Source: Streptococcus sp. DD12 (GTDB lineage: Bacteria > Bacillota > Bacilli > Lactobacillales > Streptococcaceae). From it: a stretch of 64,000 bases of DNA. This document shows, piece after piece, positions 1 through 64,000 of the stretch. Under the pieces are notes generated by a model. It saw nothing but the letters and a program-made list of their open reading frames with translations, did no database searches and was not told where the DNA came from. The position numbers and the translations under genes were made by a program. Each line of letters starts with the position of its first letter. Position 1 is the stretch's first letter. Where the stretch lies: positions 1 through 64,000 of the forward strand of contig NZ_KQ969496.1 in the NCBI RefSeq assembly GCF_001578885.1. Direction: 5' to 3'.

Positions 1-14
1 ATAATTTAATATTT

Positions 15-95
15 GGAAGGGTAGCGAAGTGGCTAAACGCGGCGGACTGTAAATCCGCTCCTTCGGGTTCGGGGGTTCGAATCCCTCCCCTTCCA
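15..95 (+). tRNA. tRNA-Tyr (anticodon GTA)
   Basis: A complete cloverleaf with a long variable arm, as expected for a class II tRNA-Tyr. The 7-bp acceptor stem (15-21 with 88-94) is followed by discriminator A95. The anticodon GTA is at 49-51. CCA is not encoded. It is the first of five closely packed tRNAs. Confidence 0.95.
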
Positions 96-99
96 TAAT

Positions 100-170
100 A
101 CGGGCATAGTTTAAAGGTAGAACTAAGGTCTCCAAAACCTTCAGTGTGGGTTCAATTCCTACTGCCCGTG
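100..170 (+). tRNA. tRNA-Trp (anticodon CCA)
   Basis: Cloverleaf with acceptor stem 100-106 paired to 163-169, discriminator G170 and anticodon CCA at 132-134. Only four bases separate it from tRNA-Tyr, so the tRNAs are processed from one transcript. Confidence 0.93.
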
Positions 171-183
171 TTAAACAATATAT

Positions 184-257
184 GGCGGGTGTGGTGAAGT
201 GGTTAACACACCAGATTGTGGCTCTGGCATGCGTGGGTTCGATCCCCATCACTCGCC
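184..257 (+). tRNA. tRNA-His (anticodon GTG)
   Basis: Cloverleaf with anticodon GTG at 218-220. The extra G at position -1 (G184), opposite C257, is the hallmark of tRNA-His. The acceptor stem is 185-191 with 250-256. Confidence 0.93.
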
Positions 258-267
258 TATTTATTAT

Positions 268-339
268 TGGGGTATAGCCAAGCGGTAAGGCAAGGGACTT
301 TGACTCCCTCATGCGTTGGTTCGAATCCAGCTACCCCAG
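268..339 (+). tRNA. tRNA-Gln (anticodon TTG)
   Basis: Cloverleaf with acceptor stem 268-274 paired to 332-338, discriminator G339 and anticodon TTG at 300-302. Confidence 0.93.
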
Positions 340-348
340 TTACACTTT

Positions 349-432
349 GCCGGCGTGGCGGAATTGGCAGACGCGCTGGACTCAAAATCCAGTGTCCGCA
401 AGGACGTGCCGGTTCGACCCCGGCCGCCGGTA
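349..432 (+). tRNA. tRNA-Leu (anticodon CAA)
   Basis: Class II tRNA with a long variable arm. The acceptor stem pairs 349-355 with 425-431 (last pair G-U), the discriminator is A432 and the anticodon is CAA at 383-385. It ends 52 bases before polC. Confidence 0.93.
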
Positions 433-484
433 TAGTGGAAGAATAGATAGTAATCTATTCTTTTTTTGTTTATAGGAGAAAATT

Positions 485-3400
485 ATGGCTGCTGATATGT
501 TACAACTTTACCAACAAATCGGTTTACCAAGTGATTTGAGAAGTAAAGAGAATTTCCAAAATGCAGAGATTTCTAAGGTTATTGTCCATAAAAAGAGTCG
601 ACATTGGGAATTTTTCTTTGATTTTCCGAATCTTTTAGATGCTGAAGAGTACCGAATCTTTCGTGGCCTCTTAGTAGAAACCTTTTCTCAATTGGGTATC
701 CAAACTTCAATCAGTTTTAACATTAGATCTTCTTATTCTGCACAAGATTCGGATGTTTTATTAGATTATGTAAAACTTTTTGTGAAAATGACATCAGAGT
801 TGCAACGCGTAGTTTCAGGAGATAATGGGGCTGACTCCATATCATGTCAAGAGAATTTAATTCAATTTCGTGTACCTGATTATGTGGATGATGGCTATTA
901 CTACAGGAAGTATCTTCCCTTAATAAATGATTTTTTGGTTGGCTGTGGTTTTCCAAAATGTGACATTGCTTTTGTTTTAAATCGAGAGTTGGGGGATGCT
1001 CAGCGTCAGATTGTCGAAGAGAGTAAACAAAAGCGGTTAAAAGAGGCGGAAGTGCTTGGGCAAGAGGCTATTTTGCAGTCCGAAAAACGCGAGAAGGTTG
1101 AAGAGGCAAGTGAGCCTAGACCAACCTTTACTTTTGAAAAGGTTGAGGAAAAGCGTTCTTCAGCTGGTTTGATGCAACAAACGGTTACCCCCATGGTTGA
1201 AATCACAGATGAAGAAAACCAAGTTGTTTTTGAAGGTCTAATCTTTGATTTTGAGGCACGCACCACGAGGACGGGTCGGATTATCTTAAGCTTTAAGATG
1301 ACGGACTATACTTCTAGTTTTACAATGCAGAGATGGGTACGTAATGAAGAAGAATTAAAGCGGTTTGATTTTATCAAAAAAGGGGCTTGGGTCCGCGTAC
1401 GGGGGAATATTGAGGATAACCGTTTTACGAGAAGTCTGGTAATGAATGTTCGTGATGCTGTTGCTGTTACTCATGATATGCGTAAGGATTTAATGCCTGA
1501 AGGTGAGAAGCGGGTAGAATTTCATGCTCACACGAATATGTCCGCCATGGATGCTATTCCTGAGGTTGAGGATTTGGTTAAACGTGCGGCTGACTGGGGG
1601 CATTCGGCTATTGCTATTACAGATCATGGGAATGTGCAAAGTTTTCCACATGGCTATCATGCTGGAAAGAAGAATGGTGTAAAAGTCATCTTTGGCTTGG
1701 AGGCCAATATTGTTGATGATCAGGTGATGATCGCCTATAACGCAAGTGACCGCTTGTTGGACGATGCCATTTATGTTGTGTTTGACGTTGAAACGACGGG
1801 ACTTTCAGCGGTGAATCACCAGTTGATTCAAATTGCTGCTTCAAAAATGCAAAAGGGTAATATTATTGATGAGTTTGATGTCTTCATCAATCCTGGTCAT
1901 CCTTTGAGCAAATTTACGACGGAGCTGACTGGAATTACGGACAATCACGTCAAGGATGCTCCGCCTATTGAGGAAACGCTCAAAGCCTTTCAAGAATTTT
2001 GTGACGGGGCCATTTTAGTTGCCCATAATGCTAGCTTTGACGTTGGTTTTATGAATGCCAACTATGAACGTTACGGTTTGCCAACCATTACACAACCAGT
2101 CATTGATACGATTGAACTGGCAAGAAATTTGTATCCTGAATATAAGAGGCATGGTTTGGGACCACTGACCAAACGTTTTGGAGTTGCACTGGAACACCAT
2201 CATATGGCGAATTTTGACGCGGAGGCAACGGGACGTCTGCTGTTTATCTTCTTGAAAGAGGCCAAGGAAAAGCACAAGGTCATCAATTTGAATCAGTTGA
2301 ATTTTGATCTAATTCGAGAGGACTCCTACCAAAAGGCCAAGCCTTATCACACGACAATCTATGTGCAAACGCAAGAAGGATTAATCAACATGTTCAAGTT
2401 GGTTAGTTTGTCTAATGTGACTTACTTTTCTGGGATTCCTCGTATTCCACGGTCTGTTTTGGATGCGCATCGCGAAGGGCTTTTGTTGGGGACGGCTTGT
2501 TCAGATGGTGAAGTTTTTGATACCTTGCTGCTTAAGGGCTTTGATGCAGCGGTGGAAGTTGCCCGTTATTATGACTTTATCGAGGTCATGCCACCTGCCT
2601 TGTACAGACCTTTGCTGGCTCAAGATATGTTTGAGGATGAAAAAGGGATTGAAAAAACGATCCAAGATCTTGTCGCTATCGGGCAAAGCTTGGATAAGCC
2701 TGTTTTGGCAACGGGGAATGTGCATTATTTGGACCCTGAAGATGCCATTTATCGCGAGATTATTGTCAGAAGTTTAGGGCAAGGGGCCCCTATCAACCGT
2801 CCAATCGGAAAAGGCGATGGGGCGCAACCGGCTCCCCTTCCTGAGGCTCATTTTCGAACGACAAATGAGATGTTAGATGATTTTGCCTTTTTGGGAGAAG
2901 CCGAAGCCAGACGTTTGGTTATTACAGAGCCAAATGCGCTAGCTGAGCGTTTTGATGCCATTGAGGTTGTTAAGAAGGACTTGTATACACCTTTTATCGA
3001 GCGGGCTGAAGAACAAGTCGCTGAGATGACCTACGCCAAAGCTTTTGAGCTCTACGGCAATCCTCTGCCAGACATTATTGACCGCCGGATTGAAAAAGAA
3101 TTAACTTCGATTTTGGGGAATGGCTTTGCGGTGATTTACCTGGCGTCCCAGATGTTGGTGAATCGTTCCAATGCCAGGGGTTACCTGGTGGGGTCACGGG
3201 GGTCTGTTGGGTCTAGTTTTGTGGCGACCATGATTGGCATCACGGAAGTTAATCCTATGCCTCCTCATTATGTCTGTCCCCAGTGTCGTACGTCTGAATT
3301 TATCACGGATGGGTCGGTAGGTTCTGGCTATGATTTGCCCAATAAGGACTGTCCGAAGTGTGGGACAACTTTTCGAAAAGATGGACAAGACATTCCTTTT

Positions 3401-4891
3401 GAGACCTTCCTAGGTTTTGATGGGGACAAGGTCCCTGATATTGACTTGAACTTCTCGGGTGATGACCAGCCTTTGGCCCATCTGGATGTTCGTGATATTT
3501 TTGGGGAAGATTACGCTTTTCGTGCTGGGACGGTATCGACGGTTGCGGATCGGACAGCCTATGGCTTTGTCAAAGGTTACGAACGTGACTTCCAAAAGGA
3601 TTATAATGATGCTGAAGTTGATCGTTTGGCCATGGGAGCTGCTGGGGTTAAACGGAGTACAGGGCAACACCCGGGGGGGATTGTTGTTATTCCTGACTAT
3701 ATGAATGTGTATGATTTTACACCGATTCAGTACCCAGCAGATGACCTTGAGGCAAGTTGGCGAACGACCCACTTTAATTTCCATGATATCGACGAGAATG
3801 TTTTAAAGCTTGATATTTTGGGGCATGATGATCCGACGATGGTACGCAAGTTGCAGGATTTGTCTGGAATTGACCCTAAGGATATTCCAGCAGATGACCC
3901 AGGTGTGATGGCGCTCTTTTCAGGAACTGACATTTTGGGCGTTACGGCTGAACAAATAGGAACACCGACGGGGATGCTTGGAATCCCTGAATTTGGGACC
4001 AATTTTGTTCGTGGCATGGTTGAAGAAACGCATCCGACGACATTTGCGGAATTGCTTCAGCTGTCTGGTTTATCGCACGGGACCGATGTGTGGTTAGGCA
4101 ATGCTCAAGACCTGATTAAGGAAGGGATTGCTGACTTGTCTACGGTTATTGGTTGTCGGGATGATATCATGGTCTATCTGATGCACCGTGGCCTAGAACC
4201 TAAAATGGCCTTTACCATTATGGAACGCGTGCGTAAGGGCATGTGGTTGAAGATTTCTGAGGATGAGCGTAATGGCTATATTCAGGCCATGCGTGAAAAC
4301 AATGTTCCGGATTGGTATATCGAATCCTGTGGAAAAATCAAGTACATGTTCCCTAAGGCCCATGCGGCAGCCTATGTTTTGATGGCACTGCGGGTGGCTT
4401 ATTTCAAAGTGCATTATCCCATTTATTATTATTGCGCCTATTTTTCCATCCGTGCTAAGGCTTTTGATATCAAGACCATGAGTGCTGGTCTTGTAGCGGT
4501 CAAGGAGCGGTTGAAGGAAATTGCCCTCAAACAAAAGAATAACGAAGCTTCTAACGTGGAAAAAGATTTGTACACCACTTTGGAAATCGTTAATGAAATG
4601 CTTGAGCGTGGCTTTTCTTTCGGTCAGTTAGACCTCTATAAGAGTGACGCCACCGAGTTTCTAATTGATGGCGACACCTTGATTCCGCCATTTGTGGCCT
4701 TGGACGGTCTCGGAGAAAACGTAGCTAAACAGCTGATAAGGGCTCGTGAAGAAGGTGAGTTTTTGTCTAAAACAGAGCTCCGTAAGCGTGGTGGTCTATC
4801 TCAAACTTTGGTTGATAAAATGGATGAGATGGGGATATTAGGTGGCTTGCCTGAAGATAACCAGTTGAGTTTATTTGAGGACCTTTTTTAG
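485..4891 (+). CDS. polC: DNA polymerase III PolC, alpha subunit (Gram-positive type)
   Basis: Replicative polymerase of low-GC Gram-positives, carrying its own 3'-5' proofreading exonuclease; it acts at the fork with the sliding clamp. The 1468-residue length is normal. In order there is an N-terminal region, an OB-fold part, a PHP domain starting with VEFHAHTN near residue 345, a DEDD exonuclease inserted in the PHP domain (VFDVETTGL near 433), a four-cysteine zinc module (CPQC...CPKC near 930-960) and the catalytic DID pair in PDIDLNFSG near residue 985. The C-terminal QLSLF is a typical clamp-binding peptide. A clear AGGAGA Shine-Dalgarno precedes ATG485. It follows the tRNA cluster and ends at a shared terminator with def. 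Confidence 0.97.
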
Positions 4892-4949
4892 GGAAATAGT
4901 AAGCAGTTATGTGAAAATTATCTGTGCGTGCTGATATTTAGAGCATGCT

Positions 4950-4982
4950 AAAAGCGTCTAGGAATCTTCCTAGACGCTTTTA
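4950..4982. terminator. Bidirectional terminator between polC and def
   Basis: A perfect 14-bp stem with a short loop. It is preceded by an A-run and followed by a T-run, so it can end transcription from either strand. It lies between the convergent polC and def genes. Confidence 0.85.
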
Positions 4983-4984
4983 AG

Positions 4985-5599
4985 TTATTCGATGATGAGT
5001 AAGCCATCAACTTGTTTGAAGGGCTCATCAGCGTTAATGTGGTCGTAAAACATGATGCCATTGGTATGATCGATTTCATGCTGAACAACAATGGCGTTGT
5101 ATCCTTTAAATTTAGCCCGTTGTTTGTTGCCATCTTTGTCAAAATAGTCAACCGTCACCCGTGCATGGCGGATGACATAACCGGGCACCTCACGGTCAAC
5201 AGAGAGACAGCCCTCGCCGTCAGCTAAGGCAGCATCCTGAACCGAATGGGCGACAACACGTGGGTTGTACATGACTTCTGCCAGACTGTAGGCTTCTTTT
5301 GGTGGGTTTCCATCCTTGTCTTCTGGGTTTGGAACCAAAGTAGCGATAATACGCTTAGAGATGTCCAGTTGGGGAGCTGCTAAGCCAACACCGCCACGGA
5401 GACCTAATTTTTCAGCCATAATGGGGTCCTGAGAATTGCGCAAGAATTGCATCATCTTCTCTCCCAAAATGATATCCTCGTCTGATAAAGGAAAGGTAAC
5501 GTCTGCTGCAACCTCGCGTAAGGTGGGGTTGCCTTCGCGAATGATATCAGACATATCAATAACATGGGCTGCTTGGGTCAGTTTGGATTGTTTAGACAT
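4985..5599 (-). CDS. def: Peptide deformylase
   Basis: Removes the formyl group from the N-terminal methionine of new proteins. At 204 residues it is the long type 2 form usual in Firmicutes. All three metal-site motifs are visible: GVGLAAPQ (residues 70-77), EGCLS with metal ligand Cys131, and QHEIDH with His174, Glu175 and His178. GGAGGAG lies just upstream of the ATG on the minus strand. It is a single gene transcribed towards polC. Confidence 0.96.
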
Positions 5600-5711
5600 G
5601 TGCTCCTCCTCAGTTTTGTCTGACTTCTACTATATCACAAAGGCTAGTGAAAATCCAAGGAAGGCCCTTATTTTCTGTTTGCTGGTCTCAGCTGAAAAAG
5701 CCTAGTGATTC

Positions 5712-5740
5712 TTGACAAGCTTTTGGGAGTTTGCTACAAT
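5712..5740 (+). promoter_or_regulatory. Sigma-A promoter of rpsO
   Basis: TTGACA at 5712-5717 and TACAAT at 5735-5740, separated by 17 bases. This gives a leader of about 80 bases before rpsO that contains a small GGTT/AACC hairpin around 5772-5792. In several bacteria S15 represses its own mRNA through such a leader; that role here is inference. Confidence 0.8.
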
Positions 5741-5824
5741 GTATAAGTCTGATGACAACTACTTTTTCTTGGTTGTGGGCAAGCCAACCCGCCACTCGGA
5801 TAAAGCAAAAAAAGGAGAAAAATT

Positions 5825-6094
5825 ATGGCAATCTCAAAAGAGAAAAAGAACGAAATCATTGCAAAATATGCTCGTCACGAAGGTGATACAGGTTCTGTTG
5901 AAGTACAAGTTGCTGTTTTGACTTGGGAAATCAACCACCTCAACGAACACATCAAACAACACCAAAAAGACCATGCAACTTACCGTGGATTGATGAAAAA
6001 AATCGGTCACCGTCGTAACTTGTTGGCTTACCTTCGTCGTACAGACGTTAACCGCTACCGTGATTTGATCAGCTCACTTGGTCTGCGTCGTTAA
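5825..6094 (+). CDS. rpsO: 30S ribosomal protein S15
   Basis: Binds the central domain of 16S rRNA early in small-subunit assembly. The 89-residue length and the sequence (starting [11 protein letters not shown], with the HxxDHxTxRGL and HRRNLLAYL motifs) are standard. AAAGGAG precedes the ATG. It is monocistronic, with its own promoter and a strong terminator, and precedes pnp as in many bacteria. Confidence 0.98.
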
Positions 6095-6104
6095 TCGTCA
6101 CTGG

Positions 6105-6128
6105 AAAACACCCTCTGGGGTGTTTTTT
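6105..6128 (+). terminator. rpsO terminator
   Basis: Nine-bp stem AAAACACCC/GGGTGTTTT with a four-base loop, followed by seven T. Confidence 0.9.
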
Positions 6129-6363
6129 TGTTTGACAGCTAATCTTTATGAAAGCATGCCCTGCAAGCTATCAAGGATTTTTCACTGAGAACCTGTATGC
6201 GGTTACTTATTTATGGTACAATGGTAGGGTAGCTAGATGCCCTGAGGTTTAGATTTTAAGGGATTTATGCTAGAATAGACCCTATAGGAAAATTGTTTTA
6301 AAGTCTTTTTCAGATTTTCGGTGAACGACTGTGAAAAATTCGGAAATGGCAGAGGCAAGTCAT

Positions 6364-8489
6364 ATGGCAAAGGAATGTTTTGAATTTCAGTTAGCAGGAA
6401 AAACGCTCGAGGTTGAAACAGGAGAGCTGGCTAGACAAGCCAATGGCGCTTGTTTGGTAAGGTGTGGAGGGACCGCAGTCCTAAGTGTGGCAGTTATGTC
6501 TGATGTAGACAGCCAGCAGGACTTTTTCCCTTTGCAGGTGCTATATGAAGAGCGTGCTTATGCGGCAGGGAAAATCCCTGGCGGTTTTAAAAAGCGAGAG
6601 GGGCGTCCTTCTTTGGAGGCCACTCTGGCGGCGCGTATGATTGATCGGACCTTGCGCCCTCTGTTTCCGAAAGAGTTACACCGTGAGGTACAAATTGTTA
6701 ACACAGTCCTGTCTTATGATGCATCGGTAAGTCCTAGTCTTTTAGCCCTTTTGGGGTCTTCCTTAGCTTTGACCTTATCAGATATACCATTTGAAGGGCC
6801 GGTAGCAGCGACCAGGCTGGCTTATGATGCTGAAAGCGGACTGTCTAATGATTGGTCTCATCAGTTATCAGAAATATCTAGCTTGGACTTGACTTTGGCT
6901 GGAACAGCGAGCTCTTTGACTATGCTAGAAGGGTCTGCTAAGGAAGTGGCAGAGGAGCTTGTCGGTGATGCTTTTTCTATCGGTCATGAGGTCATTAAGG
7001 CATTAGTGGCTTTTCAAAAACAGATTCAGTTAGCCTGTGGCAAGGAAAAGTGTTCGCTAGAAAGCAGCGATGTAACAGCTAGTCAATTAGAATCTTGGCT
7101 GACTCAGGAGGCATTTGACACATTAGTTGACCTGTTAAGGCGTATTCCCTTGCAGGCTGCGAAACTAGACTTGGATAAGTTAGAGCAGGTGCTTTTAGAT
7201 CGCTTGGCGGAGACAGAGCTAACTTGGACGCAGGAGGATTTCCAAAAGCTTTTTCAAGCTCTAGTGGCCAAGGCGACCCGTCGCCTGATTGTTGACGAGG
7301 GCTTGCGGCCTGACCGTCGGGGGCTTAAAGAGATACGTCCTCTAGACGTTCAGATAGATAAGCTTCCTAGTGTGCACGGCTCAGGTTTATTTACACGGGG
7401 GCAGACCCAGGTCTTATCTAGTCTGACTTTGGCACCGATGTCTGAGGCTCCCTTGGTCGATGGCTTAGCTCCCGCTTTTCATCAGCGGTTCACGCATCAT
7501 TACAACTTTCCAGCTTACTCTGTCGGGGAAACGGGGCGCTATGGAGCGCCAGGAAGACGTGAACTCGGTCATGGGGCTCTTGGCGAGCGTGCTTTGGCTG
7601 AGGTATTACCCTCTCTGGAAGATTTTCCCTATGCTATCCGTTTGGTTGCTGAGGTATTGGAGTCTAACGGCTCAAGTTCACAGGCGGCCATTTGTGCAGG
7701 GAGTTTGGCTTTGATGGCCGGAGGAGTTCCCATATCGGCTCCAGTTGCTGGCATCGCCATGGGACTGGTAGTAGAGGGGGATAAGCAGGTTATCTTGACG
7801 GATATCCAGGGGGCAGAAGACCACTTTGGTGATATGGATTTTAAGGTGGCAGGAACACAGTCAGGGATTACAGCCTTGCAAATGGATATTAAGGTTTCTG
7901 GCCTTTCGGTTGAACTTTTGACCCAAGCTTTGGCCCAGGCCAAACAAGCACGTTTGGAGATCTTAGCCACTATGGCTGAGACGATTGCTCAGCCGCGTCC
8001 TAGTTTGGCTGCAACGGCTCCTAGGATTGCCCGACTAGTTATTCCAGTAGAAAAATTAAACGCGTTATTGGAAAAGGTGGGGAAACCATTGATCGCATTA
8101 TTGCCCAAACGGGTGTTGCGATAACTATTGAAGATGACGGACAGACTTTTGTCTATGGACCAGATGACCAGGCTAACCAAAAAGCGGTTGCTTTGATTAC
8201 CGGTCTTGTACGAGAGGCTGTTATTGGTGAGATTTATGAAGAGGCAGAGGTGACAAAACTGACGAAATATGGTGCTTTTGTCCGACTTTTTGGACAGACA
8301 GAGGCATTTTTACATATTTCGCAGGTCGCTTGGGAACGTACCGATCGTATGGAAGACGTTGTCAGTGTCGGAGATCGTGTGCGCGTGATATTGCAAAATA
8401 AAGATGATAAGGGACGGCTCAATGTGTCGATGAAAGCACTATTGCCTAAACCTGAAAGAAAACATAGCGAGGATGAACAGCATGCCTAA
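6364..8489 (+). pseudogene. pnp: Polynucleotide phosphorylase, broken by a frameshift before the KH domain
   Basis: PNPase is a trimeric phosphorolytic 3'-5' exoribonuclease. The likely start is ATG6364 (MAKECFEF matches the family start) after AGAGG; an upstream GTG at 6331 is less likely. The first frame encodes both RNase PH-like domains with intact motifs (FTRGQTQ, GETGRYGAPGRRE, and the metal-site stretch EDHFGDMDFKVAG). At 8051-8061 the frame is lost. Adding one A to the A5 run at 8051-8055 would restore the KH core V-I-G-K-G-G followed by the S1 domain, which continues in the other frame to 8489. As written the first frame stops at 8124 with 22 unrelated residues. The rest of the protein looks selected, so this is a recent mutation, a sequencing error, or recoding. 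The end overlaps the next gene. Confidence 0.88.
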
Positions 8490-9234
8490 GCAATTATCAG
8501 ATGAACTTGACCAAAGTTTGCGTGCATTTATTGAACAACCGGACCACTTTTTAAAGGGGCTCCAACTCATGTATGCATTGCATAACTATCCGGTTTTGGC
8601 GTCAAGTGTGCCCTATATCGTAGACGTCAGCGGGGAGATGGTGATTCCTGTCTTTACGAATGAAAAAGATTTGAAGGCCTTTAAGGCAGAAAATGAAGAC
8701 GCTCAAAAACAAACCTGGGTGAAACGCCCAACCTTGAAAGTCTTAGAAGATGCGGTCTTAAACGGTATTTCGGGGCTTGCCTATAACCTTAAATCCAAAG
8801 GGGACACGGGGAACTCGACGCTCTTTCGCAACAATGACATGTTGCAATTTATGAAGAATTACACCAAAATTTTAAACCCACTTTTAAGTACGGAAAATCA
8901 GAAAGCTGACCTCTTAGAGAAAGTTTATCTGGTACCTGCCATTATCAATCTGCTAGATGAAGGGCGCTATACGCAGACCTTCCCCACATTGGCGGACCCG
9001 CATGGCAATCGCTTTATTCCAATTTTCACCAATGTAGCTAGTTTGGCCAAATGGTATGAAAATCAAGAATTTGGAACCCCTTTTCGGATGGAACAGGGAA
9101 CGATTCTTGCTTGGAATTTGGATGAGATTTACCACCCGCCAGCTGAGGAGTCTGAGATTGATGACACAACAGGTGTAGTCGTCAATCCTTTTGATGAACA
9201 ACAAGTTCTGATTGAATGGTCAAATTTAGACTGA
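8482..9234 (+). CDS. SseB N-terminal domain family protein
   Basis: About 250 residues with two related halves, each with a hydrophobic strand then a VPxFTNxxxLxxF/W pattern (VIPVFTNEKDLKAF and FIPIFTNVASLAKW), typical of the SseB family, whose biochemical role is unclear. I prefer ATG8482 because GCGAGG lies nine bases upstream; the in-frame ATG8473 sits directly on that motif. It overlaps the pnp reading frame by eight bases and is followed by cysE, the same order as in other streptococci, so pnp-sseB-cysE is probably one operon. Confidence 0.7.
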   Translation: MPKQLSDELDQSLRAFIEQPDHFLKGLQLMYALHNYPVLASSVPYIVDVSGEMVIPVFTNEKDLKAFKAENEDAQKQTWVKRPTLKVLEDAVLNGISGLAYNLKSKGDTGNSTLFRNNDMLQFMKNYTKILNPLLSTENQKADLLEKVYLVPAIINLLDEGRYTQTFPTLADPHGNRFIPIFTNVASLAKWYENQEFGTPFRMEQGTILAWNLDEIYHPPAEESEIDDTTGVVVNPFDEQQVLIEWSNLD

Positions 9235-9269
9235 GCTGATAGAGGGCGATAAGAAACGGAGGCGTATGT

Positions 9270-9887
9270 ATGGGATGGTGGAGAGAAACCATCAATATTG
9301 TAAAAGAAAATGATCCGGCGGCACGGACGTCTCTGGAAGTGCTTTTGACCTATCCAGGTGTCAAAGCGCTAGCTGCGCATCGCTTATCCCATTTTCTGTG
9401 GCGACATGGCTTTAAGCTCCTAGCACGGATGCATAGCCAGTTTTGGCGTTTTTTGACACAAATCGAGATTCACCCAGGAGCGCAGATCGCTCCTGGTGTC
9501 TTTATTGACCATGGGGCTGGGCTAGTGATTGGGGAAACGGCCATCGTGGAACGAGGGGTCTTGCTCTATCATGGGGTAACCTTGGGAGGAACTGGAAAAG
9601 ATACCGGGAAACGCCATCCGACTGTTCGTCAGGGCGCTCTGATTTCTGCCCATTCTCAGATTATCGGCCCGATTGAAATTGGCGAGCAAGCCAAGGTAGG
9701 AGCTGGCGCTGTGGTTGTTGCGGATGTGCCTAGTGACGTGACAGTTGTTGGTATTCCGGCAAAAATTGTTCGTGTCCATGGCAAAAAAGATGAACCTGTG
9801 ATTCATGAAGAAGAAGAAAAGCGGGCTTATTACATGAGCAAACTGGAAAAAGCGCGTGAAGCAAGTCACTATTCGTCGAGTTTGTAG
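9270..9887 (+). CDS. cysE: Serine O-acetyltransferase
   Basis: Acetylates L-serine with acetyl-CoA, the first committed step of cysteine synthesis. At 205 residues it is the short Firmicutes form. The left-handed beta-helix is visible from about residue 65, with the family motifs IEIHPGAQIAPGVFIDHG and VLLYHGVTLGGTGK. GGAGGCG lies upstream of the ATG. It sits in the run pnp-sseB-cysE-small protein-cysS, which links cysteine synthesis to cysteinyl-tRNA charging. Confidence 0.95.
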   Translation: MGWWRETINIVKENDPAARTSLEVLLTYPGVKALAAHRLSHFLWRHGFKLLARMHSQFWRFLTQIEIHPGAQIAPGVFIDHGAGLVIGETAIVERGVLLYHGVTLGGTGKDTGKRHPTVRQGALISAHSQIIGPIEIGEQAKVGAGAVVVADVPSDVTVVGIPAKIVRVHGKKDEPVIHEEEEKRAYYMSKLEKAREASHYSSSL

Positions 9888-9898
9888 GAGGCGACCGA

Positions 9899-10081
9899 AT
9901 GAACAAAAAAAATCAATACTGGTTGAGTCTGATCATAGGCGTCTTTTTATTCCTCTATAGCCTTTTTCGGCTAGGGGCTACTATTTATCGGTCGGAGTTT
10001 CTTTTTAGTGTGCTATGGCTGATTTTTGGACTGGCAAATGCTTACAACGTCTATCGCATCTGGAAAACAAGACTTAAGTGA
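9899..10081 (+). CDS. Small two-helix membrane protein
   Basis: Sixty residues with two hydrophobic stretches (about 8-24 and 35-50) and a basic C-terminus (WKTRLK). AGGAGGCG precedes the ATG, and the gene starts 11 bases after cysE, so it is translated as part of the cysE-cysS operon. I do not recognise a family. Small membrane proteins at this position also occur in related streptococci. Confidence 0.7.
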   Translation: MNKKNQYWLSLIIGVFLFLYSLFRLGATIYRSEFLFSVLWLIFGLANAYNVYRIWKTRLK

Positions 10082-10131
10082 GGAAAGAGAAAGGATGAGG
10101 GCTTGCCTGGGCAAGTTCTGGTGGTGTCGGT

Positions 10132-11475
10132 ATGTTGAAAATCTATGATACAATGACTCGCAGTTTACGGGAATTCGTTCCTATTGAGGAAGATAAGGTT
10201 AAAATGTATGTGTGTGGCCCTACGGTTTATAACTACATCCATGTGGGAAACGCGCGTTCAACGGTGGCTTTTGATACCATTCGTCGCTATTTTGAGTACC
10301 GTGGCTATGAGGTGACCTATGTTTCTAACTTCACGGATGTGGATGACAAGATTATTCGCCGAGCCTTGGAAGAGGGTATCAGTCCTCAGGAAGTTGCGGA
10401 CAAATACATTGCAGCCTTTCGCGCAGATGTGACGGAGTTGGGCGTGAAACCAGCGACCCATCACCCTCGAGTAGTTGATTTTATGCCGGCCATTATTCAA
10501 TTTGTCTCTGATTTGATCGCCAAGGGTTATGCTTACGAGAGCCAAGGGGATGTTTATTTCCGAGTAGAAAAGTCCAAGCATTATGCTCAGTTAGCCAACA
10601 AAACCTTAGAAGATTTGGAGCTTGGCGCTTCTGGCCGGACAGACGAAGAGACCGCTCGCAAGGAAAATCCAGTGGATTTTGCTCTTTGGAAGGCTGCAAA
10701 AGCTGATGAAATTTCTTGGGACAGTCCTTGGGGACCAGGACGTCCAGGTTGGCATATCGAGTGTTCCGTTATGGCGACGGAACTGTTGGGGGACACGATT
10801 GACATTCACGGTGGTGGTGCCGATTTAGAGTTTCCCCACCACACCAATGAAATTGCGCAATCAGAAGCGAAGACTGGTAAGACTTTTGCCAATTACTGGA
10901 TGCACAATGGTTTTGTCAATATTGACAATGTCAAGATGTCTAAGTCTTTGGGGAATTTCATCACGGTGCATGATGCATTAGAGACCATTGAAGGTCAGAC
11001 CTTGCGTTTCTTCTTTGCGACACAGCATTATCGAAAACCGATTAACTTTACAGAGAAGGCTCTCCGTGATGCTAAGGTTAATTTGAAGTATCTGCAAAAT
11101 ACTTACGAGCAACCTTTTGCAGGTGACGTTGATCCAACACAGCTGCAAGAGTTTGAAGAGCGTTTTGTGGCTGCGATGGATGAGGATTTCAATACGGCTA
11201 ATGGGATTACGGTGGTCTTTGATATGGCCAAATGGATTAATTCTGGGCATTATAACCAAGAGGTGAAAGATAGTCTGGCTCGCATCTTGGAGGTGTTTGG
11301 AATTGTCTTTGCAACAGAGACTTTGGATGCTGATATTGAGGACTTGATTGCTAAACGCCAAGAAGCGAGAGCCAATCGTGACTTTGCCACTGCCGATAAA
11401 ATCCGAGATGACCTACAGGCGCGTGGGATTAAATTACTGGATACAAAAGACGGGGTGAGGTGGACACGTGATTGA
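10132..11475 (+). CDS. cysS: Cysteinyl-tRNA synthetase
   Basis: Charges tRNA-Cys. The 447-residue length is normal for the class I enzyme. The zinc ligand Cys28 precedes the HIGH-type motif HVGN (37-40), the ECS zinc-site motif is in WHIECSVMA, and KMSKSLGN is present in the second half. It overlaps mrnC by eight bases, indicating coupled translation. Confidence 0.97.
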   Translation: MLKIYDTMTRSLREFVPIEEDKVKMYVCGPTVYNYIHVGNARSTVAFDTIRRYFEYRGYEVTYVSNFTDVDDKIIRRALEEGISPQEVADKYIAAFRADVTELGVKPATHHPRVVDFMPAIIQFVSDLIAKGYAYESQGDVYFRVEKSKHYAQLANKTLEDLELGASGRTDEETARKENPVDFALWKAAKADEISWDSPWGPGRPGWHIECSVMATELLGDTIDIHGGGADLEFPHHTNEIAQSEAKTGKTFANYWMHNGFVNIDNVKMSKSLGNFITVHDALETIEGQTLRFFFATQHYRKPINFTEKALRDAKVNLKYLQNTYEQPFAGDVDPTQLQEFEERFVAAMDEDFNTANGITVVFDMAKWINSGHYNQEVKDSLARILEVFGIVFATETLDADIEDLIAKRQEARANRDFATADKIRDDLQARGIKLLDTKDGVRWTRD

Positions 11476-11860
11476 CATCAACCTCATCAATGGTGTGGCC
11501 TTGGCTTTTGAGGGGGATGCGGTATATAGCATGTACGTGCGTCGGCATCTCATCTTTCAGGGCTTAACCAAGCCTAACCGTTTGCACTATGCAGCCACCC
11601 GCTATGTGTCTGCCAAGGCCCAGGCTGCTTTGATGGCACAACTAATGGACGAAAAGGTGTTGACGGAAAAAGAAGAGGCTATCTACAAGCGAGGCCGTAA
11701 TGCCAATAGCCATACCAAGGCTAAAAATACGGATATCGTGACCTATCGCATGTCGACGGGCTTTGAGGCCGTTATTGGTTATCTGCATATGACCGACCAA
11801 CTTTCTCGCTTAGAAGAACTGGTAGATTGGTGCATTGCCCGTGTAGAAAGAGATGCTTGA
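11468..11860 (+). CDS. mrnC: Mini-ribonuclease III (23S rRNA maturation)
   Basis: A 130-residue RNase III catalytic domain without a dsRNA-binding domain, as in Mini-III, which trims the 23S rRNA precursor. The signature acidic patch is in AFEGDAVYSMYVRRH, with further acidic residues in the helix containing TGFEAVIGYL. It starts with GTG inside the end of cysS. In many streptococci rlmB follows; here a repeat element and convergent galU follow instead. Confidence 0.92.
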   Translation: MIDINLINGVALAFEGDAVYSMYVRRHLIFQGLTKPNRLHYAATRYVSAKAQAALMAQLMDEKVLTEKEEAIYKRGRNANSHTKAKNTDIVTYRMSTGFEAVIGYLHMTDQLSRLEELVDWCIARVERDA

Positions 11861-11893
11861 GAGGGCTTGTACTCATCTGACATAAAAATGTCT

Positions 11894-12031
11894 AAGACCT
11901 CCCTTTGGGGAGAAGTAGACCGTAGCGATTCCTAAGGGATTGCTTGCCTTAACGCTGAGCCTAGTGTCTCAAAGTTGCTAAACGCTTGAAACAGACCTGT
12001 TTCAGGCGTTTTTTTCACGGCAGGAAGCCTT
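11894..12031 (+). repeat. 138-bp structured repeat element, copy 1
   Basis: This segment aligns without gaps to the reverse complement of 55566-55703, with 111 of 138 bases identical by hand count. It holds a strong hairpin at about 11980-12012 (stem AAACGCTTGAAACA, one G-U pair) followed by a T-run, a weaker hairpin AACGCTGAG/CTCAAAGTT at about 11951-11976, and imperfect 10-base terminal inverted repeats. It lies between convergent mrnC and galU. It could be a terminator-bearing ncRNA or a short mobile repeat; no coding frame is evident. Similarity continues about ten bases past 12031. Confidence 0.8.
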
Positions 12032-12116
12032 AGTTCTTACTGATTAGAAGTGGCCGGGTCCTTTCTATTGGCGGACTTCCCTAGTTCCTCCCGGTTTAAT
12101 CAGTTTGTCCCCATGC

Positions 12117-12151
12117 TAAAAGGCCTAAGATAGCATCTTAGACCTTTTTTT
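12117..12151 (-). terminator. galU terminator
   Basis: A 12-bp stem-loop with flanking A- and T-runs. One position is a G-U pair on the minus strand but a C-A mismatch on the plus strand, so it is built for the galU transcript. Confidence 0.8.
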
Positions 12152-12153
12152 GT

Positions 12154-13077
12154 TTACTTGTCTTTTGGACTGGTTGCAGAATTATCTAGGGATTTACCGA
12201 GTTCGATGAGGTAAGCCTTGAGGTCTTCTTTAACTTGAGGGTGTTGTAGGGCGTAATCAATTGACGTCTTCATAAAGCCAAATTTATCACCGACATCATA
12301 GCGTTTACCGGTAAATTCACGGGCAAAGACGCGTTGGGTCTTATTGAGGGTGTCGATGGCATCGGTCAATTGGATTTCATTACCGGCACCTGGTTTTTGC
12401 GTTTCTAAAATCGTGAAAATTTCAGGGGTCAACAGGTAGCGTCCGATGATTGCCAAATCACTTGGTGCATCTTCTGGTTTTGGTTTTTCAACAAAAGATT
12501 CGACACTGTAAAGGCCATTTTTACCTTCGCCTTGAGGGGCAATGACACCATAGGCAGAGACATCTTCGTGTGGCACAGGCATGACGGCAATGGTAGAAGC
12601 ATGCGTTTGATCATAATCATTAATCAACTGTTGGGTTAATGGTGTCGCATGATCATCAGTGATATCCATCAAGTCATCCCCAAGCATAACCACAAAAGGT
12701 TCATCCCCTACAAAAGCTTTGGCCTGTAAGACAGCATCTCCCAGCCCACGTGGGTGACTTTGACGAATGAAATGCAGATTGATAGCAGTTGTGTCATTGA
12801 CTAACTTGAGCAAGTCTGTTTTGCCCTTTTGTTCCAAGTTGTACTCGAGTTCAAAGTTAGAGTCAAAGTGATCTTCGATAGAACGTTTTGACTTCCCTGT
12901 CACGACCAGGATTTCTTCGATACCAGATTTGAGAGCTTCTTCGACGATAAACTGAATGGTCGGTTTATCGACAATGGGCAACATTTCCTTGGCCAAGGCC
13001 TTAGTTGCTGGCAAAAAGCGGGTTCCTAGACCTGCAGCAGGGATAACGGCTTTACGGACTTTCTTTTTCATTAGCAT
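12154..13077 (-). CDS. galU: UTP-glucose-1-phosphate uridylyltransferase
   Basis: Makes UDP-glucose for envelope glycans. The nucleotidyltransferase motif [19 protein letters not shown] lies near the N-terminus, followed by [10 protein letters not shown] and the [17 protein letters not shown] region. The start is ATG13077 or ATG13071 (AAAGGAG at 13083-13088 gives spacings of about 5 or 11 bases). A longer in-frame extension into gpsA is not credible. It follows gpsA by 28 bases on the same strand, the usual streptococcal pair. Confidence 0.95.
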
Positions 13078-13105
13078 AGGGACTCCTTTATTTTTTTGTT
13101 GGGGG

Positions 13106-14125
13106 TTATTCTGCCCATTCGTTTTCAGAACGAAATTCATTTTGCATCATATTGAGGATGGCTTCTTTGACATCAGCGCCTTGGTAAATCACACGGTAGA
13201 TAGCCGTTGTGATAGGCATATAGACATCCAGTTCTTGGGCCAATTCATAGGCAACCTTGGTCGTGGAAATACCTTCGATGACCATGCCCATGTTGCGTTC
13301 AACATCCTCGAGTTTCTCTCCTTGACCTAGAGCATAGCCAGCCCGCCAGTTGCGAGAATGGACGGATGTTCCTGTAACAATTAAGTCACCAACACCAGAT
13401 AGGCCACTGTAGGTAAGCGGTTTTGCCCCCATTTTGACACCTAAGCGGGTAATCTCGGCTAAGCCACGGGTGATAACAGCAGCTTTGGCATTGTCTCCAT
13501 AGCCCATACCAGCTAGGGCTCCCGCTCCAACAGCGATAATATTCTTGAGAGCGCCAGCCGTTTCAACACCGATAACATCTGAATTGGTGTAGAGGCGGAA
13601 GTAATTATTACTAAAGAGAGCTTGGGCATAGGCAGCTGTCTCAGGGTCAATGGATGCTGCGGTAATCAAAGTCAAATCCCGCACGATAGTTTCTTCAGCG
13701 TGGCTAGGACCTGAAATGACCACAATGTCACTGCGGAGTTCGCTAGGAATTTCTTCTTCCAAAATGGTCGACAGGCGTTCGTGAGTGCCAGGTTCTAAGC
13801 CCTTAGAAGCATGCATGATGACCGCAGGGTGGTCTAAAACCTCAGCAACTTGCTGGGCGACCAGACGTGTGACCTTGGTTGGGACAACAAATAAAATAGC
13901 ATCCACATCAGCCAAGGCTTCAGTTAAGTCATCATAAGCCACAATAGCAGGGTCCAAGACCGCATCCTTAAAGTAACGGGTATTGGTGTGGCTGGTGTTG
14001 ATTTCAGCGATTTGTTCAGGGATATTTCCCCAGATACGGACTTCGTGTCCGTTGTCATTGAGCACCTGTGATAGGGCAGTTCCCCAGGAACCAGGACCCA
14101 AGACGGCAATTTTTTGTTTTGTCAT
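13106..14125 (-). CDS. gpsA: Glycerol-3-phosphate dehydrogenase [NAD(P)+]
   Basis: Makes sn-glycerol 3-phosphate for phospholipid and teichoic acid synthesis. The 339-residue length is normal. The N-terminal Rossmann motif GPGSWGTAL and the later KNIIAVGAG and [14 protein letters not shown] motifs are all present. GAGGAGA precedes the ATG. It heads the gpsA-galU operon. Confidence 0.97.
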
Positions 14126-14334
14126 AGTTTTCTCCTCTATCGTTATCGAAAAGGCATTTCTATTATACCATAGCCGACCAGTGTCAAGCAGTCTTTAACT
14201 GTTTAAAATCCGATGACAAAGGTCAGGGCAGGAGAAATAATTGCAAAAATTTTCAGAAAATTCTCTAAAATGTCTTTTCAAAATTTCAAGAGTCTGCTAT
14301 AATACCCTTTAAGAAAAAGTAAAGGAGCGTCAAC

Positions 14335-14400
14335 ATGTTAGTCTTGCGAGTCATTATTTTTGTGAAACTACCTGCCCGACGCTCGGAAATAAGGGGCTAA
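14335..14400 (+). CDS. Putative leader peptide, 21 residues
   Basis: A short frame with AAAGGAG seven bases before the ATG. The product begins MLVLRVIIFVKLP and ends RRSEIRG. It is rich in Leu/Val/Ile and carries four Arg. Its stop codon lies 20 bases before the terminator stem, where a translating ribosome would disrupt the upstream pairing partners. It is not similar to any family I know; its length and position suggest translational sensing. Confidence 0.5.
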   Translation: MLVLRVIIFVKLPARRSEIRG

Positions 14401-14420
14401 GTCTAGCCTATTTGTCATTT

Positions 14421-14457
14421 CCCCTCGTCTGGTTTTTCAGGCGAGGTTTATTTTTTC
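14421..14457 (+). terminator. Attenuator terminator
   Basis: Nine-bp stem CCTCGTCTG/CAGGCGAGG (14423-14446) followed by a T-rich tract, placed upstream of the PTS gene rather than after a gene. Confidence 0.75.
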
Positions 14458-14482
14458 TAAAAAAGATTAAAGGAGTCATTTT

Positions 14483-15604
14483 ATGACCACTTCTATAGAT
14501 GAAAGGCTCAGTAAAAGAGCCTTTTGCCATAAAATCCTCAACGGCACCGCCATTGGGGTAATTGTTTCCCTCTTACCGAATTCGATGTTTTCGGTTCTTT
14601 TTTCTCTAGGTTTTTTGGCCAATAATAGCTTTTTTGCGACTTGGAATACGGTCAATCTCCTCTTTCAATGCGCCTTGTCGGCAGTCATTGGCACCTTGGT
14701 GGCCTTGGAGTTTGATTTCAAAGGCATGAAGGCTGCCATGATGGTAGCGGTGGCCTTTGTCAGTTCTGGAGCGGCTAGTCGACTGGGCGGGGCTGCGGAA
14801 ATCTTGGCCCAGCTCCAATCCAAGCAGGCGCCCCAAGAAGTCATCGCGGCAGCCTCTAAGTTAACCAGTGGTTTTTATACATCAGGGACAGGTGATATCA
14901 TCAATGTCATGCTCATGTGTGCCCTAACTGCTCTGGTGCTTTTTTGGCTAGAGGGCAAATTTGCTTCATTTAATTTTGTTCTTTTGCCTGTTATTGGTAC
15001 CTTGCTGGGGACTTTGGGCATGACCTTGCTTCCTTATGTGAAGGTCATTTCAACGACCATCGGACAAGTCATTATGACCTTTACAGAGATGCAACCTTAT
15101 CTCATGAGTGTCTTTATCTGTGTGACTTTTGCCATTATGATTGTCGCTCCTCTATCAACCGTAGCGATTGGTCTGGCCATCGGTCTAAATGGCTTGTCTG
15201 CAGGCGCTGCGGCTATGGGCGTGGGGACAACCTGTATTGTACTAGTCGTTCACATGTTTTTTGTCAATAAGCCGGGGGTGACGACTGCAGTGGCTTTGGG
15301 GTCTATGAAAATGATGATGCCCAATATTTTTGAAAAGCCCATTGCTTATTTACCTATCATCTCCACAGCGATTGTGACAGGCCTCTTGGTGCCTTTGTTT
15401 GGTGTTGTGGGCACACCCGCCTCCGCAGGCTTTGGTTTGGTGGGCCTAACGGGTCTCTTTGCCTCTGTGACGGGTGGTCTAAGCTTGGCAAATGCTGTGC
15501 TGGTTTGGCTAATATTACCTATCACGGTTGCCCTAGTTCTGCGATTTGTCTGGGAAAAATGGCTGAAGTGTTACACGGCTGATATTTTCCGCTTTGCTGA
15601 GTAG
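14483..15604 (+). CDS. PTS_EIIC_2 family membrane transporter
   Basis: A 373-residue polytopic membrane protein with about ten hydrophobic segments. It matches the EIIC_2 family in general form (LLPNSMFSVLFSL near the start, TAVALGSMKMMMPNIFEKPI and GTPASAGFGLVGLTG towards the end). No IIA or IIB domain is attached and no PTS genes are adjacent, so the substrate is unknown. AAAGGAG precedes the ATG. Expression is probably controlled by the leader just upstream and it ends at a strong terminator. Confidence 0.75.
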   Translation: MTTSIDERLSKRAFCHKILNGTAIGVIVSLLPNSMFSVLFSLGFLANNSFFATWNTVNLLFQCALSAVIGTLVALEFDFKGMKAAMMVAVAFVSSGAASRLGGAAEILAQLQSKQAPQEVIAAASKLTSGFYTSGTGDIINVMLMCALTALVLFWLEGKFASFNFVLLPVIGTLLGTLGMTLLPYVKVISTTIGQVIMTFTEMQPYLMSVFICVTFAIMIVAPLSTVAIGLAIGLNGLSAGAAAMGVGTTCIVLVVHMFFVNKPGVTTAVALGSMKMMMPNIFEKPIAYLPIISTAIVTGLLVPLFGVVGTPASAGFGLVGLTGLFASVTGGLSLANAVLVWLILPITVALVLRFVWEKWLKCYTADIFRFAE

Positions 15605-15620
15605 CTGAACTCACCTTATC

Positions 15621-15657
15621 AAAAACCTCCCCTGTACATTGCTACAGGGGAGGTTTG
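15621..15657. terminator. Terminator after the PTS gene
   Basis: A 14-bp stem (AAACCTCCCCTGTA paired with its complement) and six-base loop, flanked by A and T residues. Confidence 0.85.
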
Positions 15658-15662
15658 TCGTC

Positions 15663-15912
15663 TTAAGCGAAAGATTTGGCTACCTTGTTAATGGTCCAAG
15701 AACCGATGCCTGCGAGAACCAAGGCACCGACCATCATCGGTAGAAGGGTGAAGCCGGCAATTTCAGGGCCATAGGCCCCAGGCAGAAGTTGGTTGGCTGC
15801 CGTTGCCTTATCTTGAAATCTTCCCCAAGAAATCAATCAGTTCTTTGACGATATGCCAAGATACCTGGACTCGTATGACTGAGGCGGGTAAGGTGCCACT
15901 TTTTGCAGACAT
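15663..15912 (-). pseudogene. Frameshifted remnant of a small membrane protein gene
   Basis: This fills most of the 394-base gap between the PTS gene and the ABC genes. On the minus strand ATG15912 opens a frame (MSAKSGTLPASVIRVQVS...) that stops after 34 codons near 15808. The adjacent frame continues as DKATAANQLLPGAYGPEIAG followed by a hydrophobic helix and stops at 15663. The 250-base span is one base off a multiple of three, consistent with a single indel. No clear Shine-Dalgarno precedes the ATG, so it may be the tail of a larger lost gene. Family not recognised. Confidence 0.4.
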
Positions 15913-15998
15913 TCCAAGAATTAGGTCCGCCTTTTTGAGAACTTTTTTGATATAATATTATGACTTAGTAGCGTTTTTAACGATATGAAGGAGGAAAT

Positions 15999-17705
15999 AT
16001 GCTATTAAAAGCAGTACTTAAGTACAAGTGGCAGGTCTTGGGTTCCGTTACCATGGTCTGCCTTTATGTTGCCAGTAGCCTGATGCAGCCCTACTATCTA
16101 GAGCGTGTATTGGCAGCTGTTTCTAAAAATGATCAGGCGGCTATCCTGCATCTAGGTGCTTGGCTAGTCGGTATTGCCCTCATGGGTTTGGTAGCTGGTG
16201 CGCTTAACACGGTGCTAGCAGCCTTTATCGCCCAGTCGGTATCGGCTGACATTCGCGAGCGGCTTTTTAAGAAAATTCAATCCTTTTCTTATGCCAATAT
16301 TGAAGACTTCAATGCTGGAAATCTGGTTGTACGGATGACCAATGACGTCAATCAGGTGCAAAACTTGTTGATGATGTTCTTTCAAGTGCTCTTACGCATG
16401 CCCATTATTTTTGTTGGGGCTTTTGTAATGGCCTTGGTCACTCTTCCACAACTGTGGTGGATTGTCATTGGCATGGTCCTTTTGATTGGCCTAGGGATGG
16501 GCTTGCTTATGGGCATGATGGGGCCTCGTTTTGCAGTTTTTCAAGGGCTAATGGACCGCATCAATAGTATTGCCAAGGAGAACTTGCGAGGGGTTCGGGT
16601 GGTCAAGTCCTTTGTTCAAGAAAAGCCACAGGAGGAAAAGTTCCGTCAGGTTTCAGACGAACTCTTGGGCCTTAACCTTTTCATCGGAAACGGTTTTGCC
16701 TTTTTGCAACCTTTCTTTTTCCTGGTTTCCTACCTGGCGCTCTACCTGGCTATCTATATGGTTTATACCATGATGGGAACAGTGCCTGAAGGGGTCAACC
16801 GTTTGGCTTCATTTGACACCTATTTGATGCAAATTATGTTTGCTATCATCATGCTGGGCTTTTTGTCGACGAATATCACTCGGGCTTTGGTGTCCATTCG
16901 TCGGATTAAGGAAGTGCTGACGACAGAGCCTGCAATGACCTTTGCCACAGATGAGGTGCATGACCTGGAAGGTTCTGTCAAATTTGACCATGTCACCTTT
17001 ACGTATCCAAAAGACACAGAGCCAACGCTTAAGGATGTGAGCTTTCATATCCAAGCTGGTCAGATGGTCGGCGTTGTTGGGGCTACAGGGTCAGGAAAAT
17101 CGACTCTGGCTCAACTGATTCCACGTTTATTTGACCCACAAGAGGGAAAAATCACTATCGGGGGTGAAAACCTCAAGGATATGAGTCAGAGAACTCTGCG
17201 GGAGACGGTGTCCATCGTCTTGCAAAAAGCGATTTTGTTCTCTGGGACGATTGCCTCCAACATCCGTCAAGGAAAACGTGATGCCAAAGATTATGAAATT
17301 GCGCGTGCGGCACGTATCGCCCAGGCGCGTGAGTTTATTGACCGTATGCCAAGCACTTACGACAGTGAAGTCGAGGAGCGGGGAAATAACTTCTCGGGCG
17401 GGCAAAAGCAACGGATGTCTATTGCGCGTGGTTTGGTCTCAAAGCCCAAGGTCTTAATCTTGGATGACTCCACATCAGCCCTAGATGCCCAATCAGAAAA
17501 ACTTGTTCAAGAAGCCCTGCATAAGGACCTTAAGGGGACGACAACCATTATCATTGCGCAAAAGATTTCTTCTGTCTTAAAGGCTGACAAGATTTTAGTC
17601 TTAGACGAGGGGCGCTTGATTGGTGAAGGAAGCCACAAGGAACTCTTGGAATCTAACGCTGTTTACCGCGAAATCTTTGAAACACAAAAAGGAAAGGAGG
17701 CCTAA
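15999..17705 (+). CDS. Heterodimeric ABC exporter, half-transporter with degenerate ATP site
   Basis: A fused membrane-ATPase subunit of 568 residues: six transmembrane helices, then an ATPase domain with Walker A GATGSGKST near 361, a normal signature FSGGQKQ near 465 and Walker B ILDDSTSALD near 487. The catalytic Glu after Walker B is Asp, and the switch His is Gln (IIIAQK near 518). Those changes are the mark of the non-hydrolysing site in LmrCD/BmrCD/PatAB-type heterodimeric multidrug exporters. GGAGG precedes the ATG, and TGA TATAAT at 15948-15956 is a probable extended -10. The partner starts at the next base. Confidence 0.88.
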   Translation: MLLKAVLKYKWQVLGSVTMVCLYVASSLMQPYYLERVLAAVSKNDQAAILHLGAWLVGIALMGLVAGALNTVLAAFIAQSVSADIRERLFKKIQSFSYANIEDFNAGNLVVRMTNDVNQVQNLLMMFFQVLLRMPIIFVGAFVMALVTLPQLWWIVIGMVLLIGLGMGLLMGMMGPRFAVFQGLMDRINSIAKENLRGVRVVKSFVQEKPQEEKFRQVSDELLGLNLFIGNGFAFLQPFFFLVSYLALYLAIYMVYTMMGTVPEGVNRLASFDTYLMQIMFAIIMLGFLSTNITRALVSIRRIKEVLTTEPAMTFATDEVHDLEGSVKFDHVTFTYPKDTEPTLKDVSFHIQAGQMVGVVGATGSGKSTLAQLIPRLFDPQEGKITIGGENLKDMSQRTLRETVSIVLQKAILFSGTIASNIRQGKRDAKDYEIARAARIAQAREFIDRMPSTYDSEVEERGNNFSGGQKQRMSIARGLVSKPKVLILDDSTSALDAQSEKLVQEALHKDLKGTTTIIIAQKISSVLKADKILVLDEGRLIGEGSHKELLESNAVYREIFETQKGKEA

Positions 17706-19454
17706 ATGACAACCGCACGTTTTTTCTGGTCTTATTTTAAGGCCTTCAAGCTATCTTTTCTCACCATACTGGTAATGATTTTAGTGGCGACAATTGCCCA
17801 AGTTGTGGCCCCTATCTACATTGGTCAGGCGATTGCAGCCTTGGCCCAGTTGGTGCAGGAACCCAAGGCAAGCGGTCATTTCTTTTCAGTACTCAATCAG
17901 ATGCTCATTGCAATCGTGCTGATGACCCTGTCCTCTTTGGTCTATAGCTTGCTTTTTAACCGTATTATCAGCCATTCTACCAATCAGATGCGTAAGGGCC
18001 TCTTTGGGAAGCTCGAACAGTTGACGGTCAGCTTTTTTGACCGCCATCAGGATGGTGACATCCTGTCTCGTTTCACGTCTGATTTGGATAATATCCAAAA
18101 TGCCTTTAACCAATCCTTGGTAACCGTGGTGACACAGGGAGTTCTCTACATTGGCATCGTTCTCATGATGTTTGTGGCCAATCCGCAACTGGCCTTGGTG
18201 ACAGTAGCGACAACCCCGATTGCAGTGGTCTTTCTGGTTGTGATTATCCGCCTGTCTCGTAAGTACACTGACCTCCAACAAAAGAAGGTCGGTGCCCTCA
18301 ATGCCTACATGGATGAAAATGTTTCTGGGCAGAAGGCTATCATTGTCCAAGGCTTGCAAGAAGAGGTCATTTCAGGCTTTATGGCGCAGAATGACGAGGT
18401 TCGCAAGGCGACCTTTAAGGGCCGTATTTTTGCAGGTCTACTTTTTCCAGTCATGAATGGTCTGAGTTTGATCAATACGGCCATTGTTATCTTTTGGGGT
18501 TCCAGTCTTGTTTTGGCGGACCAATCGCTCTCAACTGCAGCGGCGCTTGGTTTGGTCGTGACCTTTGTGCAATATTCCCAACAATATTATCAACCCATGA
18601 TGCAGATTGCCTCTAGTTGGGCGGAAATGCAGTTGGCCTTTACAGGGGCCCAGCGGATTCAAGAAGTCTTTGACGAGCCTAACGAAGTGCGTCCTGAAAA
18701 TGGTCCGGAATTTACCCAACTGGCTCAAGGTGTTAGCATTGACCATGTTGATTTTAGCTACTTGCCAGGAAAACCTATCCTAAGAGATGTCTCCATCGAG
18801 GCACCTCGGGGTCAGATGACAGCAGTGGTTGGGCCAACAGGTTCTGGGAAGACGACTATCATGAATCTGATCAATCGTTTCTACGATGTCGATAGTGGTG
18901 CTATCCGTTTTGATGGACGTGACATTCGTGACTACGACTTGGATAGTCTGCGTCGCCATGTGGGTATCGTCTTGCAGGAGTCCTTCCTCTTTTCAGGGAC
19001 GATTCGAGACAATATCGCCTTTGGGAACCCTGAGGCGAGTCAAGCAGCCGTTGAAACGGCTGCCAAAGCTACCCATATCCATGACTTTATCATGAGTTTG
19101 CCAGAGGGTTACGACACTCAGGTGGATGATGAGCAAAATGTCTTTTCAACGGGTCAAAAGCAATTGATTTCCATCGCGCGGACCTTGCTGACAGACCCAC
19201 AGGTTTTAATCTTGGATGAGGCGACGTCAAATGTTGACACCGTGACCGAGAGTAAGATTCAGGCGGCTATGGAAACCGTCATCGCCGGTCGAACGAGCTT
19301 TGTGATTGCCCACCGCTTAAAAACAATTTTAAACGCGGATCAAATTATCGTCCTTAAGGATGGGGTGGTCATTGAGCAGGGCAGCCATGCAGACTTGTTA
19401 GCGCAGAATGGTTTTTATGCAGAACTTTACCATAATCAATTTACCTTTGATTAG
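17706..19454 (+). CDS. Heterodimeric ABC exporter, catalytically competent half
   Basis: The 582-residue partner of the preceding gene. Walker [10 protein letters not shown] is near 376, Walker [11 protein letters not shown] near 502 has the catalytic Glu, and the switch His is present (FVIAHR near 535). Its signature motif is altered (FSTGQKQ). Combined with the partner, one composite ATP site pairs this good Walker A/B with the partner's good signature, and the other site is doubly degenerate. This is the classic asymmetric exporter arrangement. AAGGAGG lies just before the ATG. Substrate unknown; drugs or peptides are likely. Confidence 0.88.
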
Positions 19455-19461
19455 ACAGATG

Positions 19462-19487
19462 ACAGCCACACAGGCTGTTTTTTTGTT
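19462..19487 (+). terminator. Terminator after the ABC pair
   Basis: Short stem ACAGCC/GGCTGT with a five-base loop and seven T. Confidence 0.75.
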
Positions 19488-19581
19488 TGGTGAGGTAAAT
19501 ACTTGCATGGGAAGAGAGTTGTAAGCTATAATTAAGGGGCATTTGTTATGATGACAAAAATTTCATTAGGGAGGCGAGCTT

Positions 19582-19821
19582 ATGCGCATATTTTACGGAC
19601 TTCTGGGAATCCTTAATATCTTACTGGGCATTTTAGGCAGTGTGTTACCTATCATGCCAGGTTTTATTTTTTATTTCTTTGCCCTGATTTGCTTTATGCG
19701 CATGTCACCTCGCTTCAAACAGTGGGTGCAAAGACAATCTCTTTATCGCAAACTCATGAAACAAATGCACCAACACCGTAAAAATAAACGCCTGAAACAA
19801 ATGGCAAAAGCACAAGGGTGA
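19582..19821 (+). CDS. Small membrane protein, DUF454 (YbaN)-like
   Basis: Seventy-nine residues: an N-terminal hydrophobic hairpin with LGILGSVLPIMPGFIFYFFALICF, then a SPRFKQWV-like stretch and a very basic tail. This resembles the first part of YbaN/DUF454 proteins, which are usually longer, so it is a short member or a truncated one. GGGAGGCG precedes the ATG and dut starts five bases after the stop. Function unknown. Confidence 0.6.
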   Translation: MRIFYGLLGILNILLGILGSVLPIMPGFIFYFFALICFMRMSPRFKQWVQRQSLYRKLMKQMHQHRKNKRLKQMAKAQG

Positions 19822-19825
19822 AAAG

Positions 19826-20275
19826 ATGACAAAAATACGAGGATTTGAATTGGTTTCGCCCTTTGCTGGGCAAGAAGAACTCCTACCCAAGCGGGAAACA
19901 GCCCATGCAGCGGGCTATGACCTCAAGGTAGCTCAACAAACCCGCATCGCTCCAGGTGAGATTGTTCTGGTACCAACAGGTGTCAAAGCTTATATGCAAC
20001 CAGGCGAGGTGCTCTACCTCTATGACCGCTCCAGCAATCCCCGTAAAAAGGGTTTGGTTTTGATTAATTCGGTCGGGGTCATCGATGGGGATTATTACGG
20101 AAACCCTCATAATGAAGGTCATATTTATGCGCAAATGCAAAATATCACAGACCAAGTTGTTGAGCTAGCGGTCGGTGACCGGATTGTTCAGGCTGTTTTT
20201 GCCCCTTTTCTGATAGCAGATGGAGATGAGGCGACAGGCCAACGAACGGGTGGCTTTGGTTCAACAGGTCATTAA
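19826..20275 (+). CDS. dut: dUTP diphosphatase
   Basis: Hydrolyses dUTP, keeping uracil out of DNA and feeding dTMP synthesis. The 149-residue trimeric-type protein shows AGYDL (motif 1), YDRSSNPRKKGLVLINSVG (motif 2 region), GVIDGDYYGN (motif 3), and GFGSTGH at the C-terminus (motif 5). It is followed by radA, as in other streptococci. Confidence 0.93.
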   Translation: MTKIRGFELVSPFAGQEELLPKRETAHAAGYDLKVAQQTRIAPGEIVLVPTGVKAYMQPGEVLYLYDRSSNPRKKGLVLINSVGVIDGDYYGNPHNEGHIYAQMQNITDQVVELAVGDRIVQAVFAPFLIADGDEATGQRTGGFGSTGH

Positions 20276-20296
20276 TACGAATAAAAAAGAAAGAGT

Positions 20297-20325
20297 GCCC
20301 GCGACAGTTGTCCCAGGCCCTTTTT
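20297..20325 (+). repeat. Small intercistronic hairpin (dut-radA)
   Basis: A GC-rich imperfect hairpin followed by five T. Its 22-base core is closely similar to the one at 43907-43928: both read GCCYGYGRCAGYTGTCCCAGGC. It may be a weak terminator or an RNA-processing hairpin between dut and radA. Confidence 0.5.
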
Positions 20326-20356
20326 CATGACAATCATAGAAAAGAGACAGATAGCT

Positions 20357-21718
20357 ATGGCTAAGAAAAAATCCACTTTTGTTTGCCAAGAGTGTGGCTA
20401 CCATTCCCCCAAATATCTAGGGCGTTGCCCCAACTGTTCGGCTTGGTCCTCCTTTGTAGAAGAAGTTGAAGTGGCTGAGGTCAAAAATGCGCGTGTCAGT
20501 CTGACGGGAGAACGCAGTCAACCAACCAAGCTCAAAGATGTTACCTCCATTACCTATGCCCGCACGCAGACAGACATGGACGAATTTAACCGTGTGCTGG
20601 GTGGCGGTGTGGTTCCTGGAAGTTTGGTTCTTATTGGAGGGGACCCTGGTATCGGGAAGTCTACCCTGCTGTTGCAGGTATCCACTCAGCTGGCTTCCAA
20701 GGGAACGGTACTCTACGTTTCTGGTGAGGAGTCGGCAGAGCAAATCAAGTTACGCAGTGAGCGCCTGGGCGATATTGACAATGAGTTTTACCTTTATGCG
20801 GAGACCAATATGCAGGCTATTCGTGCGCAGATTGACCAGATTAAACCTGATTTTCTCATCATAGACTCCATTCAGACCATTATGAGTCCTGAGGTCTCAA
20901 GTGTCCAGGGTTCGGTTTCTCAGGTGCGAGAGGTGACAGCGGAGCTCATGCAGTTGGCTAAAACCAATAATATTGCCACCTTTATCGTCGGTCATGTGAC
21001 CAAGGAAGGGACCTTGGCTGGGCCTCGGATGCTGGAGCACATGGTGGACACGGTTCTTTATTTTGAAGGGGAGCGTCACCATACGTTTCGTATTTTGCGG
21101 GCGGTCAAAAACCGCTTTGGGTCGACCAATGAAATTGGTATTTTTGAGATGCGCTCGGGTGGGCTTGTTCAGGTGACAAATCCTAGCCAAGTTTTTCTGG
21201 AAGAGCGACTAGACGGAGCGACGGGTTCGGCCATCGTTGTGACCATGGAGGGCAGTCGGCCTATCCTAGCAGAGGTCCAATCCTTGGTGACGCCGACGGT
21301 TTTTGGCAATGCCAAACGGACAACGACAGGCTTGGACTTTAACCGGGTTAGCCTGATTATGGCTGTTTTGGAGAAGCGCTGTGGGCTTCTCCTGCAAAAT
21401 CAGGATGCCTATCTCAAGGCTGCCGGCGGTGTCCGCCTGGATGAGCCAGCCATTGACTTGGCAGTAGCTGTGGCCATCGCCTCTAGCTATAAGGAAAAGC
21501 CAACCAACCCACAGGAATGTTTCATCGGTGAGATTGGCTTAACGGGTGAAATCCGTCGTGTCACCCGTATGGAGCAGCGGGTCAATGAAGCTGCCAAACG
21601 AGGCTTTACAAAAATTTATGCCCCTAAAAATGCCCTGCAGGGCCTGGTTTTCCCTGACACTATTCAGGTTATCGGTGTCTCAACAGTTAGCGACGTCCTT
21701 AAAGCTGTTTTTGGCTGA
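20357..21718 (+). CDS. radA: DNA repair protein RadA
   Basis: A RecA-like branch-migration helicase used in recombination and, in streptococci, in transformation. It has an N-terminal four-Cys zinc finger (CQEC...CPNC), Walker [11 protein letters not shown], the RadA motif KNRFGSTNE and a Lon-like C-terminal domain. I place the start at ATG20357 (MAKKKSTFV), which fits the family. The upstream in-frame ATG20327 lies right on the hairpin T-run without a ribosome site. Confidence 0.95.
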
Positions 21719-21723
21719 GAAGA

Positions 21724-21754
21724 AAAAGCAAACTCTAAGAGTTTGCTTTTTTTT
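21724..21754. terminator. Bidirectional terminator of radA and the convergent surface-protein gene
   Basis: A 12-bp stem AAAAGCAAACTC/GAGTTTGCTTTT with a three-base loop and T-runs on both strands. Confidence 0.88.
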
Positions 21755-21766
21755 CATTTTTTGAGA

Positions 21767-23971
21767 TTAGAAATACCAAACTTGACCGAATGAAAGTTGC
21801 TCTCCTAGCTGAGACTTGGCAGGTCTACCTTGTGAGACGAGTTGTCTTGGCCCTTTTGGACCTGTCTGTGCAGGGCTTGGCTGGTAGGGGCCGGTTTGAA
21901 ATCTTTGGGACACTCTAGCTATTTGGCGCATAGGATGGGCTTGCTCAAGGACGGGGTGTTCTGTCGTCCGTGCATCAATTGTCTGACCATCCCTGCTTTT
22001 AGATCGTTCTTTAGCCATTTGCTTGCTATTGTTGGCAATCGTTTCTGAGTTACTATCAGATGTAGTGTCGGCATCCTCGCTGGTGACCTTTGAACTGCTA
22101 TCTGCGACTAGCTGGGGGTCATAAGTGCTGTCAGAAGCAGTATCAGCGCTAGTCTCGCTCACTGTCTCTGCCATAGTAGTATCAGCAGCTGTCTGGGTTG
22201 CTTCGTCGCTACTGGTATCACTAGATGACTCTGAACTTGACTCATTTGGTGGGGTCAGGTCACCGGATGGTAGCTCAGGCGGTGTGGTGCCGTCACCGCC
22301 GAACCCACCTGGTCCACTAGTTTCTGTTGTTTCGGTGGTGGCAGTCGTTGTTGAGGTTTGACCGGCGGAGGTGGTCACAGTGTAACTGCCTCCAGAGGTG
22401 ATGGCCTCGGTTGAGAGAACGATATTGGTAAAGGCCACATCAGCGGTTGTGCTGGCAATGATATTTCCTGCGCTGTCAGTCACAGTGATAGTGTCACCAG
22501 CAGAACCAGAGATATTGACCATGATATAGGCCTGACTGGAGCCAGTGTCAAAGGCTTGGGCCATACCAGTCTGCCCAATGGCCCAGGTGGTTCCACCGGT
22601 CACAAGACCTGTCCCATCATAGTCTAGGGCGCCGTTGTCTTCTGTTGTCGATTGGGTCTTGAGTGTCCCGCCGGTCACCGTAAAGTTACCGTTTGAGTCA
22701 ATGCCGTCACCGTCTGCGATGACCGTTGTCGTTCCCCCGTTGATGGTAATAGAGACACTGTCAGCAGCATTGTCTGTCCCGTAAAAAGGATCCTTGGACA
22801 CGATGCCATCGTCACTGGCGACCAGGTATAGGGTGCCTCCATTGATAATGATGTCGCTTCCGACTAGGGCTTCATAGGAGGTGTTGATGGTAATTGTCCC
22901 GTCATTGACCGTTAGGGTATTGCCTGACTTGATGCCCGCAGTCCCCTCATTTGTGCTAGCAGTGATGGTAATGCTTCCGCCGTTAATGGTCAGATTGGCA
23001 GCATCAGGATCAGTGCTAGAGACTACCCAGATACCCGAACCGTTTGAAGTGATGACTAGGGTTCCGCTAGTAACCGTTAGGTCGTCGCTGGTCACGATAC
23101 CATAGGTACTGACATTGGAAATGGTCAAATTACCTTCCCCTTCAATGGTCAGGTTGGTCGCAGATACACCATAGCTACCGCCTGACAGAGTGTTTTCTGA
23201 GTTATCAGCGAGATAGAGTTTGTTGCTTCCTGTGCTGTTAAAGGTAATAGCGTAAAGAGCAGCGTTGTTTAGAGTTATGGTGACAGCTTGTGTGACAGCC
23301 TCAGAGACAATGAGCGTGTAGTCGCTCATGTCACCTGTTAGCGTTACCGTACCCGCACTGGAAACTGTAATGGTCTTGTCTTGGGTATTGACGCTGACGG
23401 CATCCGAGGATGCTGTCACGACACCATCTACTAGACTGACAGTTGTTTCGGTGCTTGCACCTGTCCTTGCCGTACTTGTCGCTGTTTCAGAGGTGGCTGT
23501 GTCACTCGTCAGGGTCTCACTCGTACTGGTAATAGTGTTGTCGCTAGTGCTAGTCGCATCAGTGTTTTCGGCTGTTGTGGTCTCTGTTGTCGTATCGGAA
23601 CTTGTGGCACTGCTGTCAGCCTCAGTGTTGGTACTAGCGGTGTCAGTAGTGCTGGTTGCTGTTTCAGCGGTTTCGTCTGTGCTTGTTGTCTCCGTCGATT
23701 GGTCAGTAGTGCTTGTATCACTTGATGACTGACTAGCCTCTGTCTGAGCATCAGTGGTCTCTGTCGCTGTTTGAGAACGACTGTCAGTGGTGACGGTCGT
23801 TTCCTCTGTCTGACTGGCAAAGTCGTCAGCAGAAACGGATGGCCCAACTGCTAAAATGGCAAGGCTTCCTGCCAGGATAATACCTGAAATAAGTCCTTTT
23901 TTAGACTTTCTGAGAAATCCGTGGCCAGAACGACTGGTTTTCGTTCGGTTTAAGTTTATTCTTTGACTCAT
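21767..23971 (-). CDS. Secreted Ser/Thr-rich beta-helix protein with carbohydrate-binding domain
   Basis: A protein of about 734 residues. It has a signal peptide (basic stretch, then GLISGIILAGSLAILAVG, cleavage after SVSA), a 150-residue Thr/Ser/Asp/Glu linker, then about 330 residues of repeated turns such as LTINGGSITI, LTVNDGTITI and IIINGGTLYLVASDDGI. These fit a right-handed parallel beta-helix of the calcium-dependent carbohydrate-binding family (Cthe_2159/DUF4353 type). A second Ser/Thr-rich part and a basic, Gln/Pro-rich tail follow. No LPxTG anchor or final membrane helix is seen, so it is probably released or held by charge. I prefer ATG23971 with GGAGAA upstream over ATG24004. 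Confidence 0.7.
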   Translation of the reverse strand: MSQRINLNRTKTSRSGHGFLRKSKKGLISGIILAGSLAILAVGPSVSADDFASQTEETTVTTDSRSQTATETTDAQTEASQSSSDTSTTDQSTETTSTDETAETATSTTDTASTNTEADSSATSSDTTTETTTAENTDATSTSDNTITSTSETLTSDTATSETATSTARTGASTETTVSLVDGVVTASSDAVSVNTQDKTITVSSAGTVTLTGDMSDYTLIVSEAVTQAVTITLNNAALYAITFNSTGSNKLYLADNSENTLSGGSYGVSATNLTIEGEGNLTISNVSTYGIVTSDDLTVTSGTLVITSNGSGIWVVSSTDPDAANLTINGGSITITASTNEGTAGIKSGNTLTVNDGTITINTSYEALVGSDIIINGGTLYLVASDDGIVSKDPFYGTDNAADSVSITINGGTTTVIADGDGIDSNGNFTVTGGTLKTQSTTEDNGALDYDGTGLVTGGTTWAIGQTGMAQAFDTGSSQAYIMVNISGSAGDTITVTDSAGNIIASTTADVAFTNIVLSTEAITSGGSYTVTTSAGQTSTTTATTETTETSGPGGFGGDGTTPPELPSGDLTPPNESSSESSSDTSSDEATQTAADTTMAETVSETSADTASDSTYDPQLVADSSSKVTSEDADTTSDSNSETIANNSKQMAKERSKSRDGQTIDARTTEHPVLEQAHPMRQIARVSQRFQTGPYQPSPAQTGPKGPRQLVSQGRPAKSQLGEQLSFGQVWYF

Positions 23972-24179
23972 AATATTCTTCTCCGTTCGTTTTTTGTGCT
24001 GCAACGGGGACTAGTATAGGCAAGCTGTCTTATTTTTTTCTAAATCTTGATATTATGTTTGTAACAGCGCATTTTCTGTGTAGGGAGTCCTCTACAGGAG
24101 GTTTGGTCTGACAAATGCTAGGGAAAGTGGTATGATGGCACAGATGAGGGCCAAATTTTGGGCTCGTAAAGGAGGCTGT

Positions 24180-24677
24180 ATGACCTATTTTTCAAATTTT
24201 CTCAAGGCCAATGAAGCCTACGTTGACCTGCATGGCACGCAACATTTGCCCATCACCCCTAAGACGAAGGTGGCCATTGTGACTTGTATGGACTCACGTT
24301 TGCACGTGGCGCCTGCTTTGGGCTTAGCGCTAGGGGATGCCCATATCCTGCGGAATGCTGGCGGGCGAGTGACTGATGACGTTATCCGTTCTCTGGTCAT
24401 TTCCCAGCAACAGTTGGGGACGTCTGAAATCATCGTTCTCCACCATACAGACTGTGGGGCGCAAAAATTTCACAATGCGGATTTTCAAAAAGAACTGGAA
24501 AATCGCTTTTCGGTGGCTACCCGTCACTTAGACTTTTTGCCTTTTTCAGACCCTGCTAGCAGTGTCATCGAGGATATTCACAAGTTAAAGGCCTCTCCAC
24601 TGATACCTGATGATTGCCCAATCTCGGGTGGGGTTTATGATGTCGATACAGGACTTATCACGCCTGTAGAGGCTTAG
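24180..24677 (+). CDS. Beta-class carbonic anhydrase
   Basis: Interconverts CO2 and bicarbonate with a zinc ion. At 165 residues it is a short beta-class enzyme. The zinc ligands are visible: Cys36 in CMDSR (with Asp38 and Arg40 as the catalytic dyad) and His89/Cys92 in HHTDCG. I use ATG24180 because AGGAGG lies seven bases upstream; the longer frame from 24132 adds a non-conserved extension. Confidence 0.9.
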   Translation: MTYFSNFLKANEAYVDLHGTQHLPITPKTKVAIVTCMDSRLHVAPALGLALGDAHILRNAGGRVTDDVIRSLVISQQQLGTSEIIVLHHTDCGAQKFHNADFQKELENRFSVATRHLDFLPFSDPASSVIEDIHKLKASPLIPDDCPISGGVYDVDTGLITPVEA

Positions 24678-24720
24678 CCCTAGCTATGCCCCTAAAGGCA
24701 TGAATACGTAACATTTTCAG

Positions 24721-24743
24721 AGAGCCGATGAGGCTCTTTTTTT
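24721..24743 (+). terminator. Carbonic anhydrase terminator
   Basis: Stem AGAGCC/GGCTCT with a five-base loop and a T-run. Confidence 0.8.
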
Positions 24744-24761
24744 ATCAATTTGAAAAAAACC

Positions 24762-24810
24762 TTGACAGGCTTTAAAAAGGGTGTATAATAGTTTATATCA
24801 AAATGATAAA
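24762..24810 (+). promoter_or_regulatory. pnuC-nrtR promoter with probable NrtR operator
   Basis: TTGACA at 24762-24767 and TATAAT at 24784-24789, with 16 bases between. Immediately downstream, 24792-24810 is an imperfect palindrome (TTTATATCA, three A, TGATAAA) covering the transcription start. Because the second gene of the operon encodes NrtR, this is the natural autoregulatory site. That assignment is inference from position and symmetry. Confidence 0.65.
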
Positions 24811-24831
24811 AATAAAATTTAAGGAGTTATC

Positions 24832-25551
24832 ATGTTACACAAACTTGCACAATCCAAGTGGTTTGACCTATTGGGGGTAGCTATCGTGGTGGGGATTGCC
24901 CTAGCCAGCGGTTATTTGACCGAGACCTTGGCCGATGTGGTCAATTGGGGCCCCTGGACGGTCTTTGTTCCTTTTGGCCTGATTTCTATTGGAAACTCGG
25001 TCTTGTCTATCATGTCGACTCGTTTGACGGGGCGCATGAGCAATGTTGGAAATATCGTTGGGATTATCAATGTCGTCTTGTCGGGGACTATTGACTACCT
25101 GCTTGGCAATAAGGCTGCCATCATCACCTATCCTGTGACCTTTATCATCTACACCTTTGCCATTAACAAGTGGATGAAGACTGAGAAATATGAGGCTTCC
25201 CGTCCCTTGACAGGTGCCAAGGGGCTTGCAACCATGATTGCCATCTTTGCAGGGGCTCTGATTTTCTCCTTTGCGACCAACTACATTGGTTATGCGGGTC
25301 AGATTAATCTCCTCTTTTGGGTGACGACTCTGGCCTTCGGTCTCTCAATGGGAGCTAACGTCCTCAATGCCATGAAGCTGACCATGCAATGGCGCTTTTG
25401 GTTCTTGTATAACTTGGTACAACTGGTTAAGGCGCTGGTTCAAGGCAATTGGGCCAATGTCGGTAAATATATCTACTACATCATCAACAGCATCGCTGCG
25501 CTGAGTTTTTGGACCAAGCCTAAAGAAACCGAGCCACTTGCTGAATTGTGA
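24832..25551 (+). CDS. pnuC: Nicotinamide riboside/NMN transporter PnuC
   Basis: A 239-residue membrane protein with about seven hydrophobic helices and the PnuC pattern (SIGNSVLSIMSTRLTGR early, then TMQWRFWFLYNLVQL and GKYIYYIINSIAAL at the end). It imports nicotinamide riboside for NAD salvage. AAGGAG precedes the ATG. It is followed by nrtR 17 bases later and precedes it in one operon. Confidence 0.88.
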   Translation: MLHKLAQSKWFDLLGVAIVVGIALASGYLTETLADVVNWGPWTVFVPFGLISIGNSVLSIMSTRLTGRMSNVGNIVGIINVVLSGTIDYLLGNKAAIITYPVTFIIYTFAINKWMKTEKYEASRPLTGAKGLATMIAIFAGALIFSFATNYIGYAGQINLLFWVTTLAFGLSMGANVLNAMKLTMQWRFWFLYNLVQLVKALVQGNWANVGKYIYYIINSIAALSFWTKPKETEPLAEL

Positions 25552-25568
25552 CCTTAAGGAGATATGGT

Positions 25569-26309
25569 ATGAAGACTTTTGATAATCGGGCGGATGAACG
25601 CCGCTATTATGAAGAAGAAGCCAGTGAAGCGGACTACCTCACTTGGTACCATCAGCAGGATTGGCCAGAATACCCCAAGCCTAGTGTGACCGTGGACTTT
25701 ATCCTTTTGCGCTATAGTCGTCAAACAGCTGAGTTGGAGTGCCTCTTGATTCGTCGCAAGCACCACCCTTGGCGGGGCCAGTATGCCTTGGCTGGTGGTT
25801 TTGTCGAACCGCATGAGGACATTGTGGCAGCAGGCATTCGTGAGCTCCACGAGGAGACAGGCCTTACCTTGTCGCCCAAGCAAATCAAGCAACTCCCTGC
25901 CTGGTCTAAGCCAGACCGTGACCCCCGTGGCTGGGTCATCACCAATCCTCTGGTGGTGCAGTTAGGTCCTCAAGAGGGGCAAGAGGCCTTGGCTGGTGAT
26001 GATGCGCAATCGCTTTCTTGGTTTGGCCTGTCAGACCTTCCAGCAGTCATGGCCTGCGACCACAAGGAAATCCTTGCCTATGCTTTGGACACCGTTCGCA
26101 CGCGTCTTGCAACACAGGGACTCTATGCGATTCAAGCCCTTCTCGGCGACCAGTTTACCCTGGCCGACCTTCAAGCCATCCTAGAGAGCCTGCTAGGCCA
26201 TAAGGTCGTCCGTAGTAATCTTAAGCGCAATTACCGGGACCAACTCGTGATTTTAGGCACCCAGAAAAATGCCAGTGGCCGTCCAGCCGAAGTTTTAGGC
26301 CTGGCCTAG
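25569..26309 (+). CDS. nrtR: NrtR-type Nudix-related transcriptional regulator of NAD metabolism
   Basis: About 246 residues with an N-terminal Nudix-fold domain (AGGFVEPHEDIVAAGIRELHEETGL region, ADP-ribose sensing) and a C-terminal winged helix (QAILESLLGHKVVRSNLKRN). That fusion defines NrtR repressors. The start is ATG25569 after AAGGAGA. Co-transcription with pnuC supports a role in controlling NAD precursor uptake. The Nudix box (GX5EX7REXXEE) is largely kept, so residual hydrolase activity is possible. Confidence 0.88.
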   Translation: MKTFDNRADERRYYEEEASEADYLTWYHQQDWPEYPKPSVTVDFILLRYSRQTAELECLLIRRKHHPWRGQYALAGGFVEPHEDIVAAGIRELHEETGLTLSPKQIKQLPAWSKPDRDPRGWVITNPLVVQLGPQEGQEALAGDDAQSLSWFGLSDLPAVMACDHKEILAYALDTVRTRLATQGLYAIQALLGDQFTLADLQAILESLLGHKVVRSNLKRNYRDQLVILGTQKNASGRPAEVLGLA

Positions 26310-26499
26310 TCGGTGACAGACTGTCTACCATAGACGAAAGGGGATTTCTCTTTCAGGGAGAAGTCTCAAAAAAACGTTCCACCCATTTCCCGATGAAGGG
26401 AAGATGAGTGGAACGTTTTTGGATTATTGAGGCTGAGTTTTTTTTTTGGGGGGGTAAAGGGTTAATGCTAAAAAAATAGCGGAAAATGAAAAATTGGAA
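26310..26499 (+). other. nrtR 3' region with terminator
   Basis: After nrtR there is a weak hairpin (about 26343-26367) and then a strong long stem-loop at 26371-26420 (12-bp outer stem AAAACGTTCCAC/GTGGAACGTTTT plus inner TTCCC/GGGAA pairs) that should act as the terminator. A run of ten T then seven G follows at 26438-26454, a likely mutation-prone tract. No gene is seen here. Confidence 0.6.
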
Positions 26500-26554
26500 T
26501 TTAAGCTAACTTTTAGCGCCTCTTAAGACCCTTTTAAGCTAGCCTGGCTATACT
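26500..26554 (+). promoter_or_regulatory. CiaR-type promoter of a small RNA
   Basis: CTTAAG at 26522-26527, five bases, TTTAAG at 26533-26538, ten bases, then TATACT at 26549-26554. This matches the streptococcal CiaR box (TTTAAG-N5-TTTAAG) just upstream of a -10. A further TTTAAG lies at 26500-26505, 22 bases (two helical turns) upstream. Confidence 0.7.
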
Positions 26555-26559
26555 ATAGT

Positions 26560-26627
26560 CATCCCAAAACTTTTCTTTTTCATAAATCTCCTGAGAACAC
26601 TCGGCCCTGCGTCGGGTGTTTTCTTTT
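26560..26627 (+). ncRNA. csRNA-like small RNA (cia-dependent)
   Basis: A predicted transcript of about 65-70 bases starting seven bases after the -10 and ending in the hairpin AACACTCGG/TCGGGTGTT (26596-26620) with a T-rich tail. The single-stranded part is UC-rich and holds CAUAAAUCUCCU, complementary to a start codon plus Shine-Dalgarno, as known csRNAs do. Unlike most csRNAs, I see no clear 5' hairpin. Its bases 26583-26592 are perfectly complementary to the DUF896 ribosome site at 42916-42925. Confidence 0.6.
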
Positions 26628-26745
26628 GTGTTGGAAAATGGCAGTGCCACATGCTAGCGAAAGCTTTGCCTAGCAAAAGGCATTTTTGCTTTTCAAGTGC
26701 TAGGCTTTAAGCTATAATGGCTGTAGACTTATAAGGAGGACACTA

Positions 26746-28083
26746 ATGACAGCTTTAGATTCATCATTTACCGATCGTCTCTATGCCAACTACGAGGCTA
26801 ATCCAACCTTTTCAGCTATGGAGAACGCCATCACACACAATGGTTTGCTCAAGTCTTTGGAAACCCGTTCAGGTGAGGTCAACAATCCCTTTGCCTTTTC
26901 GATTGACCTGACCAAAGACCCAGTGGCTGATCAAAAGGCATCTGGTCGTTGCTGGATGTTTGCAGCGCTCAATACCTTTCGTCACAAACTTTTGACAGAT
27001 TTTCAACTGGAAAATTTTGAATTGTCACAGGCGCATACCTTTTTCTGGGACAAGTATGAAAAATCCAACTGGTTCTTGGAACAAATCCTCGCGACAGCCG
27101 ACCAAGAAGTGGGTAGTCGTAAGGTGAAATTCCTCTTAGACACCCCGCAACAAGACGGCGGGCAGTGGGATATGGTCGTGACCCTCTTTAACAAATACGG
27201 TGTCGTGCCAAAGAGTGTCTACCCTGAATCAGAAGCATCAAGCAATAGTCGTGAGCTCAACCAGTACCTCAACAAGTTGTTGCGCCAAGATGCGCAAATC
27301 TTGCGTGACTTGGTTGCTAGCGGTGCTGACAAGGCAAGCGTCCAAGCCAAAAAAGAAGAGCTCTTGCAAGAAATCTTTAACTTTTTGGCCATGACTCTGG
27401 GCTTACCGCCTCGTCAGTTTGATTTTGCCTATCGGGATAAAGAAAACAACTACCACACGGAAAGTCAGATTACCCCTCAGGCTTTCTTTGAGAAGTATGT
27501 GAACCTGCACCTTGAAGACTATGTGTCTATCATCAACGCACCGACAGCAGATAAACCTTATGGGAAGTCCTATACGGTTGAGATGCTGGGTAATGTGGTG
27601 GGTGGTCCAGCTGTGCGCTACCTCAACCTCGATATGGCCCGCTTTAAAGAACTAGCGGTCAACCAGCTCAAGTCTGGTGAAACCATCTGGTTTGGTTCAG
27701 ATGTTGGCCAAGTCTCAGACCGTAAAAAGGGGATTTTAGCCACAGATGTTTATGATTTTACTTCTGGCATGAACCTGTCCTTGACGCAAGACAAGGCAGG
27801 CCGTCTGGACTATAGTGAAAGCCTCATGACCCATGCCATGGTCTTGACAGGCGTGGACCTGGATGAAGCAGGCCAACCACGGCGTTGGAAGGTGGAAAAC
27901 TCTTGGGGTGATAAGGTCGGTGAAAAGGGTTATTTTGTCGCTTCGGATGCCTGGATGGATGAGTACACTTACCAAATTGTTGTCCGCAAAGACCTCTTGA
28001 CGGCTGAAGAATTAGCAGCCTATGAGGCGCAACCTATCGTTCTTGCCCCATGGGACCCAATGGGCGCCTTAGCGAGTAAGTAA
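26746..28083 (+). CDS. pepC: Aminopeptidase C (bleomycin hydrolase family)
   Basis: A cytoplasmic papain-like cysteine aminopeptidase that trims peptides. At 445 residues it is normal length. The active site is intact: Cys69 in ASGRCWMFA, His in THAMVLTGVD and Asn in VENSWGDK. AAGGAGG precedes the ATG. It is a single gene with its own terminator. Confidence 0.96.
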   Translation: MTALDSSFTDRLYANYEANPTFSAMENAITHNGLLKSLETRSGEVNNPFAFSIDLTKDPVADQKASGRCWMFAALNTFRHKLLTDFQLENFELSQAHTFFWDKYEKSNWFLEQILATADQEVGSRKVKFLLDTPQQDGGQWDMVVTLFNKYGVVPKSVYPESEASSNSRELNQYLNKLLRQDAQILRDLVASGADKASVQAKKEELLQEIFNFLAMTLGLPPRQFDFAYRDKENNYHTESQITPQAFFEKYVNLHLEDYVSIINAPTADKPYGKSYTVEMLGNVVGGPAVRYLNLDMARFKELAVNQLKSGETIWFGSDVGQVSDRKKGILATDVYDFTSGMNLSLTQDKAGRLDYSESLMTHAMVLTGVDLDEAGQPRRWKVENSWGDKVGEKGYFVASDAWMDEYTYQIVVRKDLLTAEELAAYEAQPIVLAPWDPMGALASK

Positions 28084-28091
28084 GTCGTATT

Positions 28092-28123
28092 AAACCAGTC
28101 TAGATAAAGCTAGACTGGTTTTT
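28092..28123 (+). terminator. pepC terminator
   Basis: Stem AAACCAGTCTA/TAGACTGGTTT with an eight-to-ten-base loop, followed by T. Confidence 0.85.
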
Positions 28124-28247
28124 ATGTGTAAGGGATTCCTCTAAGAGATGGTGGCGGTTACCTGCCTTTTGCCCTTGATTCGTCAGGATATCTGGTGTAA
28201 AATGCTAGAGAATCACTCTCTTAAGGCGATAAGAAAAAGGAAAGCAT

Positions 28248-29264
28248 ATGGTAACCATTAAAGATGTGGCAAAGCGGGCGGGCGTCAACCCGTCGACCGT
28301 TAGCCGCAGTTTGAAAGACAGCAAAAGTATCTCAGAAAAGACCAAGGCCAAGGTGAGACAGGCTATGGAAGATTTGGGTTATGTTCCCAATGTCGCAGCC
28401 AGCCAGTTAGCCAGCGGTTTGACCCAGTCGGTTGGTGTGATTTTCCCACCCAGTACTTCTCCAGACCGTTTGACCCAGCCCTTTTTCATGGAGATTTTAA
28501 CAGCCATCAATGATGAAGCAAAAAAACGGCATTTTGCCATTGCCATAGGAACTGGAGACAGTGCCCAGGACCTCAAAGAGCAAGTGGCTCTCATGCACAA
28601 GCAAAAGTTGGTTGACGGCTTTATTGTCCTCTACACGGAAAAAGACGACCCCGTTAGCCATTATTTACAAGAAAATCACATTCCTTTTGTGAGCGTCGGC
28701 CAGGCTGAGGATGGGGTGAAAAATCGCAGTTTTGTCGATAACGATAATGCCTTGATGGCCCAAGAAGCTGTGGACTATTTGGTGTCAAAAGGCCACGAAC
28801 GCATTCTTTTTGTGACGCCTAGTGAGACGGAGACCCTGAGTCAAGTCCGTTATGCCGGCTATGTCAAAGGCATGCAGGCACATGCCCTCAGCCCTCTGGC
28901 CATTGGTCTGTTTGCCCCTAAAAACCCTGAAACCATTGACCAGCTTGGTAGCCTGATTAAAAGTCACCGCATCACTGCCGTCATTGCTTTAGATGACCTC
29001 TTGGCCCTGCGCCTTATGCAACTGCTATCTTTTTATGACCTGGCGGTTCCAGATGATGTGTCTATACTGAGCTTTAACAACTCGCTATATGCTAAGATTC
29101 TCCACCCCTATTTGACCACTTACGACATTGGGGTTGCGGCCTTGGGACAAGAAAGTTTGACCCACCTTTTAAAGGAAATCGCTGAAAAGACGGCGGACCC
29201 CCAACAGCTCGTGGTTCCTTTTGCCCTTAAAGAACGAGAGAGTGTCCGAGATTTGCGAAAATAG
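28248..29264 (+). CDS. malR: LacI-family regulator, MalR-like
   Basis: A 338-residue LacI/GalR protein. The N-terminal helix-turn-helix is VTIKDVAKRAGVNPSTVSRSL, followed by the hinge VAASQLASGLTQSVG and a periplasmic-binding-like sugar domain. It lies directly upstream of malQ-glgP and a perfect LacI-type palindrome, so it is most likely the maltodextrin repressor. AAAGGAAAG precedes the ATG. Confidence 0.85.
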   Translation: MVTIKDVAKRAGVNPSTVSRSLKDSKSISEKTKAKVRQAMEDLGYVPNVAASQLASGLTQSVGVIFPPSTSPDRLTQPFFMEILTAINDEAKKRHFAIAIGTGDSAQDLKEQVALMHKQKLVDGFIVLYTEKDDPVSHYLQENHIPFVSVGQAEDGVKNRSFVDNDNALMAQEAVDYLVSKGHERILFVTPSETETLSQVRYAGYVKGMQAHALSPLAIGLFAPKNPETIDQLGSLIKSHRITAVIALDDLLALRLMQLLSFYDLAVPDDVSILSFNNSLYAKILHPYLTTYDIGVAALGQESLTHLLKEIAEKTADPQQLVVPFALKERESVRDLRK

Positions 29265-29268
29265 TTCT

Positions 29269-29292
29269 AAAACGCTGAATTCAGCGTTTTTT
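29269..29292 (+). terminator. malR terminator
   Basis: Perfect stem AAAACGCTGA/TCAGCGTTTT with a tight loop and T-run. Confidence 0.85.
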
Positions 29293-29322
29293 TATTTTTC
29301 TTAAAAAAATTTCAGGGAGGGC

Positions 29323-29351
29323 TTGACTTATGCAAACGTTTGCGTTAAACT
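29323..29351 (+). promoter_or_regulatory. malQ promoter with MalR/CcpA-type operator
   Basis: TTGACT (29323-29328) and TAAACT (29346-29351) are 17 bases apart. Between them lies the perfect 12-base palindrome GCAAACGTTTGC (29332-29343), the site type bound by LacI-family regulators such as MalR. Bound protein would block RNA polymerase. The sequence also resembles a cre site for CcpA. Confidence 0.85.
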
Positions 29352-29394
29352 AAAATCAATCTAGAAAGAGAAGAAAAGTTAAGGAGGCTAGATT

Positions 29395-30906
29395 ATGGAC
29401 AAACGAGCAAGTGGCATTCTTATGCACATCACCTCTTTGCCAGGTCGTTTTGGCATTGGGACTTTTGGGCAAGCGGCATTTGATTTTGTGGATTTCTTAA
29501 AAGAGACCAAGCAGACTTACTGGCAAATCCTACCTCTGACGACGACGAGTTATGGGGATTCGCCTTATCAATCTTTTTCAGCGGTTGCTGGGAACACCAA
29601 CTTGATTGACTTTGACCTTTTGCTTGCGCAGGGCCTGTTGGAAGAAGCAGACCTTGCGGGTGTTGACTTTGGTTGTGACCCGCACCGGGTTGACTATGGG
29701 CTTTTGTTTAAGGTGCGGCGCCCACTCTTGGAAAAAGCTGTTGTTGCCTTTTTGGCAAGTGCCGACAATCTAAAAAAACTAGTAGCCTTTGAAGCAGAGC
29801 AAGGCTCTTGGCTGGGAGATTTTGCAGAGTTCATGGCCATCAAGGAAAGCTTTGCTAATGTCGCCTTGCAAGACTGGCCTGACAAGGCCCTGCTAAAACG
29901 GGATAAGCTGGCCCTGGAAAAAGCTCGTGTGGCTTTGGTGGAGGTTATTAACTACCATAAGGTCACTCAGTATTTCTTTTTTGACCAATGGCAAGCTCTT
30001 AAATCTTATGCCAATGCTCAGGGGATTGCTATCATCGGCGATATGCCAATCTATGTGGCAGCTGATAGTGTGGAAGTGTGGACCCAGCCTGAGCTCTTTA
30101 AGTTAGAGGCCAATCGGGTACCCAAGGTGATTGCTGGCTGTCCACCTGATGACTTTTCAGATGTGGGGCAGCTCTGGGGCAACCCCATCTATGACTGGGC
30201 CTACCATGACAAGATGGGTTATACCTGGTGGATTTATCGGATTCAAGAATCGCTCAAACTCTACGATTACTTGCGGATTGACCATTTTAAAGGCTTTTCG
30301 GATTTTTGGGAAATTCCTCAAGGAGAAAAAACGGCTCGCAATGGGAAATGGGTATCTGGCCCGGGGAAGGCTCTCTTTGCAGCGGTTAAAGAAGCCCTTG
30401 GAGAAGTTCCTGTCATTGCGGAGGACTTGGGTTATATCGATGACAAGGCACGCGACCTCTTGGCCTTTACAGGCTTTCCAGGGATGAAAATTCTTGAATT
30501 TGGCTTTTTGGATACCACAGGTAATAGCATTGATGCGCCACATACCTTTACCCAACATAGCTTGGCCTATGTAGGGACACATGACAATGACGTGGCCAAT
30601 GGCTGGTATGCCGGTCTGACGAGTGACCAACGCGACTATGCCAACGCCTATATGCACCGTGGTCCACGGGAATCCATTGCCCACGCCCTCTTACGGACCC
30701 TTTTTGCCAGCGTCAGCAACACCGCTATTGCCTCTATGCAGGATATCCTAAATCTGCCCGCCCAGAGCCGCATGAATATTCCTAATACCCTAGGAGGTAA
30801 CTGGGAATGGCGCATGACAGCAGACCAACTGACGGATGCCCACAAGGCCTACCTGACCCACTTAACAAACTTATACAGTCGAGCCAATCACACCAAAGGA
30901 GAATAA
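29395..30906 (+). CDS. malQ: 4-alpha-glucanotransferase (amylomaltase)
   Basis: Cytoplasmic GH77 disproportionating enzyme that rebuilds maltodextrins during their use. The 503-residue length is normal. GH77 motifs are visible: [26 protein letters not shown], the nucleophile-region [11 protein letters not shown] and acid/base-region [16 protein letters not shown] precedes the ATG. It is followed five bases later by glgP. Confidence 0.96.
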
Positions 30907-30911
30907 GACAG

Positions 30912-33182
30912 ATGTCATTTACGGCTTACATCACAAAAGAAACAGGACGCGATTTGCGTGATTTGGATAATGAAACCATCTACAAGGAACTTTTGGGCTA
31001 TGTCAAAAGTTTAGCCAAGGATAAACCCAAAAATACAGGTAAACGCAAGGTTTACTACGTGTCAGCAGAGTTCTTAATTGGGAAACTCTTGTCTAACAAC
31101 CTGATTAATTTGGGGATCTACAAGAAGACCAAGGACGAGCTGGAAAAAGCCGGTAAATCGATGGCAGAAATCGAAGATGTCGAACCAGAACCGTCTTTGG
31201 GAAATGGTGGCTTGGGCCGTTTGGCGTCTTGTTTTATTGATTCCATGGCGACCTTGGGAATCAATGGCGAAGGGGTCGGCCTCAATTACCACTGTGGTCT
31301 TTTTAAGCAAGTCTTTAATGCTAACCAACAAGAAGCAGAACCAAACTACTGGATTGACAACCCTTCTTGGCTCAACAAGACCAGTGTCCACTTTGACGTT
31401 CCCTTTCGGGATTTCACCCTCAAATCACGCTTGGACCAGATTGATGTCTTGGGCTATCATAAGGACCATAAAAATGCCCTGAACTTGTTTGACATTGAGG
31501 GAGTGGACTATGGCCTGATTGGTGAAGGCATTTCCTTTGATAAGACAGCCATTCAAAAAAATCTGACTCTCTTTTTATACCCAGATGATTCGGACAAGCA
31601 AGGGGAGTTGCTTCGGATTTACCAACAATATTTCATGGTGTCAAATGCCGCCCAATTGATTTTGGCGCAGGCGCTGGAACGTGGCTCTAACTTGCACGAC
31701 TTGGCTGACTATGCTTACGTTCAGATTAATGATACTCACCCATCCCTAATTATTCCTGAGTTGATTCGCCTCTTGACTCAGACACATGGCCTAGACTTTT
31801 CAGAAGCAGTGGCTATTGTCCGTCAGATGACGGGTTACACCAACCATACTATTTTAGCGGAAGCCTTGGAAAAATGGCCCATCGCCTACCTCGAAGAAGT
31901 CGTGCCACACCTGATGCCTATTATCCGTCAATTGGACGACTTGGTGCGCCAAACTTACAGTAATCCAGCTGTGCAAATCATTGATGGCGACCAGCGGGTG
32001 CATATGGCTCATATGGATATTCACTTTTCAACTAGTGTCAATGGGGTAGCCGCCTTGCACACGGAAATTTTGAAAAATAGCGAACTAAAAGCCTTCTATG
32101 ACATCTATCCTGAAAAATTCAATAACAAGACCAATGGGATTACTTTCCGGCGTTGGTTAGAATTTGCCAACCAAGATTTGGCAGCCTACATCAAGGAGCT
32201 CATCGGTGAGGACTATCTGACAGATGCGACCCAGCTGGAGAACTTGTTGAACTTCGTCGGGGATAAGGCTGTCTATGAGCGTTTGGAGGCCATCAAGCAA
32301 AACAACAAACGGTCCTTAAAACGTTACCTTAAGGCCAACAAGGGCTTGAATTTGGATGAAAACTCAATCATTGATACGCAGATTAAACGTTTCCATGAGT
32401 ACAAACGCCAACAAATGAATGCCCTCTACGTGATACACCAATACCTGCAAATCAAAAAAGGTCACCTGCCTAAGCGCAAACTGACCGTGATTTTTGGCGG
32501 AAAGGCAGCGCCTGCCTATACCATTGCACAGGACATTATTCACCTGATTTTGTGCCTGTCTGAGTTGATTAACAAGGACCCTGAGGTCAGCCCTTACTTG
32601 AATGTTTTCTTGGTAGAAAACTACAATGTCACCGTTGCTGAACACCTCATTCCTGCGACGGATATTTCCGAACAGATTTCTCTCGCGTCAAAAGAAGCCT
32701 CAGGGACAGGGAACATGAAAATGATGCTAAATGGGGCCTTGACCTTGGGAACCATGGACGGTGCCAATGTGGAAATTGCAGACCTGGTCGGAAAAGACAA
32801 TATCTACACATTTGGTAAAGACAGTGACACGGTTATCGACCTCTATGCCAAGGCAAGCTATTCTTCTCAAACCCTCTATACGGCAGACGAGGACATCAAG
32901 GAGGCTGTTGACTTTATCGTTAGTGCAGACTTGCTAGCGTTAGGTAAGGCTCAGCGTCTCGAACGTCTGCATGATGAGCTTATCAACAAGGACTGGTTTA
33001 TGACCTTGCTGGACCTAAAAGAATACATTGCCACTAAAAATGCCATGCTAGCCGACTACGAAGACCGCGAGGCTTGGCAAGAAAAGGCCTTGATTAATAT
33101 TGCTAAGGCAGGCTTTTTCTCCTCAGACCGGACCATCGAACAGTATAACGATGATATCTGGCATAGCCAAGTGACAAAATAG
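30912..33182 (+). CDS. glgP: Glycogen/maltodextrin phosphorylase
   Basis: GT35 phosphorylase that releases glucose 1-phosphate from the ends of maltodextrins. It is about 756 residues from ATG30912 (AAAGGAG in the end of malQ); the longer frame from 30807 merely overlaps malQ. The pyridoxal-phosphate lysine is in [19 protein letters not shown], and [16 protein letters not shown] is near the N-terminus. With malQ it forms the maltodextrin-degradation operon (malP in pneumococcal naming). Confidence 0.95.
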
Positions 33183-33268
33183 GCTTATCCTTGTGCAAGA
33201 GAAAGATTTCCACAAGCGCAAAAAAATTTCTTGAAAAAATAGGAAACTTAAGTCTCCTGCAAGCTTTC

Positions 33269-33301
33269 TCTAAGTAGCTGTTAAGTTTTCTTGGGTATAC
33301 T
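33269..33301 (+). promoter_or_regulatory. Second CiaR-type promoter
   Basis: TCTAAG (33269-33274), five bases, GTTAAG (33280-33285), ten bases, TATACT (33296-33301). Spacing is identical to the promoter at 26522-26554, although each box differs from TTTAAG at one or two positions. Predicted transcription starts near 33308. Confidence 0.6.
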
Positions 33302-33333
33302 TATCTCATCTTCAAAGAAGTGAGGTAAGACTT

Positions 33334-33411
33334 ATGACACTCAAGATTAAAGTAACCTATGGAAAAACCTTTCAGAAAAACAAGACACCAAAATCCAGCT
33401 ATGGAAAATAA
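33334..33411 (+). CDS. Putative 25-residue basic peptide
   Basis: A short ORF with GTGAGG eight bases before the ATG, its own CiaR-like promoter and its own terminator (33433-33465). The product starts MTLKIKVTYGKTFQ and has eight Lys and no acidic residue. It may be a real small peptide or an incidental frame in a small RNA; no family is recognised. The transcript would be about 155 bases. Confidence 0.45.
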   Translation: MTLKIKVTYGKTFQKNKTPKSSYGK

Positions 33412-33432
33412 TTCACTTTGATAGAAAGTGAT

Positions 33433-33465
33433 AAGCTAGGGCTTTTATGAGCCTTAGCTTTTTTG
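33433..33465 (+). terminator. Terminator of the CiaR-type small transcript
   Basis: An 11-bp stem (AAGCTAGGGCT with AGCCTTAGCTT, one G-U pair) followed by a T-run, ahead of pncB. Confidence 0.75.
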
Positions 33466-33525
33466 TGTGACTATCGTTTTTACAGGGATTGTGTTATACT
33501 AGGGAAAAAGTTTTAGGAGGCGCGA

Positions 33526-34989
33526 ATGGTCTTTTCAGATGATAGCTTGACCCTGCATACGGACTTGTACCAGATTAACATGATGCAGGTCTATTTCGAC
33601 CAGGGGATTCAAGACAAACGGGCAGTTTTTGAGGTGTATTTTCGAAAAGAGCCTTTTAACAATGGTTATGCGGTATTTGCAGGCTTAGAACGTGTCGTGC
33701 GTTACCTGGAACAGTTGCGTTTTTCAAACAGCGACTTGACTTACCTGAGAGACCTGGGTTATCCAGAGGATTTCTTGACCTATCTGGGAAATTTGGAGCT
33801 TAGCCTAAGTCTGCGTTCAGCGCGTGAAGGAGATTTGGTCTTTGCCAATGAACCCATCATGCAGGTGGAAGGCCCGCTAGCCCAATGTCAGTTGGTAGAG
33901 ACCGCCATCCTAAACATCGTCAATTATCAGACCTTGATTGCGACAAAGGCGGCCCGGATTCGTTCGGTCATTGAAGAGGCCCCTTTGTTGGAGTTTGGCA
34001 CGCGACGGGCACAGGAAATGGATGCAGCGATTTGGGGCACACGCGCAGCAGTTATCGGAGGCGCGGATGCCACGTCAAATGTACGGGCCGGCAAACTCTT
34101 TGGGATTCCGGTGTCTGGAACCCACGCCCATTCGCTCGTGCAGGCCTATGGCAATGATTATGAGGCCTTTAAAGCCTATGCGGCAACCCACAAAGACTGT
34201 GTTTTCTTGGTGGACACCTACGATACCTTGCGGATTGGCCTTCCGGCAGCTATTCGTGTCGCCAAGGAATTGGGTTCTCAGATTAACTTTTTAGGGGTTC
34301 GCATAGACTCGGGGGATATGGCTTATCTGTCTAAAAAGGTTCGCCAGCAGTTGGATGAAGCGGGCTTTCCGGAAGCGAAAATCTATGCGTCCAATGATTT
34401 GGACGAAACCACCATTCTCAACCTCAAGATGCAAAAGGCTAAAATTGATGTTTGGGGCGTAGGCACTAAGTTGATTACGGCCTTTGACCAGCCAGCCTTG
34501 GGCGCTGTTTACAAAATCGTATCCATTGAAAATGCCCAAGGGCAAATGGAAGATACCATCAAGTTGTCCAACAATGCGGAAAAAGTCTCTACGCCAGGGA
34601 AAAAGCAGGTTTGGCGCATCACTAGTCGGGCCAAGGGCAAGTCTGAAGGGGACTACATTACCTTTTGGGATAAAGACCTGACCGAGGAGACTTCCTTGGA
34701 GATGTTCCACCCGACCTACACCTATATCCGCAAGACGGTGCGGGATTTTGATGCGGTCCCCCTCTTGGTTGAAGTCTTCGACCAAGGGCAGTTGGTCTAT
34801 GAGCTCCCAGAACTAGCAGACATTAAGGCCTATGCTCGCTCCAAGTTTGACCAACTGTGGGACGAGTACAAACGCCTGCTCAATCCGCAAGATTACCCAG
34901 TGGACTTGGCGCGTGATGTCTGGGAAAATAAGATGGCCTTAATCGACCAAAGACGCAAGGAAGCATTTGGAGAGGAATACAAGAAATGA
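33526..34989 (+). CDS. pncB: Nicotinate phosphoribosyltransferase
   Basis: Converts nicotinate plus PRPP to nicotinate mononucleotide. The 487-residue length fits the Gram-positive form. Motifs include [10 protein letters not shown] at the N-terminus, [15 protein letters not shown] with the phosphorylated-type His, and [17 protein letters not shown] precedes the ATG. It overlaps nadE by four bases, so the two are translationally coupled. The promoter region lacks a palindrome like the one ahead of pnuC. Confidence 0.95.
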
Positions 34990-35810
34990 CCTTACAAGAA
35001 GAAATTATTCGTGAACTCGGTGTTCAACCAGTGATTGACCCCAAGGCGGAAATCCGCCGGTCCATTGATTTTTTGAAAGCTTATCTGCTCAAACACCCCT
35101 TTTTGACTAGTCTGGTTTTAGGCATTTCAGGTGGGCAAGATTCTAGCCTAGCAGGGCGCTTGGCTCAGCTAGCGATTGAAGAATTGCGGGCAGAGACCGG
35201 TAAGAGTGACTACCAATTCATCGCTGTTCGCCTCCCTTACGGGGTGCAGGCGGACGAGGCGGATGCTCAGCGAGCCTTGGCCTTTATCCAACCAGACCTT
35301 AGCTTGTCGGTCAATATCAAGGCGGCCGTTGATGGTCAGGTGGCGGCCTTATCAGAAGCAGGTGTGAGCGTTTCAGACTTTAATAAGGGCAATATCAAGG
35401 CCCGTCAACGCATGATTACCCAGTATGCCATCGCAGGGGAACACCAAGGGGCAGTCATTGGGACCGACCATGCCGCAGAAAACATTACGGGCTTTTTCAC
35501 CAAATACGGAGATGGCGGTGCAGACGTCCTGCCGCTCTTTCGCTTAGACAAGCGTCAGGGGAAGGCGCTTTTGAAAGAACTCGGAGCAGACCCAGCCTTG
35601 TATGAAAAAGTACCCACTGCCGATCTGGAGGAAAATAAGCCTGGCTTGGCCGACGAAGTCGCGCTTGGGGTCACTTACACAGATATCGATGATTATCTAG
35701 AAGGTAAAACAGTCTCACCAGAGGCACAGGAAATCATTGAAAATTGGTGGCAAAAAACAGCTCACAAACGGCACCTTCCCATCAGTGTTTTTGATGACTT
35801 TTGGAAGTAA
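34986..35810 (+). CDS. nadE: NH3-dependent NAD+ synthetase
   Basis: Amidates deamido-NAD, the last step after PncB and NadD. At 274 residues it is the ammonia-dependent form without a glutaminase domain. The P-loop [17 protein letters not shown] and the [22 protein letters not shown] region are intact. It starts at ATGA overlapping the end of pncB. Confidence 0.96.
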
Positions 35811-35845
35811 ATCAAGTCCTTATTTTCTCTGACGGAAAAATAAAG

Positions 35846-35889
35846 CAAAAGAGCGTTTGAGACTTCTGGTCTCAAACGCTTTTTTTTTA
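35846..35889. terminator. Bidirectional terminator between nadE and a convergent gene
   Basis: A 13-bp near-perfect stem around AGCGTTTGAGAC/GTCTCAAACGCT with A- and T-runs on either side. Confidence 0.85.
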
Positions 35890-36723
35890 ATTGCTTGTAG
35901 TGGCTGTGTCAGTGGCAGTGTTTCCGCCGGTATTGCCATCTGTATTTGTGTTGGTATCGGTATTTCCGCCGGTATTGCTATTGGTATCGCCACTTGGCGT
36001 GACTGGTGTGGTGCTTGGGGTTGTTGGTGTTTCGACTGAGGATGGGGTTGTTGGTGTTTCAACGGTTTGGCTAGCTTCTTGGCTGTCAGTTGCCGCATTG
36101 GTATTTGGCGTTGTTACGGTGCCTGTATTGCCTGCTGTACCAGCGTAATTGGAAACATCCTGGCTGGCTTGAGCCGCCTGGTTAGCGGCTTGCTCAGCGG
36201 CCTGAGCTTTGGCCTGGGCCTCTGCGTCTAAGCGGTCTTTAACAGCCTGGATGCGGGCATTGAAGCCGTCCTTGACGTCGCCATCTGGTAGGGCATCGAC
36301 GGCTGCTTGGGCGCTGGTAAGGTTGTCATCACTTGGGTCACCCTCATAGAGAGAAACAGCGGATTCGGCTGCAGAGATGAGAGCAGATTGGGCAGATTGG
36401 GCATCGATATTGGCCCGAACGGCGTCGATACGTTCTTGGAGACTTGTTTTACGTTTAGAGTTTTTGAGCTTGTCAACGGCCTTTTGTGCCTTGTCGAGGT
36501 TTTCTAAAGATTGGTCAGCTTCGAGGGTTTGGACTAATTCTTCAGCTGTGGACAGTTGTCGGCGTTGGACAGATAAGCCACGATTGATTTGAACTTGTTT
36601 GGCATTGGTCGTGGTGAAAAAAATACTACTGGCTAAAATCAGCACCAAAGCACTAACAGAGAGAACCAGCAATTCTTTGATTTCTAAAGGTAAGCGTTTT
36701 AAGCGGTTTAGGTTTAGCGTCAT
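35887..36723 (-). CDS. Membrane-anchored protein with two helical repeats and a Thr/Pro/Asn tail
   Basis: A 278-residue protein not assigned to a family. A short basic cytoplasmic start is followed by a transmembrane helix (about 18-38). Two related segments of about 50 residues follow, each reading AE-x2-V-x2-LE/YE-x-D then NL-x2-AQ-x-AVD-x-L and R-I-x-AV, which looks like a repeated helical hairpin. An Ala/Gln-rich helix comes next and then a low-complexity tail of TPTTPS and NTGGNT-type repeats. This fits an outward-facing stalk. No sortase signal is seen. The stop codon lies within the shared terminator region. The tail repeats may vary between strains. Confidence 0.55.
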   Translation of the reverse strand: MTLNLNRLKRLPLEIKELLVLSVSALVLILASSIFFTTTNAKQVQINRGLSVQRRQLSTAEELVQTLEADQSLENLDKAQKAVDKLKNSKRKTSLQERIDAVRANIDAQSAQSALISAAESAVSLYEGDPSDDNLTSAQAAVDALPDGDVKDGFNARIQAVKDRLDAEAQAKAQAAEQAANQAAQASQDVSNYAGTAGNTGTVTTPNTNAATDSQEASQTVETPTTPSSVETPTTPSTTPVTPSGDTNSNTGGNTDTNTNTDGNTGGNTATDTATTSN

Positions 36724-36857
36724 GTGTTTTCCTACTTTGAAGTGATGCCTTTATTTTACCATAAAGCCCTCAGTCTTGCCTACTGTTAGTAAATAGAAGC
36801 TAAGATACTATAATCGTCTATCTGTCAAGAAATATGCTCACCCAAGTAAAAATATGC

Positions 36858-36863
36858 TATAAT
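36858..36863 (+). promoter_or_regulatory. feoAB -10 region
   Basis: TGC TATAAT forms an extended -10 with no good -35 at the expected distance. It lies about 37 bases before the feoA start. I saw no clear Fur/PerR-type palindrome. Confidence 0.45.
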
Positions 36864-36899
36864 AGGAGCGAAAAGTGGCCTATTTACAAAAGAAAGAGT

Positions 36900-37379
36900 A
36901 TGCGAATGCAGTTGAATCAGGGAAATATTGATACGGCTTATCAGGTAGTTAGCGTTGATTTGCCAGAGACCGACAAGCGCCATTTGGCCAATTTAGGCAT
37001 TGCGATTGGCCGTGAGGTCAAAGTGGTTTCAAAGACCAAAGGCAGTGCCATTATCATGCTTAGGGGGAGTCGGCTAGCCTTGGATCAGTCGATTTTGGCA
37101 CGAGTGGGGATTGCGCCAGTAGAGGAGACCTTTGAAACCCTTCCCCTGTCAGAACTTGCCGTCGGCGAGCACGCGGTAGTCGTGGCTATTCATGCCTTGG
37201 CAGAAGCCAAACGTCGTCTCATGGATATGGGGATTACGCGCCATACGCAGGTTTATCTGCGAAAGGTAGCCCCTTTGGGGGATCCGATTGAAATAAACCT
37301 GAGAGGCTATGAATTGACCTTGCGAAAATCAGAAGCCCAGTTGATTTCAGTGAAACGGCTCAAGGAGACAGATTTATGA
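36900..37379 (+). CDS. feoA: FeoA protein with two FeoA domains
   Basis: About 159 residues made of two SH3-like FeoA domains in tandem (roughly 2-72 and 80-155; compare AYQVVSVDLPETDKRHLANLGI with HAVVVAIHALAEAKRRLMDMGI). FeoA normally has one such domain of 75-80 residues and helps FeoB take up ferrous iron. I use ATG36900; ATG36906 is also possible, and an upstream in-frame ATG36834 overlaps the promoter. The ATGA overlap with feoB indicates coupling. Confidence 0.85.
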   Translation: MRMQLNQGNIDTAYQVVSVDLPETDKRHLANLGIAIGREVKVVSKTKGSAIIMLRGSRLALDQSILARVGIAPVEETFETLPLSELAVGEHAVVVAIHALAEAKRRLMDMGITRHTQVYLRKVAPLGDPIEINLRGYELTLRKSEAQLISVKRLKETDL

Positions 37380-39532
37380 TAGAAATTGCACTCATCGGAA
37401 ATCCCAATAGTGGGAAAACGAGTTTGTTTAACCTGATGACAGGGACGAATCAAAAGGTGGGGAACTGGCCGGGGGTGACCGTGGAGCGGCGCTCAGGGGC
37501 ATCGAAAAAGTGCAAGGATGTGATGGTTCAAGACCTGCCAGGCATTTATTCCTTGTCACCTTACTCGCCAGAAGAAGCTGTCGCTCGTGACTACTTGTTA
37601 GGCAATCAGGTAGAGGCAATCCTAGACGTAGTGGATGCCACCAATCTGGAACGTAACCTCTATCTGACGACTCAGTTGATTGAAACAGGGGTGCCTGTGA
37701 CCATTGCACTCAACATGAGTGATGTCTTGCAAGCACAGAAAAAACAGATTTCTACGGAAAAACTCAGTTATCAGTTGGGGGTGCCAGTTGTCTCAACCAG
37801 CGCGATCAAAAATACTGGGGTGGATAAGGCTCTGAAAACGGCTCGCAAACACTTGCGTGGGGAATGCGAGATTAAGTACCCTGTTTACAGTGACCAGTTC
37901 GAGTCAGCTTTATCAGAGATTATAGGTATTCTCGGAGATGTGGTTCCGGAGCATCGCTTGCGCTATTATGCCATCAAGCTTTTTGAAGGGGATGACTTTA
38001 TCTGGCAAACCACGCCCTTGTCTTCTTTTCAGGAAAAGGAAATCCGTGAGGTCATTGCCATCACCGAAGAGGTTTTTACAGAAGATGCCGAAGCTATCGT
38101 GGTCAATGAGCGCTATGCCTTGATTGAACGGATCACCGCCATGGCCCAGACTCAGGATGCTGCGTTTTCCATGACCTTGTCAGATAAGATAGACAAGGTG
38201 GTGACCAATCGGATCTTGGCTTTGCCTATTTTTGCCTTGGTCATGTTCTTGGTTTACTACTTGTCCATTCAGACGGTTGGTACCATTGGGACGGACTGGG
38301 TCAATGATGTGCTTTTTGGGGATTACATTCCCAAGCTTGCCACCACTGCCTTGCAGGATTTGCAGGTGCAGGCTTGGTTGCAATCCTTGATTGTTGACGG
38401 GATTATTGCAGGTGTGGGAACTGTTTTAGGCTTTATTCCGCAGATTTTCGTTCTCTTTTTGTGTCTGGGTATTTTAGAAGATGTCGGTTATATGAGTCGG
38501 ATCGCCTTTGTTATGGACCGTCTCTTTCGGCGCTTTGGCTTGTCTGGCAAATCCTTCATCCCGATTTTGATTTCGACAGGGTGTGGGGTGCCAGGGATTA
38601 TGGCCAGCCGAACGATTGAAAATGAACGTGACCGTCGGATTACCATCATGACCGCAACCTTTATGCCATGTTCGGCTAAGTTATCTATTATCGCTTTGAT
38701 TGCGGGTGCATTCTTTCCGCATAATCCTTTTGTGGCTCCGAGCACATACTTCCTTGGCTTTGCGACCATCATTTTCTCAGGGATTGCCCTTAAAAAGACC
38801 AAGTTACTTGGTGGCTTTGCCAGTCCTTTTATCATGGAGCTGCCGGCCTACCATCTGCCTAAGGCTAAGGCGGTTTTGCGCTATGCGACCAGCAAGTCAA
38901 TCAGTTTTGTCAAGCGTGCAGGAACCATTATTTTTGTGCTGACCGTAGCCATTTGGTTTTTGTCTAATTATAGCTTCACCTTACAAGCTGTAACGACAGA
39001 AAAGAGTATCTTGGCGAGTCTTGGGAAAGTCCTAGCGGGGCTGTTTGCACCACTTGGTTTTGGCAACTGGAAGGCAACTGTCGCAGCTTTGACGGGGCTT
39101 GCGGCCAAGGAAACAGTAGTAGCCACTTTTGGGATTTTGTATCATCAGGCTGATGCTACAGAAACAACCCGTAGCCTCTGGCAAACCTTGGCCCAAGATT
39201 ACACGCCGCTTGCAGCCTATTCCTTTATGGCTTTTAACCTCTTGTGCGCGCCTTGTTTTGCGGCTATCGGGGCTATCAAACGGGAAATGGCAGACTTGCG
39301 CTGGACATTTCTAGCGGTTGGTTTTCAAACAGGTCTGGCCTATTTGGTCAGTTTGATGATTTACCAATTCGGTCTGGTTCTCTTTTACGGTCAGGCTTGG
39401 ACGGTCTGGACCGGGGTGGCTCTTGCCGTGGCCTTAGGCTTAGCCTATGTCATCCTGCGCAAACCAGCCCAAAACGAACTGCCTCTGATTAGCCTTGACA
39501 ATCTCCGGCAATCGTCACTCAAACATTCCTAA
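37376..39532 (+). CDS. feoB: Ferrous iron transporter FeoB
   Basis: A 718-residue Fe2+ permease with an N-terminal G domain (GNPNSGKTSLFN for G1, then DLPGIYSLSPYS for G3 and NMSD for G4) and a membrane part with two gate motifs. The Cys-containing helices GCGVPGIMASRTI and ATFMPCSAKL are both present, plus LLCAPCFAAIGAIKREM near the end. It is in one operon with the double FeoA and a small Cys-rich protein. Confidence 0.96.
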   Translation: MIEIALIGNPNSGKTSLFNLMTGTNQKVGNWPGVTVERRSGASKKCKDVMVQDLPGIYSLSPYSPEEAVARDYLLGNQVEAILDVVDATNLERNLYLTTQLIETGVPVTIALNMSDVLQAQKKQISTEKLSYQLGVPVVSTSAIKNTGVDKALKTARKHLRGECEIKYPVYSDQFESALSEIIGILGDVVPEHRLRYYAIKLFEGDDFIWQTTPLSSFQEKEIREVIAITEEVFTEDAEAIVVNERYALIERITAMAQTQDAAFSMTLSDKIDKVVTNRILALPIFALVMFLVYYLSIQTVGTIGTDWVNDVLFGDYIPKLATTALQDLQVQAWLQSLIVDGIIAGVGTVLGFIPQIFVLFLCLGILEDVGYMSRIAFVMDRLFRRFGLSGKSFIPILISTGCGVPGIMASRTIENERDRRITIMTATFMPCSAKLSIIALIAGAFFPHNPFVAPSTYFLGFATIIFSGIALKKTKLLGGFASPFIMELPAYHLPKAKAVLRYATSKSISFVKRAGTIIFVLTVAIWFLSNYSFTLQAVTTEKSILASLGKVLAGLFAPLGFGNWKATVAALTGLAAKETVVATFGILYHQADATETTRSLWQTLAQDYTPLAAYSFMAFNLLCAPCFAAIGAIKREMADLRWTFLAVGFQTGLAYLVSLMIYQFGLVLFYGQAWTVWTGVALAVALGLAYVILRKPAQNELPLISLDNLRQSSLKHS

Positions 39533-39547
39533 GAAAGAAGGTAACTC

Positions 39548-39697
39548 ATGGCAACTTATGTCATTGCAGGATTTTTGGCCCTCTGTGTGGTCCTAGCCAG
39601 TCGTTCCTATATCAAGAAAAAAGGCTCTTGTGGCGATTGTCACTGCTCTTGCCCCATCAAGGAAGAGATGGAGCACTCTTCAGACGCTCACCGTTAA
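39548..39697 (+). CDS. FeoB-associated Cys-rich membrane protein
   Basis: A 49-residue protein, easy to miss because of size. It has an N-terminal membrane helix (VIAGFLALCVVLASR), then a KKKGSCGDCHCSCP cluster. This matches the small Cys-rich protein commonly found after feoB in Firmicutes; a role as a FeoC-like accessory or iron chaperone is inferred. AAGAAGG precedes the ATG. Confidence 0.8.
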   Translation: MATYVIAGFLALCVVLASRSYIKKKGSCGDCHCSCPIKEEMEHSSDAHR

Positions 39698-39700
39698 TCA

Positions 39701-39729
39701 TGGACAAGCCCAGTAAGATATGATAGAAT
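39701..39729 (+). promoter_or_regulatory. glyQS promoter
   Basis: TGGACA (39701-39706) and TAGAAT (39724-39729) separated by 17 bases. Transcription should start near 39736, at the head of the T-box. Confidence 0.7.
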
Positions 39730-39735
39730 ACTTTC

Positions 39736-39925
39736 CATGGAAGAAATTTCCGTCAAAGGCTCGACGCAGCGAATCTGGGATAGTGCAAGCCAGGTATGAG
39801 CAGGCGGCAATGGCGCTTTCAGATTAACTGTAAATAAAATAATGAAGTAAAAATAAGGGTGGAACCGCCGTTTAACGGCCCCTGTCACAAGCGACAGGCC
39901 GGTATGCGAGGGTTCCCCTTTTTTG
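39736..39925 (+). promoter_or_regulatory. T-box riboswitch (glycine) controlling glyQS
   Basis: A T-box leader: the T-box core AAGGGTGGAACCGC is at 39855-39868, and it can form the antiterminator or the terminator whose 3' arm GGTTCCCCTT ends in a T-run near 39925. Uncharged tRNA-Gly would pair through the specifier and T-box bulge and allow read-through. GGC triplets in the AGGCGGCAATGGCG stretch (about 39800-39815) are candidate Gly specifiers. I did not fold the whole leader. Confidence 0.9.
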
Positions 39926-39960
39926 TACCCGCCTGACGCTCACCGAAAAAGGAGAAAACC

Positions 39961-40884
39961 ATGTCAAAACCATTGACTTTTCAGGAAATCATCCTGACCT
40001 TGCAGCAATTTTGGAATGACCAAGGCTGTATGCTCATGCAGGCCTATGATAATGAAAAAGGGGCAGGAACCATGAGCCCTTACACTTTCTTGCGTGCTAT
40101 TGGGCCTGAGCCTTGGAATGCGGCCTATGTAGAGCCGTCACGCCGGCCAGCCGATGGGCGTTACGGGGAAAACCCTAACCGCCTTTACCAACACCATCAA
40201 TTTCAGGTGGTGATGAAACCCTCTCCAAGCAATATCCAAGAACTTTACTTGGCTTCTTTGGAGAAATTGGGCATCAATCCTCTCGAACACGACATTCGTT
40301 TTGTAGAAGATAACTGGGAAAACCCATCAACGGGTTCGGCCGGTTTGGGCTGGGAAGTCTGGCTAGATGGTATGGAGATTACGCAATTTACCTATTTCCA
40401 ACAAGTAGGTGGTCTTGAGACAGGCCCTGTGACTTCTGAGGTGACCTATGGTCTGGAGCGTTTGGCTTCTTATATCCAAGAAGTGGATAGTGTTTACGAC
40501 ATTGAGTGGGCACCTGGGGTCAAGTATGGGGAAATTTTCCTACAGCCTGAGTTTGAACATTCCAAATACAGCTTTGAAATCTCTGACCAAGACTTGCTTT
40601 TAGCAAACTTTGACCATTTTGAGGCGGAAGCCCGTCGGTGTTTGGCTGAAAACTTGGTTCACCCTGCCTATGATTATGTCTTGAAATGTTCACACACCTT
40701 TAACCTCTTGGATGCTCGAGGAGCGGTGTCTGTAACGGAACGGGCCGGTTATATTGCGCGTATCCGTAACCTGGCTCGTCAAGTGGCAAAAACCTTTGTC
40801 GCAGAACGAAAACGCTTGGGTTACCCACTCTTGGATGAAGCTAGTCGTCAACGCTTGTTAGCGAAGGAGGAAGCTAATGACTAA
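39961..40884 (+). CDS. glyQ: Glycyl-tRNA synthetase alpha subunit
   Basis: Catalytic subunit of the tetrameric bacterial GlyRS. The 307-residue length and the start ([20 protein letters not shown]) are typical, with [20 protein letters not shown] and FEHSKYSFE later. AAAGGAG precedes the ATG. It is controlled by the T-box and overlaps glyS by eight bases. Confidence 0.97.
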
Positions 40885-42916
40885 ACAATTATTGGTCGAA
40901 TTAGGCCTAGAAGAAATGCCGGCCTACACGGTCACCCCTAGTATGAAACAGCTGCGCGACCGTATGGTGAGTTTTTTAACCGACAATCGCCTTAGCTATG
41001 AACGTGTCGAAATGTTTTCAACCCCTCGCCGTTTGGCTGTGAGGGTTTCGGGATTGCCAGACCGCCAAGAGGATTTGACAGAGGATTTCCGTGGGCCTTC
41101 TAAAAAAATTGCTTTGGATACTGATGGCAACTTTACCAAGGCTGCCCAAGGCTTTGTCCGTGGGAAAGGGCTGACCGTTGATGCTATCCGCTTTGAAGAA
41201 GAAAAAGGGGAAGAATACGTCTACGTCACTAAACAAGAAGCTGGTCGCAGTTTAGAAGACCTAGTGGCAGGCATTCCGGCCATCTTAGAGGCCATGACTT
41301 TCCCGGTCAATATGCACTGGGCAAGCAATAGTTTTGAATACATTCGTCCTGTTCACACCTTTACGGTTTTGATTGATGACACTTCCTTCACCTTGCCATT
41401 CTTGGACATTGAAAGTAGCCGTACCAGCCGTGGTCATCGCTTTTTAGGGCATGACGTGTCTATCCAGTCAGCAGCGACTTATGAGGATGACTTGCGAGAT
41501 GTTTACGTCATCACTGATGCGACAGAGCGGGAAAATCGGATTATCGAGCAGATTCGTGAGTTGGAAAAGGCCTACAACGTCTCTGTGGAGATTGATGAAG
41601 CCTTGCTCAATGAAGTCCTCAATCTGGTTGAGTACCCGACTGCCTTCATCGGCCGTTTTGATGAGAAATACTTGGACATCCCTGAAGAAGTCTTGGTGAC
41701 CTCTATGAAGACGCACCAGCGTTACTTTGTCGTGCGGGATGCTTCTGGGAAACTCTTGCCTTACTTTGTCTCAGTGCGCAATGGGAATGACCAATTCTTG
41801 GACAATGTGGTCAAAGGGAACCAAAAAGTTCTTGTGGCCCGTCTGGAAGATGCGGAATTCTTCTGGCGTGAAGACCAACGTTTGGACATCGAAGAGTTGG
41901 TTGCCAAACTCCAACAGGTTACCTTCCACGAAAAAATCGGGTCGCTCTATGACCACATGAGTCGGACACGTGCAATTGCTGCCTTAGTGGCGGACCTTGC
42001 CGAGCTATCTGATAGCGACAAAGCTGACCTAGACCGTGCCAGCCAGATTTATAAGTTTGACCTCTTGACGGGTATGGTTGGAGAGTTCGACGAATTGCAA
42101 GGTCTTATGGGTGAAAAATATGCGCTCTTGGCTGGTGAAAATCCACGTGTGGCGACAGCGATTCGGGAACATTACCTGCCAAACAGCAGTGATGGCGAAC
42201 TACCTGACAGCAAGGTTGGTGCCGTACTGGCGATTGCTGATAAACTCGATACCATCTTGTCCTTCTTCTCTGTGAGATTGATTCCATCTGGGTCTAATGA
42301 CCCCTATGCCCTTCGTCGGGCCACTCAAGGGATTGTCCGTATCCTAGACAAGTTCGGCTGGGATATTGCCCTAGATAGCCTTTTGGATGCCTTGTACGCC
42401 CTGTCCTTTGACAGCTTGACCTATCAAAATCAAGCGGAAGTCTTGGACTTTGTCCGTGGCCGTGTGGAAAAAATGATTGACAAAGGGGTTTCAAAAGACA
42501 TTGTGGCTGCGGTTCTGGCCAGCTCTACCTTTGTGGTGCGTGACTTGATTGAGTCCGCTCAAGCGCTGGCAGACAAGTCAAAAGATGCCGATTACAAACC
42601 AGCCATTGAAGCCCTAGCACGGGTCTTTAATCTGGCAGACAAGGTTGAAGAGACCCATCCTGTCGATACTAGCCTTTTTGAAAATGCCAGCGAGACAGCC
42701 TTCTATGAGGCAGTTGAAGCCTTACATTTTGGTCACGAGGCTAGCGACAATGTGGCGCAACTCTTTGCCCTAACCCCTGTCATCACAGACTTTTTTGACA
42801 ATACTATGGTCATGGTAGATGATGAAAAACTTAAAACAAATCGCTTGGCTCTTCTGAAAGCCTTGGCAGATAAGGCAGGTCAATTGGCTAAGTTTAACCA
42901 AATTTCTAGCAAGTAA
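40877..42916 (+). CDS. glyS: Glycyl-tRNA synthetase beta subunit
   Basis: The 679-residue tRNA-binding partner of GlyQ, with normal length and the typical start [16 protein letters not shown]. The family region around [20 protein letters not shown] is present. It ends just before the DUF896 gene. Confidence 0.97.
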
Positions 42917-42927
42917 GGAGATTTACC

Positions 42928-43182
42928 GTGGACGAAAAGAAAATTGCCCGCATCAATGAGTTGGCTAAAAAGAAAAAAGAAACCGGTTTGACCGAAAAAG
43001 AAGCGCAAGAACAAGCTGAATTGCGCAAGGAATACATCGAAGGCTACCGCCGTTCTATGCGTAGCCATATCGAGGGGATTAAGGTTGTTGACGAAGATGG
43101 CAATGACATCACCCCTGAAAAACTGAAGGAAATCCAACGCCAAAAAGGCATTCATGGCCGCAAACCTGGCGACAATAGCTAA
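42928..43182 (+). CDS. DUF896 family protein
   Basis: An 84-residue DUF896 protein (YnzC/YozE-like small helical protein): [20 protein letters not shown], then [19 protein letters not shown]. In Bacillus, YnzC is part of the SOS operon, but the general function is unknown. It starts with GTG after AAGGAGATTT, 12 bases after glyS. That ribosome site (42916-42925) is perfectly complementary to ten bases of the csRNA-like transcript at 26583-26592. Confidence 0.9.
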
Positions 43183-43192
43183 GGAGACAGAG

Positions 43193-43891
43193 ATGACTGC
43201 ACAAAAAATGACTGCTCAAGAAATCATTGCCTTTATTGGGAATGCTGAAAAAAAGACCACTGTTAAAGTCACCTTTCAAGGTGAGCTTGCCGGACAAGTC
43301 CCAGAAGACGTGCTGTGTTTGGGCAATGTCCTCTTTGGGGACTGGAAAGACGTGGCACCACTTTTGGCCAGTCTGACCGAAAATGTTGACTATGTGGTGG
43401 AACAAGATGGCCGCAATTCGGCTGTGCCCTTATTGGACAAGCGTGAAATCAATGCGCGTATCGAACCAGGGGCGATTATCCGTGACCAAGTGACTATCGC
43501 AGACAATGCTGTGGTGATGATGGGGGCTGTGATCAACATCGGTGCTGAAATCGGCGAAGGCACGATGATTGACATGGGTGCTATCCTAGGTGGCCGGGCC
43601 ATGGTTGGTAAAAACAGCCATATCGGTGCTGGCGCTGTTTTGGCAGGTGTGATTGAGCCTGCATCGGCAGACCCTGTCCGTGTGGGCGACAATGTCCTCG
43701 TCGGGGCAAATGCTGTGATCATCGAGGGCGTGCAAGTGGGCAATGGTTCTGTTGTTGCTGCTGGCGCTATTGTTACCCAAGACGTGCCTGAAAATGTAGT
43801 CGTTGCAGGGGTTCCAGCCCGTGTCATCAAAGAGATTGACGAAAAAACCCAACAAAAAACCGCACTAGAAGACGCCTTGCGTAATATTTAA
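43193..43891 (+). CDS. dapH: Tetrahydrodipicolinate N-acetyltransferase
   Basis: Acetylates tetrahydrodipicolinate in the acetyl branch of the lysine pathway. From ATG43193 (AAGGAGACAG upstream) it has 232 residues, the usual length. The hexapeptide-repeat helix runs from about residue 90 ([20 protein letters not shown] to [21 protein letters not shown]). The longer frame from 43154 only overlaps the previous gene. It is followed by dapL. Confidence 0.95.
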
Positions 43892-43902
43892 AGTGGTTAC
43901 TC

Positions 43903-43932
43903 AAAAGCCTGTGGCAGCTGTCCCAGGCTTTT
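43903..43932 (+). repeat. Small intercistronic hairpin (dapH-dapL)
   Basis: Stem AAAAGCCTG/CAGGCTTTT with a GC-rich loop, in the gap between dapH and dapL. It shares its 22-base core with the hairpin at 20297-20325. It may weaken dapL transcription or protect the dapH mRNA end. Confidence 0.55.
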
Positions 43933-43952
43933 CTAGAAAAGGAGATGAGGCG

Positions 43953-45092
43953 ATGATGGATTTAGTAGCAGTGCGCAGGCAACTTCACCAGATTCCTGAG
44001 ATTGGTTTGGAGGAGTTTGAGACCCAAGCCTACCTCTTGGGGCTGATTGAAGACTTGATAAGTGACAAAGCTTTTGCTAGTGTCAGGACTTGGCGAACAG
44101 GGATTTTAGTGAATCTGACTGGTCGCGAGGGGAGCAGAACCATTGGTTGGCGCAGTGATATGGATGGCCTGCCAGTGACTGAGGAAACAGGTCTGCCCTT
44201 TAGTAGCCAGCATGAGGGCCGGATGCATGCCTGTGGTCATGATATTCACATGACAGTGGGCTTGGGTGTGTTGGAGGCTATGTTGGACCAGCAACCTTTA
44301 GACAATGTTCTCATCCTTTTTCAACCGGCTGAGGAAAACGAAGCGGGTGGCAAACTCATGTATGAGGAGGGGGCTTTTGGTGACTGGTTGCCAGATATTT
44401 TCTATGGCTTGCATGTGCGTCCAGACTTCCCTGTAGGGACCTTTGCGACCAATACCCACACCCTCTTTGCAGGTACTTGTGAGGTCTTGGTGACCATTAC
44501 AGGTAAAGGGGGGCACGCAGCCTTTCCACATGAGGCCAATGATGCCATCGTGGCGGCAGCGCACTTCGTCACTCAGGCTCAGACCATTGTCAGCCGCAAT
44601 GTTGACCCAATCGAGGGAGGCGTGGTCACCTTTGGTAGCCTACATGCCGGTACGACCAATAATGTCATCGCAGAAGAAGCTACAGTTTATGGCACCATTC
44701 GCACCTTGACCCAAGACATGAACCAGCTCATCCAAAGACGGGTACAGGAGATTGCAGCTGGAATTGCGACGGCTTTTGGTCTATCCGTGGAGGTCAGCCT
44801 TAAGCAAGGAGGCTATCTGCCGGTAGAAAACAACCCAGAGCTAGCCAAGGAATTCATGACCTTTTTTGACAAGGAAGAAGGAGTTGACTTAGTCGATTGC
44901 CTTCCTGCGATGACAGGTGAGGACTTTGGTTATCTGCTTCATCAGGTGCCTGGCGTGATGTTTTGGCTAGGTGTCGGAGCGCAGACTGCCCTGCACACAC
45001 CGACCATGTCCCCTGATGAAAGGGTCTTGCCCTTGGCGGTCACTCACATCAGTCATTTCTTGAAAGCGAAGGCCAACCATGAGCTCAGTTAA
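43953..45092 (+). CDS. dapL: N-acetyldiaminopimelate deacetylase
   Basis: M20-family metallo-amidohydrolase acting after DapH and the aminotransferase. It is about 379 residues from ATG43953 (AAGGAG eight bases upstream); the frame from 43893 runs through the hairpin and is not credible. Motifs: [51 protein letters not shown]. Note that some databases use dapL for a different enzyme (LL-DAP aminotransferase). The end overlaps the next gene by 14 bases. Confidence 0.92.
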
Positions 45093-45621
45093 AAAAAACA
45101 ATCGCAGTCAGGTGTTACAGGAGATGAAGGCAATCCCTGCCGAGGTTAAGGCAGATTGGGACCAATCGCTTTTGGCGCAATTTGTCGACCACCCAGCCTA
45201 CCAGAAAGCAGAGACGATTGCCACCTATCTGGCCATGCCACATGAAGTGGATACGGCTCTCTTTATCCAGCGCTTTCTAGCCGATGGCAAAACGGTCTTA
45301 GTTCCTAAAACTTACCCCAATCGCCTTTTGGCCTTTGTGGCTTATGACCCAGAGGCGCTAGAGGAGACCTCTTTTGGACTTCTAGAGCCAACAAGTGATG
45401 CGGTGGTGGCACCTGATGCCATTGACTTGATTCAGGTACCTGGTGTCTGCTTTAACCCAGAGGGCTACCGTATCGGCTATGGGGCTGGTTTTTACGACCG
45501 CTTTTTGGCAAACTATAAGGGGAAAACCCTATCAACGGCCTACGCTTGTCAGCGACTGGCCTTTCAGCCAGAACCCCATGATATCCCAGTAGGGGAGGTG
45601 CTTTATGCGCCAAATGATTAA
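45079..45621 (+). CDS. 5-formyltetrahydrofolate cyclo-ligase
   Basis: ATP-dependent conversion of 5-formyl-THF to methenyl-THF. The 180-residue protein shows the family core: [32 protein letters not shown] (substrate loop GYGxGFYDR). It overlaps both neighbours, so dapL, this gene and the rhomboid form one transcript. Confidence 0.93.
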
Positions 45622-46276
45622 AGCCTATCCTGTGACCAGCATCCTTTTAGCCTCAACCACACTGGTCTTTTTGGCTATTCAACTCCTACGCTTTGGGCAG
45701 ACCACCTCAGCCCTAACCATCTATGAGTTTGGTGGGATGTTTGCTCCGAGTATCAAAGCCCAACCCTGGCAATTGTGGCGTTTAGTGGCAGCTATCTTTG
45801 TCCATATTGGTTGGGAACATTTTGCCTTTAATGCCTTGACCCTTTATTTTATCGGCCGTATCTGTGAAGACCTTTTTGGCTCTGCGCGCTTCTTACTGCT
45901 TTATCTTTTGTCTGGGGTTATGGGAAATCTAGCAGTTTTGGTCTTTTCGCCGACCGTTGTCTCAGCTGGTGCTTCAACGTCGCTCTTTGGCCTCTTTGCA
46001 GCTGTGGTTATCGTAGGTTACTGGGGGTGCAACCCCTATGTCAAACAACTGGGCCAATCCTACCTAGGTTTGATTGTCGTCAACTTGATTTTTAACCTAT
46101 TGGTTCCAGGTATTTCCATCCCTGGCCATCTGGGAGGAATTGTCGGAGGGGCTGTTCTGGCTTGTGCCTTGCCTACCCAAGTTGAGGGGCATCTCTTTCA
46201 AAAAAGGCAACGTCTGACCGCTTGGGGAGTCTATGGCCTTCTGGCTTTAGGCGCTCTCTTTATTGGCTTCTTGTAA
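45605..46276 (+). CDS. Rhomboid intramembrane serine protease
   Basis: A 223-residue membrane protease with six or seven helices. The catalytic dyad is visible: Ser124 in SAGASTSLFG and His175 in IPGHLGG. The WRLVAAIFVHIGWEHFAFNALTL stretch is the typical L1/TM2 region. It partly overlaps the cyclo-ligase gene. Natural substrates are unknown here. Confidence 0.93.
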   Translation: MRQMIKAYPVTSILLASTTLVFLAIQLLRFGQTTSALTIYEFGGMFAPSIKAQPWQLWRLVAAIFVHIGWEHFAFNALTLYFIGRICEDLFGSARFLLLYLLSGVMGNLAVLVFSPTVVSAGASTSLFGLFAAVVIVGYWGCNPYVKQLGQSYLGLIVVNLIFNLLVPGISIPGHLGGIVGGAVLACALPTQVEGHLFQKRQRLTAWGVYGLLALGALFIGFL

Positions 46277-46284
46277 AGACATCA

Positions 46285-46332
46285 AAAAACGTCTAATCCG
46301 TTCTATTGCTAGGACCGACTAGACGTTTTTTT
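46285..46332. terminator. Bidirectional terminator after the rhomboid gene
   Basis: A stem whose base is AAAACGTCTA/TAGACGTTTT with further internal pairs and T-runs on both strands. It is shared with the convergent oxidoreductase gene. Confidence 0.8.
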
Positions 46333-46385
46333 GCTGTTGGAATCGTGTTGGTTAAAAACCTTCTTGTTGCCTTGGTTTTGTTCGC

Positions 46386-47705
46386 TTACTCAATCGCAAA
46401 CAAATCGTTGAGGTTTTCAGCTAGAGTTGGATGGGTAAAGATTTGTTGCGTGAAGTAGGTGTAAGGGATGTGGTTGTCTATAGCCATGGTGATGAGGTTG
46501 ATGATTTCCTCAGCGCCTTGGGCAAAAATAGTCGCTCCAAGAATTTCTTTGGTTTGGGGATTGACCACCGCTTTGAAGGCTCCGCGCAAGTCTCCGTTGA
46601 CATGGGCCCGAGGCATGCCTGCAACAGGCATTTCCTTGCTAGCGACAGGGAGACCTTGGGCCTTAGCTTGGTCTTCTGTCAAACCAACACTGGCTAAGGC
46701 AGGGTGGATAAAGAGGGTGTTTGGCAAGGTGTGTCGCGTCTCTAGGTTGTAGTTGCCATCACCAGTCAGATAGCTAAGGACGATACGGCTGTCATCCAAA
46801 GAAGCATAGGTAAACTGAGGTCCGCCATTGACATCGCCAACGGCAAAGATACCAGGGACAGTCGTTTCTAAGTGTTTATCCACGGCGATGGCGCCACGGT
46901 CTGTGAGGGCAATGCCTGTGTTTTCCAGTCCCAAGCCAGCTGTATTGGGTTTACGACCAGTTGCATAGAGGAGAGCGTCAAAGGTCAATTCTCCTTGGTC
47001 AGTGATTAGGGTGATTTGTTGGTCTTCGGTACGAACCAGAGAGGTATGGATGCCTTGTTTGATGGTGATGCCATCTTCTTCAAGATAGGACTTGGCTAGT
47101 GCGGCGATGCTGGCTTCTGTGCGTGGGAGGAATGTCTCTGACGCATCAAGGACAGTCACTTGACTTCCCAGTTTGTTATAAAGGCTAGCAAATTCTAAAC
47201 CGATGGGACCTGCGCCGAGGACCCCCAAGCGTTGTGGTTGTTTGTCTAATTTTTGAATAGCCGTTGAGTCGTAGGCTAGTGGGCTATCAGCCAGTCCAGG
47301 GATGGGGAGGACATTTGAGACAGCCCCAGTATTGATAATGATAATATCCGCAGTTACCTGTATGCTGTCATCCCCTTTTTGCGCTTGGACAAGCTTATCA
47401 GAGATAAAACGTGCTTTGGCGTCGATGACATCTACGCCATTGCCTGTCGCTGCAGCATAGTTTTTGCCGTTGAGGCGATGGGTGACTGCCTGGCGTTCTG
47501 CCATGACTTGGTTAAAATCCCAGCCCTTGTCAGCAGCCACAATCATGGTCTTTGTGGGAATACAAGCAATGTTGATACAAGTGCCTCCGTACATAGCTGG
47601 GCTTTCTTCGATGAGGGCTACTTTCTTGCCGGCCTTGGCAAATTTTCCAGCCAGTGTCTTTCCGGCCTTACCAAAACCAATCACTAGTATATCGTATGTT
47701 AGCAT
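46386..47705 (-). CDS. FAD-dependent disulfide reductase, RclA/hypothiocyanite-reductase-like
   Basis: A 439-residue class I pyridine-nucleotide-disulfide oxidoreductase. The FAD motif GFGKAGKTLA is followed by the redox pair Cys43-x4-Cys48 in GGTCINIACIPTK, an NAD(P)H motif GAGPIGLEFASL, and the C-terminal catalytic HPTLAENL. The CINIACIPTK form is that of RclA and of the streptococcal hypothiocyanous acid reductase (Har), rather than lipoamide dehydrogenase or glutathione reductase. A role in defence against salivary lactoperoxidase products is therefore likely, by inference. GGAGG lies before the ATG. Confidence 0.8.
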   Translation of the reverse strand: MLTYDILVIGFGKAGKTLAGKFAKAGKKVALIEESPAMYGGTCINIACIPTKTMIVAADKGWDFNQVMAERQAVTHRLNGKNYAAATGNGVDVIDAKARFISDKLVQAQKGDDSIQVTADIIIINTGAVSNVLPIPGLADSPLAYDSTAIQKLDKQPQRLGVLGAGPIGLEFASLYNKLGSQVTVLDASETFLPRTEASIAALAKSYLEEDGITIKQGIHTSLVRTEDQQITLITDQGELTFDALLYATGRKPNTAGLGLENTGIALTDRGAIAVDKHLETTVPGIFAVGDVNGGPQFTYASLDDSRIVLSYLTGDGNYNLETRHTLPNTLFIHPALASVGLTEDQAKAQGLPVASKEMPVAGMPRAHVNGDLRGAFKAVVNPQTKEILGATIFAQGAEEIINLITMAIDNHIPYTYFTQQIFTHPTLAENLNDLFAIE

Positions 47706-47851
47706 AGGATATACCTCCTTTGTTTTTTTCTAGCCATAGTCTACCACCGCCTGTCAAAAAATGCACAAATTTAATCCGGAAATCCCATACTGGTGTGTCT
47801 GACTTTAAAGCAAGCGCTGGTTTGGCATCCCTGCCCTTCCTTTAGTGAATG

Positions 47852-47860
47852 TGCTATAAT
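47852..47860 (+). promoter_or_regulatory. polA extended -10, probably leaderless
   Basis: TGC TATAAT (47852-47860) ends only six bases before the polA ATG at 47867. Transcription would begin at or next to the A of the ATG. No matching -35 is seen 17 bases upstream. Confidence 0.55.
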
Positions 47861-47866
47861 AAAGGC

Positions 47867-50509
47867 ATGACTGACAAGAAAAAACTTTTATTGATTGATG
47901 GGTCATCTGTGGCCTATCGTGCCTTTTTTGCCCTCTATAATCAGATGGACAATTTTAAAAACCGTTCGGGTCTTCATACTAATGCCATTTACGGTTTTCA
48001 CCTCATGCTCAATCATCTGATGGAGCGTATCCAGCCGACCCATGTCTTGGTAGCCTTTGATGCAGGCAAGACCACTTTTCGGACGGAAATGTTTGCGGAC
48101 TATAAGGCGGGACGTGCCAAGACCCCGTCTGAATTCCGGGAACAATTGCCCTATATCCGTGAACTCTTGGATGGTCTGGGCATTGCCTACTATGATTTGG
48201 AAAACTACGAAGCCGATGACATTATCGGAACCCTGGATAAGCTTGCTGAAGATGGGGACCATTATCAGGTCACGATTGTTTCTGGAGACAAGGACCTGAT
48301 TCAGCTGACAGATAGCAACACAGTGGTCGAGATTTCCAAAAAAGGGGTGGCGGAGTTTGAAGCCTACACACCGCAAGCGCTTATGGATAAGCTAGCCTTG
48401 ACCCCAGAGCAGTTTATCGACCTTAAGGCCCTCATGGGCGACAAGTCTGATAACATTCCTGGAGTGACTAAAATCGGGGAAAAAACGGGACTTAAGCTCC
48501 TTTACCAATTTGGAAGTCTGGAAAATCTGTACGACAATCTGGACCAACTCAAACCCTCTAAGATGAAGGAAAACCTCATCAATGACCGTGAGCAAGCCTT
48601 TTTGTCCAAGACCTTGGCGACTATTAACACGCAGGCGCCCATTACCATCGGTTTAGAGGATATCGTCTACCAAGGCAAGCAAATCGACCAACTCAAGGCC
48701 TTTTATGACAGCATGGGCTTTAACCAGTTTCGTCAGCAATTGACCCAAGATGACCCTCAAGCACCCGTTGAAAAAGTGCGCTTTGAAGAGGTGACCGAGG
48801 TCAGGGCGGAGCTCTTGGATGCTCAGGATTTCTTTTATTTTGAAATCTTAGGGGAAAACTACCATACCGAGCCTCTGGTTGGTCTGGCGTGGGGCAATGC
48901 CAAACAGATTTACGTATCTGATGATGCAAGCCTTTTAGAGACACCTGTTTTCAAGAGCTTTTTGGAGCAAACAGCCCTTAAAACCTATGATACCAAACGC
49001 AGTCGGGTGCTCTTGGCCCGTCAGGGAATTCAGCTGCAGCAGGCAGGCTTTGATAGCCGTTTGGCCAAGTACCTCTTGTCAACGGTTGAAGACAATAGCT
49101 TAGCAACCATTGCACGCCTCTATGGCAAATCGCCCTTGGCTGAGGACGTCGCCGTCTACGGTAAGGGAGCTAAGCTGGCCTTGCCAGATAAGGAAATCTT
49201 TCTGAGCCACCTAGCGAGCAAGGTGCGAGCCTTAGTAGAGACAGAGCCAGTCATGATTGCCCAACTAGAAGAACAAGAGCAACTTGGTCTCCTTTATGAT
49301 ATGGAGTTACCTTTGGCCCATGTCCTAGCAAAAATGGAGCTAGCTGGTATACGTGTCCACAAAGAAACCCTGCAAGCCATGGAAGTGGCCAACGAAGGGG
49401 TCTTAGACCAGTTAACTCAAGACATTTACGACCTGGCAGGTGAATCTTTTAATATCAACTCGCCAAAACAACTGGGGGTCATTCTTTTTGAAAAATTAGG
49501 CCTGCCCCTGTCGGCCACTAAAAAGACCAAGACAGGTTATTCCACAGCAGTGGATGTCTTAGAGCGTCTGGCACCAGATGCGCCTATCGTGCAAAAGATT
49601 TTAGATTACCGTCAGTTGGCTAAACTGCAATCCACCTATATCAAAGGCTTGCAGGATGCCATCGCTACAGACGGCAAGATTCATACCCGCTACCTGCAAG
49701 ATTTGACCCAGACCGGCCGCCTGTCTAGCGTTGACCCTAACCTGCAAAATATCCCCGTTCGCCTGGAACAAGGTCGTCTTATTCGCAAGGCCTTTGTCCC
49801 TGAGTGGGAGGACAGCGTTTTGCTGAGTTCGGATTACTCGCAGATTGAGTTGCGGGTGCTGGCTCATATTTCAGGGGATCAGCATCTGATTGATGCCTTT
49901 AAGCATGGGGCAGATATTCATACAGCAACTGCCATGCGGGTCTTTGGTATTGACAAAGCTGAAGACGTCACGGCCAATGACCGCCGTAACGCCAAGGCCG
50001 TGAACTTTGGCATTGTTTATGGTATTTCTGATTTTGGGTTGTCCAATAATCTGGGCATTTCCCGCAAACTTGCCAAACAGTACATCGATACGTATTTTGA
50101 ACGTTACCCGGGAATTAAGGCATATATGGAAAGGGTTGTCCGTGACGCCAAAGACAAAGGCTATGTTGAGACCCTCTTTCACCGGCGCCGCCAATTACCA
50201 GATATCAATGCGAGAAACTTTGCCGTTCGCTCTTTTGCAGAACGCACAGCCATCAATTCACCCATTCAAGGGTCGGCCGCAGATATTTTAAAAATTGCCA
50301 TGATTCGTCTGGATCAGGCCCTGACTGCCGGAGGCTTCAAAGCTAAGATGCTTTTGCAGGTGCATGACGAGGTTGTTCTAGAGGTCCCTGAAGCAGAGTT
50401 GACTGCTGTCAAAAATTTGGTTAAAGAAACGATGGAGTCTGCCCTAGACATGGCAGTTCCTCTGATTGTCGATGAAAATGCTGGGAAGACTTGGTACGAA
50501 GCCAAGTAG
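47867..50509 (+). CDS. polA: DNA polymerase I
   Basis: Gap-filling and primer-removal polymerase, about 880 residues. Its 5'-3' exonuclease domain (LLIDGSSVAYRAFFAL, YEADDIIGTL, VSGDKDLIQL) and polymerase domain (SSDYSQIELRVLAHIS, RRNAKAVNFGIVYGIS, LQVHDEVVLEVP) are intact. The middle domain lacks the acidic 3'-5' exonuclease motif, as in other streptococci. ATG47867 (MTDKKKLLLIDG) fits the family; ATG47849 overlaps the -10. Confidence 0.95.
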   Translation: MTDKKKLLLIDGSSVAYRAFFALYNQMDNFKNRSGLHTNAIYGFHLMLNHLMERIQPTHVLVAFDAGKTTFRTEMFADYKAGRAKTPSEFREQLPYIRELLDGLGIAYYDLENYEADDIIGTLDKLAEDGDHYQVTIVSGDKDLIQLTDSNTVVEISKKGVAEFEAYTPQALMDKLALTPEQFIDLKALMGDKSDNIPGVTKIGEKTGLKLLYQFGSLENLYDNLDQLKPSKMKENLINDREQAFLSKTLATINTQAPITIGLEDIVYQGKQIDQLKAFYDSMGFNQFRQQLTQDDPQAPVEKVRFEEVTEVRAELLDAQDFFYFEILGENYHTEPLVGLAWGNAKQIYVSDDASLLETPVFKSFLEQTALKTYDTKRSRVLLARQGIQLQQAGFDSRLAKYLLSTVEDNSLATIARLYGKSPLAEDVAVYGKGAKLALPDKEIFLSHLASKVRALVETEPVMIAQLEEQEQLGLLYDMELPLAHVLAKMELAGIRVHKETLQAMEVANEGVLDQLTQDIYDLAGESFNINSPKQLGVILFEKLGLPLSATKKTKTGYSTAVDVLERLAPDAPIVQKILDYRQLAKLQSTYIKGLQDAIATDGKIHTRYLQDLTQTGRLSSVDPNLQNIPVRLEQGRLIRKAFVPEWEDSVLLSSDYSQIELRVLAHISGDQHLIDAFKHGADIHTATAMRVFGIDKAEDVTANDRRNAKAVNFGIVYGISDFGLSNNLGISRKLAKQYIDTYFERYPGIKAYMERVVRDAKDKGYVETLFHRRRQLPDINARNFAVRSFAERTAINSPIQGSAADILKIAMIRLDQALTAGGFKAKMLLQVHDEVVLEVPEAELTAVKNLVKETMESALDMAVPLIVDENAGKTWYEAK

Positions 50510-50527
50510 TCGAAAAAGGAGACGCTT

Positions 50528-50968
50528 ATGACCGATCAATTTATCAATGCGCCGCATGACGTTATCTTTGATATGATTCGTGAGTCACGAACCATTGCGG
50601 TGGTGGGCTTGTCTGATCGCGAGGAGACGGCTAGTTATCGGGTGGCCAAATTTATGCAAGACCAAGGCTTTACCATTATTCCGGTCAATCCTCGTAAGGC
50701 AGGACAAACCATCTTGGGGCAGAAGGTCTACGCCCGTCTGCAAGACATTCCAGTGCACATCAATATTGTTGATGTGTTTCGAAAGAGCGAAGCCCTGCCT
50801 GAGGTGGCGCGTGATTTTCTAGAAACGGATGCGGATGTCTTTTGGGCGCAACTGGGGCTACAAAGCCAAGAAGCCAATCAGCTTTTGCGCAAGGCCAATC
50901 GCCATCGTATCGTCATGAATAAGTGCCTGAAAATCGTTTATCAAGAAATGCTAGACCAGGGCGATTAG
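50528..50968 (+). CDS. CoA-binding domain protein (YccU-like)
   Basis: A 146-residue Rossmann-like CoA-binding protein: TIAVVGLSDREETASYRVAKFMQDQGF, IPVNPRKAG, VDVFRKSE, and WAQLGLQSQEA. The biochemical role is unknown. AAAAGGAG precedes the ATG. It follows polA by 18 bases and is probably co-transcribed with it. Confidence 0.85.
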   Translation: MTDQFINAPHDVIFDMIRESRTIAVVGLSDREETASYRVAKFMQDQGFTIIPVNPRKAGQTILGQKVYARLQDIPVHINIVDVFRKSEALPEVARDFLETDADVFWAQLGLQSQEANQLLRKANRHRIVMNKCLKIVYQEMLDQGD

Positions 50969-50992
50969 GCCCCTAACCCTAAAAGGAAGACT

Positions 50993-51952
50993 ATGACCGT
51001 TAATTTTGAAAAGATTGAGCAGGCCTTTGACCTGCTTTTGACCAATGTCCAACAGTTGCAAAGTGACCTTGCCACGAACATCTATGATGCTATAGTTGAG
51101 CAAAATGCCTACTTTGTTCAGGGAGAGGGCAAGTTGGCCAAACTCGATGCTAATAATGAGGCCCTCAGAGCCTTAAACCTGACGGCCGAGGAATGGCGAC
51201 GTGCTTATCAATACCTCTTGATGAAAGCCAATCAACTCGAGCCTCTCCAGCGCAATCATCAGCTGACACCTGACACGGTGGGGTTTTTACTGCTCTATGT
51301 GATGGAAGTCCTCTGCGCCAAAGACCAACTAGATCTTGTTGAGATCGGCTCAGGGACAGGGAACTTGGCTGAAACCCTGGTAATTAATAGCGCTAAAAAA
51401 TTGGACTACCTCGGTATCGAGGTCGATGACTTATTGATTGACCTCGCAGCCAGCACAGCGGATGTCATCGGGACGGATCTCCACTTTATCCAGGAAGATG
51501 CCGTACGTCCCCAACTCCTCAAACCGTCCGATGTTCTGCTGGCGGATTTGCCAGTAGGATTTTATCCGGATGATGTCATTGCCAGTCGCTATCAGGTGGC
51601 TTCTAAGACCGAACACACCTATGCCCACCACCTTCTCATGGAACAAGGTCTCAAGTACCTCAAACCAGGTGGATTGGCGATTTTCTTGGCTCCTCGTGAC
51701 CTCTTGACCAGCCCGCAGAGTGATTTGCTCAAGGCTTGGTTGCAAAAGGAAGCTCAGGTGCTAGCCATGGTGACTTTGCCGGAAAATCTTTTTCACAGTG
51801 AAAAGGATGAAAAGACCCTCTATGTTTTGGCAAAAAGGCAGGAGCAGGTCGAGAACGTTTTTGTCTATCCTCTAACAGACCTCAATGATGCAACTGTTAT
51901 ACGTCAGTTTATGGAGGCTTTGGCCGCTTGGCGGGCGAAAAATCTTTCCTAA
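50993..51952 (+). CDS. Class I SAM-dependent methyltransferase (YtxK-like)
   Basis: A 319-residue protein with an N-terminal helical part and a methyltransferase domain: LVEIGSGTGNLAETL (SAM site), and DVLLADLPVGFYPDD in the position of the NPPY-type motif, resembling N6-adenine methyltransferases. In other streptococci this gene sits between the comY/cgl pilus operon and ackA. Here ackA follows as usual, but polA and the CoA-binding gene take the upstream place. Confidence 0.82.
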   Translation: MTVNFEKIEQAFDLLLTNVQQLQSDLATNIYDAIVEQNAYFVQGEGKLAKLDANNEALRALNLTAEEWRRAYQYLLMKANQLEPLQRNHQLTPDTVGFLLLYVMEVLCAKDQLDLVEIGSGTGNLAETLVINSAKKLDYLGIEVDDLLIDLAASTADVIGTDLHFIQEDAVRPQLLKPSDVLLADLPVGFYPDDVIASRYQVASKTEHTYAHHLLMEQGLKYLKPGGLAIFLAPRDLLTSPQSDLLKAWLQKEAQVLAMVTLPENLFHSEKDEKTLYVLAKRQEQVENVFVYPLTDLNDATVIRQFMEALAAWRAKNLS

Positions 51953-51967
51953 ATCCTTGGAAATTGG

Positions 51968-51973
51968 TATAAT
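51968..51973 (+). promoter_or_regulatory. ackA -10
   Basis: TATAAT at 51968-51973, 16 bases after the methyltransferase stop and 32 bases before the ackA start. The -35 is weak. Confidence 0.5.
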
Positions 51974-52005
51974 GTTTCTGAAACCGATTACAAATGGAGG
52001 CTAAC

Positions 52006-53196
52006 ATGGGGAAATCATTAGCAGTAAACGCAGGAAGTTCAAGTTTAAAATGGCAACTCTATCAAATGCCAGAAGAGATCGTATTGGCCAAAGGACTGAT
52101 TGAACGGATTGGATTAGACGTGTCCTATTCGACGGTGGCCTTTGCTGGTAAAAAAGAAAAGACACAAGTTGCCGTGCCTGACCACACCGCAGCTGTGGAA
52201 CTCTTGCTCAACACCCTTAAGGCAGATAAAATTATCGAAGATTTCAGTGAAATTACAGGGATTGGCCATCGGGTCGTTGCCGGTGGGGAACGTTTCAAGG
52301 GCTCTGAAGCGCTGACTGATACAGTTATTCAAGAAATTGCAGACCTTAGTGTTTTAGCGCCCTTGCACAATCCAGGAGCGGTCCAAGGCATGCGGGCCTT
52401 TCAAGAGGTCTTGCCAGATGTGTTTGGGATTGCCGTCTTTGACACCGCCTTTCATGCTAATATGCCTGAGAAAGCCTATCGCTACCCAATTGCTGAAAAG
52501 TATTATACAGACTTTAAAGTCCGTAAATATGGGGCCCACGGCACCAGTCATCAGTATGTGGCAGGTAAGGCTGCCGACCTGTTAGGCAAACCTCTTCAAG
52601 ACTTGAAGATTATCACCTGCCATATCGGAAACGGTGTGTCCTTGACTGCCGTTAAAAATGGTCAGTCCGTCGACACCTCTATGGGTCTAACCCCACTAGG
52701 CGGGGTCATGATGGGGACGCGTTCTGGGGAGCTAGACCCTTCTGTAACGTCCTTTATCCTTAGTCAGGACGATAGCGTATCGACAGCTCAAGATATGACG
52801 GATATCTACAACCGTCAGTCAGGTCTTGCAGGTGTTTCGGAAGTTTCCAGTGACATGCGAGATATCTTAGAAGGTGTGGCAAATGGCGATGCCAAATGCC
52901 AACTTGCCTATGATATGTACATCGACCGTTTGCAGAAGTACATCGGTTCCTATCTGGCCGTGTTAGGCGGAGCAGATGCCATTGTCTTCACGGCTGGTAT
53001 CGGGGAAAATTCGCCAGAGGTTCGGCGTGACGTGCTAGCCAACTTTGCTTGGGCTGGTCTAAAGTTAGATGATGACAAGAATGACAACCTGCGTGAGGGT
53101 ATCATCTCACAAGCAGACTCTGCCATTGCTGTTCTCGTGGTACCAACCGATGAAGAATTGGTAATTGTACGTGATATTGAGCGCCTGCGCCCATAA
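52006..53196 (+). CDS. ackA: Acetate kinase
   Basis: Makes ATP from acetyl phosphate. It is 396 residues from ATG52006 (TGGAGG upstream). Family motifs: [15 protein letters not shown] at the start, [40 protein letters not shown]-type [13 protein letters not shown] and FTAGIGENS. It has its own terminator. Confidence 0.97.
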
Positions 53197-53202
53197 GACA
53201 GA

Positions 53203-53226
53203 TAAAAAGGACTGAGGTCCTTTTTG
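53203..53226 (+). terminator. ackA terminator
   Basis: Stem AAAAAGGAC/GTCCTTTTT with a short loop. Confidence 0.8.
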
Positions 53227-53299
53227 TTATGTCTCAAAAGGAAGGGGTCTTGCGACAAAAAAATTGTCGCCATTCCTATCTTTATGCTAAAATAAGGCT

Positions 53300-54802
53300 A
53301 TGTTAAGAAATCGAAAATTTTGGGTGTGGTTGCTAGCTGGCATCCTTTTGCTTGCTGGGCTAGCAGGGGCTTTTTATGTCGCCGGAGGTCAACGGCGTCT
53401 AGTGGACCAGGTCACCCGTAGTGATAACAGTTATCTCTTTACAGACTATTTGCAGGCCAAAGACCCACTGGCTCTGACAGCCGCAGGACAGGTTCGGTCT
53501 TATCGAATTGACCGCCAGTCGATTGCTAGTGAGGGAAATCGGATTTTTGTTAGCTATTATGTCAACAACAATCCCAAAGCTAGCCTTGGTCTGGAACTCA
53601 AAAATGACCAAGGCCTGCTTGAAGTGACCGAGATTAAACCCTCTAAAGCCTTTACCCGCCTGGTGACCAATCAGGACTATCAGGCACTTACGGGTCAAAT
53701 CAAGCAGGCTGTCAATCAGGTCAAGACCGAGGGTGGTTGGGATGCTGACAGCAGTGCTGGCTACTATGAACGCCTGCGTGAGCTCATGAAAAAGCGTCAG
53801 CGTAAAGACCTGTCTCAAACCCTGACTGATCTTGCTAGTGAAGCCAAGCAAGTTGGTTCGCCTGTTTACACAAATCTCTTTGTTTGGTCTAATTTGTCAG
53901 CCAAGGACAAGTTGGCCCTGGTCATGACCCAGATGAAAGCTGAAGTGGATAGCCATAACTTTTTGCAGATGGGAACGGATGGTTACCGCTTTTCGAGTGA
54001 CTTGGCCCCTAACGGTGATTTTTTTACCTATTTTCGTAAGGCCGTGATGGATGCCTACCCGACTAGCAAGGGGCTCAATGCGGATCATCTGGGGCTAAAA
54101 GTCCACTTGTTTAGGTCTTACATTGACAAACAAGCCATTGACTATGTGCGCAGTCATTTTAAAGGGAAAACGGACTACGAAAAATTGCTAGCCTTTGCGA
54201 AAAAGAACAAGCTGACCTTTGACTACACGACGGGTGCTGTTCTCCACAACCGCACACAGGGGGACTTTACTTACACCCAGCACATGAAGGTGCAACTGCC
54301 TAAGAGTAATACCAGTGGCGATTACGGAACCAACAATGCCCGGTTTATCGAATATATTGTCGATTTGAAAACAGGACGTTTTGTTTCTGAGTGGAATGTC
54401 TACCGCCAGTTAGCAGATGGGTCTTATGATTCAGACCCTGACCATTACGCTGTTGCTGATGGCGCAGATGCTGCCAATACAGAGTCTGCTAACTATGGCC
54501 TGCCTAAAGGTCTCAATAATGATGTGCCCGCCTACCTGACGCGGTCGCACCGCTACCTGGATGTCACCCATCCACCCGATACAGTAATCCGCCGCAAGAT
54601 GACCAAGGTTTGGCGTCCAGCCAAATTATTGTCCAAGGGCGGTCGCTACGCAGATATTGTCAAGAAAGGAGGTCAGTCTGACTATGATGAATGGAATGCG
54701 GTTCAAGATGACCAAAAAGAGGGTCGCTATGGGAGCTTCATTGCTTCTCCTTATGTTGGTGACGGTTTTAGGGATTTTTCTAATAAACAATCAAAAAAGT
54801 AA
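53300..54802 (+). CDS. Membrane-anchored DUF3114-like protein
   Basis: A 500-residue protein with an N-terminal membrane helix (about 7-29, WVWLLAGILLLAGLAGAFYVAG) and a large outer domain. The sequence, including GDFTYTQHMKVQLP, RFIEYIVDLKTGRFVSEWNVY and VIRRKMTKVWRPAKL, resembles streptococcal DUF3114 proteins; the match is from memory and moderate. It could be related to endonuclease-toxin-like surface domains, but I cannot show that. The last 95 bases also encode the start of the next gene in another frame. Confidence 0.55.
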   Translation: MLRNRKFWVWLLAGILLLAGLAGAFYVAGGQRRLVDQVTRSDNSYLFTDYLQAKDPLALTAAGQVRSYRIDRQSIASEGNRIFVSYYVNNNPKASLGLELKNDQGLLEVTEIKPSKAFTRLVTNQDYQALTGQIKQAVNQVKTEGGWDADSSAGYYERLRELMKKRQRKDLSQTLTDLASEAKQVGSPVYTNLFVWSNLSAKDKLALVMTQMKAEVDSHNFLQMGTDGYRFSSDLAPNGDFFTYFRKAVMDAYPTSKGLNADHLGLKVHLFRSYIDKQAIDYVRSHFKGKTDYEKLLAFAKKNKLTFDYTTGAVLHNRTQGDFTYTQHMKVQLPKSNTSGDYGTNNARFIEYIVDLKTGRFVSEWNVYRQLADGSYDSDPDHYAVADGADAANTESANYGLPKGLNNDVPAYLTRSHRYLDVTHPPDTVIRRKMTKVWRPAKLLSKGGRYADIVKKGGQSDYDEWNAVQDDQKEGRYGSFIASPYVGDGFRDFSNKQSKK

Positions 54803-55406
54803 ACCGCTAAAAAATAGCCTCTATCAGACCATTGCCAAGGAAAATTATGTGACTCTCACCGATGGCTATGCCAAGAGTGTCTATGGTGACGAAGTTGGAC
54901 AAACTTTTTCGGTCAAGACTCAGGAACTATACGGCGATGACATTGCCGTCAAGGGAGATAAGGTCTACGGAACAGAGCTGGATGGCCAGACCGCCAAAGC
55001 CTTTTATCGGGAAGTCTGGAAGGAAGCCCTAGAAGCGACCAAATACCTACAAATAAATAAGTCTGCCATCAAAAAAGCTAACTATAAGGTTACCTTAGAC
55101 TTGGCTGACACTTGGGGAAATCTCAAACTCTCTAGCGATAGCCGGGGTAACAATGACATTCTCAATGATTATAAGGATAAGACTCTCAAATGTCTTCGCA
55201 TTCATTTTGACAAGTCTTATCGCCCAACCCGTATCGAGGGTTACTACCAAGCAGATGGTGACCGAGGGTGGTATAACCTTCTCTATCTGGCCTACCCTGA
55301 CCTAACTAAGGCCAGCTTTGACAGCAAACTGGATGCCTATATCCAGACCATCCAAGCCCAGCCAGATGAAGACGAGGAAAGCGAGCAAGTAGAAGACACC
55401 GAGTAG
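54708..55406 (+). CDS. Membrane-anchored protein, unknown family
   Basis: About 232 residues. A signal-anchor helix (GASLLLLMLVTVLGIFLI) is followed by an outer domain (NSLYQTIAKENYVTLTDGYA, LKCLRIHFDKSYRPTRIEGYY) and an acidic tail (PDEDEESEQVEDTE). The start is uncertain: ATG54708 has little ribosome site, while ATG54729 has AGAGGG eight bases upstream. Either way the membrane helix is encoded inside the end of the previous gene, so the two are translationally linked. Possibly a partner or immunity-type protein of its neighbour, which is speculative. Confidence 0.55.
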   Translation: MTKKRVAMGASLLLLMLVTVLGIFLINNQKSKPLKNSLYQTIAKENYVTLTDGYAKSVYGDEVGQTFSVKTQELYGDDIAVKGDKVYGTELDGQTAKAFYREVWKEALEATKYLQINKSAIKKANYKVTLDLADTWGNLKLSSDSRGNNDILNDYKDKTLKCLRIHFDKSYRPTRIEGYYQADGDRGWYNLLYLAYPDLTKASFDSKLDAYIQTIQAQPDEDEESEQVEDTE

Positions 55407-55565
55407 CGCTTAAAAATAGGTTTAATGAGCAAACCGCAAGGTGAGCTTATGTGAAAAAAACAGCCAGGAGGAGGTTTGAAAACAAAGACAAACTGATCTT
55501 ATCGGTAGATTCTACGGAACTCTGTTAATAGAAGAAGATAATTTCAGTTCTTCCAAGCAAGAACC
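55407..55565. other. Intergenic region without a convincing gene
   Basis: A strong Shine-Dalgarno-like AGGAGGAGG at about 55467-55475 is followed only by a TTG and a six-codon frame. A GTG frame of 25 codons starts at 55451. A short inverted repeat GTTTG/CAAAC flanks the site. These may be remnants of a gene. Confidence 0.35.
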
Positions 55566-55703
55566 AAGACTTCCCGCCGTGAGAAAAATGCTTGAAACAG
55601 GGATGTTTCAAGCATTTGGGAACTTTGAGACCTTAGGCTCAAAGTTAAGGGATGGAATCCGTCAGGAGTCGCTACCGTCCACCCCTCACCTAAGGGAAGT
55701 CTT
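55566..55703 (-). repeat. 138-bp structured repeat element, copy 2
   Basis: The better-formed copy of the element also present at 11894-12031, in the opposite orientation. It is bounded by perfect 10-base inverted repeats (AAGACTTCCC and GGGAAGTCTT). Read on the minus strand it has three stems: GGGGTGGA/TCCATCCC, AACTTTGAG/CTCAAAGTT, and a perfect 14-bp AAATGCTTGAAACA/TGTTTCAAGCATTT followed by T5. The loop CCTAAGG of the second stem is complementary to CCTTAGG near the 5' end, allowing a pseudoknot. It lies between convergent genes. The conserved loop GTAGCGAYTCCT occurs in both copies. Confidence 0.8.
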
Positions 55704-55726
55704 AAAAAGACTTTGACTTCAAAGAA

Positions 55727-55750
55727 AAACAGCCTCAGGGCTGTTTTTTT
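55727..55750 (+). terminator. Plus-strand terminator beyond the repeat
   Basis: Stem AACAGCC/GGGCTGTT with a short loop and seven T, probably ending transcripts from the upstream surface-protein genes. Confidence 0.7.
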
Positions 55751-55877
55751 GATTTGCTCTTGTAGAGAATAAACTCCTAGCCTTTGGCTGACTGATGCAG
55801 GCTTCAGGTGCTTGTGTTCATCGTCTTTTAAAAGAGTGATCGTGCAAGAAGGAGCGATTGACAGTTTCGCGAAAAGT

Positions 55878-56939
55878 CTAATAGCCTTTAATCTTATCTA
55901 CCATTTTGCGGTCAAGTTTTTTGACCAAGGCTTGGAGGAAGGCTTGGGCTTGTTGGAAATCTTCGAGGTTGAAGAGGGTTTGGTGGGAGTGGATGTAGCG
56001 GGCGCAGACCCCGATTGTGGTTGAAGGGACACCGCCTGCTTGTAGGTGGGCAGCACCTGCATCTGTACCACCTTTGCCAGCGTAGTATTGGTAACGAATC
56101 CCCGCTTCGTCAGCTGTTTCAAGTAAAAAGTCCCGCATGTCTTCTAGGAGGACATGGCCAGGGTCGTAAAAGCGAATAAGTGTGCCGTCACCGATAGCAC
56201 CTTGGTCTCCGTAGACGTCTCCAGCTGGGGAACAGTCCACAGCCAAAAAGATGTCTGGTTGGAAGGTCTGGGTTGAGGCATGGGCACCTCTGAGTCCGAC
56301 TTCTTCTTGGACATTGGCACCTGCTATTAAGGTATTGGGAAGGTCGGTGTCCGCCAGATTTTTAAGAAGTTCAGCCACCATGAGGACACCGTAGCGGTTG
56401 TCCCAGGCCTTGCTGATGACATTTTTGCCATTGGCAGTGAGGATGGTCTGACTTTCTGGAATGATGGTGTCACCAGGGTGCACGCCGTAACTTTCGGCCT
56501 CAGCCTTGTCGCTAAAGCCAGCATCAAAGACAATATCTTCTACCTTAGGCAAGCTAGCACCCGATGTCCCCCGCAGAAGATGAGGAGGAACAGAACCTGA
56601 GATGACGGGATACTGGTCACCTTTTTGTGTGGTCAGGGTAAAGCGTTGGGCACTCACCACCAGCGGGTTCCAGCCTCCTAGTGGCACGACACGTAGGGTA
56701 CCGTTGTCCTGGATTTTGCTGACAAGAAATCCGACTTCGTCCATATGGGCAGCGACTAGGATGGTTGGTGCTTGAGGGTCATTGTTAGGCCGTACACCAA
56801 AGACACCACCGAGGCCATCGCTGGTGATGTGGTCAACATAAGGGGCCATTTCTTTTTTAAGAAACTCACGCACAGGGCGCTCATGGCCTGCCACAGCTTG
56901 TAGTTCAGTCACAGTTTTGATACGGTCAAATAAAGTCAT
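55878..56939 (-). CDS. pepA: Glutamyl aminopeptidase, M42 family
   Basis: A cytoplasmic, large multimeric metallo-aminopeptidase of 353 residues. The M42 metal-site motifs are present: AAHMDEVGF, KAWDNRYG, NVQEEVGLRGA, and AVDCSPAGD, plus GKGGTDAGAAHLQ. GGAGAAAG precedes the ATG. It is divergent from the DUF4651-thioredoxin-ytpR genes, the usual streptococcal arrangement. Confidence 0.95.
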   Translation of the reverse strand: MTLFDRIKTVTELQAVAGHERPVREFLKKEMAPYVDHITSDGLGGVFGVRPNNDPQAPTILVAAHMDEVGFLVSKIQDNGTLRVVPLGGWNPLVVSAQRFTLTTQKGDQYPVISGSVPPHLLRGTSGASLPKVEDIVFDAGFSDKAEAESYGVHPGDTIIPESQTILTANGKNVISKAWDNRYGVLMVAELLKNLADTDLPNTLIAGANVQEEVGLRGAHASTQTFQPDIFLAVDCSPAGDVYGDQGAIGDGTLIRFYDPGHVLLEDMRDFLLETADEAGIRYQYYAGKGGTDAGAAHLQAGGVPSTTIGVCARYIHSHQTLFNLEDFQQAQAFLQALVKKLDRKMVDKIKGY

Positions 56940-57003
56940 AGCTTTCTCCTTTTGATGAGGTTTGTCCCTTTTATTTTAGCATTTTTGTGTTAAAATTTAA
57001 GAT

Positions 57004-57282
57004 ATGAAAGTAAAGAAATCATGGCTAGTGGCCGGTGGGTTAACGCTAGTGGGACTGGCTTATGTGACCTATCAAGGCAAACAATGGCTAAAAGAAAAAC
57101 AGCAAGCTAGGTTACTGGCCCAAGTGCGCGCGCATTTCCCAGCTCAAGAGATATCTGTTGTCTATGTCAATCCCCAAGAGACAGCTGGTGATTTTTCAGG
57201 TGGACTGGTTTTAACCGATGGCACGGTTTGGCAGTTTGCTCTAGGTGAGGATGGTTTGACAGTTGAGGAGGAAAGCGCATGA
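57004..57282 (+). CDS. DUF4651-like membrane-anchored small protein
   Basis: Ninety-two residues with an N-terminal helix (SWLVAGGLTLVGLAYVTYQG) and a small domain (ISVVYVNPQETAGDFSGGLVLTDG). The same protein precedes the thioredoxin and ytpR genes in other streptococci. Function unknown. It overlaps the next gene by four bases. Confidence 0.7.
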   Translation: MKVKKSWLVAGGLTLVGLAYVTYQGKQWLKEKQQARLLAQVRAHFPAQEISVVYVNPQETAGDFSGGLVLTDGTVWQFALGEDGLTVEEESA

Positions 57283-57608
57283 AGCAACCTAGTTCTTTAG
57301 AGGAATTGGCGGCTTATGTTGAGGCGCCTGGAAGACATGTCTTTTATTTCAAGGCAGATTGGTGCGGGGATTGTCGATTTATCGCCCCTTTTTTACCCGA
57401 GATTGAAGCAGCCTATCCTGAGATGACCTTTGTTGAGGTTGACCGGGATGCTTTTATGCCCCTGGCGCAGCAATGGGATATTTTTGGTATTCCAAGCCTT
57501 GTCGTTATCAAAGACGGCAAAGAAATTGGTCGCTTGGTCAATAAAGCACGCAAGACTCAGGCTGACATTACAGCATTTTTAGATGGTTTAGAGAGAGGAA
57601 ACAAATGA
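57279..57608 (+). CDS. Thioredoxin-family protein
   Basis: A 109-residue thioredoxin fold with the active site WCGDC (in FKADWCGDCRFIAPF) and the cis-Pro region IPSLVVIKDG. The WCGDC form differs from thioredoxin WCGPC and suggests a specialised reductase. There are four-base overlaps with both neighbours. Confidence 0.9.
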   Translation: MKQPSSLEELAAYVEAPGRHVFYFKADWCGDCRFIAPFLPEIEAAYPEMTFVEVDRDAFMPLAQQWDIFGIPSLVVIKDGKEIGRLVNKARKTQADITAFLDGLERGNK

Positions 57609-58231
57609 TTTTTACCTATAACAAAGCACATGTCGGCGATGTCCTGATGGTTATTGTTGCAGATGACAAGGGAGAAAAACTTGGCGTTGACCGTCGCGGT
57701 CAAGTGGCGCGTGTTTTTATCGAGAAAACTGGAAAAACAGTTGGTTGGAACATTTTTGAGGCTTCTGAACTTGTGACCATAGAGGGCTCAGGACAGGTTT
57801 TCTTGACCGACCCAGCTGTCGACCAGCTCAATAAGGTCCTGGCTGAGCAAGGCTTTGAGGAAAGTTTGGTCAATGATTTAGACCCTAAGTTTGTTGTGGG
57901 GCAGATTGTAGAGATGACGCCACACCCAGATAGCGACCACCTCAATATTTGTCAGGTAGCTGTTGGCCCTGATCGTGAGGTTCAAATCGTGGCCGGAGCA
58001 CCAAATGCGCAAGTCGGTCTGAAAACGATTGTGGCTTTACCAGGTGCCATGATGCCAAATGGCAGCTTAATCTTCCCAGGCAAACTCCGTGGAGAAGCTA
58101 GTTATGGGATGATGTGTAGCCCGCGTGAACTGCATCTACCCAATGCCCCTCAAAAACGTGGCATCATCGCTTTGCCTGAAGAGGCAGTGATTGGGCAGGC
58201 TTTTGCCCCAGCGCTTCATTGGCAAGGCTGA
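57605..58231 (+). CDS. ytpR: YtpR-family tRNA-binding domain protein
   Basis: A 208-residue protein with an N-terminal DUF4479-like part and a C-terminal EMAP/tRNA-binding domain (VGQIVEMTPHPDSDHLNICQVAVG, VAGAPNAQVGLKTIVALPGA, GEASYGMMCSPREL). It resembles a free-standing copy of the PheT N-terminal domain. Last gene of the operon. Confidence 0.92.
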   Translation: MIFTYNKAHVGDVLMVIVADDKGEKLGVDRRGQVARVFIEKTGKTVGWNIFEASELVTIEGSGQVFLTDPAVDQLNKVLAEQGFEESLVNDLDPKFVVGQIVEMTPHPDSDHLNICQVAVGPDREVQIVAGAPNAQVGLKTIVALPGAMMPNGSLIFPGKLRGEASYGMMCSPRELHLPNAPQKRGIIALPEEAVIGQAFAPALHWQG

Positions 58232-58266
58232 TGCGGTATAATATAAAAAATAACGTATTATAATAC

Positions 58267-58303
58267 AAAAAGACTCTTAAACTGCTGTTTAGGGGTCTTT
58301 TTG
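58267..58303 (+). terminator. ytpR terminator
   Basis: Stem AAAAAGACTCTTAAAC paired with GTTTAGGGGTCTTTTT, containing a few non-pairs, with flanking T. Confidence 0.75.
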
Positions 58304-58485
58304 TGTTGTTTCAGTCCTGTAACAGAAAGTCAATTTTTGTATACTTATATCCGCATAAAACGTTGCTGTAAAAGGCTTATCTTTGGACCTCGAACTAGAA
58401 ATATATCAAAAACAGACAGTTCATGAAGTTATGTTACATCAATTTTTCAACTATTTTACAATGGAATAATTTTACATGACATAAG

Positions 58486-58524
58486 CTTAAACTGACTTAA
58501 AACTTTCTTAAAATACGATATACT
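58486..58524 (+). promoter_or_regulatory. gtf promoter with triple CTTAAA direct repeat
   Basis: CTTAAA occurs at 58486-58491, 58496-58501 and 58507-58512, spaced ten and eleven bases apart (one helical turn), followed by TATACT at 58519-58524. The -35 position is occupied by the second repeat and is non-consensus, so the promoter probably needs an activator. Direct repeats of this kind suit OmpR-family response regulators such as CovR or CiaR. The rest of 58304-58485 is AT-rich with no gene. Confidence 0.6.
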
Positions 58525-58558
58525 TTGGGTGTAATATTAACTTTTAAGGAGTTTTTTT

Positions 58559-61500
58559 ATGGAAAAGAAGGTTCATTACAAGCTGCATAAGGTTAAGAAA
58601 TCTTGGGTAGCTGTGGCGGTCTCTACCTTGTCTATTGCAGCCTTGACAGGGGTGAGTGGCGAAACCGTTGTCTTAGCTGACCAAGTGGATGCGCAAGCAC
58701 AAGTGGATGTGTCGGTGGACAATCAGGGCTCAGACACTGTGGCATTGGATATTGCCAGTGATACAGCTGGTCAGAGCACGAGTGACCAAGCGGTGGCTAC
58801 TGGAGCAGATGTCCAAGACGATAAGACGCAGTCGCAAGTGACTAGCTCGGACCAGTCTGATAGCCAAACAGATGGGGCAGGTTCTGTTGACGCTACGACG
58901 GTAGTGCTAGCAACGGACAGTCTAAAAGATGCGGCCGTGTCAGCTGATCAGCTAGGAACTTCTTTAGTCGGTCGCACACGCGCAGTCAGTGAGGACACAA
59001 CAACCAGCGCAGCGACAGGACACACTCAGGAAATTGGTGGAAAAACCTATCTGGTCGATGAGCAGGGAAATGTCCTTAAAAATTATGTTGTTGAAAAAGC
59101 TGGTGGAAGCCAATATTTTAATAGTAGCACTGGGGAATTAACCAATCAAAAGGCTTATTGGTTTGGTCAAGACAGCGGGTCAACGGTTGACCCTAATAAT
59201 CCAGCGGCTAAAGGCGATAAAAATGCCCTCTATGGGACCAGTGAGCAGGATGTCGAAACGGTGGACGGCTACTTCACAGCTGAAAGTTGGTACCGCCCTA
59301 AGGAAATCCTAAAAGATGGGACGACCTGGACAGCTTCGACAGCCGACGACAAACGGCCACTTTTGACTGTTTGGTGGCCAAGTAAGGACATCCAAGCCAA
59401 ATACCTCAACTACATGGCGCGTCAAGGGTTTGGCACGGATCAGAATTTCACAGCTAGCAGTGATCAAGCTACGATGAATCAAGCGGCTCAGGATATCCAA
59501 AAGGCTATCGAAGTGCGCATTGGTAAGGATGGGACGACGTGGTTGCGGGCAACGATTTCAGACTTTGTCAAGACCCAACCAGGCTGGAACATTGCTTCTG
59601 AAAACTACGACACCAACGACCACTTACAAGGTGGGGCCTTGCTTTTTAACAATGACAGCCGGACGTCTCAGGCGAATTCGGATTACCGACTCTTGAACCG
59701 CACACCGACCAGTCAAAAAACAGGAGAACGCAACCCGAAATATACGGCAGACTTGACAACAGGTGGCTTTGAATTTCTCTTGGCCAATGATATTGACAAC
59801 TCAAATCCTGTCGTTCAAGCTGAGCAACTCAACTGGCTCCACTATATCATGAATATCGGCAGTCTGACCGGTGGGGATGCCTCAGAAGATTTTGACGGTC
59901 TGCGGGTTGATGCGGTGGATAATGTCGATGCAGACCTCTTGCAGATTGCTTCAGATTATATGAAGGCACGCTACAAGATTGATCAAAGTGAGGCGGATTC
60001 TATCAAGCACCTCTCCATTCAAGAAGCTTGGTCTCACAACGACCCTTACTACACGACCGACATGAAGGATGCCCAACTGCCAATGGATGACTTGGCACGT
60101 CTGTCTACTGTCTTTTCATTGTTGCGTCCGATAAATGGGACCAATGGCGCTCGCTCTGGTTTGGAGCCTTTGATTGACAACTCCTTGAACCCTCGCTCTG
60201 CTAGCAAGAAAAATGGGGAGCGCAGAGCCAATTATACCTTTGTCCGGGCCCACGACTCGGAAGTGCAGACGGTTATCGGAGAGATTATCAAGCGTGAAAT
60301 CAATACCAGCTCAACAGGGAACACCTTCACGCTGGATGAAATGAAAAAAGCTTTTGACATCTACAATGCCGATATGCGTAGCGCTAATAAACGCTACACC
60401 CAGTACAATATCCCATCCGCCTATGCCCTCATGTTGACCAATAAAGATGTGGTGCCACGGGTTTACTATGGGGATATGTATACGGATGACGGGCAATACA
60501 TGGCACAAGAATCGCCTTACCACAAAGCGATTGAAACCCTTCTGAAAGCCCGCATCAAGTACGTAGCAGGTGGGCAAGACATGCAGATGAACTACGGCAT
60601 TACCTCTAGTCGCCCATCTGAACTTAGTGGCTGGTCGCCTGCGGACATCTTGACCTCTGTTCGTTATGGAAAAGGCGCTGATAATGCCAGCGATGCAGGT
60701 ACAGCAGAAACCCGTACCCAAGGGATGGCAGTTATTCTAGCCAGCAACCCGACTATGAAGCTGACAGGCACTTTAAAAATCAATATGGGGGCAGCGCATA
60801 AAAACCAAGCCTACCGTCCTTTGATTAAGACCACAAGCCAAGGATTGGACACCTACCTTAACGATAGCGACACCAACCTAGTCAAATACACCGATGACAA
60901 CGGCTACCTGGTCTTTACCGCTGGGGAAATCGAAGGCACCCGTAACCCGCAAGTAGATGGCTATTTAGCGGTCTGGGTTCCGGTTGGTGCTAGTGACACC
61001 CAAGATGCGCGTACGCAAGCCAGCAACCAAAAAAATAGCAATGGTTTGGTCTATACGTCATCAGCTGCCTTGGATTCTCAAGTCATCTACGAAGGCTTCT
61101 CTAACTTCCAAGATTTCGTGCAGGACGACTCCCAATACACCAATAAGCTCATTGCGCAAAATGCGGGTCTCTTTGCGTCATGGGGTATTACTAGTTTTGA
61201 ATTTCCGCCACAGTATGTCTCTAGTACAGACGGCACCTTCTTAGACTCTGTCATTCAAAATGGCTACGCCTTTAGCGACCGTTACGACATTGCCATGAGC
61301 CAAAACAACAAGTATGGGTCGCTGGCTGACCTCAAGGCGGCTCTTAAAGCGGTACACGAACACGGCATGTCAGCGATTGCTGACTGGGTGCCAGACCAAA
61401 TCTATAACCTACCTGGTGATGAGGTCGTGACGGCTACTCGGGTCGATAATTATGGGAAAACCAAGGCTGGCGCTACTATTAACCATAGCTTGTATGCAGC

Positions 61501-62746
61501 CAAGACACGGACCAAAGGGGATGATTACCAAGGCAAATACGGTGGGAAATACCTCGATGAGCTCAAAGCCCTCTACCCACAAATCTTTGAGCGCGTGCAA
61601 GTATCAACCGGTAAAACGATTGATGGGTCCCAAAAGATTACCACTTGGTCAGCCAAGTATATGAATGGAAGCAATATCCTAGGACGTGGGGCGGATTATG
61701 TCTTAAAAAACAGCGCAGGGAACTACCTAAGTACACGTGATGGTAGCCTCAACCTACCTTTGGTATTAGCCAGCGGTTCAGATAACAACCAGAACCAAAC
61801 GGATGGCAAGGGCCGTTTTGTGCGCCGCTTGGGTAGTGCGTATTACTACTACACAGATGGCAGTATGGCACGCAACACCTTCATCCAGGACAGCAAGGGA
61901 AATGTCTACTATTTCAACAACCGTGGTCGAATGGTCACCGGCCAACAAACCATCAAAGGCAACTCCTATTTCTTCTTGGCTAATGGCGTGCAATTGCGCA
62001 ATGGGTATCGCCAAGATAGCAAAGGGCAAGTCACTTACTATGATGCCAATGGGGTGCTCTCAAAAGACCTACCTAGCCCACAACCGCAACCAGACCTTAA
62101 GGGCCGTTTCCAAGAAATTGGGGACAATATTTGGGTTTACCTGGACGCATCTGGTAAGCGCGTGACAGGTCGTCAAACCATCAACGGTCAAAACCTCTAC
62201 TTTGACCAAGATGGCATTCAAGCCAAGGGGCGTGCGGTTACAGTTGACGGCGTTCTTCGCTATTACGATGTCAACTCTGGTGAGATGATTATCAACCGTT
62301 TTGAGCAAGTGGGTGACAATGTCTGGGCTTACTTTGGCAATGACGGAGCAGCACTTAAAGGCTTGCAACACATCAATGGTCAAACCCTTTACTTTGACCA
62401 AAATGGGCACCAAGTCAAAGGTGCCACAGCGGTAGTAGATGGTCAAACACGCTACTTTGATGCCAATTCTGGTGAGATGATAACCAACCGCTTTGAGCAA
62501 ATCGGAGACAACGTCTGGGCTTACTTTGACAAGGATGGCAATGCCGTCAAAGGCCGTCAAACCATCAATGGTCAAGACCTCTACTTTGACCAAGACGGCA
62601 AACAGGTCAAGGGTCGTGCCGTAACCGTCGATGGCAGCTTGCGCTATTATGACGCAGACTCAGGCGAGATGGTTAAAAACCGTTGGGTAGAAATCTCTCA
62701 AGGGGTTTGGCGTTACTTTGATGCTCAGGGACGTAGTTGGACCTAA
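58559..62746 (+). CDS. GH70 glucosyltransferase (glucansucrase)
   Basis: A 1395-residue secreted enzyme that makes glucan from sucrose. The signal region is of the KxYKxGKxW type ([12 protein letters not shown], then hydrophobic helix). An N-terminal variable region (about 40-160) precedes the circularly permuted GH70 core. Catalytic residues are intact: nucleophile Asp451 (GLRVDAVDN), acid/base Glu489 ([10 protein letters not shown]) and stabiliser Asp566 ([12 protein letters not shown]). From about residue 1080 there are Tyr/Gly-rich glucan-binding repeats (ending near [14 protein letters not shown]). EVQTVI after the third catalytic Asp resembles soluble alpha-1,6-glucan formers, so a GTF-S-like product is possible. 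AAGGAG precedes the ATG. Confidence 0.95.
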
Positions 62747-62786
62747 ACCGACAAAAACGAGGAATATTGAGGAGATCTTTTAGCAA

Positions 62787-64000
62787 TGCAAGAAAAAGTT
62801 CATTACAAATTACATAAGGTCAAAAAGACCTGGGTTGCCCTAGCGGTGTCGAGCCTGTCGATTGCTGCCTTGGGGGCGGCAGGGGAAACGACTGTTTCCG
62901 CAGACCAGGTCAACACCTGGACGGGAAATGGGTTTAACATCAGTGTGTCAACAGATGATAATACCACCACACGGGTAGTGGTCAATGGGGTGGAAGTTGC
63001 TCCGACAACGACCAACCAAGCGACCAACAACACAACACCGACAAATACGACTGCTACTGACACAACGGCCAACCAAGGGCAAGCAACAGCCACTCCAGCT
63101 GATACGGCGACTGCCGATAATACAGCGACCAACGCCGTCAGCGACAAGCAAGCCAGCCCTGCCATCACAGAGGCCAATTCTCAGGCAACACCTACAGCGA
63201 CTGATGCGAGTCCGTCAGCGCCAGCTGATAGCCAGTCACGGATTGAAAATGACCGTCAAGCGACTTCAGCGTCAACAGACCATATCAAAACAGAAGATGG
63301 CAAGTCTTACTACGTGACGGATTACGGCAATCGTCGGAAAAACTACCTCCTAGAAGACGGCGACAAGACCTATTACTTCGGTCGTGATGGCGCCCAAGTA
63401 GACCAGACGGTTAGTCCTGTTTTGGATGAAAATGCTCCCGTAACGACTTATAGCCAAGGTAATCGCTTGGTGAACACGGATGAAAAGAGCATTGAAGCAG
63501 TTGATACCTTTCTGACCGCAGATTCTTGGTATCGCCCTAAAGCCATCCTCACCAATGGGACAACTTGGACAGACTCTAGTGAGAATGACCTTCGTCCTCT
63601 CTTGATGGTCTGGTGGCCAGACACTAGCACCCAAGTAGCCTATCTGGATTTTATGAAAAAATCTGGTTTAGGGGCAACGACTGCTTACTCAGCTTCATCA
63701 GATAGTGCCACCCTAAACAAGGCGGCCCAAGAAGTCCAAGCCAAAATCGAACAACGCATCAGCAGTGAAGGCAGTACCCAATGGTTGCGGACGGCCATGT
63801 CTGACTTTGTCAAAACGCAAAACCAGTGGAATATAAATTCCGAAAACAAGGGCAATGACCATCTGCAGGGCGGTCAATTGGTCTTTGAAAATGCGCAAGG
63901 AAAAACTGCTGGGCGGACGGATTATGCCAATTCCAACTATCGCCTGCTCAATCGGACACCAACCAACCAAACTGGGACACCAAAATATTTCGATGACCGT
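62787..64000 (+). CDS. Second GH70 glucosyltransferase, N-terminal part (runs off the window)
   Basis: An open frame of about 404 codons with no stop before the window edge. It starts 40 bases after the first gtf, with GAGGAGATC upstream of ATG62787. The signal ([17 protein letters not shown]) is nearly the same as in the first gene. A Thr/Asn/Ala-rich variable region follows, then a YG-type repeat (KTYYFGRDGAQ) and the start of the catalytic core (FLTADSWYRPKAIL, LLMVWWPDTSTQ). The catalytic triad lies beyond the edge. No promoter or terminator is seen in the short gap, so it is probably co-transcribed with the first gene. Confidence 0.93.

Follow-up and report, generated by a model that had tools for sequence, protein, structure and literature searches.

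Two copies of a folded repeat in the window, a stretch of 64,000 nt from Streptococcus sp. DD12 that was analysed as a whole, are probably members of a non-autonomous, MITE-like mobile element that inserts at terminator hairpins. The element, ~240–265 bp long, seems to follow a new target rule: it goes to Rho-independent terminators and often duplicates the hairpin (~27 nt), the duplicate tracking the hairpin in length. Perhaps it is sometimes transcribed and, in places, domesticated.

The repeat pair and its family

Positions 11894–12031 (+) of the window (copy 1) match the reverse complement of 55566–55703 (copy 2) at 111 of 138 positions without a gap, exactly as the preliminary description had it. 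Aligned without gaps to any other 138 bases of the window, copy 1 reaches at most 60 identical positions forward and 59 in reverse. A repeat search stretches the pair to 160 nt (11893–12052 and 55545–55704, 79%), and a second block of 47 nt is common to both copies (12063–12109 and 55487–55533, 72%), so the shared unit exceeds the 138 bp first reported. Core G+C is 0.49 in both copies, and no ORF of at least 100 aa crosses either core.

Both copies had been placed between convergent genes, which the ORF map around each confirms. Copy 1 is flanked by ORFs 11468–11860 (+) and 12154–13140 (−), the second presumably galU-like, and copy 2 by ORFs 54657–55406 (+) and 55878–56939 (−), the second of which we take to be aminopeptidase-like. 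The copies have this position because the element inserts at terminators. The compensated change claimed for the long hairpin is there as well (ACGC..GCGT in copy 1, ATGC..GCAT in copy 2), and an earlier doubt about the strand was right: the better strand in cmsearch is minus for copy 1 and plus for copy 2.

At the Rfam gathering threshold, the whole window yields nothing besides five tRNAs. No sigma-70-like promoter was found in the window region of either copy, a weak test with 0.2–0.4 expected by chance. Elsewhere in the window, a unit of ~192 bp stands in three tandem copies (62104–62684; the second 63% and the third 73% identical to the first), and two gene starts are 75% identical (58559–58645 and 62786–62872) and, by eye, resemble the related signal peptides of two exported proteins.

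Table 1. Parts of the two copies in the window, with strand and basis of assignment
Feature	Position	Strand	Basis
Copy 1, folded core (P1, P1b, P2, P5, P3, P4), decayed	11895–12031	−	cmsearch 94.7 bits, E 7e-22
Copy 1, left arm, starts near GACAAACTGAT	12032–12112	−	common to copy 2; end approximate, from other copies
Copy 1, right arm, approximate	11870–11894	−	analogy with the 25-nt median of other copies
Terminator-like hairpin adjoining the galU-like ORF, probable target of copy 1	12117–12152	−	sequence; T1 position in other copies
Copy 2, folded core, nearly intact	55566–55702	+	cmsearch 140.9 bits, E 1e-33
Copy 2, left arm, starts near AAAGACAAACTGAT	55481–55565	+	comparison of copies; approximate boundary
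Copy 2, right arm, ends near ACTTTGACTTCA	55703–55721	+	comparison of copies; approximate boundary
Copy 2, target hairpin on the upstream side, decayed, AAAAACAGCC kept	55454–55478	+	10-base flank match; weak alone
Copy 2, downstream terminator hairpin, then T-run	55723–55750	+	terminator scan; 0.7 expected from shuffles

Copy 1 is a decayed member of the family, and copy 2 is close to an intact one with a decayed upstream hairpin. Of the 49 family pairs, copy 1 keeps 39, the other 10 being unformed (one of them through a gap), and copy 2 keeps 45. Folded alone, copy 1 is barely above shuffled sequence (z −1.5; 17 of 200 shuffles as good) and copy 2 far above it (z −7.1; 0 of 200). Around copy 1 no second hairpin is recognisable, and its own flanks score no better than mismatched flanks. 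The 10-base match between the flanks of copy 2, AAAAACAGCC, is equalled or beaten by 3 of 49 mismatched flanks; the inverted match of these flanks scores 14.

The preliminary description proposed a dispersed family, and the BLAST and covariance-model checks found many further copies with strong covariation. With copy 1 as query, BLAST gives 19 matches in its own genome, some of them one palindromic hairpin read on both strands. In the same genome, a covariance model that we built on 45 copies picks out 22 places. Across 395 genomes of the order, a scan whose filters scored only eight candidates per genome matches 69 genomes; the window's genus accounts for 66 of them, genus g12 for two and g69 for one, a weak match. 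Full model counts (matches at E ≤ 0.001, with at least one place, in G440, counted on both strands) are 37–54 in ten Streptococcus genomes chosen for being copy-rich, 7 in G067 and 0 in both G005 and G011; outside Streptococcus they are 47 in G240, 112 in G440 and 3, all weak, in G372. An exact-pattern scan of named genomes finds at least 80 loci, the hosts among the matches listed being Streptococcus species and Granulicatella elegans. With the queries used, phage and plasmid records contain no match, and viral contigs contain none by exact pattern.

In the g12 genomes (loci L216–L245; G240 and G440), copies are strung in tandem, one every ~180 bp, and in front of them there is often a half element with neither P2 nor P3. 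The G372 genome, from another family of the order, carries a weak structural look-alike (L218, 1501–1648, minus strand, 38 bits) just before the start of a gene that is presumably tsaD-like; the look-alike has no Rfam match at E ≤ 0.1.

The element inserts at Rho-independent terminators

Target sites are the palindromic hairpins of Rho-independent terminators. The element enters them in both orientations, and a hairpin is often left on each side of it. Here the earlier interpretation holds in part: the dispersed, covarying family stands, and the duplicated terminator hairpin and the empty sites had been missed. When copies are compared side by side, many turn out to have the locus's own terminator hairpin on either side. 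For 50 copies, the similarity between a copy's own upstream and downstream flanks scores 808, against 427 ± 22 in permuted pairings (0 of 20,000 as high), and the own flank is the best partner in 21 of the 50. Removal of two tandem pairs, whose flanks contain neighbouring copies, leaves 46 copies with 644.5 against 382 ± 14 (again 0 of 20,000). The flank and alignment sets hold only matches that cover most of the core.

In a larger set, 67 of 209 copies, with 61 distinct duplicates among them, have a flank score of 13 or more, which 16 of 2508 mismatched pairs also reach; in the remaining copies the duplicated hairpin has decayed or was never present. Duplicates average 27 nt (SD 7, range 13–54), the longest including neighbouring tandem copies. 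A hairpin of five or more pairs forms in nearly all of them (63 of 67), and in those the length of the duplicate correlates with the span of the hairpin (r 0.76). For 75 distinct downstream hairpins, the direct match is the better one in 43 and the inverted one in 30, with 2 ties, terminal repeats favouring the inverted alignments.

Filled and empty alleles were found at five loci. At one of them, the empty allele (L148, genome G024) has a single AAACCTTTCC-ATCT-GGAAAGGTTTTT hairpin after the gene, and the filled alleles (L146 and L147; G061 and G030) have the element between two such hairpins. Locus A is filled in L276 and L261, empty in L271 and filled in the opposite orientation in L309. 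Locus B is filled in L193, L276, L271 and L309 and empty in L342, L281 and L252, its right hairpin being partly changed. The last two retain one intact hairpin in the filled allele: the left alone at locus C (L130, filled, against L317) and the right alone at locus D (L044 and L046, filled, against L247, L254 and L300).

A simple ORF caller places a gene 3′ end beside 158 of 161 classified copies. By context, 70 lie between convergent genes, 40 along and 48 against tandem genes, and 3 between divergent genes. The 161 remain from the 173 of 237 copies that have 700 bases on each side, after 8 unclassified copies and 4 overlapping a called ORF were removed. In these counts, as in the flank and alignment sets, many copies represent a single locus sampled in related genomes and are not independent.

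The core also appears constrained once inserted. Twenty loci provide 132 non-identical same-locus pairs, whose mean divergence is 4.3% in the core, 8.0 and 8.5% in the flanks and 11.7% in the left arm. Of the 132 pairs, which are not independent, 106 have a core better conserved than their upstream flank and 119 a core better conserved than their downstream flank; counted per locus, the upstream flank is less diverged than the core in 5 of 20 loci and equal to it in one. That the core is better conserved than its flanks suggests a role after insertion beyond parasitism. At one locus shared by two genomes (L095 in G000, L028 in G030), the flanks are ~19% diverged, the core 2% and the left arm 0%; judging by these divergences, either recent transfer, repeated insertion or strong local constraint could be responsible.

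At a junction of two genes that we take to be rmlC-like and rmlB-like, a sense copy immediately precedes the second gene's ribosome-binding site; two sets of genomes carry it, in two sequence versions. Seven loci of the L362–L368 type and seven of the L373–L389 type score 94 to 149 bits, and L369 and L370 score 58–64. A check for flank duplication at six of these loci found a short shared stretch, AACAATCAA, in the first type (score 9–11.5) and, in the second, scores of 5.5–7.5, which is chance level. The copies at this junction may be domesticated as regulatory elements.

Fold, pairing and relation to SSRC8

In a complete element, the folded core measures ~137 nt, with an arm of ~88 nt to its left and one of ~25 nt to its right. 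The element's terminal inverted repeats are short (~15 bp) and imperfect, reading AGAATGTAGACAAAC ... CTTTGTCTTCAATCT in the best-preserved copies and degenerate in those of the window. The core helices are P1 (9 bp), P1b (5), P2 (12, the long hairpin), P5 (3), P3 (9, with loop ACCTTAGG) and P4 (11).

This core fold (P1, P1b, P2, P5, P3, P4) is preserved by very many two-sided Watson–Crick changes. In a MAFFT alignment of 45 of the 50 distinct copies (L010, L011, L019, L024 and L049, decayed or carrying an insertion, were left out), 92.8% of cells pair and there are 320 two-sided changes, against 95 in shuffles, with slid controls at 33–50%; these figures include four trial pseudoknot pairs. 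A second alignment holds 111 distinct copies taken at E ≤ 1e-8 from 100 of 361 loci and the window. It pairs 96.3% of cells and has 1131 two-sided changes, against 289 shuffled and slid controls at 35–46%, in an alignment that includes model-building copies and was fitted to the structure by the model. The P3 loop and a 3′ CCUAA segment are complementary in most of 162 copies that fit our search expressions. We leave this pseudoknot unclaimed, because its trial helix has no two-sided change.

The preliminary description took compensated changes as evidence for RNA structure. Such changes are present, but as RNA evidence they are weakened by pairing that is almost purely Watson–Crick. Among 5332 pair cells, 5072 are Watson–Crick, 64 G-U, 51 A-C and 145 other, and G-U does not significantly exceed A-C overall (p 0.26). 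The G-U share of cells is 1.2% in the element and 7.8% in 11 distinct tRNAs found in these sequences (225 Watson–Crick, 19 G-U and 0 A-C of 244 pairs, from a tRNA finder that itself disfavours A-C). In the four helices with non-flipping loops, 35 G-U against 19 A-C (p 0.04) is a hint of RNA-level selection.

The loops of P2 and of one P4 version occur in both orientations. The commoner P4 version has loops both ways (GTA 28 and TAC 9; GAA 26 and TTC 14; AAA 7 and TTT 7), and the other shows no flipped loop among 15 copies. For 61 distinct P2 loops, the reverse complement is also present for 28%, against 15% on resampling (28 of 2000 resamples as high). The P3 loop ACCTTAGG, seen 144 times, is unflipped, its reverse complement occurring 0 times. 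Template switching at palindromes would by itself perfect inverted repeats, and the loop flipping could come from it. Rare G-U pairs, some flipping loops and random orientation together argue for structure that is at least partly at the DNA level; the pairing seems to be selected or copied mainly as DNA, with a contribution of RNA possible. Two-sided covariation thus need not imply RNA structure, since rare G-U and flipping loops suggest DNA folding or palindrome-correcting replication.

The repeat had also been described as belonging to no known family. That holds for SPRITE, whose published description does not fit, and for Rfam at gathering level, but it fails because the S. pyogenes sRNA SSRC8 (RF02616) is a member of the same family. 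Searched with cmscan against RF02616 (SSRC8_2), copy 2 scores 41.3 bits, under the gathering cut-off of 72, and copy 1 has no match up to E 5, so neither window copy reaches the cut-off. Several copies match below threshold (best E 9.7e-14), and some members exceed the cut-off, for example L117 with 76.9 bits. At E ≤ 0.001, RF02616 matches 101 of 118 Streptococcus genomes, 14 of the 118 reach the Rfam cut-off, and controls give 0 of 14. All remaining Rfam matches at E ≤ 5 lie far under their cut-offs, leaving SSRC8_2 as the sole lead among known RNAs.

By these matches and by the layout of the locus, the element and SSRC8 share ancestry. The match covers the P3–P4 region, the strand and the downstream hairpin; the matching strand is the minus strand of copy 1. 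The SSRC8 locus is laid out as hairpin, core, hairpin, like other copies, and at the S. pyogenes-like locus the RF02616 match spans from the upstream to the downstream hairpin. SSRC8 RNA was detected in S. pyogenes by Northern blot and circular RACE, according to the accessible text of its description (PMC3675131). Unlike the element, SSRC8 is presented there as a single sRNA locus with BLAST homologues, and the same text mentions no multi-copy mobility, terminator targeting or duplicated hairpins (PMC3675131). At the S. pyogenes-like locus L030, RF02529 and RF02616, two different Rfam families both named SSRC8, match within ~450 bases on opposite strands.

Mobilisation, known systems and rival explanations

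The element has several features of a MITE: it is short and non-coding with many dispersed copies, its better copies have imperfect terminal inverted repeats, and it shows target duplication (clear in 67 of 209 copies) and empty sites. Unlike an ordinary target site duplication (TSD), its duplicate varies in length with the hairpin. A non-exhaustive search of five genomes by exact end pattern found no transposase or autonomous copy. End HMMs gave no candidate for an autonomous partner in ~1.5 Mb around the loci, in a search that was likewise not exhaustive and whose left-end model came from 9 sequences. At E ≤ 10 there are 13 orphan right-end matches, of which two lie in a deleted copy in L298, one is remnant-like (L336) and the others are weak; among 56 left-end matches a single one is orphan, and weak. 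The L298 copy (4186–4291) is without P2 and P3 and resembles the half elements of g12, and the L336 remnant (4206–4230) is short and keeps both end repeats beside a hairpin.

Among known streptococcal repeats, SPRITE, BOX and RUP of S. pneumoniae are likewise described as short, non-coding, interspersed, MITE-like repeats with predicted folds, enriched between convergent genes (PMC3049150). In the accessible text of that paper, SPRITE has 28% G+C, an 18-bp duplex, AAAA/TTTT ends and no established TSD, and is nearly absent beyond S. pneumoniae and S. mitis; the boxE and boxF modules of S. suis are 115 and 133 nt long (PMC3049150). Our element lacks the A+T-rich composition, the 18-bp duplex with U-rich tract and the AAAA/TTTT ends. 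Unlike SPRITE as described there, it has a core of 34–50% G+C among the 122 matches listed, several helices and a genus-wide distribution, and it duplicates the terminator hairpin. SPRITE was set aside on this published description, and BOX and RUP, more tentatively, with it.

Systems further afield offer partial likenesses. REP/BIME sequences with RAYT and integron attC sites are folded DNA recognised by a recombinase, and group IIC introns target terminators. The element is like the former in the possible recognition of folded DNA and like the latter in its target. To our knowledge, no REP/BIME, attC or group IIC system duplicates a terminator hairpin. Retrotransposition and RNA-guided integration were considered and judged unlikely, since random orientation and the absence of target complementarity (in a few P2 loops, by eye) speak against them. 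The literature covered, which left out most subscription papers, holds no description of a multi-copy, terminator-duplicating family.

For a MITE-like element at terminator hairpins, the probable reading, the steps could be as follows. A trans-acting enzyme would recognise the folded element DNA, single-stranded or as a cruciform, and would join the element at the two feet of the host hairpin. Repair would then leave a hairpin copy on each side, and the length of the duplication would follow that of the hairpin. Insertion at a terminator would be almost harmless to the host, because the upstream gene keeps its terminator, which would explain the high copy numbers. Transcription, as of SSRC8 in S. 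pyogenes, would arise by read-through or from promoters nearby, and at certain loci could have a function. A more specific version can be put forward tentatively: an undescribed element would move as folded DNA through a hairpin-recognising recombinase that inserts it at the feet of terminator palindromes and copies the whole hairpin, at any length, to both sides, as CRISPR repeats are copied at spacer integration, and its fold would be selected as Watson–Crick DNA, not as RNA.

The same fold could instead belong to a family of SSRC8-like small regulatory RNAs whose genes spread by duplication, the fold being kept for action in trans, with the variable 6-nt P2 loop as recognition sequence and a pseudoknot between the P3 loop and the 3′ CCUAA. 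We think this doubtful. It fits the SSRC8 transcript seen in S. pyogenes (PMC3675131), the RF02616 match across both hairpins, the strong conservation of pairs, the complementarity of P3 loop and 3′ segment, and the better conservation of core than flanks in most same-locus pairs. It fits poorly with G-U pairs that are scarce next to tRNAs and not significantly above A-C, with random orientation relative to genes, with the promoter search (itself a weak test) and with a trial pseudoknot helix lacking two-sided change. An element acting in cis, as a structured terminator extension that stabilises or attenuates the adjacent mRNA at a 3′ end or between cistrons and is selected at each locus, would explain why nearly all classified copies adjoin a gene 3′ end and why a sense copy, in two versions, precedes the ribosome-binding site at the rmlC–rmlB-like junction. 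Copies running along and against neighbouring genes in similar numbers (40 and 48), presence that is polymorphic between close genomes and high copy number make it unlikely.

Descent from an IS1202-family insertion sequence, as a miniature derivative, is highly improbable. Transposase genes matching NF033594, a profile that we take to cover the IS1202 group, are found in 12 of the 118 Streptococcus genomes, above the cut-off in 2, and the genome that contains the window lacks a match. For IS1202 of S. pneumoniae a TSD of 27 bp is given, and the accessible text reports no specific target for the long-TSD IS group (PMC10132070). The element resembles this family, as described there, in long target duplication and streptococcal hosts; the IS1202 family differs in being autonomous and in its ends. 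IS1202-type terminal inverted repeats are absent from the element, IS copies ending in the TATCATTCGAAAGTGATAATGTC type and the element in the AGAATGTAGACAAAC type, and IS1202 was rejected as mobiliser on these ends. The variation of duplicate length with the hairpin also speaks against this descent. We therefore regard IS1202 as a parallel for long duplications only.

With a MITE-like element as the preferred reading, a little-studied sRNA entry becomes a genus-wide mobile family, with up to 54 model matches counted per Streptococcus genome. The element is directly testable, since close strains differ in carrying filled or empty alleles. If it is true that the whole palindrome is copied, this points to a hairpin-recognising integration enzyme of unknown kind. 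For the host, the element would represent a near-harmless route for mobile DNA, which settles at the ends of genes, where the terminator hairpin can survive the insertion.
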